DNA from: Myxococcales bacterium | GTDB lineage: Bacteria; Myxococcota_A; Polyangia; Polyangiales; Polyangiaceae | Direction of reading: 5' to 3' | DNA length: 49,330 bases | NCBI GenBank assembly: GCA_025351875.1 | Contig: JANXVA010000005.1 | Location: 1 to 49,330 of the forward strand | In this document: positions 1 to 49,330 of the stretch, in pieces | Position numbering within the stretch: the stretch's first letter is position 1 | How the letters are laid out: each line of letters starts with the position of its first letter | Made by a program: the position numbers and the translations under genes | Notes under the pieces: model-generated | Databases searched by the model: none | What the model saw: the letters and a program-made list of their open reading frames with translations, nothing else | Told to the model about the DNA's origin: nothing

Positions 1-1507
1 TGTCGACGATGTAGGGAGGGTCGCAGTTGACGCGTCCGCGGACGACGGACTTGTCTCCCGTCGTCTTGGCCGTTCCCGTCGCCGGCGTCGTCGCGTGCGT
101 CGCGGTGGGGGCAGCGCTGGCGCTCGTCGCGCCGGTCACGGGCGGCGTGGCGCTCCCAGGCCTGCGGATGACCAGGGCGCTAGCGGTGTCCGGGTCCGCC
201 TCCGAAGCCGAGCCCGTCGTGCTCGGCGGAGGGGCTGACGCAGCGCCGCTCGCGCTCGGCGCCGTCGCCGCTGCTGGGGTCGCGGTCGCTGTCGCCTGCG
301 GGCTGCGGCCGAGCAGAACGGCGATCACGCCGAGCGTCACGACGAGCAGCGTGATCAGAACCGCGAATCCCGCGACGGCCATCGAGCGAGGCTTCGTCGG
401 CGGAGTGGCGATCACTCCACTCGTCGGCGGCGCGGCGTCGACCGCCGAGCTCTCCTTGTCCCGCTCAGGGAGGTTGACCGAGCCGCTCGGCATGGCGAGT
501 GGCGGCTTGGAGCGCGTGCTCGACCGCTCGATCTCGGCGACGATGCGCGCCCGTTCGTCGAGCAGCTCCCCCACGAGGTCCTGGATGCAGGCGCTCACCT
601 CCGCGTTCGACGCCGGCGGCCCGCAATGCTCCTCGAGCTCGGCGGCCATCGCGATCCCGGTCGGGTAGCGACCCTTCGCGTCGGCCATCGTCGCGCGTCG
701 AACGATCCGATCGAAGCGCCCGAGCTTCGGGTCGATCATGCTCGGCAGTTGGATCTCGTTGTGGATGATCTTCGTCAGCGCAGCGCCCTCGTTCTCTCCG
801 GCGAACATGCGCACGCACGTCAGTGCCTCGAAGAGCACGACCCCCGCGGCGTAGACATCCGCCGTGCGGGTGAGCGCCTGCGCCGAGAGTTGCTCCGGCG
901 GCATGTAGAGGACCTTGCCCTTGATGTCACCGTCGCGGGTCGTGTGGACACGCCCCGCGGCCTTCGCGACGCCGAAGTCGAGGACACGCGCGACGCCGTC
1001 CGTTCCGACGAGGACGTTCTGAGGGGACATGTCGCGATGGACGAGGCCGAGCAGCGCGCCCTTTTCGTCGACCGCCTCGTGGGCGGCATGCAGACCGTGG
1101 AGCGCGCCCGACATGATCGCCACCACGACGCGCGGCGGAAGCGGGACACCGCGGTCACGGGCCCGCCGGATGAGGCGCGAGAGCGACTCCCCGCGGATGT
1201 ACTCCATGACCAGGAGCAGCTCGTTGTCGTTCATGACGACATCGAGCGTCGAGACGACATTCGGGTGCTGGATGCGCGACGCGAGGCGCGCCTCGTCGAG
1301 GAACATCGCCGTGAAGTCCGCGTCGTGCGCGAACTGCGAATGGAGCCTCTTGATGGCGACCGTGCGCAAGAAGCCGGCGGTACCGATGAGACGTCCGAGG
1401 TGGACGGTGGCCATGCCACCCGACGCGATGGCGTCGTAAATCGCGTAGCGGTCGACGAGTAGCGGCGACTCCGAGGTCGGAGCGTTCTCGCCAGAAGCCC
1501 CTCTCAT
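1..1507 (-). CDS. Hanks-type serine/threonine protein kinase with C-terminal TM and Ala/Thr-rich tail (C-terminus runs off left edge)
   Basis: Reverse-strand translation from ATG at 1507: MRGASGENAPTSESPLLVDRYAIYDAIASGGMATVHLG...VAIKRL...LVHRDMSPQNVLVGTDGVARVLDFGVAKA...; glycine loop, VAIK, HRD and DFG motifs; TM near PRSMAVAGFAVLITLLVVTLGVIAVLL. Not in the ORF track because it is open at the edge. Confidence 0.93.
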   Translation of the reverse strand, partial: MRGASGENAPTSESPLLVDRYAIYDAIASGGMATVHLGRLIGTAGFLRTVAIKRLHSQFAHDADFTAMFLDEARLASRIQHPNVVSTLDVVMNDNELLLVMEYIRGESLSRLIRRARDRGVPLPPRVVVAIMSGALHGLHAAHEAVDEKGALLGLVHRDMSPQNVLVGTDGVARVLDFGVAKAAGRVHTTRDGDIKGKVLYMPPEQLSAQALTRTADVYAAGVVLFEALTCVRMFAGENEGAALTKIIHNEIQLPSMIDPKLGRFDRIVRRATMADAKGRYPTGIAMAAELEEHCGPPASNAEVSACIQDLVGELLDERARIVAEIERSSTRSKPPLAMPSGSVNLPERDKESSAVDAAPPTSGVIATPPTKPRSMAVAGFAVLITLLVVTLGVIAVLLGRSPQATATATPAAATAPSASGAASAPPPSTTGSASEADPDTASALVIRRPGSATPPVTGATSASAAPTATHATTPATGTAKTTGDKSVVRGRVNCDPPYIVD

Positions 1508-1636
1508 CCGCCAAATTCTATGCTTGTTGGGCCGCCACGACCAGCAGCAAGCCGCGCTGGGGGCCTCGCGTGAGTGGGTGTGGGCCCCCGTTTTCGCCAC
1601 GCGACGCTCGCCCGGGCGAGCTGCTATCCTCCAGCC

Positions 1637-4012
1637 ATGCGCGCGCGTGTCGGCGTCGCCACGGCTCTCGTGGCGGCTGCTCTGTTTGGAGGCGCCGCGG
1701 TCGCGGCATGCGGCTTCGGCGTCGATCTCGACAATCTCTTCGGGGCGGCCGGCGACGGCGGGCTCTCGGGCGAGGGATCCGTCGATGGTGGTGACGAAGC
1801 GGGGCGGGAGGCAGGGATCCCGAGCATCGACGTGCAGCAGCTCGCCGCTGGCTACAACTTCACCTGCGGCCGGCGAATCGACGGCACGGTGATGTGCTGG
1901 GGCGAGGACACCCAGGTCGGCCGACTGGGCGACGGGCTCAAGTTCTCGTCGAGCACACCGGTCCTCGTGAAGGACGTCACCGACGCGATCGACGTGGCCG
2001 CCGGCTCCGGTCACGCCTGCGTCGTCCACAAGGCGGGCAGCGTATCGTGCTGGGGTGAGAACGCGGGTCGACAGCTCGGCGACGGGACCACGACCGACTC
2101 ACCGACTCCGCTCAACGTCGTGCAGCTCGTCGATGCGACTCAGCTCGCGCTCGGCGATGCGTTCTCGTGCGCGTTGAAGAAGGACGCGACCGTTCAGTGC
2201 TGGGGCGACAACGCGGTCGGGCAGCTCGGCGACGGCACGATGACGCCACGCTCGCAGCCTGCGGCGGTCACCGGCCTCGCCGACGTCACCCAGGTCGCCG
2301 CCGTAGAGGCGACCGCCTGCGCCGTCACGAAGGCGGGTGAGGTCTTCTGCTGGGGCAGGAACACGTCGGGTCAGGCCACCGCCCCGACTCCCGCGAACGT
2401 GCTCGCTCCCGTCAAGGTGGCTGGCCTGAGCGGCGTCACCTCGATCGGTCTCGGCGGGACCGCGAATCACTTCTGCGCGGTGCAGGGATCCGGCGCTGTC
2501 ATGTGCTGGGGCTACGGCAACTTCGGAAGTCTCGGCAACGCGAAGGGTGAAAACAGCGCTGCGCCCGTCGGCGTCCTCACCATCTCCGACGCCGTCGGCG
2601 CGACGATGGGCAGCAATCACGCGTGCGCATGGCGCAAGAGCGGCGCGGTCGCGTGCTGGGGCCTCAACAACTGGCGGCAGCTCGGCATCGGTGACACGGG
2701 GACTGCGCCCAACAACGTCTCGACGCCGCTCCCCGTCGACGGTGCCTCGGGCATCAAGCAGGTGACCGGTGGCGGCGCCCACACGTGCGCGCTCTCCACG
2801 GACGGCAAGCACATCTCGTGTTGGGGGTCGAACGTCGGCGGCACGCTCGGCCGTGGCACGCGCGTCGTCTCCGACGTTCCGGTCAAGGTGACCTCCGCGT
2901 CGTCGTTCGCGAGCCTCACGATGGGAGCGAGCCACATGTGCGGCCTCGATGCCGCCGGAGTGCTCTCCTGCACGGGCAACAACGAGCTTCGCCAGTACCT
3001 CGTGAAGACCTTCCTCGCCTCGGGAACGCCGACGGTCGCGACGGGGGCGCCCAACGCGACTCGCGCAGCCGCCGGTGACAACCACACGTGCGTCGTCGCG
3101 TCGGGGGGTCAGGTTCAGTGTTGGGGCAACGGGCAGTACGGCCACCTCGGTAACGCGCAGGGGCCCTACATCCAGGACACTCCGGTGGTCTTCATCTCGG
3201 CACCTGCGACCGACATTGGCGCGGGCGCGAGCTTCTCGTGCGCCCTTCTCGGCAGCGGAGAGGTTGCTTGTACAGGGCAGAACGACGGGCTCAAGCTCGG
3301 GTTCGATACCGGGGGAGGCAACGTCTCGACCCCTGGAATCATCGTCGCTCCGGGGGGCGGTGTGCCCGACGCCGGTCCCGACGGGGGCCCATCGCCCACT
3401 CCGCCGCTCGGCGCGACGAAGATGGCGATCAGCCGTGGCCACTCCTGTGTGCTCCGCGCGGGCGGCATCGCGACGTGCTGGGGCTACAACGGCTCTGGTG
3501 AGTGCGGTGTCGCCGTCGGCGGCGGCGCGACCTTGCCGGTCAACGTTCCCACGCTCTCGGGTCTGCAGGACGTCGCCCCAGGCGGCGGACACACGTGCGC
3601 GCTCCTCGGCGACGGAAGCGTCCGCTGCTGGGGCGCGAACAACTTCGGACAGACGACGGGCGGCATGCCGGACGGCCCGGCGCTTCGCACGCCCGACCTC
3701 GGTGGCAAGACGGCGAAGGCCATCGCCTCCGGCGAGAACCACTCGTGCGCGCTCACGACCGACGGGACCGTCCTCTGCTGGGGCCGCGGCAAAGTCGGGC
3801 AGCTGGGCAACGGCGTTCGCGCGGACGTGCCGTCGCCGGCCGCCGTCAAGAACCTCCCTGCGAACGGCAAGGCGCTCTTCGCGCGCGTCGACCGCACGTG
3901 CGCGCTGATGGAGGACGGCTCCGCGTACTGCTGGGGCAACAACCGCATCGGTGAGCTCGGTGACGGCGCCGTGATGACGACGGGCGCCGCGGCACCCGTC
4001 GTCGGGTACTAG
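1637..4012 (+). CDS. RCC1/BNR-repeat lipoprotein
   Basis: ORF from ATG 1637 (MRARVGVATALVAAALFGGAAVAACGFG, lipobox-like AVAAC). More than ten repeats of the type CAxxxxGxVxCWGxNxxGQLGDG. Confidence 0.9.
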   Translation: MRARVGVATALVAAALFGGAAVAACGFGVDLDNLFGAAGDGGLSGEGSVDGGDEAGREAGIPSIDVQQLAAGYNFTCGRRIDGTVMCWGEDTQVGRLGDGLKFSSSTPVLVKDVTDAIDVAAGSGHACVVHKAGSVSCWGENAGRQLGDGTTTDSPTPLNVVQLVDATQLALGDAFSCALKKDATVQCWGDNAVGQLGDGTMTPRSQPAAVTGLADVTQVAAVEATACAVTKAGEVFCWGRNTSGQATAPTPANVLAPVKVAGLSGVTSIGLGGTANHFCAVQGSGAVMCWGYGNFGSLGNAKGENSAAPVGVLTISDAVGATMGSNHACAWRKSGAVACWGLNNWRQLGIGDTGTAPNNVSTPLPVDGASGIKQVTGGGAHTCALSTDGKHISCWGSNVGGTLGRGTRVVSDVPVKVTSASSFASLTMGASHMCGLDAAGVLSCTGNNELRQYLVKTFLASGTPTVATGAPNATRAAAGDNHTCVVASGGQVQCWGNGQYGHLGNAQGPYIQDTPVVFISAPATDIGAGASFSCALLGSGEVACTGQNDGLKLGFDTGGGNVSTPGIIVAPGGGVPDAGPDGGPSPTPPLGATKMAISRGHSCVLRAGGIATCWGYNGSGECGVAVGGGATLPVNVPTLSGLQDVAPGGGHTCALLGDGSVRCWGANNFGQTTGGMPDGPALRTPDLGGKTAKAIASGENHSCALTTDGTVLCWGRGKVGQLGNGVRADVPSPAAVKNLPANGKALFARVDRTCALMEDGSAYCWGNNRIGELGDGAVMTTGAAAPVVGY

Positions 4013-4036
4013 CTACATCGCACCGAGGCAGGCGAG

Positions 4037-5008
4037 CTACTGCGTGACGATGTCGGCCGCCGTGCGCGGGTAGAGCTCGAGGTACTTCGTGCCGGTCGAC
4101 GAGACGAAGGTCCCGAAGACACCGGTGAGCGAGGAGAACGCGGTCAGGACTGGCGTGAGTCCTGTGAACGTCGAGCCGGGCAGGAAGAATGGGCTCAAGC
4201 TCACGATGCTGGCTCCTGCATCGGCGCCGGCCTCGGGCAGCCCGCCGTCCGTCGCGTGGAAGAGCCCGAATGTCGCGGTGGGCGACGGGTCGGGCTTGCC
4301 GAGCACGCTCGCGATCTTCACGAGGAGCGGCCCATGCGTGTTCTCGTACTTGTCGAGCGTGAGGTCGGTGAGCGTGAGGCCCGAGAGCGGGACGAGCGTG
4401 TTCCCGGTCGAGGTCGTCTTCGCGCAGCCTGGAAGCTGCGTGTTCACCTGGATGAGCAGCTCGTGCTGCGCGTTGATGTCGTAACGCCAGGCGCCGCCGA
4501 GGACATCGACGCGGTCGCCCACTGCCACTGTCGTGAAGCGCGATGCAGCGGCGGCCGAGATGAACACCTTGATCGAGTGCCTGGCCGCGGCGGCGAGCGA
4601 CGGATAGGAGAGATCGGTCTGCACGAAGATCTGGCAGGCCTTGTTCGCGGTGCAGGCCGACCCCGAGATGGCGGTGACGTAGACCCCGGTCACCCACGTC
4701 TGGACGGCGACGGCTGGGTTGGCCTGCCAGATCTCGGGGATGGTCTTGGTGGTCGCGGTGGTCGGCTTCGCGTCGCACGTCGGCCACGCTGCAGCGTCGG
4801 CGTCGGTCGCGGCGTCGGTCTCCGGCTCGCCCGTGTCGGTCGCGGAGGGCGAGTCCTTCCGCGCGGAGGCGTCGGGAATTGGCGGATCGTCGCCGGCGGG
4901 CGCGCTGCTGTCGGAGCCGCAGGCGCCGCTCGCGAGCGCCGCGACCGCGCCGAGCAAGGTCGCCACGGACGCCGATCGGAAGAGGAGTGTGGCTCGCGCG
5001 TGCTTCAC
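4037..5008 (-). CDS. Secreted lipoprotein, possible OB-fold domain
   Basis: ORF 4037..5104; signal peptide and lipobox (LLGAVAALASGACGSDS) favour GTG start near 5008; Asp/Ala-rich linker then a beta-rich domain (VGDRVDVLGGAWRYD). Confidence 0.7.
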   Translation of the reverse strand: MKHARATLLFRSASVATLLGAVAALASGACGSDSSAPAGDDPPIPDASARKDSPSATDTGEPETDAATDADAAAWPTCDAKPTTATTKTIPEIWQANPAVAVQTWVTGVYVTAISGSACTANKACQIFVQTDLSYPSLAAAARHSIKVFISAAAASRFTTVAVGDRVDVLGGAWRYDINAQHELLIQVNTQLPGCAKTTSTGNTLVPLSGLTLTDLTLDKYENTHGPLLVKIASVLGKPDPSPTATFGLFHATDGGLPEAGADAGASIVSLSPFFLPGSTFTGLTPVLTAFSSLTGVFGTFVSSTGTKYLELYPRTAADIVTQ

Positions 5009-5239
5009 GACGACTCCATCCGTGTAGCGCGTGGCGGTCAGCTTGTCGATCTGGGCGACGTGGCGTTCCGTCCGGCCCCGCGTCGGCGACGACCGGCGGC
5101 GCATCGTCGCTCGTGCTCCCGCAGTGCGCCGCGGCGAAGGGCAGGCGGGTCAGGGCGAGCAAGAGCGACGCGAGACGCGGGTGCTGCACGCGATCCATCT
5201 TGCGCTCTCGCACCGCGAGAAGCACTCGCGGGCGCGCCT

Positions 5240-5944
5240 TCAGCGCCGGCTGGGACGCGAGATCACGTCCGGCGGTCTCGTCGTCGGCACCGAGGTCGGT
5301 CGCGGGATCGGCACGGGTGTCGGCGGCGCCGTCGCCGTCGCCGTCGTTCGCGGCGGGGGCTTGCCCTTCGGAGTCGCCTTCGTCGTCGGCGTCGGCGCCG
5401 GCGTGGGAACGGGCGGGGGCGGGGGAGGTGGCGGGTGTTTCGCGGGCTTCCATGCCTCGGTCGAGTGGCAGTCGGCGCACTTCGTCGGGAACGTCTGGTG
5501 GTCGGGAAACGTGCTCGCCTCGTAGTCCTCCTTGTGGCAACCGACGCATGCCTTCGGCGTGCCCTTGAACGCCCAGGGCGTTCCCTTGTGGCACCACGAG
5601 CACTGGGTATCGGGTCGCCCCTTGTGTGCTCCCGTGAGCGGCCAGAAGTCGTGCTGGAGAACGTCCGGGCGCCACTCGACCTGGACGTGACACACGCCGC
5701 AGGTCGTCGGCTTCACGCCGGCGTGTGGCGGATGATTGACGCGCTCGTACTCCTCCATGTGGCACGCCGCGCACTCGCCGCCCTTGTCCGTGCCGGAGCC
5801 GGTGGCCGCGTTGAAGCGCACGGCAGCGCCGCCGTCCCCGACGGCGACCCCGGCCTCGGCTTGCCTGCTCGTGTCGGCGCCTGGCTCGCAGGCGACGATT
5901 GCGGCCGCGAGGAGGCACGCTCCGAGAATGCGCGCCGCGCTCAA
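5240..5944 (-). CDS. Multihaem (5 x CxxCH) c-type cytochrome lipoprotein with Pro-rich C-terminus
   Basis: CAACH, CGVCH, CSWCH, CVGCH, CADCH motifs; signal/lipobox LLAAAIVACEPG; likely TTG start at 5944 overlapping the stop of the upstream oxidase gene. Confidence 0.85.
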   Translation of the reverse strand: MSAARILGACLLAAAIVACEPGADTSRQAEAGVAVGDGGAAVRFNAATGSGTDKGGECAACHMEEYERVNHPPHAGVKPTTCGVCHVQVEWRPDVLQHDFWPLTGAHKGRPDTQCSWCHKGTPWAFKGTPKACVGCHKEDYEASTFPDHQTFPTKCADCHSTEAWKPAKHPPPPPPPPVPTPAPTPTTKATPKGKPPPRTTATATAPPTPVPIPRPTSVPTTRPPDVISRPSRR

Positions 5945-7935
5945 AACTTCTCCTCCCGGAACGTCATGCCGAGGTGCGCGCAGATGGGGCGGATCTTCTT
6001 CGCGAGGCCCGGTGGCCCGCAAAAATAGACGTCAACGGGCTCGGGCGCGTGCTGCTCGCGGATCAGGTAGAGCATCCGCTCCCAGTCGGGTTGCCCCATG
6101 TGCGTGTGCGTTCGGAGGCCAGTGACGATGTCGTCCTTGCCCGAGTCGTGGAGGACCTGACGAGCGATCTCGACCGCGAGCGCTGTCGTGTCGGCGCGAC
6201 CGGCGGTCATGCAGAGATGGATGTCGAGGAGCTGCTTCGGGTCCTCGGCCTCGAGCTCTTCGAGCAGCGCGGCGAACCACTCGAACGAGTACTGGTCCTT
6301 GTTGAGCCAGAAGAAGTGCGCCTTCGTGAGCCGGGGAGGAGTGTCACTGTTGGCGCGCAGGACGAAGCTCGCGAGGACGCTTGCGAACGGAGTCACCCCG
6401 ATGCCGGCGCCGATGAAGACCGCGAACCGCGAGTCGAAGATGTGCGCGCTCGGCGACCCGTAAGGGCCGTCGACGTACGCGTCGAAGTGCTCTTCGGTGC
6501 CGCTCGCCTCGTTGGCCTCGATGCGCCTGCGGAGCGCGGCGGTCCAGTTGCCGAGCGACCGGACGTGGAACGTGAGCGCGCCGCTCTCCTCCGCGCTGCT
6601 GATGGTGAACGGATGCCACTCGTGCCTGGCGATCGCGGGGATGCGGAGGAACGCGTAATCGCCAGGAGCCCAGGAGAAGCCTCTCGGCGGCTCGAGCTCG
6701 AGCCGCGTCACTCCCGAACGGAGCGCCTGGCTCTCGGTCACGGTCGTCTTCTGGGCGCGCCGCGAGAGGCGGAGGACGCGTTCGATCGCGAAGCCGAGGA
6801 GCGGTGCGCCCGCCCAGAAGAGGAATGAGGTCGAGTGGATGATCGCGAGGACGAACCAGACGACGTAGAGGAGGTGCGTGAAATAGAAGAGCTCGAAGCG
6901 GCTCGACCTGCGGACGATCGAGAGCGCGAACACCCACATGATCGTGATGACCAGGATCAGGAGCGAGCCGGTGAGCCCGCGCTGGGTGTGGAGGAAGAAG
7001 TGCTCTACCGAGCTCTTCGCGTGCCCGGCGAGATAGGCGCCGATGACCGCCGCGCTGTGGGCGATACCGAGGGCGACCAGCGCGTGCCCGACGATGCGAT
7101 GGAACGTGATGGCCTGGTCGACCGGCAGCACGCGCCCGAGGAACGTCGTGCGCACCCACGTGAGCACGCGGCGCATCACGGGGAGGAGCAGGATGGCTCC
7201 GTTGAAGTCGATGCACGTGCCGAGGGCGCGGCCGAGGCGCATCAGCTCGTTGCCGGGGAGGCCCTGGCGCGTGCGCGAGAGGCCGTAGGCGAGGAGCGCA
7301 ACGTTGGTCGCGATCCAGAGGACGAGGACGACGAGAGGTCCCCAGCCGTTCTCGAGGAAGGTGGACCGGAGCGCGGAAGGCGCGCCGTCGATGCGCGCGA
7401 GAATGTCCTCGTTCGGCGCGATCCATTGCGCTTCGCTGCGCGTCATCGACCGGAGGACGGCCGGGTACTTCTTGACGACGGCGTCGAATTCCCTGAAATC
7501 GATGCGCCCGTCGCGGTTCGTGTCGGCGGCGACGAAGAGCGCATTCGCGACGGCGTGCGACGTCTGCGTCGGGCGGTCGGTGACGTCGCTCTCCGAGAGG
7601 CTCATCGCGATCATGCGATAGAGCTCGTCGCGAGAGAGCGAGCCGTCTCCGTCGTGATCATGCACGCGGAAGGCGAACATGAGCTTCTCCTGATCGCTCC
7701 CGGCGATCAGCTTGCGGACGCCCTCCATGAACTCGTGCTTGGCGATGACGCCGTCAGCGTTCAGGTCGAAGGCGGCGAGCACACGGCGCGCGAGGTACTC
7801 GCTGCGGAGGCCGAGCGCCGACTGCAGCTCCTTCACGTTGATGACGCCGTCGGCGCCAGCGATGCGCGCGAACGAACGCTCCAGCGTCGCGATGAGGCGC
7901 GCATCGACGGTGACTGGGCGAGACACTCGCTGCAA
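5941..7935 (-). CDS. EF-hand NADPH oxidase (NOX5/DUOX-like, ferric reductase/FAD/NAD domains)
   Basis: N-terminal EF-hand loops DLNADGVIAKHE, DHDGDGSLSRDE, DTNRDGRIDFRE plus a degenerate one; TM haem-His pairs (HALVALGIAH, HLLYVVWFVLAIIH); FAD motif HPFTISS; GAGIGVTPF; VYFCGPPGLAKKIR; C-terminal ...FREEKF. Confidence 0.9.
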   Translation of the reverse strand: MQRVSRPVTVDARLIATLERSFARIAGADGVINVKELQSALGLRSEYLARRVLAAFDLNADGVIAKHEFMEGVRKLIAGSDQEKLMFAFRVHDHDGDGSLSRDELYRMIAMSLSESDVTDRPTQTSHAVANALFVAADTNRDGRIDFREFDAVVKKYPAVLRSMTRSEAQWIAPNEDILARIDGAPSALRSTFLENGWGPLVVLVLWIATNVALLAYGLSRTRQGLPGNELMRLGRALGTCIDFNGAILLLPVMRRVLTWVRTTFLGRVLPVDQAITFHRIVGHALVALGIAHSAAVIGAYLAGHAKSSVEHFFLHTQRGLTGSLLILVITIMWVFALSIVRRSSRFELFYFTHLLYVVWFVLAIIHSTSFLFWAGAPLLGFAIERVLRLSRRAQKTTVTESQALRSGVTRLELEPPRGFSWAPGDYAFLRIPAIARHEWHPFTISSAEESGALTFHVRSLGNWTAALRRRIEANEASGTEEHFDAYVDGPYGSPSAHIFDSRFAVFIGAGIGVTPFASVLASFVLRANSDTPPRLTKAHFFWLNKDQYSFEWFAALLEELEAEDPKQLLDIHLCMTAGRADTTALAVEIARQVLHDSGKDDIVTGLRTHTHMGQPDWERMLYLIREQHAPEPVDVYFCGPPGLAKKIRPICAHLGMTFREEKF

Positions 7936-8468
7936 GCGCGCGATCCTAGCGCCGTTCGAGCCGAAAGGCCTGCCGCTCGCGCGAAGGCCGTCATGTCCTG
8001 GATGACGGGAGAGCCTGGGCCGGGTGACAGGCCAGGCCCAAGTTGACCGAAGTCGTTCTCGCCCCAGCAGAGCAGGTGGTTGGATTCGTCACGCGCGCAC
8101 GTGTGCCCGAAGCCGCTCGCCATGAGGGGAAGCGCGTCCTTCGCGCCGACGCGCATCTGGATGCGCTGGGGGTCCTTCGTATTGCCGCCGACGAAGGCGA
8201 GCTGCGAGTCGTTGTTCTGTCCCCAGCAGAGGAGCGCCTTGGGCGTCACCAAGCTCGGATCGTCCACGCGGACGCACGAGTAATTCGATCCCAGCGTGAG
8301 GTCGATGGCGCCGGTGATCCCGCTCACCAGACCGGGCGAGGACGGGAGGTTCGTGCGCCCGAGCTGGAGGAAATTGTTCGCCCCCCAGCAGCAGAGCGCG
8401 GCCCCAGACGATGACGCATTCTTCGAGGACCGGAGATCGCTCGCTGCGGCGTAAGTCCCGCGAACTTC
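7935..8468 (-). pseudogene. RCC1-repeat gene remnant (about two repeats, no start, aberrant 3' end)
   Basis: Continuous reading frame [40 protein letters not shown]...LCWGQNNDSQLAF...LLCWGENDFGQLGPG... begins at the end of aroC without a start, then loses repeat character. Confidence 0.65.
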
Positions 8469-9552
8469 AGCGCCGTGGGCTGATCGCCTCGTGCCGCAAC
8501 GCGTGGTCGGCGAGCACGAGAGCGGCCATCGCCTCGATGAGGGGGACGGCGCGAGGGAGGACGCACGGATCGTGTCGGCCGCGCCCTTCGATCGTCGTGT
8601 CCTGCCCGTCGCGGGTGACCGTGCGCTGCTCGTGCATCACCGTCGCGGTGGGCTTGAAGGCCGTGCGGAAATAGATGGTCTCGCCGTTGGTGATGCCGCC
8701 TTGCACGCCGCCGCTGCGGTTGGTGTGGGTGCGAACGCGCCCGTCCGACATGTAGAACTCGTCGTTGTGCTCGAGCCCCGTGAGGTCGGTCCCCGCGAAG
8801 CCCGAGCCGATCTCGAACCCCTTGCTCGCGGGGAGGCTCATCATCGCCTTGGCGAGGTCGGCTTCGAGACGATCGAAGACAGGCTCTCCCCACCCTGGTG
8901 GACAACCGCGGATCGCGCACGTGACGACGCCCCCCACCGAGTTGCCGGCCTTGCGCGCCTTCTGCACGATCGCGATCATCGACGCCGCGATCGCGGGATC
9001 GGGACAGCGAATGGGGGTCCGCTCGACCGCGTCGCGAGTGACCGTCTCGACGTCGCAGTCGACCGAGACGCGCTCGACCTTCGAGACCCACGCCACGATC
9101 TCGACGGCGTAGCGCCCCACGAGCAGCTTGCGCGCGATGGCGCCCGCGGCGACGCGACCTGCCGTCTCGCGTGCGCTCGTCCTGCCGCCGCCGCGGTAGT
9201 CGCGATGACCGTACTTCGCGTCGTACGTGTAGTCTGCATGGCTGGGGCGGTACTTCGTCGCCACCTCGCGATAGTCACCGGAGCGCTGGTCCTCGTTCGC
9301 GATCGAGAGGCTGATCGGCGTGCCGAGCGTCCTGCCCTCGAAGACACCGCTCACGATTTGAACCGTGTCGGACTCCTTGCGCTGGGTGACGAGGTTGCTC
9401 TGTCCCGGTGCGCGCCGGTCGAGGTCGGGCTGGATGTCGGCCTCCGAGAGCTCGAGCAGCGGAGGGCAGCCGTCGATGACCGCGCCGATGGCGGGGCCGT
9501 GCGATTCGCCCCACGTCATGACCCGGAAGAGGTGCCCGAAGGTATTGCCCAT
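8467..9552 (-). CDS. aroC: Chorismate synthase
   Basis: [31 protein letters not shown]...DRRAPGQ...[39 protein letters not shown]. Confidence 0.97.
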
Positions 9553-9746
9553 GCGTCCCGTCAGCGTAGCGCGGGCGGGCTACATCGTCGTGCTGGTACC
9601 GACCGGACGAGGTGCCCAGTCTCCTGATCACGCGACCGGCCGTGCCGAACGTCGGGTCGACGGCGCCGGACGGCGTGAACGCGGCGGCGGCGAGGGTGCG
9701 TGACGTGAGCGGCGAGTCGCGCGCATCCCGGTGACAGATAGCACCG

Positions 9747-10178
9747 CTACTGCGGGGTGTCGGTCCACGGCTTGAGCCAGAAACCGCTCAGTTTAGGACC
9801 ATCCATGACGACACGGATCTCGGGAGGTGCGCCCTTCGAGAAGTGCCCCTTGAAGCGGTAGACGCGGAGGGATCTCTGCTTCCAGGTCTCGGCGTAGTCC
9901 ATCGACACGTAGTCGCCGAACACGCCCTTGACGGACTGGCACGTGGCCTTCTGCTTGTCGGGGGAGAGCGCGGCGTTCATCTCGGGGATGGCCTCGTCGC
10001 CGAGCGCCTCGTGCTGCCCGGTCTTGCAGCCTTCGTAGATCTTCGTCGCGATGCGCTCGGCAGTGGCCTTCTGCGTGGCGTCGACATCGGCGTCGGGTAC
10101 CTTTTCGAGCGCGCCGCAGGCGACGCAGAGGGTCAGCGTGAAGACCGCGAGTCGCTTGCGAAAGGCAGGTGTACGCAT
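9747..10178 (-). CDS. Small lipoprotein of unknown function
   Basis: ATG 10178: MRTPAFRKRLAVFTLTLCVACGALEKVPDADVD..., lipobox-like. Confidence 0.7.
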   Translation of the reverse strand: MRTPAFRKRLAVFTLTLCVACGALEKVPDADVDATQKATAERIATKIYEGCKTGQHEALGDEAIPEMNAALSPDKQKATCQSVKGVFGDYVSMDYAETWKQRSLRVYRFKGHFSKGAPPEIRVVMDGPKLSGFWLKPWTDTPQ

Positions 10179-10199
10179 GAGCGCTATGCTTGCTCCACT

Positions 10200-11408
10200 G
10201 TGATCGTCGAAGCGAGAGGATTCGTGCTTCGCCGCAACTGGCTTCCTGTCCTCGGGTGCCTCGCGCTCTTCGTCGCCGGTGTGGTCGCCGCGGGGACGGG
10301 AACCCCGTATGGCTCTCGAGCGCCGCTCGGCTACCTCGCCGCGTGGTTCGGGCTCACGTTCGGTCTGGTCTTTCTCGCGCGGAACGCGTTTCCGCGCGCG
10401 CACGGCTGCAGTCTTCGTGCGACCGAGGCTGGGCTCACGGTCGAGGGCGCCGGGGAAATCCGTAGCGAAGACATCCTCGAGATCAAGGTCGTGCCGCGGC
10501 CGGTGGCGCTCGCGCTCGTCGAGCTCACGCTCCGCGGCCCCGGCCCGAAGAAGCTCACGCTGCGCACGCGCGAGTACGACGCGCGCATGCTGGTCGAGCT
10601 CTTTGGTATGCGACGCACCCGCTTTCGCCTGACGGTTCCCTACTGGAAGCGCTACCTCGGCTCGTTCGTCGCGCTGAACGGGCTGCTCGTCGTCTCGTCG
10701 CTCTTCGGGTCGGGCGGCATCGACACGTTGCTCCTGGCGCTTCCGGGGTGCGTCATCTACGCGGCCCTCATCACCTGGCTCATCGGCTACGTCCGCGGGA
10801 GCCTCGTCATCGGTGCCGACGGCTTCACGACGCGATGGCTCTTTCGCGAGCGTTTCACGGCGTTTCGTGACGTCGCCGCGGTGCGCGCGGAGACACGGAT
10901 CGGAGGCGTGGCGGATACGATGATCGATCTCGCCTCGGGCCGAAAGGTCCGGCTCCGCACAGTCGAAGCGCCGAACAACGAGCAGGAGCGCGGCACAGAG
11001 GGGCGAGCGATGCTGGCGCACGTTCAGGAGGCGTTCACGCGATCGTCACGGCTCGTGGATGCGAGCGTCGACGTCCCCGCGCTGGTGCAGCGAGGAGAAC
11101 GCTCGGCGAGCGAGTGGCTCTCCAGCATCGACGCGCTCGTGCGCGGCGGCGGTTCGCGTTATCGCGTCGCAGCGGTGTCGAGCGAGATGCTCTCCGAGGT
11201 CGTGACCGACCCGAGGGCGGCCGTCGAGTCGCGGGTCGGCGCCGCGGCGGCGCTCATTCGAATGGGCGACGATTCGTGGCGGGCACGCCTGCGCGTCGCC
11301 GCCGAGGCAAGCGCGGAGTCGGACCTCCGAGACACGCTGCTCGCGCTCTCCGACGCGCGTGACGACGAGACAGCGGAGAAGGCGCTCGGGCTGCTGAAGC
11401 GACGCTGA
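10200..11408 (+). CDS. Membrane protein of unknown function (TM plus PH-like domains)
   Basis: GTG start 10200: VIVEARGFVLRRNWLPVLGCLALFVAGVVAAG...; hydrophobic segments; helical C-terminal repeats. Confidence 0.7.
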   Translation: MIVEARGFVLRRNWLPVLGCLALFVAGVVAAGTGTPYGSRAPLGYLAAWFGLTFGLVFLARNAFPRAHGCSLRATEAGLTVEGAGEIRSEDILEIKVVPRPVALALVELTLRGPGPKKLTLRTREYDARMLVELFGMRRTRFRLTVPYWKRYLGSFVALNGLLVVSSLFGSGGIDTLLLALPGCVIYAALITWLIGYVRGSLVIGADGFTTRWLFRERFTAFRDVAAVRAETRIGGVADTMIDLASGRKVRLRTVEAPNNEQERGTEGRAMLAHVQEAFTRSSRLVDASVDVPALVQRGERSASEWLSSIDALVRGGGSRYRVAAVSSEMLSEVVTDPRAAVESRVGAAAALIRMGDDSWRARLRVAAEASAESDLRDTLLALSDARDDETAEKALGLLKRR

Positions 11409-11469
11409 ACGACGGCGCGCGAGCGTCGGGCTCCCGGCGCGGGGCTCCCAATGCTATCTCGCTGGGCCC

Positions 11470-14400
11470 ATGCCCGGCGACGCCGACCCGCCCGCGAGCG
11501 CGCACGAGCGCGAGACCTCGGCGGTGACCTTTCCCCCCGAGCTGCCCATCTCGTCGCGCGTCGCTGACATCGCGACGGCGATCGACGGGCACCAGGTGGT
11601 CATCGTCGCGGGCGCGACCGGCTCCGGCAAGACGACGCAGCTGCCGAAGATCGCCCTCGCGATGGGACGCGGGCTCGAGAAGATCATCGGCGTCACGCAG
11701 CCCCGGCGCATCGCGGCGACGAGCGTCGCCGCGCGCGTCGCGAGCGAGCTCGGCACGCCGCTCGGGAGCGACGTCGGCTATCAGGTCCGCTTCGACGACC
11801 GCACGTCGCCCGCGACGTACGTGAAGTTCATGACGGACGGCATCCTGCTCGCCGAGATCCAGGGCGACCGGCTGCTGCGCCGTTACGACACGCTCATCAT
11901 CGACGAGGCGCACGAGCGGAGCCTCACCATCGATTTCTTGCTCGGTTGGTTGAAGCGCATCCTCCCGGAGCGGCCCGACCTCAAGGTGATCGTCAGCTCC
12001 GCGACGATCGAGACCGAGCGCTTCTCGGAGTTCTTCGGGGGCGCACCCGTCGTCCAGGTCGAGGGCCGCACGTTCCCGGTCGACGTGCTCTACGAGCCGC
12101 CCGCCGACGACGTCGACGGTCCCGAGGCGGTCGCCGACGCCGTCGCGAACGTGACCTCGCTCGATCCGCGCGGAGACATCCTCGTGTTCTTGCCCGGCGA
12201 GCGCGAGATCCGCGAGACGGAGCAGGAGCTGCTCTCGCGCAACCTCCGCCACACGGTCATCCAGCCCCTCTATGCGCGCCTCTCGGCCGGAGATCAGGCG
12301 AAGGTGTTCACGAGCATCCCGCAGCGTCGCGTCATCCTCGCCACCAACGTCGCCGAGACGTCGATCACGATCCCGGGCATCGTCTACGTCGTCGATGCGG
12401 GCGTCGCGCGACTCTCCCGGTACGACCCACGCTCGGGGACCACACGCCTCCAGATCGAGGGGATCTCCCAGGCGAGCGCCGAGCAGCGGAAGGGTCGCTG
12501 CGGGCGCGTGCGCGACGGTATTTGCGTGCGCCTCTACGACGAGGCGAGCTTCGCAGCGCGCCCTGCGTTCACGGATCCCGAGATCAAGCGGACAGGGCTC
12601 GCGGGCGTCATCCTGCGAATGAAGTCGCTCGGCCTCGGTGACGTCGAGGAGTTTCCGTTCCTCGACCCGCCGCAGTCGAAGGCGATCGCCGAGGGCTATC
12701 GTGTCCTCGAGGAGCTCGGCGCGCTCGGTGAGGACCGCGAGCTCACGGCGCTCGGGCGTCGCCTCGCGCGGTTCCCGGTCGACCCGCGTATCGGGCGCAT
12801 GATCCTCGCCGGAGCCGAGCTCGGCTGCCTGCGCCAGGTGCTCGTCGTTGCCGCCGCGCTCAACGTCCAGGATCCCCGTGAGCGGCCGCGCGAGCAGCAG
12901 CAGAAGGCCGACGATCTCCACCGGCGCTTCCGCGACGAGCGCTCCGACTTCATCGGCATCCTCCGGCTGTGGGAGTTCGCCAAGGAGGCCGAGCGCAAGG
13001 GAACGGGCAACCTTCGGCGGACCTGCAAGGAGAGCTTCCTCTCCTTCATGCGCGTCCGCGAGTGGGGCGAGGTCCATCGCCAGCTCGAGGAGATCGTTCG
13101 CGAGCTCAAGCTCGAGACCACGGCGGGGAAGGGGGGTGACGACGTGCTCCACCGCGCGCTCCTCACCGGTCTCCTCTCGAAGATCGGGACGTGGCGTCCC
13201 GAGCCTCGCATCTACGTCGGGGCGAAGCAGACCAAGTTCGCGATTCACCCGTCGTCGGCGCTCGCGCGCAAGCCGCCGGCGTGGCTCATGGCGTTCGAGC
13301 TCGTCGAGACGACGCAGCTGTTCGCGCGCACCGCCGCGAAGATCGAGCCCGAGTGGCTGATCGAGGCGGCGCCCCATCTCCTGAAGCACAGCTACTCCGA
13401 GCCTCACTGGTCGGAGACGTCGGCGCGCGCTTCGATCAAGGAGCACACGACCCTGTTCGGGCTGTCGATCTCGCGCGACAAGAGCGTTGATTACGCCACC
13501 GTCTCTCCGGAGCTCGCGCGGCTCATGTTCCTCGATCACGCGCTCGTGCGCGGCGAGTACAAGACGCGCGGGTCGTTTCACCAGAGGAACCGCGCGCTCC
13601 TCGAGGAGGTGGCACGCCTTCGTGACAAGGCGCGCCGCAGCGACATGCTCGCGGACGACGACGCGCTGCTGGCGTTCTTCGACAAGCGCGTCCCGGCCGA
13701 GGTGGTCAATGGCAAGACCTTCGAGGAGTGGCGCGAGAAGGCCGATCCAGCCGCGCTGCTCCTCTCCCTGGACGACGTGCTCACCGGAGAGCGTCGCCTC
13801 GTCGCCGCCGACTTCCCGGATTCGATTCAGTTGCATGGTGCAACCATTCCGGTGACGTATCGCTTCGACCCCTCGGCCGAGGACGACGGGATCACGCTCA
13901 CGGTGCCGCTCGTGCTCTTGCCGCAGCTCGACCCGGGCGAGCTCGACTGGACGATTCCCGGTTGGCACGCGGAGAAGATCGCGGCGCTACTCTACGAGCT
14001 GCCGCGCGCGCTGCGCCGCGAGCTCGGCGACGGCGAGATCCCCGAGCTTGCGCGGACGCTCGCGCGAGCGCTCACCCCGTTCCAGGGGCCGATGATTCCG
14101 GCGCTGGCGCGCGCGGTGACCGAGCTGACCGGCGTGCGCGTGGACGACACCTCGTTCCGTCCCGATGCAGTGGCGGCCTACCTGAGGCTCACGTGCCGGC
14201 TCGTCGACGAGAGCGGCAAGGTCGTCGCGCAGAGCCGTGAGACGGGTGATCTCCTGAGTCAGCATGGCGCGCGCGCGCGGGCGGCGTGGAAGAGCACGGC
14301 GCCGACGCCGGCGTGGGAGAAGAAGGGGCTCACGAGCTGGGACTTCGGCGAGCTGCCGGCATTCGTCGTGAGGCCGGTGTCGGGCACCGAGGTTCGCAGC

Positions 14401-15180
14401 TACCCGGCGCTCGTCGATCGAGGGACGTCCGTCGATCTCGTCCTCGTGGAGTCGTCCGCGGCGGCGGAGATCGCGCTCCGGGCGGGCGTACGGCGCCTCT
14501 TGATGCTCGCGGCGCGCTCGGCGATCTCGGCGGTCGCCCCGCGCATCCCGCCGGCATTCGCGCGGCCGAACGGCACTCCGCTCACGCGCGCGGAGACCGA
14601 TGCGTTCCGCGCGAGGGTGCTCGCGCGGATCGTGGACGCTGCGTTCGGGCTGACGGTGGATGTTCCGCTGCCGCGCACCAAGCCCGCGTTCGACCAGCTC
14701 GTGAATGCGGGTACGCCGCGGGTGGCTACGGCTTTTCGGCTCTTTGCGGAGGCGATCGCGCCGGTCGCGAAGGAGCTCGACGGCCTTCTCGCGGCGCTGC
14801 GGACCGCGTCGAAGCATCCGAGCGGGCGCGCGACGCTGGTCGACATCCAGGCGCAGCTGGAGCACCTGTTCCCGGCAGAGCTGATGGAGCGGGTGCCACT
14901 CCATCAGCTCGAACACTTTCCGCGCTACCTACGCGCGGCGAAGGCCCGGCTCGGGCGTGCGGTCAGCGACCCGCGGAAGGACATGGACAAGCTCGCGCCC
15001 TTCACGACGCTCTGGAGCACGTTTCTCGCACGGCGCACCACCGCGCGCGATCAGGGCGCGGCCGCTGAGCTGCGATGGGCGTTCGAAGAGCTACGCGTCG
15101 CGATCTTCGCGCCCGAGCTGAAGACCGCGGGCAGCGTCTCGCTCCCGAAGATCGCGGCCGCGCTCTCGGCGTTGCGCTGA
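11470..15180 (+). CDS. hrpA: ATP-dependent RNA helicase HrpA (DEAH-box)
   Basis: GATGSGKTTQLPKIAL, DEAH, SAT, TNVAETSITIPGIVYVVDAG, QRKGRCGR; 1236 aa with HrpA-like C-terminal region. Confidence 0.95.
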   Translation: MPGDADPPASAHERETSAVTFPPELPISSRVADIATAIDGHQVVIVAGATGSGKTTQLPKIALAMGRGLEKIIGVTQPRRIAATSVAARVASELGTPLGSDVGYQVRFDDRTSPATYVKFMTDGILLAEIQGDRLLRRYDTLIIDEAHERSLTIDFLLGWLKRILPERPDLKVIVSSATIETERFSEFFGGAPVVQVEGRTFPVDVLYEPPADDVDGPEAVADAVANVTSLDPRGDILVFLPGEREIRETEQELLSRNLRHTVIQPLYARLSAGDQAKVFTSIPQRRVILATNVAETSITIPGIVYVVDAGVARLSRYDPRSGTTRLQIEGISQASAEQRKGRCGRVRDGICVRLYDEASFAARPAFTDPEIKRTGLAGVILRMKSLGLGDVEEFPFLDPPQSKAIAEGYRVLEELGALGEDRELTALGRRLARFPVDPRIGRMILAGAELGCLRQVLVVAAALNVQDPRERPREQQQKADDLHRRFRDERSDFIGILRLWEFAKEAERKGTGNLRRTCKESFLSFMRVREWGEVHRQLEEIVRELKLETTAGKGGDDVLHRALLTGLLSKIGTWRPEPRIYVGAKQTKFAIHPSSALARKPPAWLMAFELVETTQLFARTAAKIEPEWLIEAAPHLLKHSYSEPHWSETSARASIKEHTTLFGLSISRDKSVDYATVSPELARLMFLDHALVRGEYKTRGSFHQRNRALLEEVARLRDKARRSDMLADDDALLAFFDKRVPAEVVNGKTFEEWREKADPAALLLSLDDVLTGERRLVAADFPDSIQLHGATIPVTYRFDPSAEDDGITLTVPLVLLPQLDPGELDWTIPGWHAEKIAALLYELPRALRRELGDGEIPELARTLARALTPFQGPMIPALARAVTELTGVRVDDTSFRPDAVAAYLRLTCRLVDESGKVVAQSRETGDLLSQHGARARAAWKSTAPTPAWEKKGLTSWDFGELPAFVVRPVSGTEVRSYPALVDRGTSVDLVLVESSAAAEIALRAGVRRLLMLAARSAISAVAPRIPPAFARPNGTPLTRAETDAFRARVLARIVDAAFGLTVDVPLPRTKPAFDQLVNAGTPRVATAFRLFAEAIAPVAKELDGLLAALRTASKHPSGRATLVDIQAQLEHLFPAELMERVPLHQLEHFPRYLRAAKARLGRAVSDPRKDMDKLAPFTTLWSTFLARRTTARDQGAAAELRWAFEELRVAIFAPELKTAGSVSLPKIAAALSALR

Positions 15181-15183
15181 GCC

Positions 15184-15975
15184 TCAGCTCGCCTGTGCGC
15201 CGCGCTTACGTGGCGCGCCGCTCGGCTTCTTCGCGGTGGGGCGCACGGGCGCTTGCGGCAGATCGTCGAAGGTCGCGAGGACGGCTTCGTAGCCACGCTT
15301 GACGTCGGCGTCGAAGAGCGTCTTCATCTTGGCGCCGAGGGTGCGCAGCTGATCGTTCGACATGGCCTTTCTCACCTTGGGGAAGAGGTCGTCCTCCTCT
15401 TCCTTGTGGTGGTTGACCATGAGCTCCTGGAGCGCCTTCACACGAGCCTTCAGGGACTCGTCGGTCGACCGAGTGGACAGCAAACGCTTGAGCGCGAAGC
15501 GGCCCATGGCGTGCTCCTCGAGCCCCTCGAGGATGACGTCGCTGTCGAGCTTGCGGACCGCGGGATAGAACAGCTCCTCCTCGATCGCGATGTGCGCCAC
15601 GAGGTTGTCGGCGACCTGACGGAGGAGTGAAGCGGTGCTGCCGTTCGCGGACTCCACCCCATCGAGGAGCTTCTCGACCTTCCGGTGATGAGAGATGAGG
15701 AGGTCGGTAGCGCGCGGTGCAGCTTCCGTGTCCGGGTGGGAGGTGACCGCGGACGCGAGGTCGCGGATCCGGTCCTCGGTCCCACGAGCCACGCTCGCTG
15801 CGAACGACGCCGTGGAGGCGAGCGCCGCGCCGACCTTCTCGAAGGTCGTCTTCGTCGCCTTCGTCGCCTTCGTCTGGCGCGTGGCCGAGACGCTCTTCGC
15901 GTTCGCCTTGGGCTTCGCGTTCGCCTTGGGCTTGGTGGCGGTCGTCTTCTTCGTCGGCATCTTGCTCGTTTTCAT
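15184..15975 (-). CDS. Hemerythrin HHE-domain protein with Lys/Ala-rich N-terminal tail
   Basis: MKTSKMPTKKTTATKPKANAKPKANAK...; LLISHHRKVEKLL, HIAIEEELFYPAV, EEHAMGRFALKRL, MVNHHKEEEDDLFP. Confidence 0.88.
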   Translation of the reverse strand: MKTSKMPTKKTTATKPKANAKPKANAKSVSATRQTKATKATKTTFEKVGAALASTASFAASVARGTEDRIRDLASAVTSHPDTEAAPRATDLLISHHRKVEKLLDGVESANGSTASLLRQVADNLVAHIAIEEELFYPAVRKLDSDVILEGLEEHAMGRFALKRLLSTRSTDESLKARVKALQELMVNHHKEEEDDLFPKVRKAMSNDQLRTLGAKMKTLFDADVKRGYEAVLATFDDLPQAPVRPTAKKPSGAPRKRGAQAS

Positions 15976-16023
15976 CGCGCGGTCCTTTTCAACTTCGTCC
16001 GTCCTGCGGAACCGCGCGTCAGT

Positions 16024-16039
16024 CGCAAGTCTTGCGCCA
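16024..16039 (-). promoter_or_regulatory. Putative sigma54 (-24/-12) promoter upstream of hemerythrin gene
   Basis: Minus strand TGGCGCAAGACTTGCG vs consensus TGGCACG-N4-TTGCW; GG-N10-GC spacing; about 50 nt upstream of ATG. Confidence 0.6.
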
Positions 16040-16196
16040 GTGGGCCGTGGGCTTTCAACCCGTGAATTTCGTTGATTGCCGGTGATTCCTCGACCGGAAT
16101 GCCACAGGCGTGTGCTCCGGCGCCACGGCTGTCTCGGGCCCACCCGCGCTCATGCCGAGGCGGAGCGCGCGAACACCGCGCGCTCCGCCGTCCGAG

Positions 16197-16691
16197 CTAT
16201 GTCGAGGGGGTGGCTGGGGCGGAGGCCGACGTGACCGCAGCGCCGCCTCGGCCCACCGCGTTCTCGTAGCCCTCCTTCACGGTCTTCTCGAAGAGCGTCT
16301 TCATCTCGGCGCAGAGCGCCTCGGACCGGTCGCCGAGCGCCTTCTCGGCACGCGGAAACATGTCCTCCTCTTCCTCCTCGACGTGGTGCTCGATGATCTC
16401 TTTCAGCGTCTTCACCTTCGCCTTGAAAGTTCGATCCGAAGGGTCCGTTTGCATGAGCCGCTTCAGCGCAAAGCGCGCCACTGCGTGCTCCTCGTAGCCC
16501 TCGAGCACGAGGTTCTCCTTCACTGCCAGAACGGCTGGGTAGAAGAGCTCCTGCTCGATGACCATGTGCGCGGCGAGGCTGTTGCCGAGCTTGTCGAGGA
16601 GCGCCTTGCTGTGGCCGTTCCCTTTCTCGAGACCCTTGAAGATCGCACTCACCTCGTCGTGCTGCCGCTTGAGCAGTTCTGTCGCTTTCAT
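16197..16691 (-). CDS. Hemerythrin HHE-domain protein
   Basis: MKATELLKRQHDEVSAIFKGLEKG...HMVIEQELFYPAV...EEHAVARFALKRL...IIEHHVEEEEEDMFP. Confidence 0.9.
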   Translation of the reverse strand: MKATELLKRQHDEVSAIFKGLEKGNGHSKALLDKLGNSLAAHMVIEQELFYPAVLAVKENLVLEGYEEHAVARFALKRLMQTDPSDRTFKAKVKTLKEIIEHHVEEEEEDMFPRAEKALGDRSEALCAEMKTLFEKTVKEGYENAVGRGGAAVTSASAPATPST

Positions 16692-16724
16692 CGTTCTTTG
16701 TCCTTGCTTCGAATGAGGGGTCGA

Positions 16725-17786
16725 TCAGACGGAGGGCGAGCTCGCGGGGCCGCTGCGCCCGTTGCTGTAGCCCCGGCTCGTCGGAGGGCCGTCCTTCTTC
16801 CCATCATCCTTGTCTGCCCCCGACGTGAGCTGACCGACCGCGGTTTCTGCCTTGTGCAGGGCCTCACCCGCCACGCCTTCGGCCTCCTTCATCAAGCGCT
16901 CCTTCGCAGCGCCCATCCACTGGTCCTCCGTCTCGGTGTGCGGCAGCGAAAGCGCGATCGCCGCGCCGACCGCGACGGCGACCGCACCGAGGGCGAGGGG
17001 GTTCGCGCGGAGCTGGCTCTCGATCCCGCGCTCTGCACGGATCACCTGACGGCCAGCACCGCGAAGCACGCGCTCGCCTCGAGCACGCGCGTCGTCGGCG
17101 AGCTGCGCCGCCGTATCGCGAGCACCGCCTGCCACCTCCGCGACGCGGTGGCCCGCGTCGTGGGCGAAGTGGCTCACCGAGTCTCCGACGTCGTGTGCGG
17201 CGCCCTTGAGACGACGCATCGGTCGCGCCGTCGACACCGAAGCGGTGTTGCTGCGGGCGCTGAAGATCAACCAGCCCAGCCCGACGCCGATGAGCGCGGC
17301 GGGGACCGGGTTCGCCTTGATCGTATCCATGACCGAGGTCCCGGCATCGGTGACCGACTCGCGTGCATCGTGAACCATGTGCTCTACCCTTCCAACGGTT
17401 GCTTCGCGGACCGCGATCCGCGCGTGGCTGATTTCATCCGAGACCATGTTGCGTGCGCCGGTGAGCTCACGACCGATGTCGTCTTTGAGCTGCACCTTCG
17501 CCTCCTTGTAGCCGTCGGCGAGCTGCTCTTTCGCCTCCTTGTAGCCGTCGGCGATCGAGCCCTTCAGCTCGGCGACCTTGCCTTCGAGGTTGTCGATGAC
17601 ACCGGAGGTGACGCTGTTGAGCTGCTCCTTGATGCGAGACGGGCTCAGGCGTTCCTCGATCTCGTTCACCGTGCGAGACATGTCGTCTCGCGTGCGCTCG
17701 ATGTCGACGCGGAGCGCCGCGGTGCCGTCGTTGAACCCGGGCGTCGTCTTCGGCGCCGTCATCGACTCATCTGCTCGCTTAACCAT
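16725..17786 (-). CDS. DUF3618-type membrane-associated coiled-coil protein
   Basis: ATG 17786: MVKRADESMTAPKT...ALRVDIERTRDDMSRTVNEIEERLSPSRIKEQL (DUF3618-like); 11-residue repeats; two hydrophobic segments. Confidence 0.8.
   Translation of the reverse strand: MVKRADESMTAPKTTPGFNDGTAALRVDIERTRDDMSRTVNEIEERLSPSRIKEQLNSVTSGVIDNLEGKVAELKGSIADGYKEAKEQLADGYKEAKVQLKDDIGRELTGARNMVSDEISHARIAVREATVGRVEHMVHDARESVTDAGTSVMDTIKANPVPAALIGVGLGWLIFSARSNTASVSTARPMRRLKGAAHDVGDSVSHFAHDAGHRVAEVAGGARDTAAQLADDARARGERVLRGAGRQVIRAERGIESQLRANPLALGAVAVAVGAAIALSLPHTETEDQWMGAAKERLMKEAEGVAGEALHKAETAVGQLTSGADKDDGKKDGPPTSRGYSNGRSGPASSPSV
17497..17554. repeat. 25-bp direct repeat at 33-bp period inside DUF3618 gene
   Basis: ttcgcctccttgtagccgtcggcga at 17497-17521 and 17530-17554; encodes ADGYKEAK-x3 twice. 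Confidence 0.85.
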
Positions 17787-18157
17787 CGCTTGTTCTCCTC
17801 GAGTGTTTCGATTGTCTGGCGCGGGGCTCCTTCGATGCCCTTGAGCGCGCGAATTCCCAGATTTGCGAGCACGGCGCCCGTGCCCGCGAGCATCACGCCC
17901 ACCACGAGCGCCGCCGCCCAGAGCGGCAAGAGCGTTCCGAGCGCGAGGATCAGCGCCGCCATCAAGGCCATGGCGCCGAGCATCGCGATCGCTCCGCCGG
18001 ATGCGACGACGGCCGCCTCGCGTCCTGCACTCTTCGCCTTGGCGGTCATCTCGACGCTCGCGAGCTGAACCTCCTTGCGGACGAGGGTGCCGGTCTCGCG
18101 TGCGAGCTCCGAGAAGAGCGCGCCGAGCGGCCTCGGTTCGGTCACCTGCTGCATCAC
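17759..18157 (-). CDS. Phage-holin-family / Holin-X-like membrane protein
   Basis: MMQQVTEPRPLGALFSELARETGTLVRKEVQLASVEM...two TM helices; overlaps neighbours at both ends. Confidence 0.8.
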   Translation of the reverse strand: MMQQVTEPRPLGALFSELARETGTLVRKEVQLASVEMTAKAKSAGREAAVVASGGAIAMLGAMALMAALILALGTLLPLWAAALVVGVMLAGTGAVLANLGIRALKGIEGAPRQTIETLEENKRWLSEQMSR

Positions 18158-18690
18158 GCGATTCCCGAGCTGCCGCCGCCGAAGCCGCTCTTGGGACGGT
18201 AGTCATCATCGGCGTACGAGCCGGCGTACGCGGCGTCGTGCAGGCCGCTGCCATTCGCCTGGCCGGCACCGGTAGTGCGATGCGCGGAGCTCTTCAGGAA
18301 GCGACCTCCGAGCAGGCCGAGCGCGAACGCGGCGCCGATGAAGAGCGCAGGCTCGCGCTTCGCGAACGACTCGACGTCGCGAACGACGTCACCGATCTGC
18401 TTGCCCTCGAAGAAGTCCGCGACCTTCTCGATACCGTCAGCCGCGCGGCCTGCGGCGTCACCAAGCGGACCGACGCCCTTGAGCTTGTCGCTCGTTTCGC
18501 GCATCGCGGTCGCGACGGTCGCCATGGTCTCGACGGCCTTGTCCTTGCGCGCCTCGAACTGCGTGCTCACTTGCTCGCGTGCCTGGTTGGCGACGTTGCT
18601 CGCGACATGGGTGACGGCCTGCTTGGCCTGATCGACGATCTTGGCGTCCTGATCCTTGGACGCCGGCAAACTCATGGTCGACTTGTTCAT
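18154..18690 (-). CDS. Envelope stress-type helical protein with one TM
   Basis: ATG 18690: MNKSTMSLPASKDQDAKIVDQAKQAVTHVASNVANQAREQ...FAKREPALFIGAAFALGLLGGRFLKSS. Confidence 0.78.
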   Translation of the reverse strand: MNKSTMSLPASKDQDAKIVDQAKQAVTHVASNVANQAREQVSTQFEARKDKAVETMATVATAMRETSDKLKGVGPLGDAAGRAADGIEKVADFFEGKQIGDVVRDVESFAKREPALFIGAAFALGLLGGRFLKSSAHRTTGAGQANGSGLHDAAYAGSYADDDYRPKSGFGGGSSGIA

Positions 18691-18735
18691 TGCGCTTCCT
18701 TCCGTTGCGTTGCTGGAGACCTGCCTTCTTCCGAA

Positions 18736-18751
18736 TGCGAAGGGCGTACCG
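18736..18751 (-). promoter_or_regulatory. Putative sigma54 (-24/-12) promoter
   Basis: Minus strand CGGTACGCCCTTCGCA; GG-N10-GC; about 46 nt upstream of ATG 18690; weaker than the others (3 mismatches). Confidence 0.4.
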
Positions 18752-18900
18752 TCGCGACGAAGTTCGCGAAGAGAGCAAAAAAATGCGAGCGATCGCGCAA
18801 GAGATGCGTGTAGTGCACATCGATCGCTACGTACACGAACGCACCCCTGACACAGCGCCGTGAGGCGAAACGAAGCATGCGCGGCCAGACAAAACGCAGA

Positions 18901-18932
18901 ACGCGGTGCCGATCCGGAGATCGACACCGCGT
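18901..18932 (-). terminator. Rho-independent-like terminator downstream of glycine-zipper stress gene
   Basis: ACGCGGTG-CC-GATC-CGGA-GATC-GA-CACCGCGT hairpin; on the minus strand followed by TCTGCGTTTTGTC; 28 nt after stop at 18960. Confidence 0.7.
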
Positions 18933-18959
18933 CCATTGAAGCGCGAGCAGAGAGGTCGC

Positions 18960-19511
18960 TCAGACCGTGCTGCGCGGCGGCTCCTTCGAGCTGTTCGGAA
19001 CGCTCGCCTCGGTCGTCGCGCAGATGTCCTGCGCGGAGCCGTTCTTGAAGATCGTCTCCGCGCGCTTCTGCTCGTCGCTGTTCTCGCTGTGGACGGAGAT
19101 GAGGATGTTGCCCCCCTTGATCTTGCCCTCGTAGCGCTTGGCCTCGATCTCGGGGATCCCCATTCCGACGAGAGCGCCGGTGACGCCGCCAACGGTGGCT
19201 CCGGCGGCCGCGCCGCTCAGCGCCGCCAGCAGCGGGCCGGCCGCGATGAAGGGACCGAAGCCCGGAATGGCGAGCGCGCCGATCCCGGCGAGGAGCCCGA
19301 GTGTTCCGCCGAGGACACCGCCGGCGCCCGCACCCGCGACGGCGCCTTCGGGGGCCTTCGTGTTGTGCTCGTGAGCGAAGTCCTTGGTGCCGTCCTTGTT
19401 GGGGAACAGCACGGAGATGTCGTTGTTCGAGAATCCGGCGGCCTGGAGCTGGCCCACGATCATCTCAGCCGCGCTGCGGCTCTGCACGATGCACATGACT
19501 GCTTTCTTCAT
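18960..19511 (-). CDS. General-stress-like protein with glycine-zipper membrane region
   Basis: MKKAVMCIVQSRSAAEMIVGQLQAAGFSNNDISVLFPN...GAVAGAGAGGVLGGTLGLLAGIGALAIPGFGPFIAAGP. Confidence 0.8.
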   Translation of the reverse strand: MKKAVMCIVQSRSAAEMIVGQLQAAGFSNNDISVLFPNKDGTKDFAHEHNTKAPEGAVAGAGAGGVLGGTLGLLAGIGALAIPGFGPFIAAGPLLAALSGAAAGATVGGVTGALVGMGIPEIEAKRYEGKIKGGNILISVHSENSDEQKRAETIFKNGSAQDICATTEASVPNSSKEPPRSTV

Positions 19512-19545
19512 TTTACTTTTCCTTCGTTGGAGACGATCGACTGCT

Positions 19546-20169
19546 TCACTTCTTAACTTCGATCTGGTTGTCGACTTCCGTGACGCCGGAAGTCTGCTTG
19601 GCGCTTGCTTCGATTGCAGAGCGCTCCTGATCGCTCTTGACCGGTCCGCGCAGGGTGACCTTGGTGCCGTTGGTGATGATCTTCACGTTCTTCGCGGTGA
19701 AGGAGAGCGCCTTGTCCGCGACGACAGCGCGGCGAATGGCCGCCGTGATGTTGCGCTCCGCCGCACTGCCGCCCTGGTCCATGGGCGTGAGTGCGCCGTG
19801 CCGATCGCGATCGTTGATCTTGGTGTTCGTGGCGTTCTTCGTCTGATCTGCGACGCCGGGATTGGCGACGACGGCGGCGGGCGCGGGCGCGGCGGTCGCG
19901 GTTGCATCGGTGGTAGCGACCGCGACGGGAGCGACGGGCTCCGTCTTGCGGTCAGCACGGCCCGTGGTGACCGCTGTCTTGTTGGTGTTTGTGTCGGAGG
20001 ACGGGCTTGCCGCGCCGTTGGTGGCAGACGACGTCGTGGAGAGCGTGGTCGACTCCGTGTGCGCGCCGGCGTTGTCGAGCGATGAGGGATCGTTCGCAGG
20101 CGGGGCGTCTTGTCGGGCGCAAGCTGCGATCCCGAGCGCACAAGTGATGGCGATGAGGCTTGTCTTCAT
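19546..20169 (-). CDS. BON-domain (OsmY-like) lipoprotein
   Basis: MKTSLIAITCALGIAACARQDAPP...; ITAAIRRAVVADKALSFTAKNVKIITNGTKVTLRGPVKSDQERSAIEASAKQTSGVTEVDNQIEVKK. Confidence 0.9.
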   Translation of the reverse strand: MKTSLIAITCALGIAACARQDAPPANDPSSLDNAGAHTESTTLSTTSSATNGAASPSSDTNTNKTAVTTGRADRKTEPVAPVAVATTDATATAAPAPAAVVANPGVADQTKNATNTKINDRDRHGALTPMDQGGSAAERNITAAIRRAVVADKALSFTAKNVKIITNGTKVTLRGPVKSDQERSAIEASAKQTSGVTEVDNQIEVKK

Positions 20170-20202
20170 TGGGTTCTCCGATTCGGTTCGGACGAGGCGC
20201 CA

Positions 20203-20218
20203 AGCAATTCACGCGCCG
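20203..20218 (-). promoter_or_regulatory. Putative sigma54 (-24/-12) promoter upstream of BON gene
   Basis: Minus strand CGGCGCGTGAATTGCT; GG-N10-GC with TTGCT -12; about 35 nt upstream of ATG. Confidence 0.6.
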
Positions 20219-20418
20219 CCCGCGTGACGCACGATTACGCGGGGTCTCGGCAGCTCCGCTCTGTGGAGGTGCGCACCAATGTGCGTGGCTCAGTGGCGGA
20301 ATGGTTACATCGAGTACCGGCGCGAGCAGGTGAGCTCGAGCGGCGGTCGCCCGACTCCACTCACGCTGGCTGCGTCGGAAGGTGTCGCGCTCCGTCATGA
20401 GGAAGCGTGGCGGCACGC

Positions 20419-20434
20419 CGGCCCGCGACTTGCG
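20419..20434 (+). promoter_or_regulatory. Putative sigma54 (-24/-12) promoter upstream of 25-aa microprotein
   Basis: CGGCCCGCGACTTGCG; GG-N10-GC with TTGC -12; about 50 nt upstream of ATG 20483. Confidence 0.5.
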
Positions 20435-20482
20435 ACGAGAGGCGAACGAGCGAATCATCGCTCCCCTACGAAGGACACTCTC

Positions 20483-20560
20483 ATGAAGTACGGACTCGCA
20501 TGGCTCCTGGGCATCCCGATTCCGATCCTCGCCGTCGTCTACCTGGTCTCGCACTGCTAG
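20483..20560 (+). CDS. 25-aa hydrophobic membrane microprotein
   Basis: MKYGLAWLLGIPIPILAVVYLVSHC; AAGGAC Shine-Dalgarno-like upstream; single TM with short polar ends. Confidence 0.6.
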   Translation: MKYGLAWLLGIPIPILAVVYLVSHC

Positions 20561-20758
20561 GCGGTCTCGGGGGGCCGTACGGGTCAACCTGATCGGTCCG
20601 TGAGGTTCGACAGGCCACGAAATTACCCGTGCGGCTCCAGTGCGCACACGCGGGTGCACGTGCGGCCCGGCATCCCGGCTCTCCGCCGCGCGGTCGCGAT
20701 CGAGGCGATGGTCAGTACGAGCAGCGATATCTCTGAACGGCGCCCAGACCGCTTGGGC

Positions 20759-23700
20759 TCACTCCCCGAAACGCAGCAGCTCGAGCAGCTCGACCGACGT
20801 GATCGCCTTTGCGCTCGCCTTGCCCTCGAGCACCGCGCTGGCGAGCTCTCGCTTCGCCGCGTGCATCGCGAGCACCGCCTCCTCGATCGTCCCTCGCGCC
20901 ACCATGCGATAGACGGTGACGGGCTCTGTCTGACCCATCCGGTGCGCGCGCGAGGTCGCCTGCTCCTCGGCCGCCGGGTTCCACCACGGGTCGGTGTGGA
21001 TCACGTAGCTCGCGCTCGTCAGGTTGAGGCCCGTCCCGCCCGCCAGCAGCGACACGCAGAAGACGTCGTACTCGCCTCGCTGGAAGGCATCGACGATCGC
21101 GCGCCGCTTGGCCGTCGGCGTCTCTCCGGCAAGGTACGCGACGCGCAGCCCCGCGGCCTCGAGCTCGGGCTGCACCTTTCCGAGGAACTGCGTGAACTGA
21201 CTGAACACCAACGCCCGGTTGCCCTCCTGCGCCAGCTCCACGCACAGCTCGACGACGCGGGTGATCTTCGACGAAGGCCCCTCGTACGAGGGGTCGACGA
21301 GGCGCACGTCACACGCGAGCTGCCGGAGCCGCGTCAGCGCCGCGAAGAGTGCGATCTTCAGCTGGGCGGCGGTCTCCCCCGATTTTCGCTTCGCGAACTG
21401 CGCCTCGCACGCCTTCCTCAGCGCCAGGTAGCGCTTCTGCTCCTGCGCATCGAGGTCGATGTACTCGGTGATCTCCTCACGCGGCGGCAGCTCCTCGAGG
21501 ACCTTCGCGCGCGTCCGCCGCAGGAGGAACGGCGCGAGGAGCCGGCCAAGCACCGCGAGGCGCACCTCGTCTCGCTGCGTCCCCTCGATCGGCTTGCGAA
21601 ACCGCTCCCGGAACGCCGCCTCGCTGCCGAGCAGCCCGGGAAACGCGAGATCGACGATGCTGAAGAGCTCGCCGAGATGGTTCTCGAGCGGCGTCCCCGT
21701 GAGCGTGATCGTGAAGTCGCGCTCGATCGCGCGCACGGCGTCCGTGCGCTGCGCGCTGACGTTCTTCACGTACTGCGCTTCGTCGACGACCACGGTGGCG
21801 AACCGCACACCCTCGAAGCCGACGCTCCGCCTCTGCATCAGGCCATACGAGACGACGAGCACGTCGCCAGGTCCGAGCTCGGTCAGCGACAGCGCCCGCT
21901 CGTCGTTCCACCATCGGCACTTCAGGCTCGGCATGAAGCGCGCGAGCTCGGCCATCCAGTTCGACGAGACTGACGCTGGCGCGATGATCAGCTGCGGACC
22001 GAGCGGCGCGCGCGCCTTCAAGACGGCTGCAGTCTGCACGGTCTTGCCGAGGCCCATGTCGTCGGCAAGGATGCACCCGGGCGCCCACGTCGCGAGGCGC
22101 AGCATCCAAGCGACGCCGTCGTGCTGGTAGGGCCTTAGTGTCCCGTGCTCCAGCGGGGGTACCTTCACCCGCTTGCCGCGGTTCTCGAAGCGCTCGACGT
22201 ACGCTTCGAGGCTCGCCCCGCGAACGTCGTCGAAGACCGTCAGTGCCTCCGCCAGCACCGAGCCGAACGCCTCGTGCATGCGCGCGTCCTCGCCCTTCGC
22301 CGCGCCGCCGAGCTCGGTCGCGATCGCGACGGGCCGAAGCTTGTCGATCGCTTCCTTCGACAGCTCGAGGAAGACGCCGTCCGCGGCCTTCACGAAGCGC
22401 TGCGCGAGCCGTGCCGCATCGAGCACGTCACCGAGCGTGAGCTTGACGCCCGCGACGTCGAGCGCGCCACCGACGACGAGCCATGAGCCGTTCCTCTGCA
22501 CGTCGAGCGTGCGCGCGGCGTCTCCCCAGGCCGTGACGGTCGGGCGCTTGCCGATCTTGATCTCGATCGCGAGGCCCAGCGGGTTGTGGTCGAGGTACTC
22601 GGCGAGCGCGAGCGTGTCTGGGAGTCCGTCGGTGTGTCCGCGCGTGTGGTCCCAGAGGACCGGCGCTGCGATGCGCGCGCGCGAGTCCTCGGCGATGAGC
22701 ACCTCGCGCTCGAGGTCGCGCTCCACGAAGAATCGCTGCTCTCCCTCTGCGAACGTGAAGAGCACGGGCCCGCGGCCGGCCGAGACGAGCGGCGCCCGCG
22801 GATGCACGGTGATGAAGATCTCGACGACGGCGGCTCCCGCGGGCTGCCACTCCACGCGGATGGCCGGGGCGGGCTCGTAAGGGAGCTCCACGCCGAGCGC
22901 GTCACGTGGGAGCTCGACGACGCCAGCGGTGACGAGCGTCTCGGTGGCGGTGACGAGCCGCGGGATGGCCTCCTTCGGAAACGTCATCGCCGGACCGACG
23001 CTCTGCGCGGCCTCGAGCCACGGTCGAAGCGAGCGCGGCACGAACATCGACACGACCGTGTTGCCTCGCACCGTCCCACGGAGCCCGCTCGTCTCTCCGC
23101 GGCCGAGCAACGCCGCATCGAGCACGCGGCCGTCGATCATGAAGCGCGGGCTGAGGACGCCGTCGGCATCGGCCTCCATGCGCAGCGAGAGATCGCCGGC
23201 GATGATCTCGGCGGGCTCTTCGCCCTCGGGGCTCGCCTTCACCGTTCGCCGCATCATCACGGTCGGATGCTTTCCGAGGAGGCGGAGCAGCTCGTGGCCT
23301 TGCGGCGTCCCGAGCATCACACGCGCCTCCGAGACGCGCTCGAGGCTGCACATCGCGATGCGCGCGATCTCGCGCCCGAGCGGGACGGACTCGTCCATGT
23401 AGAGCGCTTCGAACGTCTCACGCTTCCACTTCGACAGCTTGCCGCTCGCGAGGGGGCGCCGCGAGTGGGGCACGACACGCAGCTCGGCGTCGCGGTACGT
23501 CGGCGAGATCGCGAACGACCACTCGCGGGCATTGTCGGCTTCGTGCTCGGGCGTCGCGAGGTGCTCGAGGACGTGCTCCCAGACCGGGCGAGAGAGCTCC
23601 CGCTCGAGCGCGACGACGGCGTCCTCCGTGCGCGCGTGCAGCGCCAGCAGCACGGAGCGGAGCGCGAAGACCTCCCATGCGTCGGAGTCCTCCGGGGTGC

Positions 23701-24619
23701 CGAAGGCCTGATCTTCGAAGTGTGGCTCGCCGCGCGAGGAGAGCGGGAGCGCGAACGCGAGGCGAAACGGCTCGAGCAGCAGGAGGTTCCGACGCTCGCG
23801 CGCCTCGAAGACGCAGCGCTGCGCGTCGTAGAAGAAATCGAAGCCCGGATGACGGCGCCCGTCGACCGGGCCTGGGGCGCCGCGCTGGACCCGCGTGCCG
23901 CTGCGGACCTCGAGGTAGCGCTCGGCGAGCTTCGCGTAGACCTCTCCGAGCGTCGTCGCGCGCGTCTCGGGCGACGGCTCCGGCGGTGTCCACGTGCGGA
24001 GCATCTCGAGGTCCGTTGCGATCTCGGCGGCGTGAACGAGCACGTGGCGGCGCAGGGCGACGACCGCGGGAGTGCTCGCGCCGTTCGTGCGCGACCACCA
24101 GTCGGGGAGGGGAGACCAGCGATCGACGCCGTCACCGACGCGCGCCCCGACGTGTACCGAGAGGCGCGAGAGAAAGACCGACGCGGAGTAGACGCCGCGG
24201 AGGCATGCCGGGAGAGGCTCGGTGGAAGCCGCGGCTGCCGCAGCAGCAGGAGCCGCGCGCGGCGGAATTGCGGCAGGCACGCTCATCGGCAGCGACGAAC
24301 GCGCGAGCGCGGCGCTCCCGAGCTGGAGCACCATGGCGACGGCGGCGATGTGCTTGCATCGGCCGTCGCGCGGAAACGCGGGGCAGGTGCACTCGCTCTC
24401 GAGCGTGCCGTACCGGTAGGGGCCGAGCGTGACCTGGTAAATTTGTGTCCCGTGCACGAACGCGGTCGCGCTGAGGCCGTCCGCGCCGCGCCGCAGGCCG
24501 ACCACGTTTCCCTCGGCCGCGTATCGCGAGCCACGCGCACGCGTCGCCGGGTCGTACGTGCTCAGCAGATCGATGAGCCGCCCCTTCGCCGCAGATGTGA
24601 GGGTGGTCTCTTCCGACAC
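20759..24619 (-). CDS. SNF2-family DNA helicase with N-terminal SWIM zinc finger
   Basis: SWIM: CTCPAFPRDGRCKHIAAV; SNF2: LADDMGLGKTVQTAAVL, DEAQYVKN, TLTGTPLENHLGELFSI, helicase C: SLLAGGTGLNLTSASYVIHTDPWWNPAAEEQATSRAHRMGQ. Confidence 0.95.
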   Translation of the reverse strand: MSEETTLTSAAKGRLIDLLSTYDPATRARGSRYAAEGNVVGLRRGADGLSATAFVHGTQIYQVTLGPYRYGTLESECTCPAFPRDGRCKHIAAVAMVLQLGSAALARSSLPMSVPAAIPPRAAPAAAAAAASTEPLPACLRGVYSASVFLSRLSVHVGARVGDGVDRWSPLPDWWSRTNGASTPAVVALRRHVLVHAAEIATDLEMLRTWTPPEPSPETRATTLGEVYAKLAERYLEVRSGTRVQRGAPGPVDGRRHPGFDFFYDAQRCVFEARERRNLLLLEPFRLAFALPLSSRGEPHFEDQAFGTPEDSDAWEVFALRSVLLALHARTEDAVVALERELSRPVWEHVLEHLATPEHEADNAREWSFAISPTYRDAELRVVPHSRRPLASGKLSKWKRETFEALYMDESVPLGREIARIAMCSLERVSEARVMLGTPQGHELLRLLGKHPTVMMRRTVKASPEGEEPAEIIAGDLSLRMEADADGVLSPRFMIDGRVLDAALLGRGETSGLRGTVRGNTVVSMFVPRSLRPWLEAAQSVGPAMTFPKEAIPRLVTATETLVTAGVVELPRDALGVELPYEPAPAIRVEWQPAGAAVVEIFITVHPRAPLVSAGRGPVLFTFAEGEQRFFVERDLEREVLIAEDSRARIAAPVLWDHTRGHTDGLPDTLALAEYLDHNPLGLAIEIKIGKRPTVTAWGDAARTLDVQRNGSWLVVGGALDVAGVKLTLGDVLDAARLAQRFVKAADGVFLELSKEAIDKLRPVAIATELGGAAKGEDARMHEAFGSVLAEALTVFDDVRGASLEAYVERFENRGKRVKVPPLEHGTLRPYQHDGVAWMLRLATWAPGCILADDMGLGKTVQTAAVLKARAPLGPQLIIAPASVSSNWMAELARFMPSLKCRWWNDERALSLTELGPGDVLVVSYGLMQRRSVGFEGVRFATVVVDEAQYVKNVSAQRTDAVRAIERDFTITLTGTPLENHLGELFSIVDLAFPGLLGSEAAFRERFRKPIEGTQRDEVRLAVLGRLLAPFLLRRTRAKVLEELPPREEITEYIDLDAQEQKRYLALRKACEAQFAKRKSGETAAQLKIALFAALTRLRQLACDVRLVDPSYEGPSSKITRVVELCVELAQEGNRALVFSQFTQFLGKVQPELEAAGLRVAYLAGETPTAKRRAIVDAFQRGEYDVFCVSLLAGGTGLNLTSASYVIHTDPWWNPAAEEQATSRAHRMGQTEPVTVYRMVARGTIEEAVLAMHAAKRELASAVLEGKASAKAITSVELLELLRFGE

Positions 24620-24807
24620 GACCCTCTCTCGTAAGCGAGTGCCCGGCGAGCGGCAAGCCAGCCGTTCGACCGACCAATCGAACGCGGCCGCAACGCGCAG
24701 TGAAATTGTTCGGCGCTCGCCCCGCGCAGGGTGTCTTATGGACGTCGGGGCGGCGAATTTCCGGCGCCCATCAACACGCGGTCCGATGACCAGCAGGATG
24801 GTGCAAC

Positions 24808-24942
24808 ATGGGCGACAAATCTCCGAAGGCTAAGGACAAGAACAAGAAGCAGGACACGAAGGACAAGAGCCAGAAGCAGGCGGACGCCAAGGCGAAGGCC
24901 AACGTCGGCGGCCAGAACGCGGCCGGCAAGAAGAAGGGCTGA
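24808..24942 (+). CDS. 44-aa Lys-rich small protein (MGDKSPK-type)
   Basis: MGDKSPKAKDKNKKQDTKDKSQKQADAKAKANVGGQNAAGKKKG. Confidence 0.7.
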   Translation: MGDKSPKAKDKNKKQDTKDKSQKQADAKAKANVGGQNAAGKKKG

Positions 24943-24958
24943 GCCTTCGAGGCTCAGC
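24938..24958 (+). terminator. Hairpin overlapping stop codon of MGDKSPK gene
   Basis: GCTGAGCCT-TCG-AGGCTCAGC, 9-bp perfect stem; no clear U tract. Confidence 0.5.
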
Positions 24959-25144
24959 TGCACCTTCCGCTCACGGAGTGCACCGGAAGGCCGGTGACTC
25001 CGCGAGTGTGCAGCTCATCACCCGTCTGCCGGCATCAGCTCCGGGTCCCACGCGCTCGCCGCGTCGGGGAGGAAGCTCTGCCATCGCGCTCTGGCGAACG
25101 GGCGGAACGCAACGCTTTCGGCGCCACGCGCATCGAATCGGACC

Positions 25145-25540
25145 ATGAAAACCCGCTCGATCCTCGATCCGATCCGCATCGCTCCCGCTGCGACCGACAA
25201 GCTGCAGAGCTTTCACGGCGACGTGGTCGCGGAGGTCGCCGCGGCGGTCGGGAAGAACGCGGTCGTGGTCGTGGGTATGGCGCAGAACCCGCACGTGAAG
25301 AGCGTGCGCAAGGCGCTGACCGAGGCCAACATCGAGTTCGAGTACCTCGAGTACGGCAGCTACTTCTCGGAGTGGAAGGAGCGCCTCGCCATCAAGCTGT
25401 GGAGCGGCTGGCCGACGTTCCCGCAGGTCTTCGTGCGGGGCATCCTCATCGGTGGGGCGGACCTCACGGTCGCGGCGCTCGCCGACGGCACGCTTCAATC
25501 GCGCGCAACGTCGGCTGGCAGCGACACTGTCACCGCGTAG
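25145..25540 (+). CDS. Glutaredoxin-fold protein lacking any cysteine
   Basis: VVVVGMAQNPHVKSVRKALTEANIEFEYLEYGSYFSEWKERLAIKLWSGWPTFPQVFVRGILIGGADLTVAAL; Grx-like WPTFPQVFV..LIGG region. Confidence 0.75.
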   Translation: MKTRSILDPIRIAPAATDKLQSFHGDVVAEVAAAVGKNAVVVVGMAQNPHVKSVRKALTEANIEFEYLEYGSYFSEWKERLAIKLWSGWPTFPQVFVRGILIGGADLTVAALADGTLQSRATSAGSDTVTA

Positions 25541-25546
25541 GCGGTC

Positions 25547-26206
25547 TCAGGAGGACAGCTTCACCGTGCGGAGGTACGGCTTGTGGGTCTTGAAGCCCTG
25601 CGGGTAGGCCTTCGCGGCGTCCTCGTCCGAGACAGACGTGACGATGATGACGTCGTCGCCCGGCTTCCAGTTCACCGGCGTCGCGACCTTCTGCTTCGTG
25701 GTGAGCTGGACGGAGTCGATCACGCGGAGGATCTCGTCGAAGTTCCGACCCGTGGTCATCGGGTACGTGAGCATCATCTTGATCTTCTTGTCCGGGCCGA
25801 TGAGAAACACGGTGCGGACCGTGGCGTTCGTCGCGGGCGTGCGGCCCTCGGACGTCCCGGCCTCGTCGGCGGGGAGCATGTTGTAGAGCTTCGCGACCGC
25901 GAGATCGGTATCGCCGATCATCGGGTACTTCACGGCGGAGCCCTGGGTCTCCTCGATGTCCTTGGCCCACTTCTCGTGGTTGTCGACCGGGTCGACCGAG
26001 AGGCCGATGAGCTTCGTGTTGCGCTTGGTGAACTCCGGCTCGATCTTCGCCATGTAGCCGAGCTCGGTCGTGCACACCGGCGTGAAGTCCTTCGGGTGCG
26101 AGAAGAGGACGGCCCACGAGTCGCCGATCCACTCGTGGAAGTCGATCTCACCCTTGGTGGTCTTGGCCTTGAAGTTCGGAGCGGTGTCGTTGATGCGAAG
26201 GGACAT
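25547..26206 (-). CDS. 1-Cys peroxiredoxin (Prx6/AhpC-TSA family)
   Basis: ATG 26206: MSLRINDTAPNFKAKTTKGEIDFHEWIGDSWAVLFSHPKDFTPVCTTELGYMA... Confidence 0.95.
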   Translation of the reverse strand: MSLRINDTAPNFKAKTTKGEIDFHEWIGDSWAVLFSHPKDFTPVCTTELGYMAKIEPEFTKRNTKLIGLSVDPVDNHEKWAKDIEETQGSAVKYPMIGDTDLAVAKLYNMLPADEAGTSEGRTPATNATVRTVFLIGPDKKIKMMLTYPMTTGRNFDEILRVIDSVQLTTKQKVATPVNWKPGDDVIIVTSVSDEDAAKAYPQGFKTHKPYLRTVKLSS

Positions 26207-26289
26207 GATCGGTTTTCCTCCGGTGAAGTTGATGCCGATCAATTATTCGCGTTGCGCCGGGCGCGCAATACTCAGAAGGCGGGGAGGCC

Positions 26290-26670
26290 TCAGCACGTGT
26301 CGTTCGGGTTCGGGAACGCGTCCGCGTCGTCCTCGCCCTTGCGCGGCGTGAGGCAGGCGAAATCCTTCTCGACGAGGATGTAGAGCGACAAACCGGCGCC
26401 GATCGGCTGGTTAGCCTCGAAGCCGATCGTTTCGTTCGCAGCCCACTCGCGCGCGAACGCACGCGGGACGAGGACCTCGACGCTCCCAGCGCTCAGACGT
26501 GCCGACGTCTCTTCAGCCTCAGCCGAGGCGACGATCGCGTAGCCGAGCCGCTCCGTCGCGGACGAGCCGAACGCGATCCCCTCGCGCACCTCGCCGCTCT
26601 CGGCGAGCGCATTCACCTCGCCGCGCGAGAGCCGCAATCGAAGCGTGTTGCCACGGATCCGGAGCTTCAT
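26290..26670 (-). CDS. DUF7009-like small protein
   Basis: MKLRIRGNTLRLRLSRGEVNALAESGEVREGIAFG...ETIGFEANQPIGAGLSLYILVEKDFACLTPR. Confidence 0.75.
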   Translation of the reverse strand: MKLRIRGNTLRLRLSRGEVNALAESGEVREGIAFGSSATERLGYAIVASAEAEETSARLSAGSVEVLVPRAFAREWAANETIGFEANQPIGAGLSLYILVEKDFACLTPRKGEDDADAFPNPNDTC

Positions 26671-26681
26671 CGGACCGTAGC

Positions 26682-27257
26682 CTAGCGCGTCACGTCCTCG
26701 GGCGCGTCCCAGTCGAGGAGCTCGGCGTGCTCGGCGTCGCTCATCGCGAGCTCCTCTGCAGAGACGGCATCGAGCAGCGCCTGGAGCGAGCCCCGCCGCG
26801 CGTCGGCGTGCGCGAGCGCGGTCGGGACCACGGCTTGCGCGTCATAGCGTGCGAAGAACGGCTCCCATCGTCCCGCTCGCCGCGCGGCGACCGCAGGTGC
26901 GGGCGAGCGGACCTCCGCGAGGCGACGCACCAGCTCGGTCGACACGAACGGCATGTCGCACGCGACGGCGATCGCGGCTCCTTCCCCGGCATGCTCGAGC
27001 AGCGCGAGCAGGCCGCCGAGCGGGCCGAGGTCGTCCGCGGCGCGCGCGTCGGCAAGGACCTCCAGACCGGCCGACGCATACGCGGACCTCGCGCGCTCGC
27101 CGACGAGCACGCAGGGGATGGAGAGCCGTGCGAACAGGCCCTTCCAGCGCGCGATGAGCGTCTCGCCGGACGGCGCGAGGAGGAGGCCCTTGGGGCTGCC
27201 TCCCATGCGGGTCGACCCGCCTCCGACGAAGATCCCTGCGACGACCGGAGCGTGCAT
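26682..27257 (-). CDS. mobA: Molybdenum cofactor guanylyltransferase-like NTP transferase
   Basis: ATG 27257: MHAPVVAGIFVGGGSTRMGGSPKGLLLAPSGETLIARW...AVACDMPFVSTELVRRLAE. Confidence 0.85.
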   Translation of the reverse strand: MHAPVVAGIFVGGGSTRMGGSPKGLLLAPSGETLIARWKGLFARLSIPCVLVGERARSAYASAGLEVLADARAADDLGPLGGLLALLEHAGEGAAIAVACDMPFVSTELVRRLAEVRSPAPAVAARRAGRWEPFFARYDAQAVVPTALAHADARRGSLQALLDAVSAEELAMSDAEHAELLDWDAPEDVTR

Positions 27258-27485
27258 GGTGCACGACGAAGATAGCTGGCGCGGCCGTTGGCGGGCTGCG
27301 ATCAACGACCGGCGCGCACGACCTGTTGGCCACGGCTTGCCGCAGGCATAGCTGGGGTCTTGGCGATCCAGCCGCCCCCAGGCCGCCGCAGAAGCGCCTC
27401 GACAAAGTGCTTTTACATCGTAAAGCGAGGTGGACGCGAAATACCCTGCGACCTTCTCCAGGTCGAGGGCTCCAAAGAGAGAACC

Positions 27486-28214
27486 ATGAGCCTCCTCCGC
27501 TTCGCCCTCTCCGCCTTGCTCCTCACGGCCTGCACCGATCAGGTGGTCGAACGCACGACGCGACCGGCGAGCGCCCCGGCGCAGGAGACCTCGCCGCCCG
27601 CCGACGACACGACGGAGACACCTCCGCCAGCCACGACCTCGACGCCGCCGTCGCCGACGCCGACGCCGACGCCGACTCCCGCCGCGGCGTGCACGACCAC
27701 GTTCGGTCACTCCATCACGGCGCAGAACGGTCGCCTCGACGGCGTCGTCCGCGCGGTCATCCTGCCCGGCGACAAGCAGTGCAAGAGCGACAACGATCAC
27801 GTCATCGTGCAGATCGATGCGGCCGGTGAGACCTACCCCGCGTGGGTCAACATCGAGTCGAACGTCGCCACCGTCGATCCCCAGATCCGCTTCGCAGAGC
27901 TTCGCGCTCCGCTCGTCTTCGGCGCGTGGTCGGAAGGGTGGCACCCGCTCCCCGGCCAGCTCGACTACCCGACGACCCTCGGTGTGCACACGAGCACGTT
28001 CTCCGCGATGCCGAAGGCGACGATCGCGGCACACATCGAGGAGCTCGTGACCGAGGGCGCAGAGGTGAGCGTCTTCTTCGAGGGCTTCTCGACCGCAGAT
28101 GGCGGACACAAGGTGCACCGCAACGGGTTCGGCAAGGACGGCGCGCTCGTCGTGATCGAGAAGAGCGGTCAACCTCGCTGGCTCCTCTTCCACTTCGCTC
28201 AGCAGTCGTTCTGA
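27486..28214 (+). CDS. Lipoprotein with Pro/Thr-rich linker
   Basis: MSLLRFALSALLLTACTDQVVE..., (PT)n linker encoded by GACGCC-type repeats. Confidence 0.75.
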   Translation: MSLLRFALSALLLTACTDQVVERTTRPASAPAQETSPPADDTTETPPPATTSTPPSPTPTPTPTPAAACTTTFGHSITAQNGRLDGVVRAVILPGDKQCKSDNDHVIVQIDAAGETYPAWVNIESNVATVDPQIRFAELRAPLVFGAWSEGWHPLPGQLDYPTTLGVHTSTFSAMPKATIAAHIEELVTEGAEVSVFFEGFSTADGGHKVHRNGFGKDGALVVIEKSGQPRWLLFHFAQQSF

Positions 28215-28268
28215 TCGCAGCGCCGATTCGCTCGAGGCAGCTCCGCTCTCCGTGAGCGCTCCGCGGCG

Positions 28269-29084
28269 TCACGCCCATGGCGGCCACGAAGCGAGGCGCT
28301 TGCCGACATCGGCCCAGGCCGGATAGTCCTGCGCGGCGACGAGGGCGCGGATCTGCGTCATGCGAGCGGCGAGGTCGGCGTGCGAGAGCGAGCCGTTGTG
28401 CACGCTCCAGGCGAGGAAAACGAGGAGAGTCTCGAGCGTGTCGAGCTTGCAGTATTCGACCACGCGAGCGCGCTCGCCCGCGAAGTAGTGCTCGTAGACC
28501 TCGCCCTCGAGGAAGCTCTTGCCCGGGAGGTCGAGGAGGTTGCACGTCGTGCCGAGGCCCGCGCGCGCGGATGCGCCGTAGCCGGAGAGCACGTCCATCA
28601 CGTCGACGTGGAGGTCGTGGTAGCGGTTTCCGTAGCTCGCGTTCTGCCGGTCGCCGCTGGTCCGATAGAAGCCCGGCGCCGCGATGCCGTGCTTCATCCC
28701 CCGGTAGCGAAGCACGGGTAAGTCGAACCCGCCGCCGTTCCAGGAGACGAGGCGCGGGCTCTGACGCGACGGAGCGGACGGGGTGAGGGGGGGGAACAGC
28801 TCGAAGAAGCCTTCGATGATGCTTCGCTCGTCGCGCGGATCGCTGCCGAGCGCACGCATCTCGATCGTGCCGGCCCCCGGGTCGAGCACGGTGACGCAGA
28901 TGCACACGATGCGGTGCCACGGCTGCTGCGGATATTTCTGCGCGCCCTTCGACTCTTCCTGGCGGCGACGCACCATCTCGAGCACCACCGCATGGTCATC
29001 ACCCTCGATGGCCATGACGCGGCGGCCAATCTCCGGATCAGGGATCGTTTCGATGTCGAAGGCGACGAGCGGACGGTCGAACAT
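28269..29084 (-). CDS. Predicted 3'-5' exonuclease (PolB-type DEDD exonuclease domain)
   Basis: MFDRPLVAFDIETIPDPEIGRR...SWNGGGFDLPVL...DVMDVLSGYGAS...YCKLDTLETLLVFL. Confidence 0.88.
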   Translation of the reverse strand: MFDRPLVAFDIETIPDPEIGRRVMAIEGDDHAVVLEMVRRRQEESKGAQKYPQQPWHRIVCICVTVLDPGAGTIEMRALGSDPRDERSIIEGFFELFPPLTPSAPSRQSPRLVSWNGGGFDLPVLRYRGMKHGIAAPGFYRTSGDRQNASYGNRYHDLHVDVMDVLSGYGASARAGLGTTCNLLDLPGKSFLEGEVYEHYFAGERARVVEYCKLDTLETLLVFLAWSVHNGSLSHADLAARMTQIRALVAAQDYPAWADVGKRLASWPPWA

Positions 29085-29121
29085 GGGGCCTCACCATCGA
29101 AGCTAGGTCCGCGCCGCCGCC

Positions 29122-29141
29122 CAATCGCTCGAGTGATTGGA
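29122..29141. promoter_or_regulatory. 20-bp near-perfect palindrome upstream of exonuclease gene
   Basis: CCAATC-g-CTCGAG-t-GATTGG; 38 nt upstream of ATG 29084. Confidence 0.45.
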
Positions 29142-29195
29142 CACCACTCCCGCGACAAAACGGCGAGGCGGCACGCGCGTATCGCGTCGAGCTCG

Positions 29196-30539
29196 CTACC
29201 GCGCGCGCGGCGGGGCCGCCGGGAGAGCCGCTGCGGCGATGACCGCGAGCGCCAGCACCACGGCGAGGAGCTGCGCGGCCGTACGATGCGCGGCCAGCGG
29301 ATCCGCCGCTCCCGCCGTCAGCGTCGACACGACGCCCACGCCGATGACGGCACCGAGGTAGCGCACCGTCGACGACACGCCTGCGGCCATTCCGCTCTTT
29401 GCGCGATCCACCGCGGCCATCGTCGCGGTCTGCACCGCCGGCGTCGAGAGTCCGATCCCCACGCCCAGCAGCACGAGGCCCGGGACGAGATCCCGCGCGC
29501 CCGTCGGCGTCTGCCACCCCACGTACGCCATGCCGAGCAGCGCCACCGTACCGCCGACGAGCGAAGCCCCTCGCGAGCCGAGACGTGCCACCAGCCGACT
29601 CCCCGAGAGCGAGCCTGCCACCATCGCCAGCGTGAGCGCGAGCAACGTGCGACCGCTCGTCCGCGCGTCGCCGCCGAACGCTCGCGAGAGCACCAGCGGT
29701 AGCTCGAACAGGAGCGCATACATCGCGAGGTTCTGCATGCCCACCACCGAGACTCCCGCCGCGAAGGCGCGGGTCCGGAACAGGGAGGGATCGATCACGG
29801 GATTCGAGGCTCGTTTCTCCCAACCGAAGAAGACGACGAGCACCACCACGGCCGCGCCCACCAGCGCCCACCGCTGCGAGCGCAGCCCGATCACCGCGAG
29901 CACGAGCCCCACTCCCAGCAGAACGCTCCCGAGCGCGTCGAAGCGCGGCAACGGGCGGCGCGGCTCCTTCACGCTCGAGCGCGCAAGCAGCATCGCGACG
30001 AGCACCGGAGGCGCGTTCGCCGCGAACAGGTAGGGCCAGCCGAGGCGCGCGACAATCTCGCCGCCGACGAGAGGACCGACCGCCGCCGCAAGCCCCATCA
30101 CCGCGCCGAACGCGCCAAACGCACGCGCCTGCCCCTTCTCCGGGACACGCGAGCGAACCAGCGCGAACGAGCTCGGCACCATGACGGCGCCGCCCGCGGC
30201 CATCAGGCCTCGCGAGAGCTCGAGCGGCAACAGGCTCCGTCCCGCGAAGCCGACGACCGCGCCCGCCGCGAACACGAGCTGCCCGAGGGCGAGCGCACGC
30301 CCGTGACCGATGCCGTCCCCGAGCTTGCCGCCCGGGCTCTGGAGCACGATCCCCACGAGCAGGTAGCTCGCGACCAGCGCCTGGGTCAGCACCTCGCTCG
30401 AGACCGAGAGGTCTCTCGCGATCGTCGGGATCGCCACCGCCAGCATCGTCGAGTTCAGCGGAACGAGCGCGACCGAGAGCACCAGCGCGGCGATCTCGCG
30501 TGTGGAGAGTGAGGGAGGCTCGGCGGACAGGTCGGACAA
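29196..30539 (-). CDS. MFS drug-efflux-like transporter
   Basis: 447 aa, many TM helices; LSTREIAALVLSVALVPLNSTMLAVAIPTIARDLSVS...VGIVLQSPGGKLGDGIGHGRAL; TTG start 6 nt after upstream stop. Confidence 0.9.
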   Translation of the reverse strand: MSDLSAEPPSLSTREIAALVLSVALVPLNSTMLAVAIPTIARDLSVSSEVLTQALVASYLLVGIVLQSPGGKLGDGIGHGRALALGQLVFAAGAVVGFAGRSLLPLELSRGLMAAGGAVMVPSSFALVRSRVPEKGQARAFGAFGAVMGLAAAVGPLVGGEIVARLGWPYLFAANAPPVLVAMLLARSSVKEPRRPLPRFDALGSVLLGVGLVLAVIGLRSQRWALVGAAVVVLVVFFGWEKRASNPVIDPSLFRTRAFAAGVSVVGMQNLAMYALLFELPLVLSRAFGGDARTSGRTLLALTLAMVAGSLSGSRLVARLGSRGASLVGGTVALLGMAYVGWQTPTGARDLVPGLVLLGVGIGLSTPAVQTATMAAVDRAKSGMAAGVSSTVRYLGAVIGVGVVSTLTAGAADPLAAHRTAAQLLAVVLALAVIAAAALPAAPPRAR

Positions 30540-30544
30540 GCGAG

Positions 30545-31360
30545 TCAGGTCGTCCGTGTGATCGCCCGCTGCTGCAGGAGGTAGAGCGCTTCACCCACGA
30601 ACGCGAACTCGAGATCGATCGGCGCGTTGGCGTGGCCCTCGCAGCGAAGCGCCAGCTGATGGAGCGCCGTCACCTCGTGGTCGCCCAGGCAGAGCTCGGA
30701 CGCGCGATGCGGCTCGACCGCGACCTCGTGCGTCCCGCCGCCTGCGCGGAGACGGATGGCGAGGTCCTTGTCGCCGGCGGCGCGCTCGATGATGCGCCCG
30801 TCACGTGTGACGCGGTAGCGGTCGGGCGTCACGAGGCCCGCGACCACCGCTTCGCCGAGCCCCCACGAGGCCTCGATCACGCGCTCATCCGCGCCCGTCA
30901 TCGGGTTCTTGGTGAAGAGAACGCCCGCCTTCTCCGCGTCGACGAGGCGCTGCACGACCACGCCCATTCGCGGCGTGGCGTCGAGGCCGAGCCGCTTGCG
31001 ATAGGCGATCGCCGACGGCGCATGGGCCGACTCGTGCACCTTCTTGATCGCCGCCACGAGCGTCTGCGCGCACACCACGCCGAGCACCGTGGCGTGCTGT
31101 CCGGCGAAGCTCGCCGACGCGCCGTCTTCGCCGATGGCGGAGGAGCGAACCGCGACCGAGCCGCCGAGGGCCGCGAAGGCCTCCGCGACGTGGCGCACGG
31201 ACGAATGGGCAGGATCGTGAGCGATCGCATCCACGTGCGCGTGGGCGAGCGCGAACCCCGGCGGCACCGGGAGGCCAGCGCGCAGGGCCGCCCCGAGCTG
31301 CGCGGCCTTGCCGCCGTGCTCGCCGTCGTGGAGCACCTTTGCCAGCTCGGTTGCCGTCAT
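30545..31360 (-). CDS. Stand-alone PEP/pyruvate-binding ATP-grasp domain (PPDK N-type)
   Basis: GGKAAQLGAALRAGLPVPPGFAL...VAVRSSAIGEDGASASFAGQHAT...AGVLFTKNPMTG...IDLEFAFVGEALYLLQQRAIT. Confidence 0.93.
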   Translation of the reverse strand: MTATELAKVLHDGEHGGKAAQLGAALRAGLPVPPGFALAHAHVDAIAHDPAHSSVRHVAEAFAALGGSVAVRSSAIGEDGASASFAGQHATVLGVVCAQTLVAAIKKVHESAHAPSAIAYRKRLGLDATPRMGVVVQRLVDAEKAGVLFTKNPMTGADERVIEASWGLGEAVVAGLVTPDRYRVTRDGRIIERAAGDKDLAIRLRAGGGTHEVAVEPHRASELCLGDHEVTALHQLALRCEGHANAPIDLEFAFVGEALYLLQQRAITRTT

Positions 31361-33057
31361 TCGAGGATCGTCACCACGCCGCTCGTTCCGTCGACGCGCA
31401 CGCGCGCGCCGTCCTTCACGAGCTGCGTCGCCTCGCGGGTCCCGACCACGCCGGGGATGCCGTACTCACGCGACACGATCGCCGCATGACAGAGCTGACC
31501 TCCGCGATCGGTGACGATCGCGCCGAGCAGCGGCAGCACGACGTTGAAGTAGGGTGATGTCGAGCGCGTGACGAGGACGTCGCCGCGCTCGATCCGCCCG
31601 AAGTCGTTCTCCGTCTCCACGAGCCGCGCCGTTCCCTCGTAGGTGCCCGGGCTGACCGGCAGTCCCTTCACGGACACCTTCGTGCGCTCCAGCTCGGGCT
31701 CGCCGAAGAGACAGCCCAGGAAGGCAACGATCGCGCGCTGCCCGCGGCGTGCGTCTTCCGGGAACCACTCGACCGGCGGCGGGCCGGACGGCGGCGCGCC
31801 GAGCCACTGCGGCAGCCCCGGGTCGTTCACCGAGCGCGTCGCGCGAAAGTGAGCCCGTCGTTTCAGCTCCTCGAGTGTCGGACCGTCCTTGCCTCGAAGC
31901 AGGGCGACGAGCTCGTCGTAGCTTCCGTCCGCGGCGAGCTCGGGGTCGTCGATGGCTCCGCTCTTCACGAGGCGCCGGCCGACCTCGAGGAGCGCGCGCC
32001 GCGCCAGGCCGATCGCCCAGCTGTCGGAGTAATGGCCGCGCTCGTCGCGGAGGCGGTTGATCGCTCGCGCCTCCTCGAGCAGGCCGTCGAACGCCGCACG
32101 GTGCTCTTCCGGGATCTCGCCTCGGAGCTTTGCGATGCGCGCGGCCGAGCCGTCGTCCGCCGCGCGCGGCCCCTCCACCGCGACGCGGATCGCCCGCACC
32201 AGCACGCTCGGCAGCTCGATCGCGGTCTTCACGCACACGTCGTACCCGAGCGACCGAAAGCTCACGACCTCGAGGTACGCGCGCATGGCTTCGCCGACGC
32301 TGCCGTCGTGCGTGCGGAGCCGATCGACGATGGTGGCGGCGTCCTCGGCCCCGGCGACGAGCGCGGTAGCCGCCTCATCGGTGCGGATCGCCTTCGCAAG
32401 CACAAGGAGCTCCGCGGTCGCGACCCCGAGCGAGATCTGGCTCGACCCACGGAGCACCTGGAGGACCTCGCCGGGCGACTTGCCGGTCCAGCCGTTCACG
32501 TGGGCGAGCAGATCGCCGATGGGCAGGCTGGAGCTGATCGTGAAGTTGTGATGCTGCGTGACCATGTCGCGCACGCGATCCCGGCAGACCAACAGGTGCT
32601 CGATGAGCGCGTCGTCCGAGAGCGCACCGGGGGAGACGGCCTGGATCTCGCGGTGCCGCTTGTCGGAGGCCGGCCGCACCTGCTCGTCCCACGTCTTCAG
32701 ATCGAGCCGCCACTGCTTCTTCTCGAAGGCCTCGCGCGAGGCGCGCACGCGCGCACGCATCTTCGGCACGAGGCGCGTGAGGAGCTGGAAGATGATCTTC
32801 GGCGGCGGGCCCTTCGCGCCGACCGGCGCCCCGAAAGGCCGAGCCTGCATGAACGCGAAGTCGTTCACGAAGCAGGGCTCGATGCGGTCGAGCATGACGC
32901 CGAAGCGCGCGGTCGACGCGGAGAAGCCGACGCCGAATCCTTCGACATACGGCTGCTGCATGAAGCGCGCGAGCGGCCGCGTGAAATGCGTGGTCTCGAG
33001 CTCCCAGGCTCCCGGGCCGGGTGGCTGAAAGGCAGGCAGCGCTTCTTCGTGTTTCAT
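31357..33057 (-). CDS. PEP-utilizing enzyme: central domain plus swivelling phosphohistidine domain
   Basis: C-terminus KGLPVSPGTYEGTARLV...GDVLVTRSTSPYFNVVLPLLGAIVTDRGGQLCHAAIVSREYGIPGVVGT...DGTSGVVTIL. Confidence 0.9.
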   Translation of the reverse strand: MKHEEALPAFQPPGPGAWELETTHFTRPLARFMQQPYVEGFGVGFSASTARFGVMLDRIEPCFVNDFAFMQARPFGAPVGAKGPPPKIIFQLLTRLVPKMRARVRASREAFEKKQWRLDLKTWDEQVRPASDKRHREIQAVSPGALSDDALIEHLLVCRDRVRDMVTQHHNFTISSSLPIGDLLAHVNGWTGKSPGEVLQVLRGSSQISLGVATAELLVLAKAIRTDEAATALVAGAEDAATIVDRLRTHDGSVGEAMRAYLEVVSFRSLGYDVCVKTAIELPSVLVRAIRVAVEGPRAADDGSAARIAKLRGEIPEEHRAAFDGLLEEARAINRLRDERGHYSDSWAIGLARRALLEVGRRLVKSGAIDDPELAADGSYDELVALLRGKDGPTLEELKRRAHFRATRSVNDPGLPQWLGAPPSGPPPVEWFPEDARRGQRAIVAFLGCLFGEPELERTKVSVKGLPVSPGTYEGTARLVETENDFGRIERGDVLVTRSTSPYFNVVLPLLGAIVTDRGGQLCHAAIVSREYGIPGVVGTREATQLVKDGARVRVDGTSGVVTILE

Positions 33058-33127
33058 GGGTGCCTTCGTTTCGTATCTTGTTCGTCACGCCCCGAGAAGG
33101 CCCGCCGGGCTGATAGCGTCTGTTCCC

Positions 33128-33928
33128 ATGGCGACCACGAGCGAGGACCACGCAAACCGCATCGCGCGCGAGGGATGGACGATCGTGGAGGACGCGATCG
33201 CTCCCGAGCTCGTCGATCGCCTGGTCGCCGCGATTGATCAGCTCCACGCCGAGCTCGCGGTCTCGCCTGCGGCGAACATCTTCGAGGGGCTCCACACGCT
33301 GCGCGTCTACAACCTGCTCGCGCGCGGGAAGGTCTTCGAGGAGGTGCCCGTCCACGAGCGCGTGTTGCCGATCGTGGAGAGCGTGCTCGACCGCGGTTGT
33401 CTCGTCTCGTCGCTCTCGTCGATCACGATTCTCGCCGGCGAGACCGCGCAGCCGATCCACGCCGACGACCAGCTGATCCCGCTGCCGAAGCCGCACGTTC
33501 CGCTGGTCTGCAACTCGATGTGGGCGCTCACCGACTTCACGGAGGAGAACGGCGCCACGCTCCTCGTGCCGGGCACGCATACCAGCGATCGCTCGCCGAA
33601 TTTCGGCGAGGCGTACGAGACGATCCCCGCGGTCATGAAGAAGGGGAGCGTGCTCGTGTGGAACGGGAGCCTCTGGCACGGCGGCGGTGCCAACCGCACG
33701 ACCGAGCGGCGCGTCGGTCTCGCGATGAACTACTGCGTCGGCTGGATGAGGCAGCAGGAGAACCAGCAGCTCGGCATCCCGCTCGAGATCGCGAAGGGGT
33801 TCGGGCCTAAGCTGCGGAAGCTCGTCGGCTACGGCTTGTACATGCGCCTGCTCGGGCACGTCGACAAGTGCAGCCCCGTGGATCTCCTCGACGGTACCGG
33901 GCCGAGGCGCGTCGTCGGCGAGGTCTGA
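33128..33928 (+). CDS. Phytanoyl-CoA dioxygenase family (Fe/2OG) protein
   Basis: ATG 33128: MATTSEDHANRIAREGWTIVEDAI...QPIHADDQLIPLP...GATLLVPGTHTSDR...LVWNGSLWHGGGANRT. Confidence 0.88.
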   Translation: MATTSEDHANRIAREGWTIVEDAIAPELVDRLVAAIDQLHAELAVSPAANIFEGLHTLRVYNLLARGKVFEEVPVHERVLPIVESVLDRGCLVSSLSSITILAGETAQPIHADDQLIPLPKPHVPLVCNSMWALTDFTEENGATLLVPGTHTSDRSPNFGEAYETIPAVMKKGSVLVWNGSLWHGGGANRTTERRVGLAMNYCVGWMRQQENQQLGIPLEIAKGFGPKLRKLVGYGLYMRLLGHVDKCSPVDLLDGTGPRRVVGEV

Positions 33929-33930
33929 GC

Positions 33931-33952
33931 GAGAGCCCGTCCGGGGTCTCTC
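33931..33952. terminator. Hairpin between convergent genes
   Basis: GAGAG-CCC-GTCC-GGG-GT-CTCTC. Confidence 0.45.
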
Positions 33953-34290
33953 AGTACTGACAGCAGCGGAAGCCGATGTCGGCGAGCGGATCGGGATCCA
34001 TGGCGGCTGGCATGCGCGCGACGCTCCGGCCGGATGCGCACGTCTGGCCCAACGCGGAGTCGGCCCAGGAGCCGCCGCGCACGCGGCAGTTTGCCGTCGC
34101 CGTCGTTCCGTCGCACGAGTCCTCCCACTCCGCGACGTTGCCGCTCATCTGGTAGACGCCGGTGGAGCCGCCCTGGCAGGCCTGATGGGCGGCCGTCGAG
34201 ATCAGCATAAGGGAACGTCCGCACGCCTTGGGCCGAGCACGCGTTGTACCAGGCGCTCTTCTCTTGGTCCGCGGCCGACGCAGTCGACAT
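33951..34290 (-). pseudogene. Formylglycine-generating-enzyme (SUMF1/FGE-sulfatase) domain remnant, frameshifted
   Basis: Frame 1: STASAADQEKSAWYNACSAQGVRTFPY; frame 2: AAHQACQGGSTGVYQMSGNVAEWEDSCDG...CRVRGGSWADS...DIGFRCC; shift near 34200. Confidence 0.7.
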
Positions 34291-34557
34291 CGTGGACCGG
34301 AAGGCCGAGGTTGAACGCGAGCGTCGTGGCCGCCGCCGCGCCGGCCTGCGCGGGAGGACTCGTCGCCGGCGGCCACGCGCCGCGCGGAAAGAACGTCGTG
34401 TTCGCGGTCAGACACGACCCGACCTGCGTGTTCACCGGCAGTCCTTCACGGACTGGATGTCCCCGGGCTTGATGAACGCATCGAGGTTCTGACCGCTCTC
34501 GGCTCGCGCGAACGGGGCGGGACTCTAGCGCCGTTCCAGCGACGGTCACGTCGGGCG

Positions 34558-35775
34558 TCAGCGCGCGGACTCCGCCTCGCCGATGACGTCGCTCATGAAG
34601 TGCACGAGCGCCCACTGGTCCGCGACGGACGGCTCCTTCAGCTCGACGTGCTCGATGGCCTGGCTCACGAGGACCGTGCGCAGCGACGCGGAAGGGACGT
34701 CCTTCGCGAGCCACATCGTCTCGGTCGCCGGGATGACCGTGTCTCCTGCACCGTGCAGCAAGTAGACGTGCGCGCGCAGGCCGGAGAGTCGCTCGTGCGG
34801 AGAGACCGCTTTCATGTCGGTCGTGCGACGCGCGATCATCGCCAGGATCTCGGGGCGGAGCGAGCTGATGTCCGGGCTGAACAGGACGTCCATCTTCGCC
34901 TTCGACGCGGGGGAGAGGCCCTTCGCCGTCTCGCGGGCCGCGTCGCGCTTCTCGTGCAGCCATGAGCGGAGCGCATCGCGCGCGACAGGCACGTCCTCGG
35001 GAGGGAAGAAGTCCTCGGCGTGCGTGTAGACGAGCACCGTCGCGCCGTATCCGTGCGCCCGCAGCTTCTTCGTCGCGCCGGTGACCTCCTCGATCGCATC
35101 GTTCGCGAAGAAGCCAGACACGCGACCGAGGTCATCGTGCGCGCCGATCGCCACGACGAACGCGACCTCGTCTCGGAAGCGCGGGTCGGCCGCCGTGAGC
35201 AGCGACACGCCTCCGCCGAAGCTCGTCCCCATCAGCCCGACCTTCGACGAGCCGCCCGTGCGCGCACGTAGCGCGCGGAGCGATGCGCCCACGGTCTCGA
35301 TGGAGCGCGCCGACACGGCGTAGTCGGCGAGCTCGTCGACCTGCGGCGTGAGGACGACCATGCCCGCGCTCACCACCGACTTCGCGAACCGCTGAAGGCG
35401 CGGCTCCTCGATGCCGAGGTACTGCACGCCGTGCACGAGCACGACGGCCGGGACGTCCTTCGGGGTGGCGCCCGGCGGCGAGAACATCCGCGCCTTCACG
35501 GTGCGCGCGGGTCCGGCGGGCGACGCCGGGACGTCGATGGTGAGGAGCTCCTCCGTGACCTGCGGCTTCGCCTTCGGGTCGGAGAAGGCCATGAGCAGTG
35601 TCGTCGCGCGGGCGTGATGCGCCGCCGGGCGCGCGAGGAAGAGCGCGAGCACCGCCATGACGAAGAACGACATCCGCGCACGTCGCCGCCTGGCCTGGTG
35701 GCGCGTGCGCTCCTCGACCTTCGTTCGTTCGCGGGTGGGCTCGGGCGCCTCGGTGGCCGTCACTGCATCTTCCAT
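34558..35775 (-). CDS. Membrane-anchored alpha/beta hydrolase (dienelactone-hydrolase-like)
   Basis: TM MSFFVMAVLALFLARPA; VVLVHGVQYLG; GLMGTSFGGGVSLL; HGAGDTVIP; IEHVEL. Confidence 0.8.
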   Translation of the reverse strand: MEDAVTATEAPEPTRERTKVEERTRHQARRRRARMSFFVMAVLALFLARPAAHHARATTLLMAFSDPKAKPQVTEELLTIDVPASPAGPARTVKARMFSPPGATPKDVPAVVLVHGVQYLGIEEPRLQRFAKSVVSAGMVVLTPQVDELADYAVSARSIETVGASLRALRARTGGSSKVGLMGTSFGGGVSLLTAADPRFRDEVAFVVAIGAHDDLGRVSGFFANDAIEEVTGATKKLRAHGYGATVLVYTHAEDFFPPEDVPVARDALRSWLHEKRDAARETAKGLSPASKAKMDVLFSPDISSLRPEILAMIARRTTDMKAVSPHERLSGLRAHVYLLHGAGDTVIPATETMWLAKDVPSASLRTVLVSQAIEHVELKEPSVADQWALVHFMSDVIGEAESAR

Positions 35776-35846
35776 AACGTAAGGACGCTCGGCGCGCGAA
35801 ACCGCACGTCCAGGACCGGTGAAACGTTGTAATTCTTTGTCACGAC

Positions 35847-37046
35847 TTGCGAGAGATCCTGCACATCGACATGGACGCGTTCTTCGCCTCCGTGGAGCAG
35901 CGCGACGATCCGCGCCTGCGGGGCAAGCCAGTGCTCGTCGGCGGCGCGTCTCGTCGCGGTGTCGTCGCTGCCGCTTCGTACGAGGCGCGCGTCTTCGGAT
36001 GCAAGTCCGCCATGCCGATGCACGAGGCGCTCCGTCGCTGCCCCCAGGCGATCGTCGTTTCGCCGACGCGCGGTCGCTACGAGGAGGTGAGCTCGCAGGT
36101 CTTCGAGATCTTCAACCGGTACACGCCGCTCGTGGAAGGGCTCTCGCTCGACGAGGCCTTCCTCGACGTCACGGCAAGCCGCTCGCTCTTCGGGGACGGC
36201 GAGACCATCGCGCGTGCGATCCGCAAGGAGGTCTTCGACGTCACCGGCCTCACGTGCTCTGCGGGCGTCGCCTCGTCCAAGTTCGCCGCGAAGATCGCGA
36301 GCGACGTCAACAAGCCCGACGGCCTCACCCTCGTCGGCCCCGACGTCGCCGCTTTCCTCGCGCCCCTCCCGCTCGAGCGCATGTGGGGCATCGGCCCGAA
36401 GACCGCGCCGACGCTGCGGCGGCTCGGATACGCCACGCTCGGCGATCTCGCCCGCGCGGATGCCGCTGCGCTCGAGCGCGTCCTCGGCGGCTGGGCAGCG
36501 GAGGTCCGCGAGCTCGCGCGCGGCATCGACGTTCGCGAGGTCGAGCCCGATCGTGAGGCGAAATCGATAGGTGCAGAATGCACCTATGAGGAGGACCTCA
36601 CGACCAAGGAGGCGATCGGTCGCACGCTCCTCGCGCACGCTGCCCGCGTCGCCGAGCGGCTCACCGAGGCGGGCCTCACCGCCGGGGCCGTCGTCGTGAA
36701 GCTCAAGTACGCGGACTTCACGCTGCTCACGCGCCGCAAGACGCTCCGCGAGCCGGCGAGCGACACGACGACCCTCCATGACACGACGCTCGAGCTCCTC
36801 GAGCGCTTCCCCCTCGACGGCGCGCGCATCCGACTCACGGGTGTGTCCGCTCAGGACATCGGTCCCGGCGCGGTTCAGCCGACCCTCTTCCCCGATCGCG
36901 CCGCCGAGCGCCGCCGCGGGCTCGAGTCCATCCTCCTGGACGCGAAAGGCCGCTTCGGCGGTCAGCCCATCACGTTCGCCACCCTCCTCGAGGACACGGC
37001 CGACAAGGCCGATCCGACGGGCACGACCTCGCGCCGTCGCCGCTGA
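35847..37046 (+). CDS. dinB: DNA polymerase IV
   Basis: TTG start: REILHIDMDAFFASVEQRDDPRLRGKPVLVGG...YTPLVEGLSLDEAFLDVT...GVASSKFAAKIASDVNKPDGL...KSIGAECTYEEDL. Confidence 0.95.
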   Translation: MREILHIDMDAFFASVEQRDDPRLRGKPVLVGGASRRGVVAAASYEARVFGCKSAMPMHEALRRCPQAIVVSPTRGRYEEVSSQVFEIFNRYTPLVEGLSLDEAFLDVTASRSLFGDGETIARAIRKEVFDVTGLTCSAGVASSKFAAKIASDVNKPDGLTLVGPDVAAFLAPLPLERMWGIGPKTAPTLRRLGYATLGDLARADAAALERVLGGWAAEVRELARGIDVREVEPDREAKSIGAECTYEEDLTTKEAIGRTLLAHAARVAERLTEAGLTAGAVVVKLKYADFTLLTRRKTLREPASDTTTLHDTTLELLERFPLDGARIRLTGVSAQDIGPGAVQPTLFPDRAAERRRGLESILLDAKGRFGGQPITFATLLEDTADKADPTGTTSRRRR

Positions 37047-37098
37047 AGAGCGCGCAAAGCTGGGCGGGGAGGGGCGGTCCGGAATAAGATCCCCGTCG

Positions 37099-37830
37099 AT
37101 GACGCGGTCTCTCATGACTCTTCTCTGCATCGCGGGTGCGTCCGTCGCCCTCCTCGGAGGCTGCAAGCCGAAGGCTGGCGCGAGCTGCAAGATCGAGACG
37201 AAGGAGATTTGCGTCGACGCGAAGCAGGCGCTCGTGTGTCACGACGGCAAGTGGGAGGACATGACGTGCCGCGGGCCCTCCGGCTGCGGGAAGAACGGCA
37301 GCGAGAGCTCCTGCGACCAGACCGTCGCCGAGGACAAGGACGTCTGCAACCTCGTGAACGACTTCGTCTGCAGCGGCGACAAGAAGACGATGCTCGAGTG
37401 CCAGAAGAACCACTGGACCTTCTCGCAGTCCTGCCTCGGCGAGCGCAGCTGCAGCATGGAGCAGAAGAAGGTCATCTGCGACAACAGCACCGCCAAGGAG
37501 GGCGATGCCTGCCGCGAAGAGGATGACTACGCGTGCTCCCCTGACAAGAAGGTGGCGCTCGTCTGCCGCAGCCAGAAGTTCACCGTCGCCAGCAACTGCA
37601 AAGGCAAGAACGGCTGCAAGATCACCGGCGACAAGGGGACCGGCTTCAAGGTCGAGTGCGACGACTCGATCGCGAACATCGGTGACCCTTGCGACAAGGA
37701 GAGCCATTTTGCCTGCGCACCTGACGAGAAGCAGATCGTCAAGTGCGTGAGCAAGAAGTTCGTCGCCGACGACAAGTGCAAGCGCAACGAGAAGTGCGCC
37801 GTCAAAGGCGAGCTCGTCGGCTGCTACTAG
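37099..37830 (+). CDS. Cys-rich repeat lipoprotein
   Basis: MTRSLMTLLCIAGASVALLGGCKPKAG...; about four repeats C-x-D-x-K-x-x-L-x-C-x6-W/F-x5-C. Confidence 0.78.
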   Translation: MTRSLMTLLCIAGASVALLGGCKPKAGASCKIETKEICVDAKQALVCHDGKWEDMTCRGPSGCGKNGSESSCDQTVAEDKDVCNLVNDFVCSGDKKTMLECQKNHWTFSQSCLGERSCSMEQKKVICDNSTAKEGDACREEDDYACSPDKKVALVCRSQKFTVASNCKGKNGCKITGDKGTGFKVECDDSIANIGDPCDKESHFACAPDEKQIVKCVSKKFVADDKCKRNEKCAVKGELVGCY

Positions 37831-37959
37831 CCGGAACAGCCCTACGTGAGCGCGAAATGCGCGACAACAGTCGGTCGCGCTCTCGGCACACGCAGTGCTG
37901 AAGGTCTGGCATGGCTGCACGAACCGGCCGCGCTAGACCGGAAGGCCTGATCAGCCCCC

Positions 37960-38937
37960 TCAGAGGGAAGCGAGGCGTTCGCCGAGCTGCTTCTCGAGGC
38001 CTTCGATGGCCTTCGTGAAGCCCTTCACGCCCTCGTCGAGCTTGTCGTTCGCCATGCGGTCGACCTCGTGAGCCTTGCGGAACGCGGCCTCGTCCATCGC
38101 GATCTTGGGGATATCCATCGCCTTCGCCTTCGCGGCGTCGAGCTTCTTCGGGAGCTCGTCGGTCGACTTCTCGAGCTCGGCGAGGAGGCTCGGCGCGATG
38201 GTCAGCAGATCGCAGCCGGCGAGCTCGGTGATCTCCCCGATGTTGCGGAAGCTCGCGCCCATGACCTCCGTCTTGTGGTCGTACTTCTTGTAGTAGTTGA
38301 AGATCTCCGTGACGTTCTTCACGCCCGGGTCCTCGGCCGGCGCGTAGCTCTCCTTGCCGGTCGATTTCTTGTACCAGTCGAGGATCCGGCCGACGAACGG
38401 CGAGATGAGCGTGACCTTCGCGTCCGCGCACGCCACCGCCTGATGCATTCCGAACAGGAGCGTCAGGTTGCAGTGGATGCCCTCCTTCTCGAGGATCTCC
38501 GCAGCCTTGATGCCCTCCCATGAAGCGGCGAGCTTGATGAGGATGCGCTCCTTCTTGATGCCCGCGCCCTCGTACATCGCGATGAGCGAGCGCGCCTTGG
38601 CGAGGCTCCCCTCCACGTCGTAAGAGAGGCGCGCGTCGACCTCGGTCGAGACGCGGCCGGGGACGATCTCGAGGATCTTGAGGCCGAACTCGACCGACAG
38701 GCGATCGATCGCGCGCTTCACGACGTCCTCGGTGCCCCCGCCCTTCGTCTCCTTGCGCGCCCAGACGAGCGCGTCATCGACGAGCTTCGCGTAGGCGGGC
38801 ATCGCTGCCGCTGCGGCGATGAGCGACGGGTTCGTCGTCGCGTCGCGCGGCTTGAACTTCTCGATCGAGTTGATGTCCCCGGTGTCGGAGACCACCACGG
38901 TGACGTCCTTGAGCTGGTCGAGAAGATTCTTGCCCAT
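37960..38937 (-). CDS. tal: Transaldolase
   Basis: [40 protein letters not shown]...[19 protein letters not shown]...[12 protein letters not shown]. Confidence 0.95.
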
Positions 38938-39175
38938 GATTCCCACTCCCTGTCGCGATCGCGCGCGAAAATCGCGGCAACAAGGTCGTAGCGCCGGCCC
39001 TTGCCACGTGTCGAGGGACAAATGCCAGAGAGTGACGAAGCGCCTCGGTTACAGCGGAACCTGTGGACCTCTGCCCTTCGCGTGCTGGAGGTGCGAGCTG
39101 CCCCGCAGCGCTGGATTTCAGCCTCCGGCGCGAAGTTGGCCCGAGGGCGCGGGGCTTGCTGTTCTGCGTCCCACG

Positions 39176-39610
39176 ATGATGACCAAGCCCGCGCTCCTCA
39201 TCGGCCCCGTGCTCCTCGCTGTCGCGCTCTGCGCGGGCGACGCGAGCGCGGGCGAGACCTCGCTCGCGCTCGGCGACGTCGCCGTGCCGCCCGAGAGCTC
39301 GGGCGTCGACCGCGCCGCGCTCAGGAACGCGGCCGAGGGTGAGCTCCTCGGTGTCGATGCGTCGAAGCTCCGCAAGCGAAGGGCGCGCGACGTGGTCGTG
39401 TCGGTCGCTGTCGTCGGCTCCACGCCTTCGCCGTTCGCCTGCACGATCAACGCGCTCCTCTACGACGCGAAGACCGGCACCATGCTCGCGATCATCCAGG
39501 GCCACGCCCACGCCGAGGGCGCGCCGAACGACGACGTCCGCAAGCGCGTCCTCCGCGCCGCGATGCGCAGCGCCGTCAGCCAGATCCCGGCCGCGCTCGA
39601 CGCGAACTAG
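39176..39610 (+). CDS. Small exported protein of unknown function
   Basis: MMTKPALLIGPVLLAVALCAGDASAGETSLALGDVAVPPESSGVD... Confidence 0.7.
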   Translation: MMTKPALLIGPVLLAVALCAGDASAGETSLALGDVAVPPESSGVDRAALRNAAEGELLGVDASKLRKRRARDVVVSVAVVGSTPSPFACTINALLYDAKTGTMLAIIQGHAHAEGAPNDDVRKRVLRAAMRSAVSQIPAALDAN

Positions 39611-39626
39611 CTCGGTCCGGAGCGAT

Positions 39627-40085
39627 TCACGGGCCCGCGTGGGACAGCTCGAGGACCTCGAGATCGGCGAGGTCCTGCTTTCTTCCGGACGCACGTTTGT
39701 TGGCGATCAGATCGGCGAGCCCGACGATCGGAACCGAGACGGTGCCGAGGTCCGCGTAGACGGCCCGCTCGAGCGCAGCGCGCGTATCGATCCCGTCGGC
39801 CTGCGTCATGATGTCGACGCGCAGCGGCGCAACACCGAAGTAGATCACGTCGTCGGCTGCAACCGTCTTCGCGGCCGCCACGACGTTTGGTGGGGCGCCG
39901 AACGCCGCGAGGGCCGCCGCGAGCCGGGCGAGGTTTTCGGGGACTCCGAGAACGAGGAGGTCCAGATCCTTGGTTGCCCTCGGTCGCGCATGGAAACCGA
40001 CCGCGTACCCGCCGAGGATCGCGAACTCAACCTTTGCGGCGACGCACTCCGCCAACAGCTCTTTGAAGTCGGGGTGTAGGTCCAT
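39627..40085 (-). CDS. Minimal nucleotidyltransferase (candidate toxin-like)
   Basis: VEFAILGGYAVGFHARPRATKDLDLLVLG (GG..A...R.T.DLDLLV); ADLIANKRASGRKQDLADLEVL. Confidence 0.8.
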   Translation of the reverse strand: MDLHPDFKELLAECVAAKVEFAILGGYAVGFHARPRATKDLDLLVLGVPENLARLAAALAAFGAPPNVVAAAKTVAADDVIYFGVAPLRVDIMTQADGIDTRAALERAVYADLGTVSVPIVGLADLIANKRASGRKQDLADLEVLELSHAGP

Positions 40086-40266
40086 GATCTCCGCTGAGGG
40101 CCAAGGAGTCTTCGACGATCGACCAGATCGATTGCAGGCGCGCGACAGGTGACATCGCTGACCAGAATGCGCGATCGACGGCGGCCATGTCGGAGAGCTT
40201 GGCCACGCCGCCCGTCCAGGTGCTCCTTCGGGCTGCAGCTCGCGCGAGCTTGTCCACTTCGTCCAC
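40027..40266 (-). CDS. 79-aa partner of nucleotidyltransferase (candidate antitoxin-like)
   Basis: MDEVDKLARAAARRSTWTGGVAKLSDMAAVDRAFWSAMSPVARLQSIWSIVEDSLALSGDHGPTPRLQRAVGGVRRRKG; overlaps nucleotidyltransferase start by 59 nt. Confidence 0.65.
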   Translation of the reverse strand: MDEVDKLARAAARRSTWTGGVAKLSDMAAVDRAFWSAMSPVARLQSIWSIVEDSLALSGDHGPTPRLQRAVGGVRRRKG

Positions 40267-40340
40267 GAAAAGAGTGTAGCAGAACGTCTGCCGTCGAGCT
40301 GACCGCCTCGAAGCTCAGCGCGGGCCTCGTCGAAATAGGG

Positions 40341-41471
40341 CTAAGGAGCGGCGATCTCGAAGGTGAGATCGATCGTCTTCTTCTTCACGTCGATCTCCGT
40401 CAGCGGACTCACCACGACCTGCTGGTGACGCGCCGCGAAGAAGGCGTTCACGCGCTCGATGTCCTCCACGATCTTCGTGCGGACGAACACCTGCTTCGGG
40501 CGCGCACGAACGACGGTATCGAGGAGCTCCTTCTCGACGGGGGCGCCGAGCTTGGTCGCGTGCAGCGCGCCGATCGAGAACACGTCGCCTTCGTCGATGA
40601 CGATGGCGGCCGGCACCACACCCTGCGCGTTCGCCGTGCCGACCTCGGTGTCGACGCGGACCTGCACGAAGCCGCGGTCGTAGTAGAGCGAGCTCACGAG
40701 GAGCTGCGCGCGCTCGAGCTCGTCGCGGACGAACGGCTTGCCGGCCTCGAGCGCCGCTGCCTTGCGGAGCTCGGCCTCGGGGACCCTCTTGTTCCCCTTG
40801 AACTCGATCTTCGCGAAGCGCGACTGCGTGCCCTCGTCGACCTTCAGGCGCACGTTGACGTGATCGGGCGAGCCGGCGACGGGCTCGGTGACGACGACCA
40901 CGCGCGCAGCCTCGTAGCCGCGCGACCGATACTCGTCGCGCACCGCGAGGGCGATCTTGCTCGCGGTCGCAGGATCGTACGGCGCGTCCTTCGGGACGGA
41001 GAGCTTCGCGTCGAGGGTGGCGTTACCGAGGACCTTGGCGCCCTCGAAGCCGACGTGCGCGACATGCGGGCGATCGTGCACCGAGTAGAGGAGGGCGACG
41101 CCGGCACCTTGCTGGACCCGGAGGCCGAAGGCAGAGGCGTCGTCGAAGATGCCGAGCTTCAGGATGGCCTCGAGATCGGCGCGCATGCGGTCCGCGCTGA
41201 AGACGTCGCTCGGGTGGAGCTCGATCGCGCGCTGGGCGGCCTGCCGCGAGGCTTCGCTCCCGCCGACCACGCACACGCGAACGACGGGCTTTCCCTCGAA
41301 GCCCTGCGCCTCGAGCGGATCGCCGCCGGGCACGATGCTCTCGGGACACGGCGGTAGGGCCGGCGTCGCGTCGGCGGTGGGCTTCGGGGCGACGACGACC
41401 GGGGCCCTCGCGGCGCATCCCGAGAGCGCGACCAGAAGCGTGAGCGCGAGCGCTTGCGTCGTCATCATCAC
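40341..41471 (-). CDS. POTRA-domain (BamA/TamA-like) lipoprotein without beta-barrel
   Basis: LVALSGCAARAP lipobox; repeated POTRA-like signatures (FEGAKVLGNATLDAKLS, IEFKGNKRVPEAELRKAAALEAGKPF..., LYYDRGFVQVRVDTEV). Confidence 0.8.
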   Translation of the reverse strand: MMMTTQALALTLLVALSGCAARAPVVVAPKPTADATPALPPCPESIVPGGDPLEAQGFEGKPVVRVCVVGGSEASRQAAQRAIELHPSDVFSADRMRADLEAILKLGIFDDASAFGLRVQQGAGVALLYSVHDRPHVAHVGFEGAKVLGNATLDAKLSVPKDAPYDPATASKIALAVRDEYRSRGYEAARVVVVTEPVAGSPDHVNVRLKVDEGTQSRFAKIEFKGNKRVPEAELRKAAALEAGKPFVRDELERAQLLVSSLYYDRGFVQVRVDTEVGTANAQGVVPAAIVIDEGDVFSIGALHATKLGAPVEKELLDTVVRARPKQVFVRTKIVEDIERVNAFFAARHQQVVVSPLTEIDVKKKTIDLTFEIAAP

Positions 41472-42064
41472 CGGATCTCGATGAACGCGCGGCTGCGCAG
41501 CTCGACCACCAGGGCCTCGCGTTGCTTCTCGACCGCAGCCGCGAACGCCTCGTTGTCGGCGGCCTTCTTGCGATCGATCTTTCCGGCCGCGCGGACGAGG
41601 AGCCAGCGCTGCTCGGCGATCTGACGCTTGATCTCCTCCTCGTACTCGACCCGCGAGAAGCCGGCCTTCTTCACCTCGGCCTCGAGCGCGTTGCGAGTCA
41701 TGTTGTTGGCCTGCGCGACGCTCGCGACGCCAGCGTTCACCTCGGCGTCCGTCACCTCGATGTGCAAGGCCTTCGCGTCCCTGGTGACGAGGAGCTCGTC
41801 GATCATGCGCGCGAGGAGCTGCTTCTCCATCGCCGCGAGCTCGGCCCTTCGCTTGGTCGGGTCGTGGGAGAGCGTCGGCTCGAAGCGCTTCGCGCGAGCG
41901 GCGACGTCGGAGCGGAAGATGAACACGTCGTCGATGATGGCGGCGATCCCGTCGAGCGGGACAGGCGCCCGCGCGACCCGCGCGCGAGGCTCGTCAGCAC
42001 GCGCGGCGGAGGAGCTGGCGGTGATGGCGAGACCGAGCAAGGCGGCGACGACCGGGCGAGACAT
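41468..42064 (-). CDS. SurA N-domain-like periplasmic protein, no PPIase domain
   Basis: LDGIAAIIDDVFIFRSDVAARAKRFEP...LLARMIDELLVTRDAKALHIEVTDAEVNAGVASVAQANNMTRNALEAEVKKAGFSRVEYEEEIKRQIAEQRWL. Confidence 0.8.
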   Translation of the reverse strand: MSRPVVAALLGLAITASSSAARADEPRARVARAPVPLDGIAAIIDDVFIFRSDVAARAKRFEPTLSHDPTKRRAELAAMEKQLLARMIDELLVTRDAKALHIEVTDAEVNAGVASVAQANNMTRNALEAEVKKAGFSRVEYEEEIKRQIAEQRWLLVRAAGKIDRKKAADNEAFAAAVEKQREALVVELRSRAFIEIR

Positions 42065-42070
42065 GGGCGA

Positions 42071-42949
42071 TCAGCTCGGTGACGCGGGCTTGACCGAGTC
42101 GGTGGCGAGGTGACCACCGGGCAAACGCTTCTCGATGCGGTCGAGCCGCTTCGCGACCTCCGAGTACATCGTGTCGAACTTCTCGTGCATGTTCGAGATC
42201 TGCATCTCGGCCTTGAGGTTCACGTCGTACTCGATGTCGCCGCGCACCTTGTCGCGGGCCACCTGGCGGTTCTGGCTGAGGAGCACGAACACGCTGAGGA
42301 TGATCGCCTCGAGTGAAACCACGAGCGTCAGGAAGCCGAACGGAAACGGGTCGAAGTCGCCGAACGGCAAGAGCTTCAGGTTGAGCACGATCCAGAGCGC
42401 GAAGAGCGCGATGTGGATGAAGAGGAAGGGAAGGCTGCCCGAGAACTCGGCGATCCAGTCGGCCACCTTCATGACCGTCGAGCGGTTGTCGAGGATCTCC
42501 TCGTTCGCGTTCCGTGTCGCCGCGTTGCGGATGACCGTCGCGTTGTGACGAAGGCGACGCCCCGTGGCGGCGAGGAGATCCATCGCGGCGGCGGGCTTCA
42601 GGCGGAAGAGCTCGTCGAGATCTCCGCGATCGATCTCGATGGCCACGACGTCGGTCTTCGCGCGGGCCGTCGCGGTGCGCGGACCCTCGTCGAGGAGCGA
42701 GATCTCGCCGAAGAACTCGCCAGGGCCCGGGCTCTCGAGGAACATCTCTTCGCCGGTCTTCGTCTTCACCGAGAGCTGCACCTCGCCGCTGGTGACGACG
42801 TACATCGAGTCGCCGGGATCACCGACGTTGAAGACGACGTGGCCCTCCTTGAACGTGACCTGTTCGACGCGCTCCGCGAGGAGCGCGCGCTCCTGGTCGT
42901 CGAGGAGCGCGAACAGGGAGACTTCGGCCAGGAGATCGGTGGTGGACAT
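42071..42949 (-). CDS. Cyclic-nucleotide-binding domain plus DUF1003 membrane protein
   Basis: ATG 42949: [46 protein letters not shown]...[26 protein letters not shown]1003-like TM region. Confidence 0.88.
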
Positions 42950-43022
42950 GCGGCAGGCGGAACGATCGCCCGCGACTCGCCGCCGCGCAAGGGCCTTGGG
43001 TCTCGGCGTGCTATCCCGGGCC

Positions 43023-44414
43023 ATGGGCAACCGCATCGAGACCGACAGCATGGGCAACGTCGAGGTGGCCGCGGATCGGTACTGGGGAGCCCAGACCCAG
43101 CGCAGCCTCGAGAACTTCAAGATCGGCGGTCACCGCTTCGGCAGGCCCGTCATCGGCGCGTTTGGCGTCGTGAAGATGGCCGCAGCGCAGGTCAATCGTG
43201 ACCTCGGCAAGCTCGACGCGAGCCTCGCGGCCCTGATCGCGGAGGCCGCCGCCAAGGTCGAGGCCGGCGATCTCGATGACCATTTTCCGCTCGTCGTGTG
43301 GCAGACCGGCAGCGGCACCCAGACGAACATGAACGCCAACGAGGTCATCGCGAACCTCGCCAACGAGATCGGCGGAACGCCGCTCGGGAGCCCGACCAAG
43401 GGGCCGATTCATCCCAACGATCACGTCAACATGTCGCAGTCGTCGAACGACGTTTTCCCGACGGTGATGCATGTCGCTGCGGCTTCGCGCATCGCGCATC
43501 GACTCGTGCCCGCGGTCGCGCGCCTGCGCTCGGCGATCACCGACAAGAGCGAGGCGTTCGCGGACGTCGTGAAGATCGGGCGCACCCACATGATGGACGC
43601 GACGCCGCTCACGCTCGGTCAGGAGATGAGCGGCTGGGCCGCGCAGCTCTCGTTCACGGAGAAGAAGCTCACCGAGGCGCTCGACGGGCTCCTCGACCTC
43701 GCGCTCGGCGGCACCGCGGTCGGAACCGGGCTCAACACGCATCCGGAGTGGGCGCCGCGCGTCGCTGCGCGGATCGCCGAGCTGACCGGGCTGCCCTTCC
43801 GCACCGCGCCCAACAAGTTCGCGGCGCTCGCCGGTCACGAGGCGATCGTCGCGGCGAGCGGCGCTACGCGCGTCCTCGCGACCGCGTGCATGAAGATCGG
43901 AAATGACGTGCGGCTCCTGGCGAGCGGCCCCCGCTGCGCGATCGGAGAGCTCGTCCTACCCGCCAACGAGCCGGGAAGCTCGATCATGCCCGGCAAGGTG
44001 AACCCGACCCAGGCCGAGGCGCTGACGATGGTGTGCGCTCACGTGATGGGGAACGACGTCGCGATAGGCATCGCCGGAGCCAGCGGTCATCTCCAGCTCA
44101 ACGTTTTCAAGCCGATGCTGATCCACGATCTTCTCGAGAGCATCGACCTCCTCGCCGACGCGTGCGACAGCTTCCGCGAGCATTGCGTCGTCGGGCTCGA
44201 AGCCAACCGCGAGACCATCGCCCGTCACGTCAGCCACTCGCTCATGCTCGTGACGGCGCTCGCGCCGCTCATCGGGTACGACGCCGCGGCGAAGATCGCG
44301 AAGAGCGCCCACGAGAAGAATCTACCCCTCAGGGACGCGGCGCTCGCCTCCGGGCTCGTCACCGCCGAGCAGTTCGATGCCCACGTCAGGCCGGAAAAAA
44401 TGGTGCGTCCGTGA
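43023..44414 (+). CDS. fumC: Fumarate hydratase class II
   Basis: [36 protein letters not shown]...[16 protein letters not shown]...[20 protein letters not shown]. Confidence 0.97.
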
Positions 44415-45176
44415 TCACAACGCCGTGAGGATCTCGCAGCCGTCGGCCGTGACGATGACCGTGTGCTCGAACTGCGCGGAGAGTCGGCCGTCGGCCGTCA
44501 CGACGGTCCAGCCGTCGTCGAGCATCTGAACCTCTGCGCTCCCGAGGTTGACCATCGGCTCGATCGTGATGGCCATGCCGCGCTTCAGGCGCATGCCGGT
44601 ACCTCGCGTCCCGGTGTGAGGCACGTGCGGATCCTGGTGCATCTTTCGACCGATCCCGTGGCCACCGAAGTCGCGCACGACAGAGCATCCCTCGCGACGG
44701 GCGAGCTCCTGGATCGCCGCGCCGACGTCGCCGAGGCGCGCGCCGTCACGGACGACGGCGATGCCCGCGTCGCGGCACCGTCGAGCGACGTCGACGACGT
44801 GCAGCGCCTCGCGCGATGCGCTCGCCTCGCCGCCCACGACGAACGTCGCGGAGGTGTCGCCGTGGTAGCCGTCGATACATGTCGTCACGTCGACGTTGAC
44901 GATGTCGCCGAGCGCGAGCACCTCGCCATGCGACGGGATGCCATGGCACACGACCTCGTTCTTGCTGGTGCACACCGCCGCCGGAAAGCCGTGGTAACCG
45001 AGCTGACTCGGCGTGCCTTTGCGTCGCGCGGTGTCCTCGCGGACCCATGCGTCGATGACCGCCGTGGAGATCCCCGCGCGGATGCGCGTGCCGATCAGCG
45101 CGAGCGTCTCGGCGGCGGCGGCTCCCGCCACGCGCAGCCTGGCGACGGCGCGCGCGTCGTGGATCTCGATGGCCAT
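44415..45176 (-). CDS. map: Methionine aminopeptidase type I
   Basis: ATG 45176: CTSKNEVVCHGIP, NVDVTTCIDGYHGDTSATF, FGGHGIGRKMHQDPHVPH, MAITIEPMVNLG, FEHTVIVTADGCEILT. Confidence 0.96.
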   Translation of the reverse strand: MAIEIHDARAVARLRVAGAAAAETLALIGTRIRAGISTAVIDAWVREDTARRKGTPSQLGYHGFPAAVCTSKNEVVCHGIPSHGEVLALGDIVNVDVTTCIDGYHGDTSATFVVGGEASASREALHVVDVARRCRDAGIAVVRDGARLGDVGAAIQELARREGCSVVRDFGGHGIGRKMHQDPHVPHTGTRGTGMRLKRGMAITIEPMVNLGSAEVQMLDDGWTVVTADGRLSAQFEHTVIVTADGCEILTAL

Positions 45177-45273
45177 GGGGGAAGCGTTCGCGGGTGGCGC
45201 CTGCGCGTCCAATACCCTTTCGATCTGAGCCGGGCTTGCGCTAGGGCGCCGGGTTCTGTCAGGCTTCTCCTCG

Positions 45274-45537
45274 ATGAGCCTCGCCCAGATTCGCTATTTC
45301 GTCGCGGTCGCCGAGGAGCGCAACGTCGGTCGCGCCGCGCGCCGGCTCCACGTCGCGCAGCCGCCCATCAGCCGTCAGATCCGCAGCCTCGAGGAGGAGC
45401 TCGGCTCTCCGCTGTTCCGCCGCACCCCGCGCGGCATGGATCTCCTTCCGGCAGGCGAGGTCTTCCTCGAGCACGCGCGGGGCATCCTCGTTGCAGTGGA
45501 GGTCGCGACCGACGCCACGCGACGCGCCGGGTCGTGA
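45274..45537 (+). CDS. Stand-alone LysR-type HTH domain (87 aa, no effector domain)
   Basis: MSLAQIRYFVAVAEERNVGRAARRLHVAQPPISRQIRSLEEELGSPLFRRTPRGMDLLPAGEVFLEHARGILV...RRAGS stop. Confidence 0.8.
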   Translation: MSLAQIRYFVAVAEERNVGRAARRLHVAQPPISRQIRSLEEELGSPLFRRTPRGMDLLPAGEVFLEHARGILVAVEVATDATRRAGS

Positions 45538-45571
45538 CCTCGATCTCTCACGACGAGATCGCTCGCTGACG

Positions 45572-46018
45572 TCAGCGCGGGGTCGTCGGGTTCGCGCCCC
45601 AGAGCTCGACCTTCGCCTTACCTCCACCGGGGAGGTCGCGGTACTTGAACTCGACGCGCTTGATGACGCGCTTGTTGCCGGGCAGGTCGATGACGCGGCT
45701 GCGCGAATCCTTGCTGAAGACGACGCGCGTGTTCGGCTCGAATGTCTCGCCATTGCCGAAGACCACCTTGATCTCGAACATCGCGAGGGCGCTGCCGTCC
45801 ACCTGGATCTGGATCGCGGTGAAGGCGCCGTCGTCACGTCCGACGTGGATGACGTCCTTGTCCGCCTTGGCATCGACGTGGCGCTCCCCGAGCTTCTCCC
45901 ACCGGTACTGCGATGCCTGATGCGGGGCCGGCGTCGGGTCGGCCTGCGCGACCGCGGGGGATGCCATGAACGCCGCCATGAGGGCGACGGTGCTGAGGAG
46001 GATGTTCGACTTGTTCAT
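45572..46018 (-). CDS. Exported DUF2541-like protein
   Basis: MNKSNILLSTVALMAAFMASPAVAQADP...; GNKRVIKRVEFKYRDLPGGGKAKVELWG. Confidence 0.78.
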   Translation of the reverse strand: MNKSNILLSTVALMAAFMASPAVAQADPTPAPHQASQYRWEKLGERHVDAKADKDVIHVGRDDGAFTAIQIQVDGSALAMFEIKVVFGNGETFEPNTRVVFSKDSRSRVIDLPGNKRVIKRVEFKYRDLPGGGKAKVELWGANPTTPR

Positions 46019-46069
46019 TGTTTTTCCTGGTGGTTAAGCGCGACGAAACCGCCGTGTGCTCGGTGAAGA

Positions 46070-46085
46070 AGCAGGCGCCGTGCCC
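46070..46085 (-). promoter_or_regulatory. Putative sigma54 (-24/-12) promoter upstream of DUF2541-like gene
   Basis: Minus strand GGGCACGGCGCCTGCT; GGCACG-N4-CTGCT; divergent to an FHA-type sigma54 activator gene. Confidence 0.55.
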
Positions 46086-46226
46086 ACCGTCGAACCGCAG
46101 AGGAACGGCCTTCTAGGCGGCTCCGGAAACGGATGTGCGGCCACGAAGCCGCCGATCCGCGGCCTCCAGGCCGACCTCCGAGAGAGTGACGATCGACCGG
46201 CGCTGTCGCGCTATCATGAGGGCCGA

Positions 46227-47555
46227 ATGCGGAGGGCAAGCGCACGAGCGGAGGATGGGACGGAGGTTCTCGACGTACGCGGTCCGGCGGCCGTTGCGCC
46301 GCTCGCGGCAGCGCTCACCTTCGAGGGGGTGAACGCGACTCCCTCTCGCTTCGTGCTCGAGACCGGCACGTGCGTGGTCGGCTCCGGCGCCGCGAGCGAC
46401 GTCGTGCTCGACGACCCTGCGGTCTCTCGCGCGCACGTAGAGCTCTCGCTCGCTCCAGAGGGGATCGCCATCGCCGATCTCGGTAGCCGCAACGGGACGT
46501 TCTATCTCGGGCAGCGCGTCGCGAAGATCACCCTCACTCCCGGCAGCCGCTTCCAGGTCGGCCGCGCGACCGTCTGCGTCGACACCGACACGGCATCGCT
46601 CGACGTGCCGAGCGGGCGCCAGCGCGAGGAGTACGGCGGGCTCGTCGGTCGCTCGCCGGCGATGCTCCGGCTCTTCACGATCCTCGAGCGGCTCGAGGGC
46701 TCTCTCGTGCCGGTCCTCGTCGAAGGCGAGTCGGGCGTCGGAAAGGAGCTCGTCGCTGCCGCCGTTCACGCTCACTCCGCCGTCGCGAGCGGTCCGTTCG
46801 TCATCCTGAACTGCGGTGCGTTCAGTCGCGAGCTCCTCGCGAGCGAGCTGTTCGGGCACAAGAAGGGCGCCTTCACCGGCGCGAACGAGAGCCGCCGCGG
46901 CGCCCTCGAGATGGCCGAGGGCGGAACGCTCTTTCTCGACGAGCTCGGCGAGATGCCGCTCGACGTCCAGCCGCTGCTCCTCCGCTTCCTCGAGTCAGGC
47001 GAGCTGCGCGCCGTCGGTAGCGACACGTCGCGGACGGTCCGTGTGCGCGTCGTCGCCGCAACGAACCGCGACCTGGAGGCCGCCGTCACCGCCGCCCAGT
47101 TCCGCCAGGATCTCTTCTACAGGCTCGCGGTCGTTCGCCTCTGGGTCCCGCCGCTGCGCGAGCGGCCCGAGGACGTCGAGCCGACGGCGATCCGCCTCGC
47201 CGCGAACCTCGGGATCCCGCCGCTTCCGCCGCACCTCCTCTCACGCCTTCGTGCGCGGACGTGGGCCGGCAATGTTCGCGAGCTTCGCAACGTGCTGCAG
47301 GCGTACGAGGTCCTGGGCGATCTCGCCGAAGGCCCACGCGAAGCGAAGAAGCCGCTCGGCGCCGCCGTCGCCGTCGACCTCGACCGTCCCTACCACGACG
47401 CGAAGGAGGAGCTGATCGAGCGCTTCACTCGTGCGTACATGCAGGGCATGCTCGATCGCACGGGGGGCAACCAGGCGGAGATGGCACGGCTCGCGGGGCT
47501 CGACCGCACGTACCTCGGCCGTCTTCTCAAGCAGCACGGAATCTCGAAAGCATGA
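46227..47555 (+). CDS. FHA-domain sigma54-dependent transcriptional activator
   Basis: FHA: VGSGAASDVVLDDPAVSRAHVEL..IADLGSRNGTFY; AAA+: GESGVGKELVAAAVH, GHKKGAFTGANESRRGALEMAEGGTLFLDELGEMPLD; Fis-type HTH: GGNQAEMARLAGLDRTYLGRLLKQHGI. Confidence 0.95.
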   Translation: MRRASARAEDGTEVLDVRGPAAVAPLAAALTFEGVNATPSRFVLETGTCVVGSGAASDVVLDDPAVSRAHVELSLAPEGIAIADLGSRNGTFYLGQRVAKITLTPGSRFQVGRATVCVDTDTASLDVPSGRQREEYGGLVGRSPAMLRLFTILERLEGSLVPVLVEGESGVGKELVAAAVHAHSAVASGPFVILNCGAFSRELLASELFGHKKGAFTGANESRRGALEMAEGGTLFLDELGEMPLDVQPLLLRFLESGELRAVGSDTSRTVRVRVVAATNRDLEAAVTAAQFRQDLFYRLAVVRLWVPPLRERPEDVEPTAIRLAANLGIPPLPPHLLSRLRARTWAGNVRELRNVLQAYEVLGDLAEGPREAKKPLGAAVAVDLDRPYHDAKEELIERFTRAYMQGMLDRTGGNQAEMARLAGLDRTYLGRLLKQHGISKA

Positions 47556-48481
47556 AGGCCCTTCTCGTCGCTTCCTCCTTGTTCGCTGTGCTCGCGCTCC
47601 ACGCGGGGGCGGCGAGCGCGCAGCCCACGGGCGAAGCGAAGGAGCTCGCGCGTAGCGCCTATGCGCGTGGAGTGAGCGCGCTCGAACGCGCGGACTACGC
47701 GACGGCCGCGAACGAGTTCCTGCGCGCCGACGAGGCGCTGCCGAGCAGCGTCGCGAAGAAATCCGCGCTCGACGCCGCGGTGCGTACGGACGACGCGAAC
47801 CTCGCGGCGCGTGTCCTCAACCGTACGGCGCCGCTCCACGACGACGTCGCGTTCGCCGGGCCGAGACGCGACCTCGAGGAGAGACTCGGTCCGAAGCTCG
47901 CGCGGCTCCGCTTCGAGTGTCGCGCCACGACGTGCACGGTCACCCTCGATGGGACGCGCATCGCCGAGAAGGAGACGCTCTGGCTGACGGTCGGACGTCA
48001 CGTCGCGTCCACCAACGTCGACGGCCTCGCGAGCGAGCGCGCGATCGACGCCGTCGCAGGGAAGCTCGACACGCTCACGCTGGCGCCACCGCCGGCGGCG
48101 CCGGTCGTCGTTGCTCCTCCTCCGCCCACTCCGCCCCCTGCCGAGAGCAAGGGTATTTCCCCCGTGTGGTTCTGGGCCTCCGCGGGCGTCACGGTCGTCG
48201 TCGGCGGCATCGCGACCTGGTCGACGCTCAATCTCCTCTCGAAGCACTCCGACTTCGCGGACGGCAACTGCGCCTCGGTCGGTAGCCCGGGTTGCAAGTC
48301 CATCGCCCACGACGGCAGGAGCGCGGACACTCGAACGGTCATCCTCCTCGGCGCGACGGGTGTGCTTGCCGCGGCGACGGCCGTGACCGGCCTGTTCTTC
48401 GTGCGGTGGCACGACCAGCGCGTCGGCCTCGCTCCGGTGCCGGGCGGTGGCGCCGTCTCGCTCGGTGGCTCATGGCGATGA
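47552..48481 (+). CDS. Exported TPR-like/PEGA-like membrane protein
   Basis: MKALLVASSLFAVLALHAGAASAQPTGEAKELARSAYARGVSALERADYATAANEFLRADEALP...two TM; ATGA overlaps at both ends. Confidence 0.8.
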   Translation: MKALLVASSLFAVLALHAGAASAQPTGEAKELARSAYARGVSALERADYATAANEFLRADEALPSSVAKKSALDAAVRTDDANLAARVLNRTAPLHDDVAFAGPRRDLEERLGPKLARLRFECRATTCTVTLDGTRIAEKETLWLTVGRHVASTNVDGLASERAIDAVAGKLDTLTLAPPPAAPVVVAPPPPTPPPAESKGISPVWFWASAGVTVVVGGIATWSTLNLLSKHSDFADGNCASVGSPGCKSIAHDGRSADTRTVILLGATGVLAAATAVTGLFFVRWHDQRVGLAPVPGGGAVSLGGSWR

Positions 48482-49330
48482 GCTTGATCGGCAGCGCGCG
48501 CCTCCTCGGCGAACGCTCGGAGAGCTCGCGCTACGAGCTCATCGCGAAGCTAGCCTCGGGCGGCATGGGCTCGGTCTACGTCGCGCGCTCGCGCGGCGCG
48601 CTGGGCTTCGAGCACCTCGTCGCGGTCAAGCGGCCGCACCCGCATCTGCTCGAGACCTCCTCCTTCAAGGCGACGCTCCTCGAGGAGGCACGGATCGCCT
48701 CGCGTATCAGGCATGGGAACGTGGTCGGCGTCCGCGATGTCGTCGTCGAGGGCGACCTCGTCTACCTCGTCATGGACTACATCGAAGGCGCATCGGTCGC
48801 CCAGCTCGCGGAGCCGACGCCGCAGACGAACGGCCAGCCGCTCGAAGTCCCGGTGATCATCCGGATCTGTCTCGATGCGGCGGCGGGCCTCCACGCCGCG
48901 CACGAGGCCACCGACGATCACGGTCGTCCGCTCTGCATCATCCACCGCGACGTGACTCCCCAGAACATCCTCGTCGGCACCGACGGCATCTCGCGCCTCA
49001 CGGACTTCGGCATCGCGAAGTGCTTCGGCGCCACGAAGGAAGAGACGACGGCCGGCCTCGTGAAGGGCAAGCTCGCGTACATCGCGCCCGAGTACGCGAG
49101 CGGAGCGTCGGTCGACCGGCGCGCCGACATCTTCGGCCTCGGCGTCATGACCTGGGAGCTCCTCACGGGCACACGCCTCTTTCTCGGGTCCAACGACGCC
49201 GAGACGATCAGGAAGCTCCTGATCCTCGACCCTCCTGCGCCGAGCGTGTTCAGGCCTGGGATTCCGCGTGGCGTCGACGCCATCGTTCTCCGCGCGCTCT
49301 CGAAGGACCCCGCGGCTCGCCAGACCACCG
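48478..49330 (+). CDS. Hanks-type serine/threonine protein kinase (truncated by right edge)
   Basis: ASGGMGSVYVARSRG...VAVKRPHPHL...IIHRDVTPQNILVGTDGISRLTDFGIAKC; ORF open at window end. Confidence 0.92.
   Translation, partial: MSLIGSARLLGERSESSRYELIAKLASGGMGSVYVARSRGALGFEHLVAVKRPHPHLLETSSFKATLLEEARIASRIRHGNVVGVRDVVVEGDLVYLVMDYIEGASVAQLAEPTPQTNGQPLEVPVIIRICLDAAAGLHAAHEATDDHGRPLCIIHRDVTPQNILVGTDGISRLTDFGIAKCFGATKEETTAGLVKGKLAYIAPEYASGASVDRRADIFGLGVMTWELLTGTRLFLGSNDAETIRKLLILDPPAPSVFRPGIPRGVDAIVLRALSKDPAARQTT

Follow-up and report, generated by a model that had tools for sequence, protein, structure and literature searches.

Relatives of OsmY/BON, YtjA/DUF1328 and YeaQ/YmgE/GlsB belong to the RpoS (sigmaS) regulon of Escherichia coli. 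The genes considered here come from related families, but their predicted promoters are of the sigma54 type, which needs an ATP-driven activator. In Myxococcus xanthus, NmpR of the NmpRSTU system is an NtrC-type response regulator that acts at sigma54 promoters from upstream dyads and regulates its own system (PMC11841059). Sigma54 promoters, an NtrC-type regulator and upstream dyads recur in the arrangement predicted here, and the NmpR set includes hemerythrin, CBS and universal stress proteins; however, that set is concerned with oxygen use (cbb3 oxidase, hemN, hemerythrin), whereas the present genes belong mostly to envelope and general-stress families. In Borrelia burgdorferi, the Rrp2-RpoN-RpoS pathway is reported to place sigma54 and an NtrC-type response regulator upstream of a stress and adaptation programme (PMC2940757); sigma54 acts there through RpoS, whereas our predicted sites lie directly on stress genes. 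A comparative study put forward sigma54 as a controller of the envelope and of functions at the cell exterior (PMC3162934); a search of its text found no Sorangium, hemerythrin or osmY, and neither the regulon nor the dyad described below was found there. No earlier description of this regulon was found in the literature.

Our analysis of a stretch of 49,330 nucleotides (the window) from a soil myxobacterium indicates that four transcription units of one gene cluster are probably started by sigma54 (RpoN), as part of a larger envelope and general-stress regulon of Myxococcota. The predicted units are hemerythrin 1; the 18690 gene, holin-like, DUF3618 and hemerythrin 2 genes; BON and YflT; and a 25-aa microprotein. 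GlsB/YeaQ, DUF1328/YtjA, KGG-repeat, hemerythrin and phospholipase-D-type genes would also belong to the larger regulon. We propose that an NtrC-type response regulator, made up of a receiver, an AAA+ sigma54-activation domain and a Fis-type HTH, would in its phosphorylated form bind a dyad about 40-200 bp upstream and open the sigma54 promoter through ATP hydrolysis; the activator genes would carry the same dyad and sigma54 arrangement.

Genes and predicted promoters of the cluster

The features of the cluster are listed in the table. Homologs of the 18690 gene occur in 13 of 108 genomes of the taxonomic family, and the order 18690 gene - holin-like - DUF3618 is kept in a close relative (G166). 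The second hemerythrin resembles the PA2171 family below the cut-off (NF053874, 86.8 bits vs 190). The BON gene is the first of a two-gene operon with the YflT-domain gene second; in Minicystis a YflT-related gene, scoring just below the PF11181 cut-off, also follows BON.

Table. Genes, predicted sigma54-type elements and tentative dyad match of the cluster (window positions)
Feature	Position	Strand	Remarks
Hemerythrin HHE-domain protein, 263 aa, Lys/Ala-rich N-terminus	15184..15975	-	PF01814, E 2.7e-14
Sigma54-type -24/-12 element TGGCGCAAGACTTGCG	16039-16024	-	48 nt before first hemerythrin gene; 11.5 bits, shuffle P 0.002
Operon gene 4, second hemerythrin	16197..16691	-	PF01814, E 5.9e-13; no sigma54 site of its own
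Operon gene 3, DUF3618 protein	16725..17786	-	PF12277, E 5.7e-9
Operon gene 2, Holin-X / phage holin 3_6 superfamily membrane protein	17759..18157	-	PF07332, E 2.3e-28
Operon gene 1 (18690 gene), 178 aa	18154..18690	-	no Pfam or NCBIfam family matched
Sigma54-type element CGGTACGCCCTTCGCA	18751-18736	-	45 nt before four-gene operon; conserved TCGCA variant
Weak dyad match TGAGGCGAAACGAAGCA	18861..18877	.	10.6 bits; 110 bp upstream of 18736-18751 element; tentative
YflT-domain protein, glycine-zipper middle part	18960..19511	-	PF11181, 26.4 bits (cut-off 26.2)
BON-domain lipoprotein-like protein (OsmY/DolP-like BON domain)	19546..20169	-	PF04972, E 3.6e-13; weak OsmY match
Sigma54-type element CGGCGCGTGAATTGCT	20218-20203	-	33 nt before BON gene; 12.0 bits
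Sigma54-type element CGGCCCGCGACTTGCG	20419-20434	+	48 nt before 25-aa microprotein; 8.7 bits
Membrane-type microprotein, 25 aa, MKYGLAWLLGIPIPILAVVYLVSHC	20483..20560	+	full-length homologs in nine other genomes

The sigma54 consensus is TGGCACG-N4-TTGCW, and the sites of many orthologs are close to it. The first-pass annotation had reported four GG-N10-GC elements 30-55 nt from gene starts, three of them with TTGC. All four are present with exact spacing, at distances of 33-48 nt, and checking of the 16-mers bore out the three TTGC motifs. Its caution that GG-N10-GC is common by chance in high-GC DNA was justified: 50-57% of shuffled copies of the four upstream windows contain one, so the bare pattern is worthless as evidence. 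Raw counts are likewise not usable as evidence, because neither GG-N8-TTGC in the window (22 seen vs 19 expected) nor TGGC-N7-TTGC in the genome (201 vs 300 for the reversed pattern) is enriched. Scored with a weighted sigma54 matrix, modelled on the published consensus and applied with start codons picked by rule, the top site of every one of the four upstream windows is seldom matched in shuffled sequence (P 0.002, 0.010, 0.003 and 0.008), two of the four being modest (8.7 and 9.5 bits).

The predicted sites are confined to the starts of the four transcription units: the matrix scan found none before the second hemerythrin, DUF3618, holin-like and YflT genes, which lie inside or later in operons. 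The earlier claim that the sites control the hemerythrin, DUF3618, holin-like, BON, glycine-zipper and microprotein genes would therefore stand directly for the lead genes only, and the four genes without sites would be controlled through their operons.

The case rests on position and conservation, and conservation in relatives is the decisive evidence from sequence comparison. Among related genomes, which are not independent samples, sites of at least 11 bits precede 14 of 22 BON orthologs (0.14 in shuffles), 6 of 14 orthologs of the 18690 gene (0.06), 7 of 10 microprotein orthologs (0.08; these sites score 11-15 bits) and 6 of 20 hemerythrin orthologs (0.12). In all four families the count was never equalled in 200 shuffles, and the reverse strand gave few sites or none. 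Among named Myxococcota loci, 22 of 24 have a sigma54-like site ahead of the BON ortholog; among loci of other phyla, 2 of 35 do. The element lacking TTGC, CGGTACGCCCTTCGCA, is by the same comparison a conserved TCGCA variant: orthologs of the 18690 gene read [TC]GGCACG-N4-TCGCA (L070, L072, L073, L077, L078), and G166 (L069) has the identical 16-mer. Hemerythrin orthology is loose, and conservation support for this family is the weakest of the four.

Further families with predicted sigma54 sites

The GlsB/YeaQ and DUF1328/YtjA families were picked for testing after they had been seen beside BON genes in relatives. The prediction that further envelope-stress families carry sigma54 sites came true for both: across the taxonomic family, sites precede 25 of 30 GlsB/YeaQ and 26 of 30 DUF1328/YtjA genes, and none of 30 genes of the ribosomal L12 control. 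The sites in the genome under study score 14.2 bits (GlsB) and 10.9 bits (DUF1328); elsewhere in the phylum, 15 of 30 DUF1328 genes have one. Predicted sites are present in several general-stress families, namely GlsB/YeaQ, DUF1328, KGG and BON, the last of which shares its operon with YflT, and dozens of relatives have a sigma54-like signal ahead of envelope and general-stress genes. This suggests that part of the stress protection in these bacteria may be driven by a sigma factor unusual for that role. As a sequence-based prediction, the envelope and stress module read by sigma54 that was first proposed for the cluster is supported by the ortholog sites, the phylum contrast for BON, the TCGCA variant and the GlsB/DUF1328 test.

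Upstream dyad and candidate activators

In relatives, a 17-bp dyad, YGNGGCA-N3-TGCCNCR, precedes roughly every second promoter (46 of 94 vs 2.8 in shuffles) and, in a held-out test, 11 of 41 promoters vs 0.66 in shuffles. It was traced from enrichment of the words GAGGCA/TGCCTC and confirmed on a second promoter set; a first count with 4-mers gave only GC-rich noise and was discarded. In Sorangium, the dyad and a sigma54 site stand together before KGG, SPW, hemerythrin, DUF1328 and PLD genes. Neither the window's own four promoters nor the BON promoters of Labilithrix have a strong copy of the dyad, which is faint or missing there (best about 10 bits), and a motif search of that genus yielded enrichment of the half-site TGTGGC only. 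Taken over the whole genome under study, exact dyads show no enrichment (3 vs 7 control), and we therefore do not extend the dyad to the promoters of the window.

The genome has a single rpoN (one PF04552 match) and about 60 sigma54 activators (strong PF00158 genes). Among 44 of these activator genes, the highest-scoring upstream dyads fall in an NtrC-type receiver-AAA-HTH8 clade; both C302 (dyad 18.9 bits, sigma54 site 15.4 bits) and C630 (13.8 and 13.7 bits) have the two elements, and C417 is a third candidate regulator of this type in the genome. A gene for a receiver-AAA-HTH8 activator adjoins GlsB, DUF1328, BON and YflT in Minicystis (L152:1530-2972), and DUF1328 in G130. This clade of NtrC-type response regulators, some encoded beside regulon genes and bearing the dyad, is the likely source of the activator. 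Two other candidates were considered. The window's own activator (46176-47555, FHA type) was set aside: it falls outside the receiver clade and has no dyad connecting it with the cluster. An activator near BON in Sorangium was not chosen, although it may be involved; it belongs to another clade, and its best match in the genome under study shares about 40% identity along most of the protein. Among Sorangium strains it is 86-93% identical.

The computations support the presence and conservation of sigma54-like promoters, the occurrence of the dyad in relatives and a candidate activator clade. For the window's four promoters, where the dyad is faint or missing, action of the receiver-AAA-HTH8 clade in preference to the other activators (roughly 60 in all) is inferred. 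The signal would presumably be stress on the envelope, osmotic stress or oxygen stress, and the dynamics as a whole are likewise presumed.

It is quite possible, although on balance we think otherwise, that the sigma54 promoters are real and served by several different activators, so that the cluster would bring together sigma54 genes without being a single coordinated regulon. The large number of activators, the dyad's presence at only about half of the relatives' promoters, its weakness in the window and the different half-site of the genus would fit this explanation; on the other hand, one dyad recurs over at least six gene families and passed the held-out test, and BON-YflT, DUF1328 and GlsB of Minicystis are grouped with one activator clade.

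Less likely still is a regulon that responds to oxygen limitation, corresponding in Polyangiales to the NmpR regulon of Myxococcus, in which stress would be secondary. Hemerythrins occur in both sets, CBS and universal stress proteins belong to the NmpR regulon (PMC11841059), and CBS genes lie near sigma54 sites in L128 and L327. Nevertheless, the NmpR site GCGCA-N5-TGCGC, usually paired in that system, is not enriched upstream of the present promoters (GCA-N5-TGC in only 2 of 41, with no peak at N5), and the main families, BON, YflT, GlsB, DUF1328 and KGG, are not oxygen genes. A single NmpR-like site with one mismatch, at 18795-18809, counts in favour of this explanation; the orthologous upstream region of G166 has no GCA-N5-TGC match.

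Chance matches in GC-rich DNA, with sigma70 or ECF promoters reading the genes, would accord with the unenriched raw motif and the two modest window sites, but are very improbable given that the sites keep their position across many relatives, as against shuffles, the reverse strand, other phyla and ribosomal L12.

Possible role in the stress response of Myxococcota

The general stress response of Myxococcota is, to our knowledge, not settled. Tentatively, and with the balance of probability somewhat against so broad a reading, sigma54 and the autoregulated NtrC-type clade may form a direct general-stress system for the envelope in this phylum, acting via YGNGGCA-N3-TGCCNCR and filling the role of sigmaS, sigmaB or EcfG; it would have been acquired in Myxococcota, with the orthologs in other phyla outside sigma54 control. 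A sigma54 regulon of envelope and general-stress genes, if real, would offer a partial answer in the form of a direct programme over BON, YflT, GlsB, DUF1328, KGG and hemerythrin genes. It would also give one reason for the importance of rpoN in these bacteria; sigma54 is essential in M. xanthus (PMC12316311). Moreover, dozens of unannotated small membrane proteins would become regulon members with a named putative binding site and a few candidate activators. Among them would be the 25-aa microprotein, 11 of whose 25 residues are invariant across eight sequences.

Predicted sigma54 sites of the cluster and their conservation

The window spans one entire contig of a genome of 8.93 Mb in 805 contigs, which contains a single rpoN gene. 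The sigma54-activation domain matches 71 times in this genome, about 60 of the matches being strong. All four GG-N10-GC elements of the first-pass annotation were found where it had placed them, 33-48 nt before start codons picked by rule (30-55 nt had been claimed), and the gene content was also as described: two hemerythrins, DUF3618, a Holin-X family protein, BON, a glycine-zipper gene (a YflT-domain protein with a glycine-zipper middle) and a microprotein. One cluster protein, the product of the 18690 gene, has no family. The accompanying warning about chance occurrence was justified, as the density of the raw motif is at chance level in both the window and the genome. With a weighted sigma54 matrix, modelled on the published consensus, a good site was found before every one of the four transcription units inferred from gene spacing (shuffle P 0.002-0.010), and none upstream of operon-internal genes.

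Features of the window
Feature	Position (strand)	Remark
Sigma54 element, unit 1	16024-16039 (-)	hemerythrin 1 alone
Hemerythrin 2	16197-16691 (-)	last gene of unit 2
18690 gene	18154-18690 (-)	first gene of unit 2; 178 aa
Sigma54 element, unit 2	18736-18751 (-)	18690 gene - holin - DUF3618 - hemerythrin 2; overlaps or short gap
GCGCAAGAGATGCGT	18795-18809 (+)	43 bp upstream of the unit 2 element
Best dyad near the cluster	18861-18877	weak, 10.6 bits
Sigma54 element, unit 3	20203-20218 (-)	BON - YflT; short gap
Sigma54 element, unit 4	20419-20434 (+)	microprotein
Microprotein gene	20483-20560 (+)	25 aa
148-aa protein gene	45572-46018 (-)	secreted type, no known family
Sigma54-like site	46085 (-)	before the 148-aa protein gene; 12.2 bits
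FHA-domain sigma54 activator	46176-47555 (+)	divergent from the 148-aa protein gene

The 110 nt upstream of orthologs of the four lead genes were scored in relatives within its family or order. A site scoring 11 bits or higher precedes 14/22 BON, 6/14 18690-gene and 7/10 microprotein orthologs, with none on the reverse strand, and 6/20 hemerythrin orthologs, with two on the reverse strand; shuffle means for the four families were 0.06-0.14. Binomial values are too small, because related genomes are not independent samples, and the contrasts (other phyla, ribosomal L12, reverse strand) weigh more. The site before the 18690 gene, taken earlier for imperfect as it lacks TTGC, is a conserved form, since this family keeps TCGCA in place of TTGCW among its orthologs.

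In the close relative G166 (L327:4600-7200), the order 18690 gene - holin - DUF3618 is kept and the sigma54 element is identical; the block lies there directly behind respiratory-complex-I-like genes, and therefore block and promoter have moved together in one of the two genomes. The microprotein family is real and conserved (in eight distinct sequences, 11 of the 25 positions never vary), and no Pfam or NCBIfam model exists for it. Its pattern is MKYGxAWLxGxPxxxxxxWFLxNHC, and it is present in several genera of the taxonomic family. Hemerythrin 2 resembles the PA2171 ribosome-binding persister protein family below the cut-off (86.8 of 190 bits).

Lineage distribution and further candidate members

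A scan of named genomes yielded 59 BON loci, the relatives including Labilithrix, other Polyangiaceae, Sorangium, Minicystis and Sandaracinaceae. These names place the own genome among the Polyangiales myxobacteria, close to Labilithrix. Sites of at least 10 bits were present at 22 of the 24 Myxococcota loci, versus 2/35 at 9.5 bits or more in Verrucomicrobiota, Chlamydiae, methylotrophs and others. Judged from these sequences, BON is a gene family common to several phyla, and its predicted promoter is lineage-specific. The non-myxococcal loci L144-L182, in Verrucomicrobiota, Chlamydiae and methylotrophs, encode the same BON family (motif ADNTxxNxRDR...TPxDQG).

GlsB/YeaQ-like and DUF1328-like genes near the BON genes of relatives are also preceded by sigma54 sites; therefore, both families and a control, ribosomal L12, were searched across the taxonomic family (108 genomes). 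Sites of 11 bits or more were found upstream of 25/30 GlsB/YeaQ and 26/30 DUF1328 genes, and of none of the 30 L12 genes. The copies in the own genome score 14.2 bits (GlsB/YeaQ) and 10.9 bits (DUF1328). Elsewhere in the phylum, 15/30 DUF1328 genes have such a site (maximum 18.7 bits), the scores being two-peaked, either strong or none. The "stress" label of the gene set comes from what these families are known for elsewhere.

Upstream dyad and candidate activator

The first word enriched upstream of the sigma54 sites was GAGGCA/TGCCTC (18/41 vs 4.2), and TGRGGCA occurred in 14/53 promoters of GlsB and DUF1328, a set new to the analysis (2.35 expected). Expectation-maximisation gave a 17-bp dyad, YGNGGCA-N3-TGCCNCR. 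Trained on GlsB and DUF1328 promoters only, it was found at 10 bits or more in 11/41 promoters of the original four families, versus 0.66 in shuffles and 4.3% of random genomic segments, this training being not wholly independent, as it started from a motif seen earlier in both sets. Following exact dyads through five genomes revealed sigma54 sites upstream of genes for KGG stress proteins, SPW, hemerythrin, DUF1328, MlaE and protein kinase, and of phospholipase-D-type and haem-oxygenase-like genes; part of this list will be coincidental, because exact dyads clearly exceeded the control only in G130 (7 vs 1) and G133 (12 vs 6). In Labilithrix relatives, the half-site TGTGGC is the only enriched motif (10/25 vs 1.6).

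Of the systems found, the nearest is the NmpR regulon of Myxococcus xanthus (PMC11841059). The NmpR binding site is not enriched at the promoters studied here. GCGCAAGAGATGCGT differs from the Myxococcus NmpR site by one mismatch, and in G166 the orthologous stretch upstream contains no match to GCA-N5-TGC. No description of the present regulon was found in literature on sigma54 with BON, YeaQ, DUF1328, Sorangium or Labilithrix, subscription papers being mostly outside coverage.

All collected loci were screened for activator genes. Minicystis rosea encodes a receiver-AAA-HTH8 regulator, together with a small histidine kinase, no more than a few kb from GlsB, DUF1328, BON and YflT, the last two ordered as in the window. 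G130 has a relative about 640 bp away from DUF1328, with 64% identity across 264 aa. Several paralogs are present in the own genome, and four of these share 60-67% identity with the Minicystis protein. The promoter of the copy on contig C302 was completed with the help of contig C417, which overlaps it exactly over 141 bp; its dyad, CGAGGCAATTCGCCTCG, scores 18.9 bits, the best reported in this analysis, and a sigma54 site of 15.4 bits follows 40 bp further on. The copy on C630 has a 13.8-bit dyad and a 13.7-bit sigma54 site, 39 bp apart. Upstream sequence was at hand for 44 activators of the own genome, and the two best dyads among them both come from this receiver-AAA-HTH8 clade. Together the sequences point to the clade, probably autoregulated, as the candidate activator, with predicted binding to the dyad.

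Contigs C302 and C417 join inside the sigma54 site, and two close paralogs of the candidate activator (L421 on C417, L422 on C302) are divergent there, sharing one upstream region; histidine kinase genes lie nearby. The FHA-domain activator of the window, followed by a Ser/Thr-kinase-like frame at the contig end, and the 148-aa protein region perhaps constitute a separate local sigma54 system.
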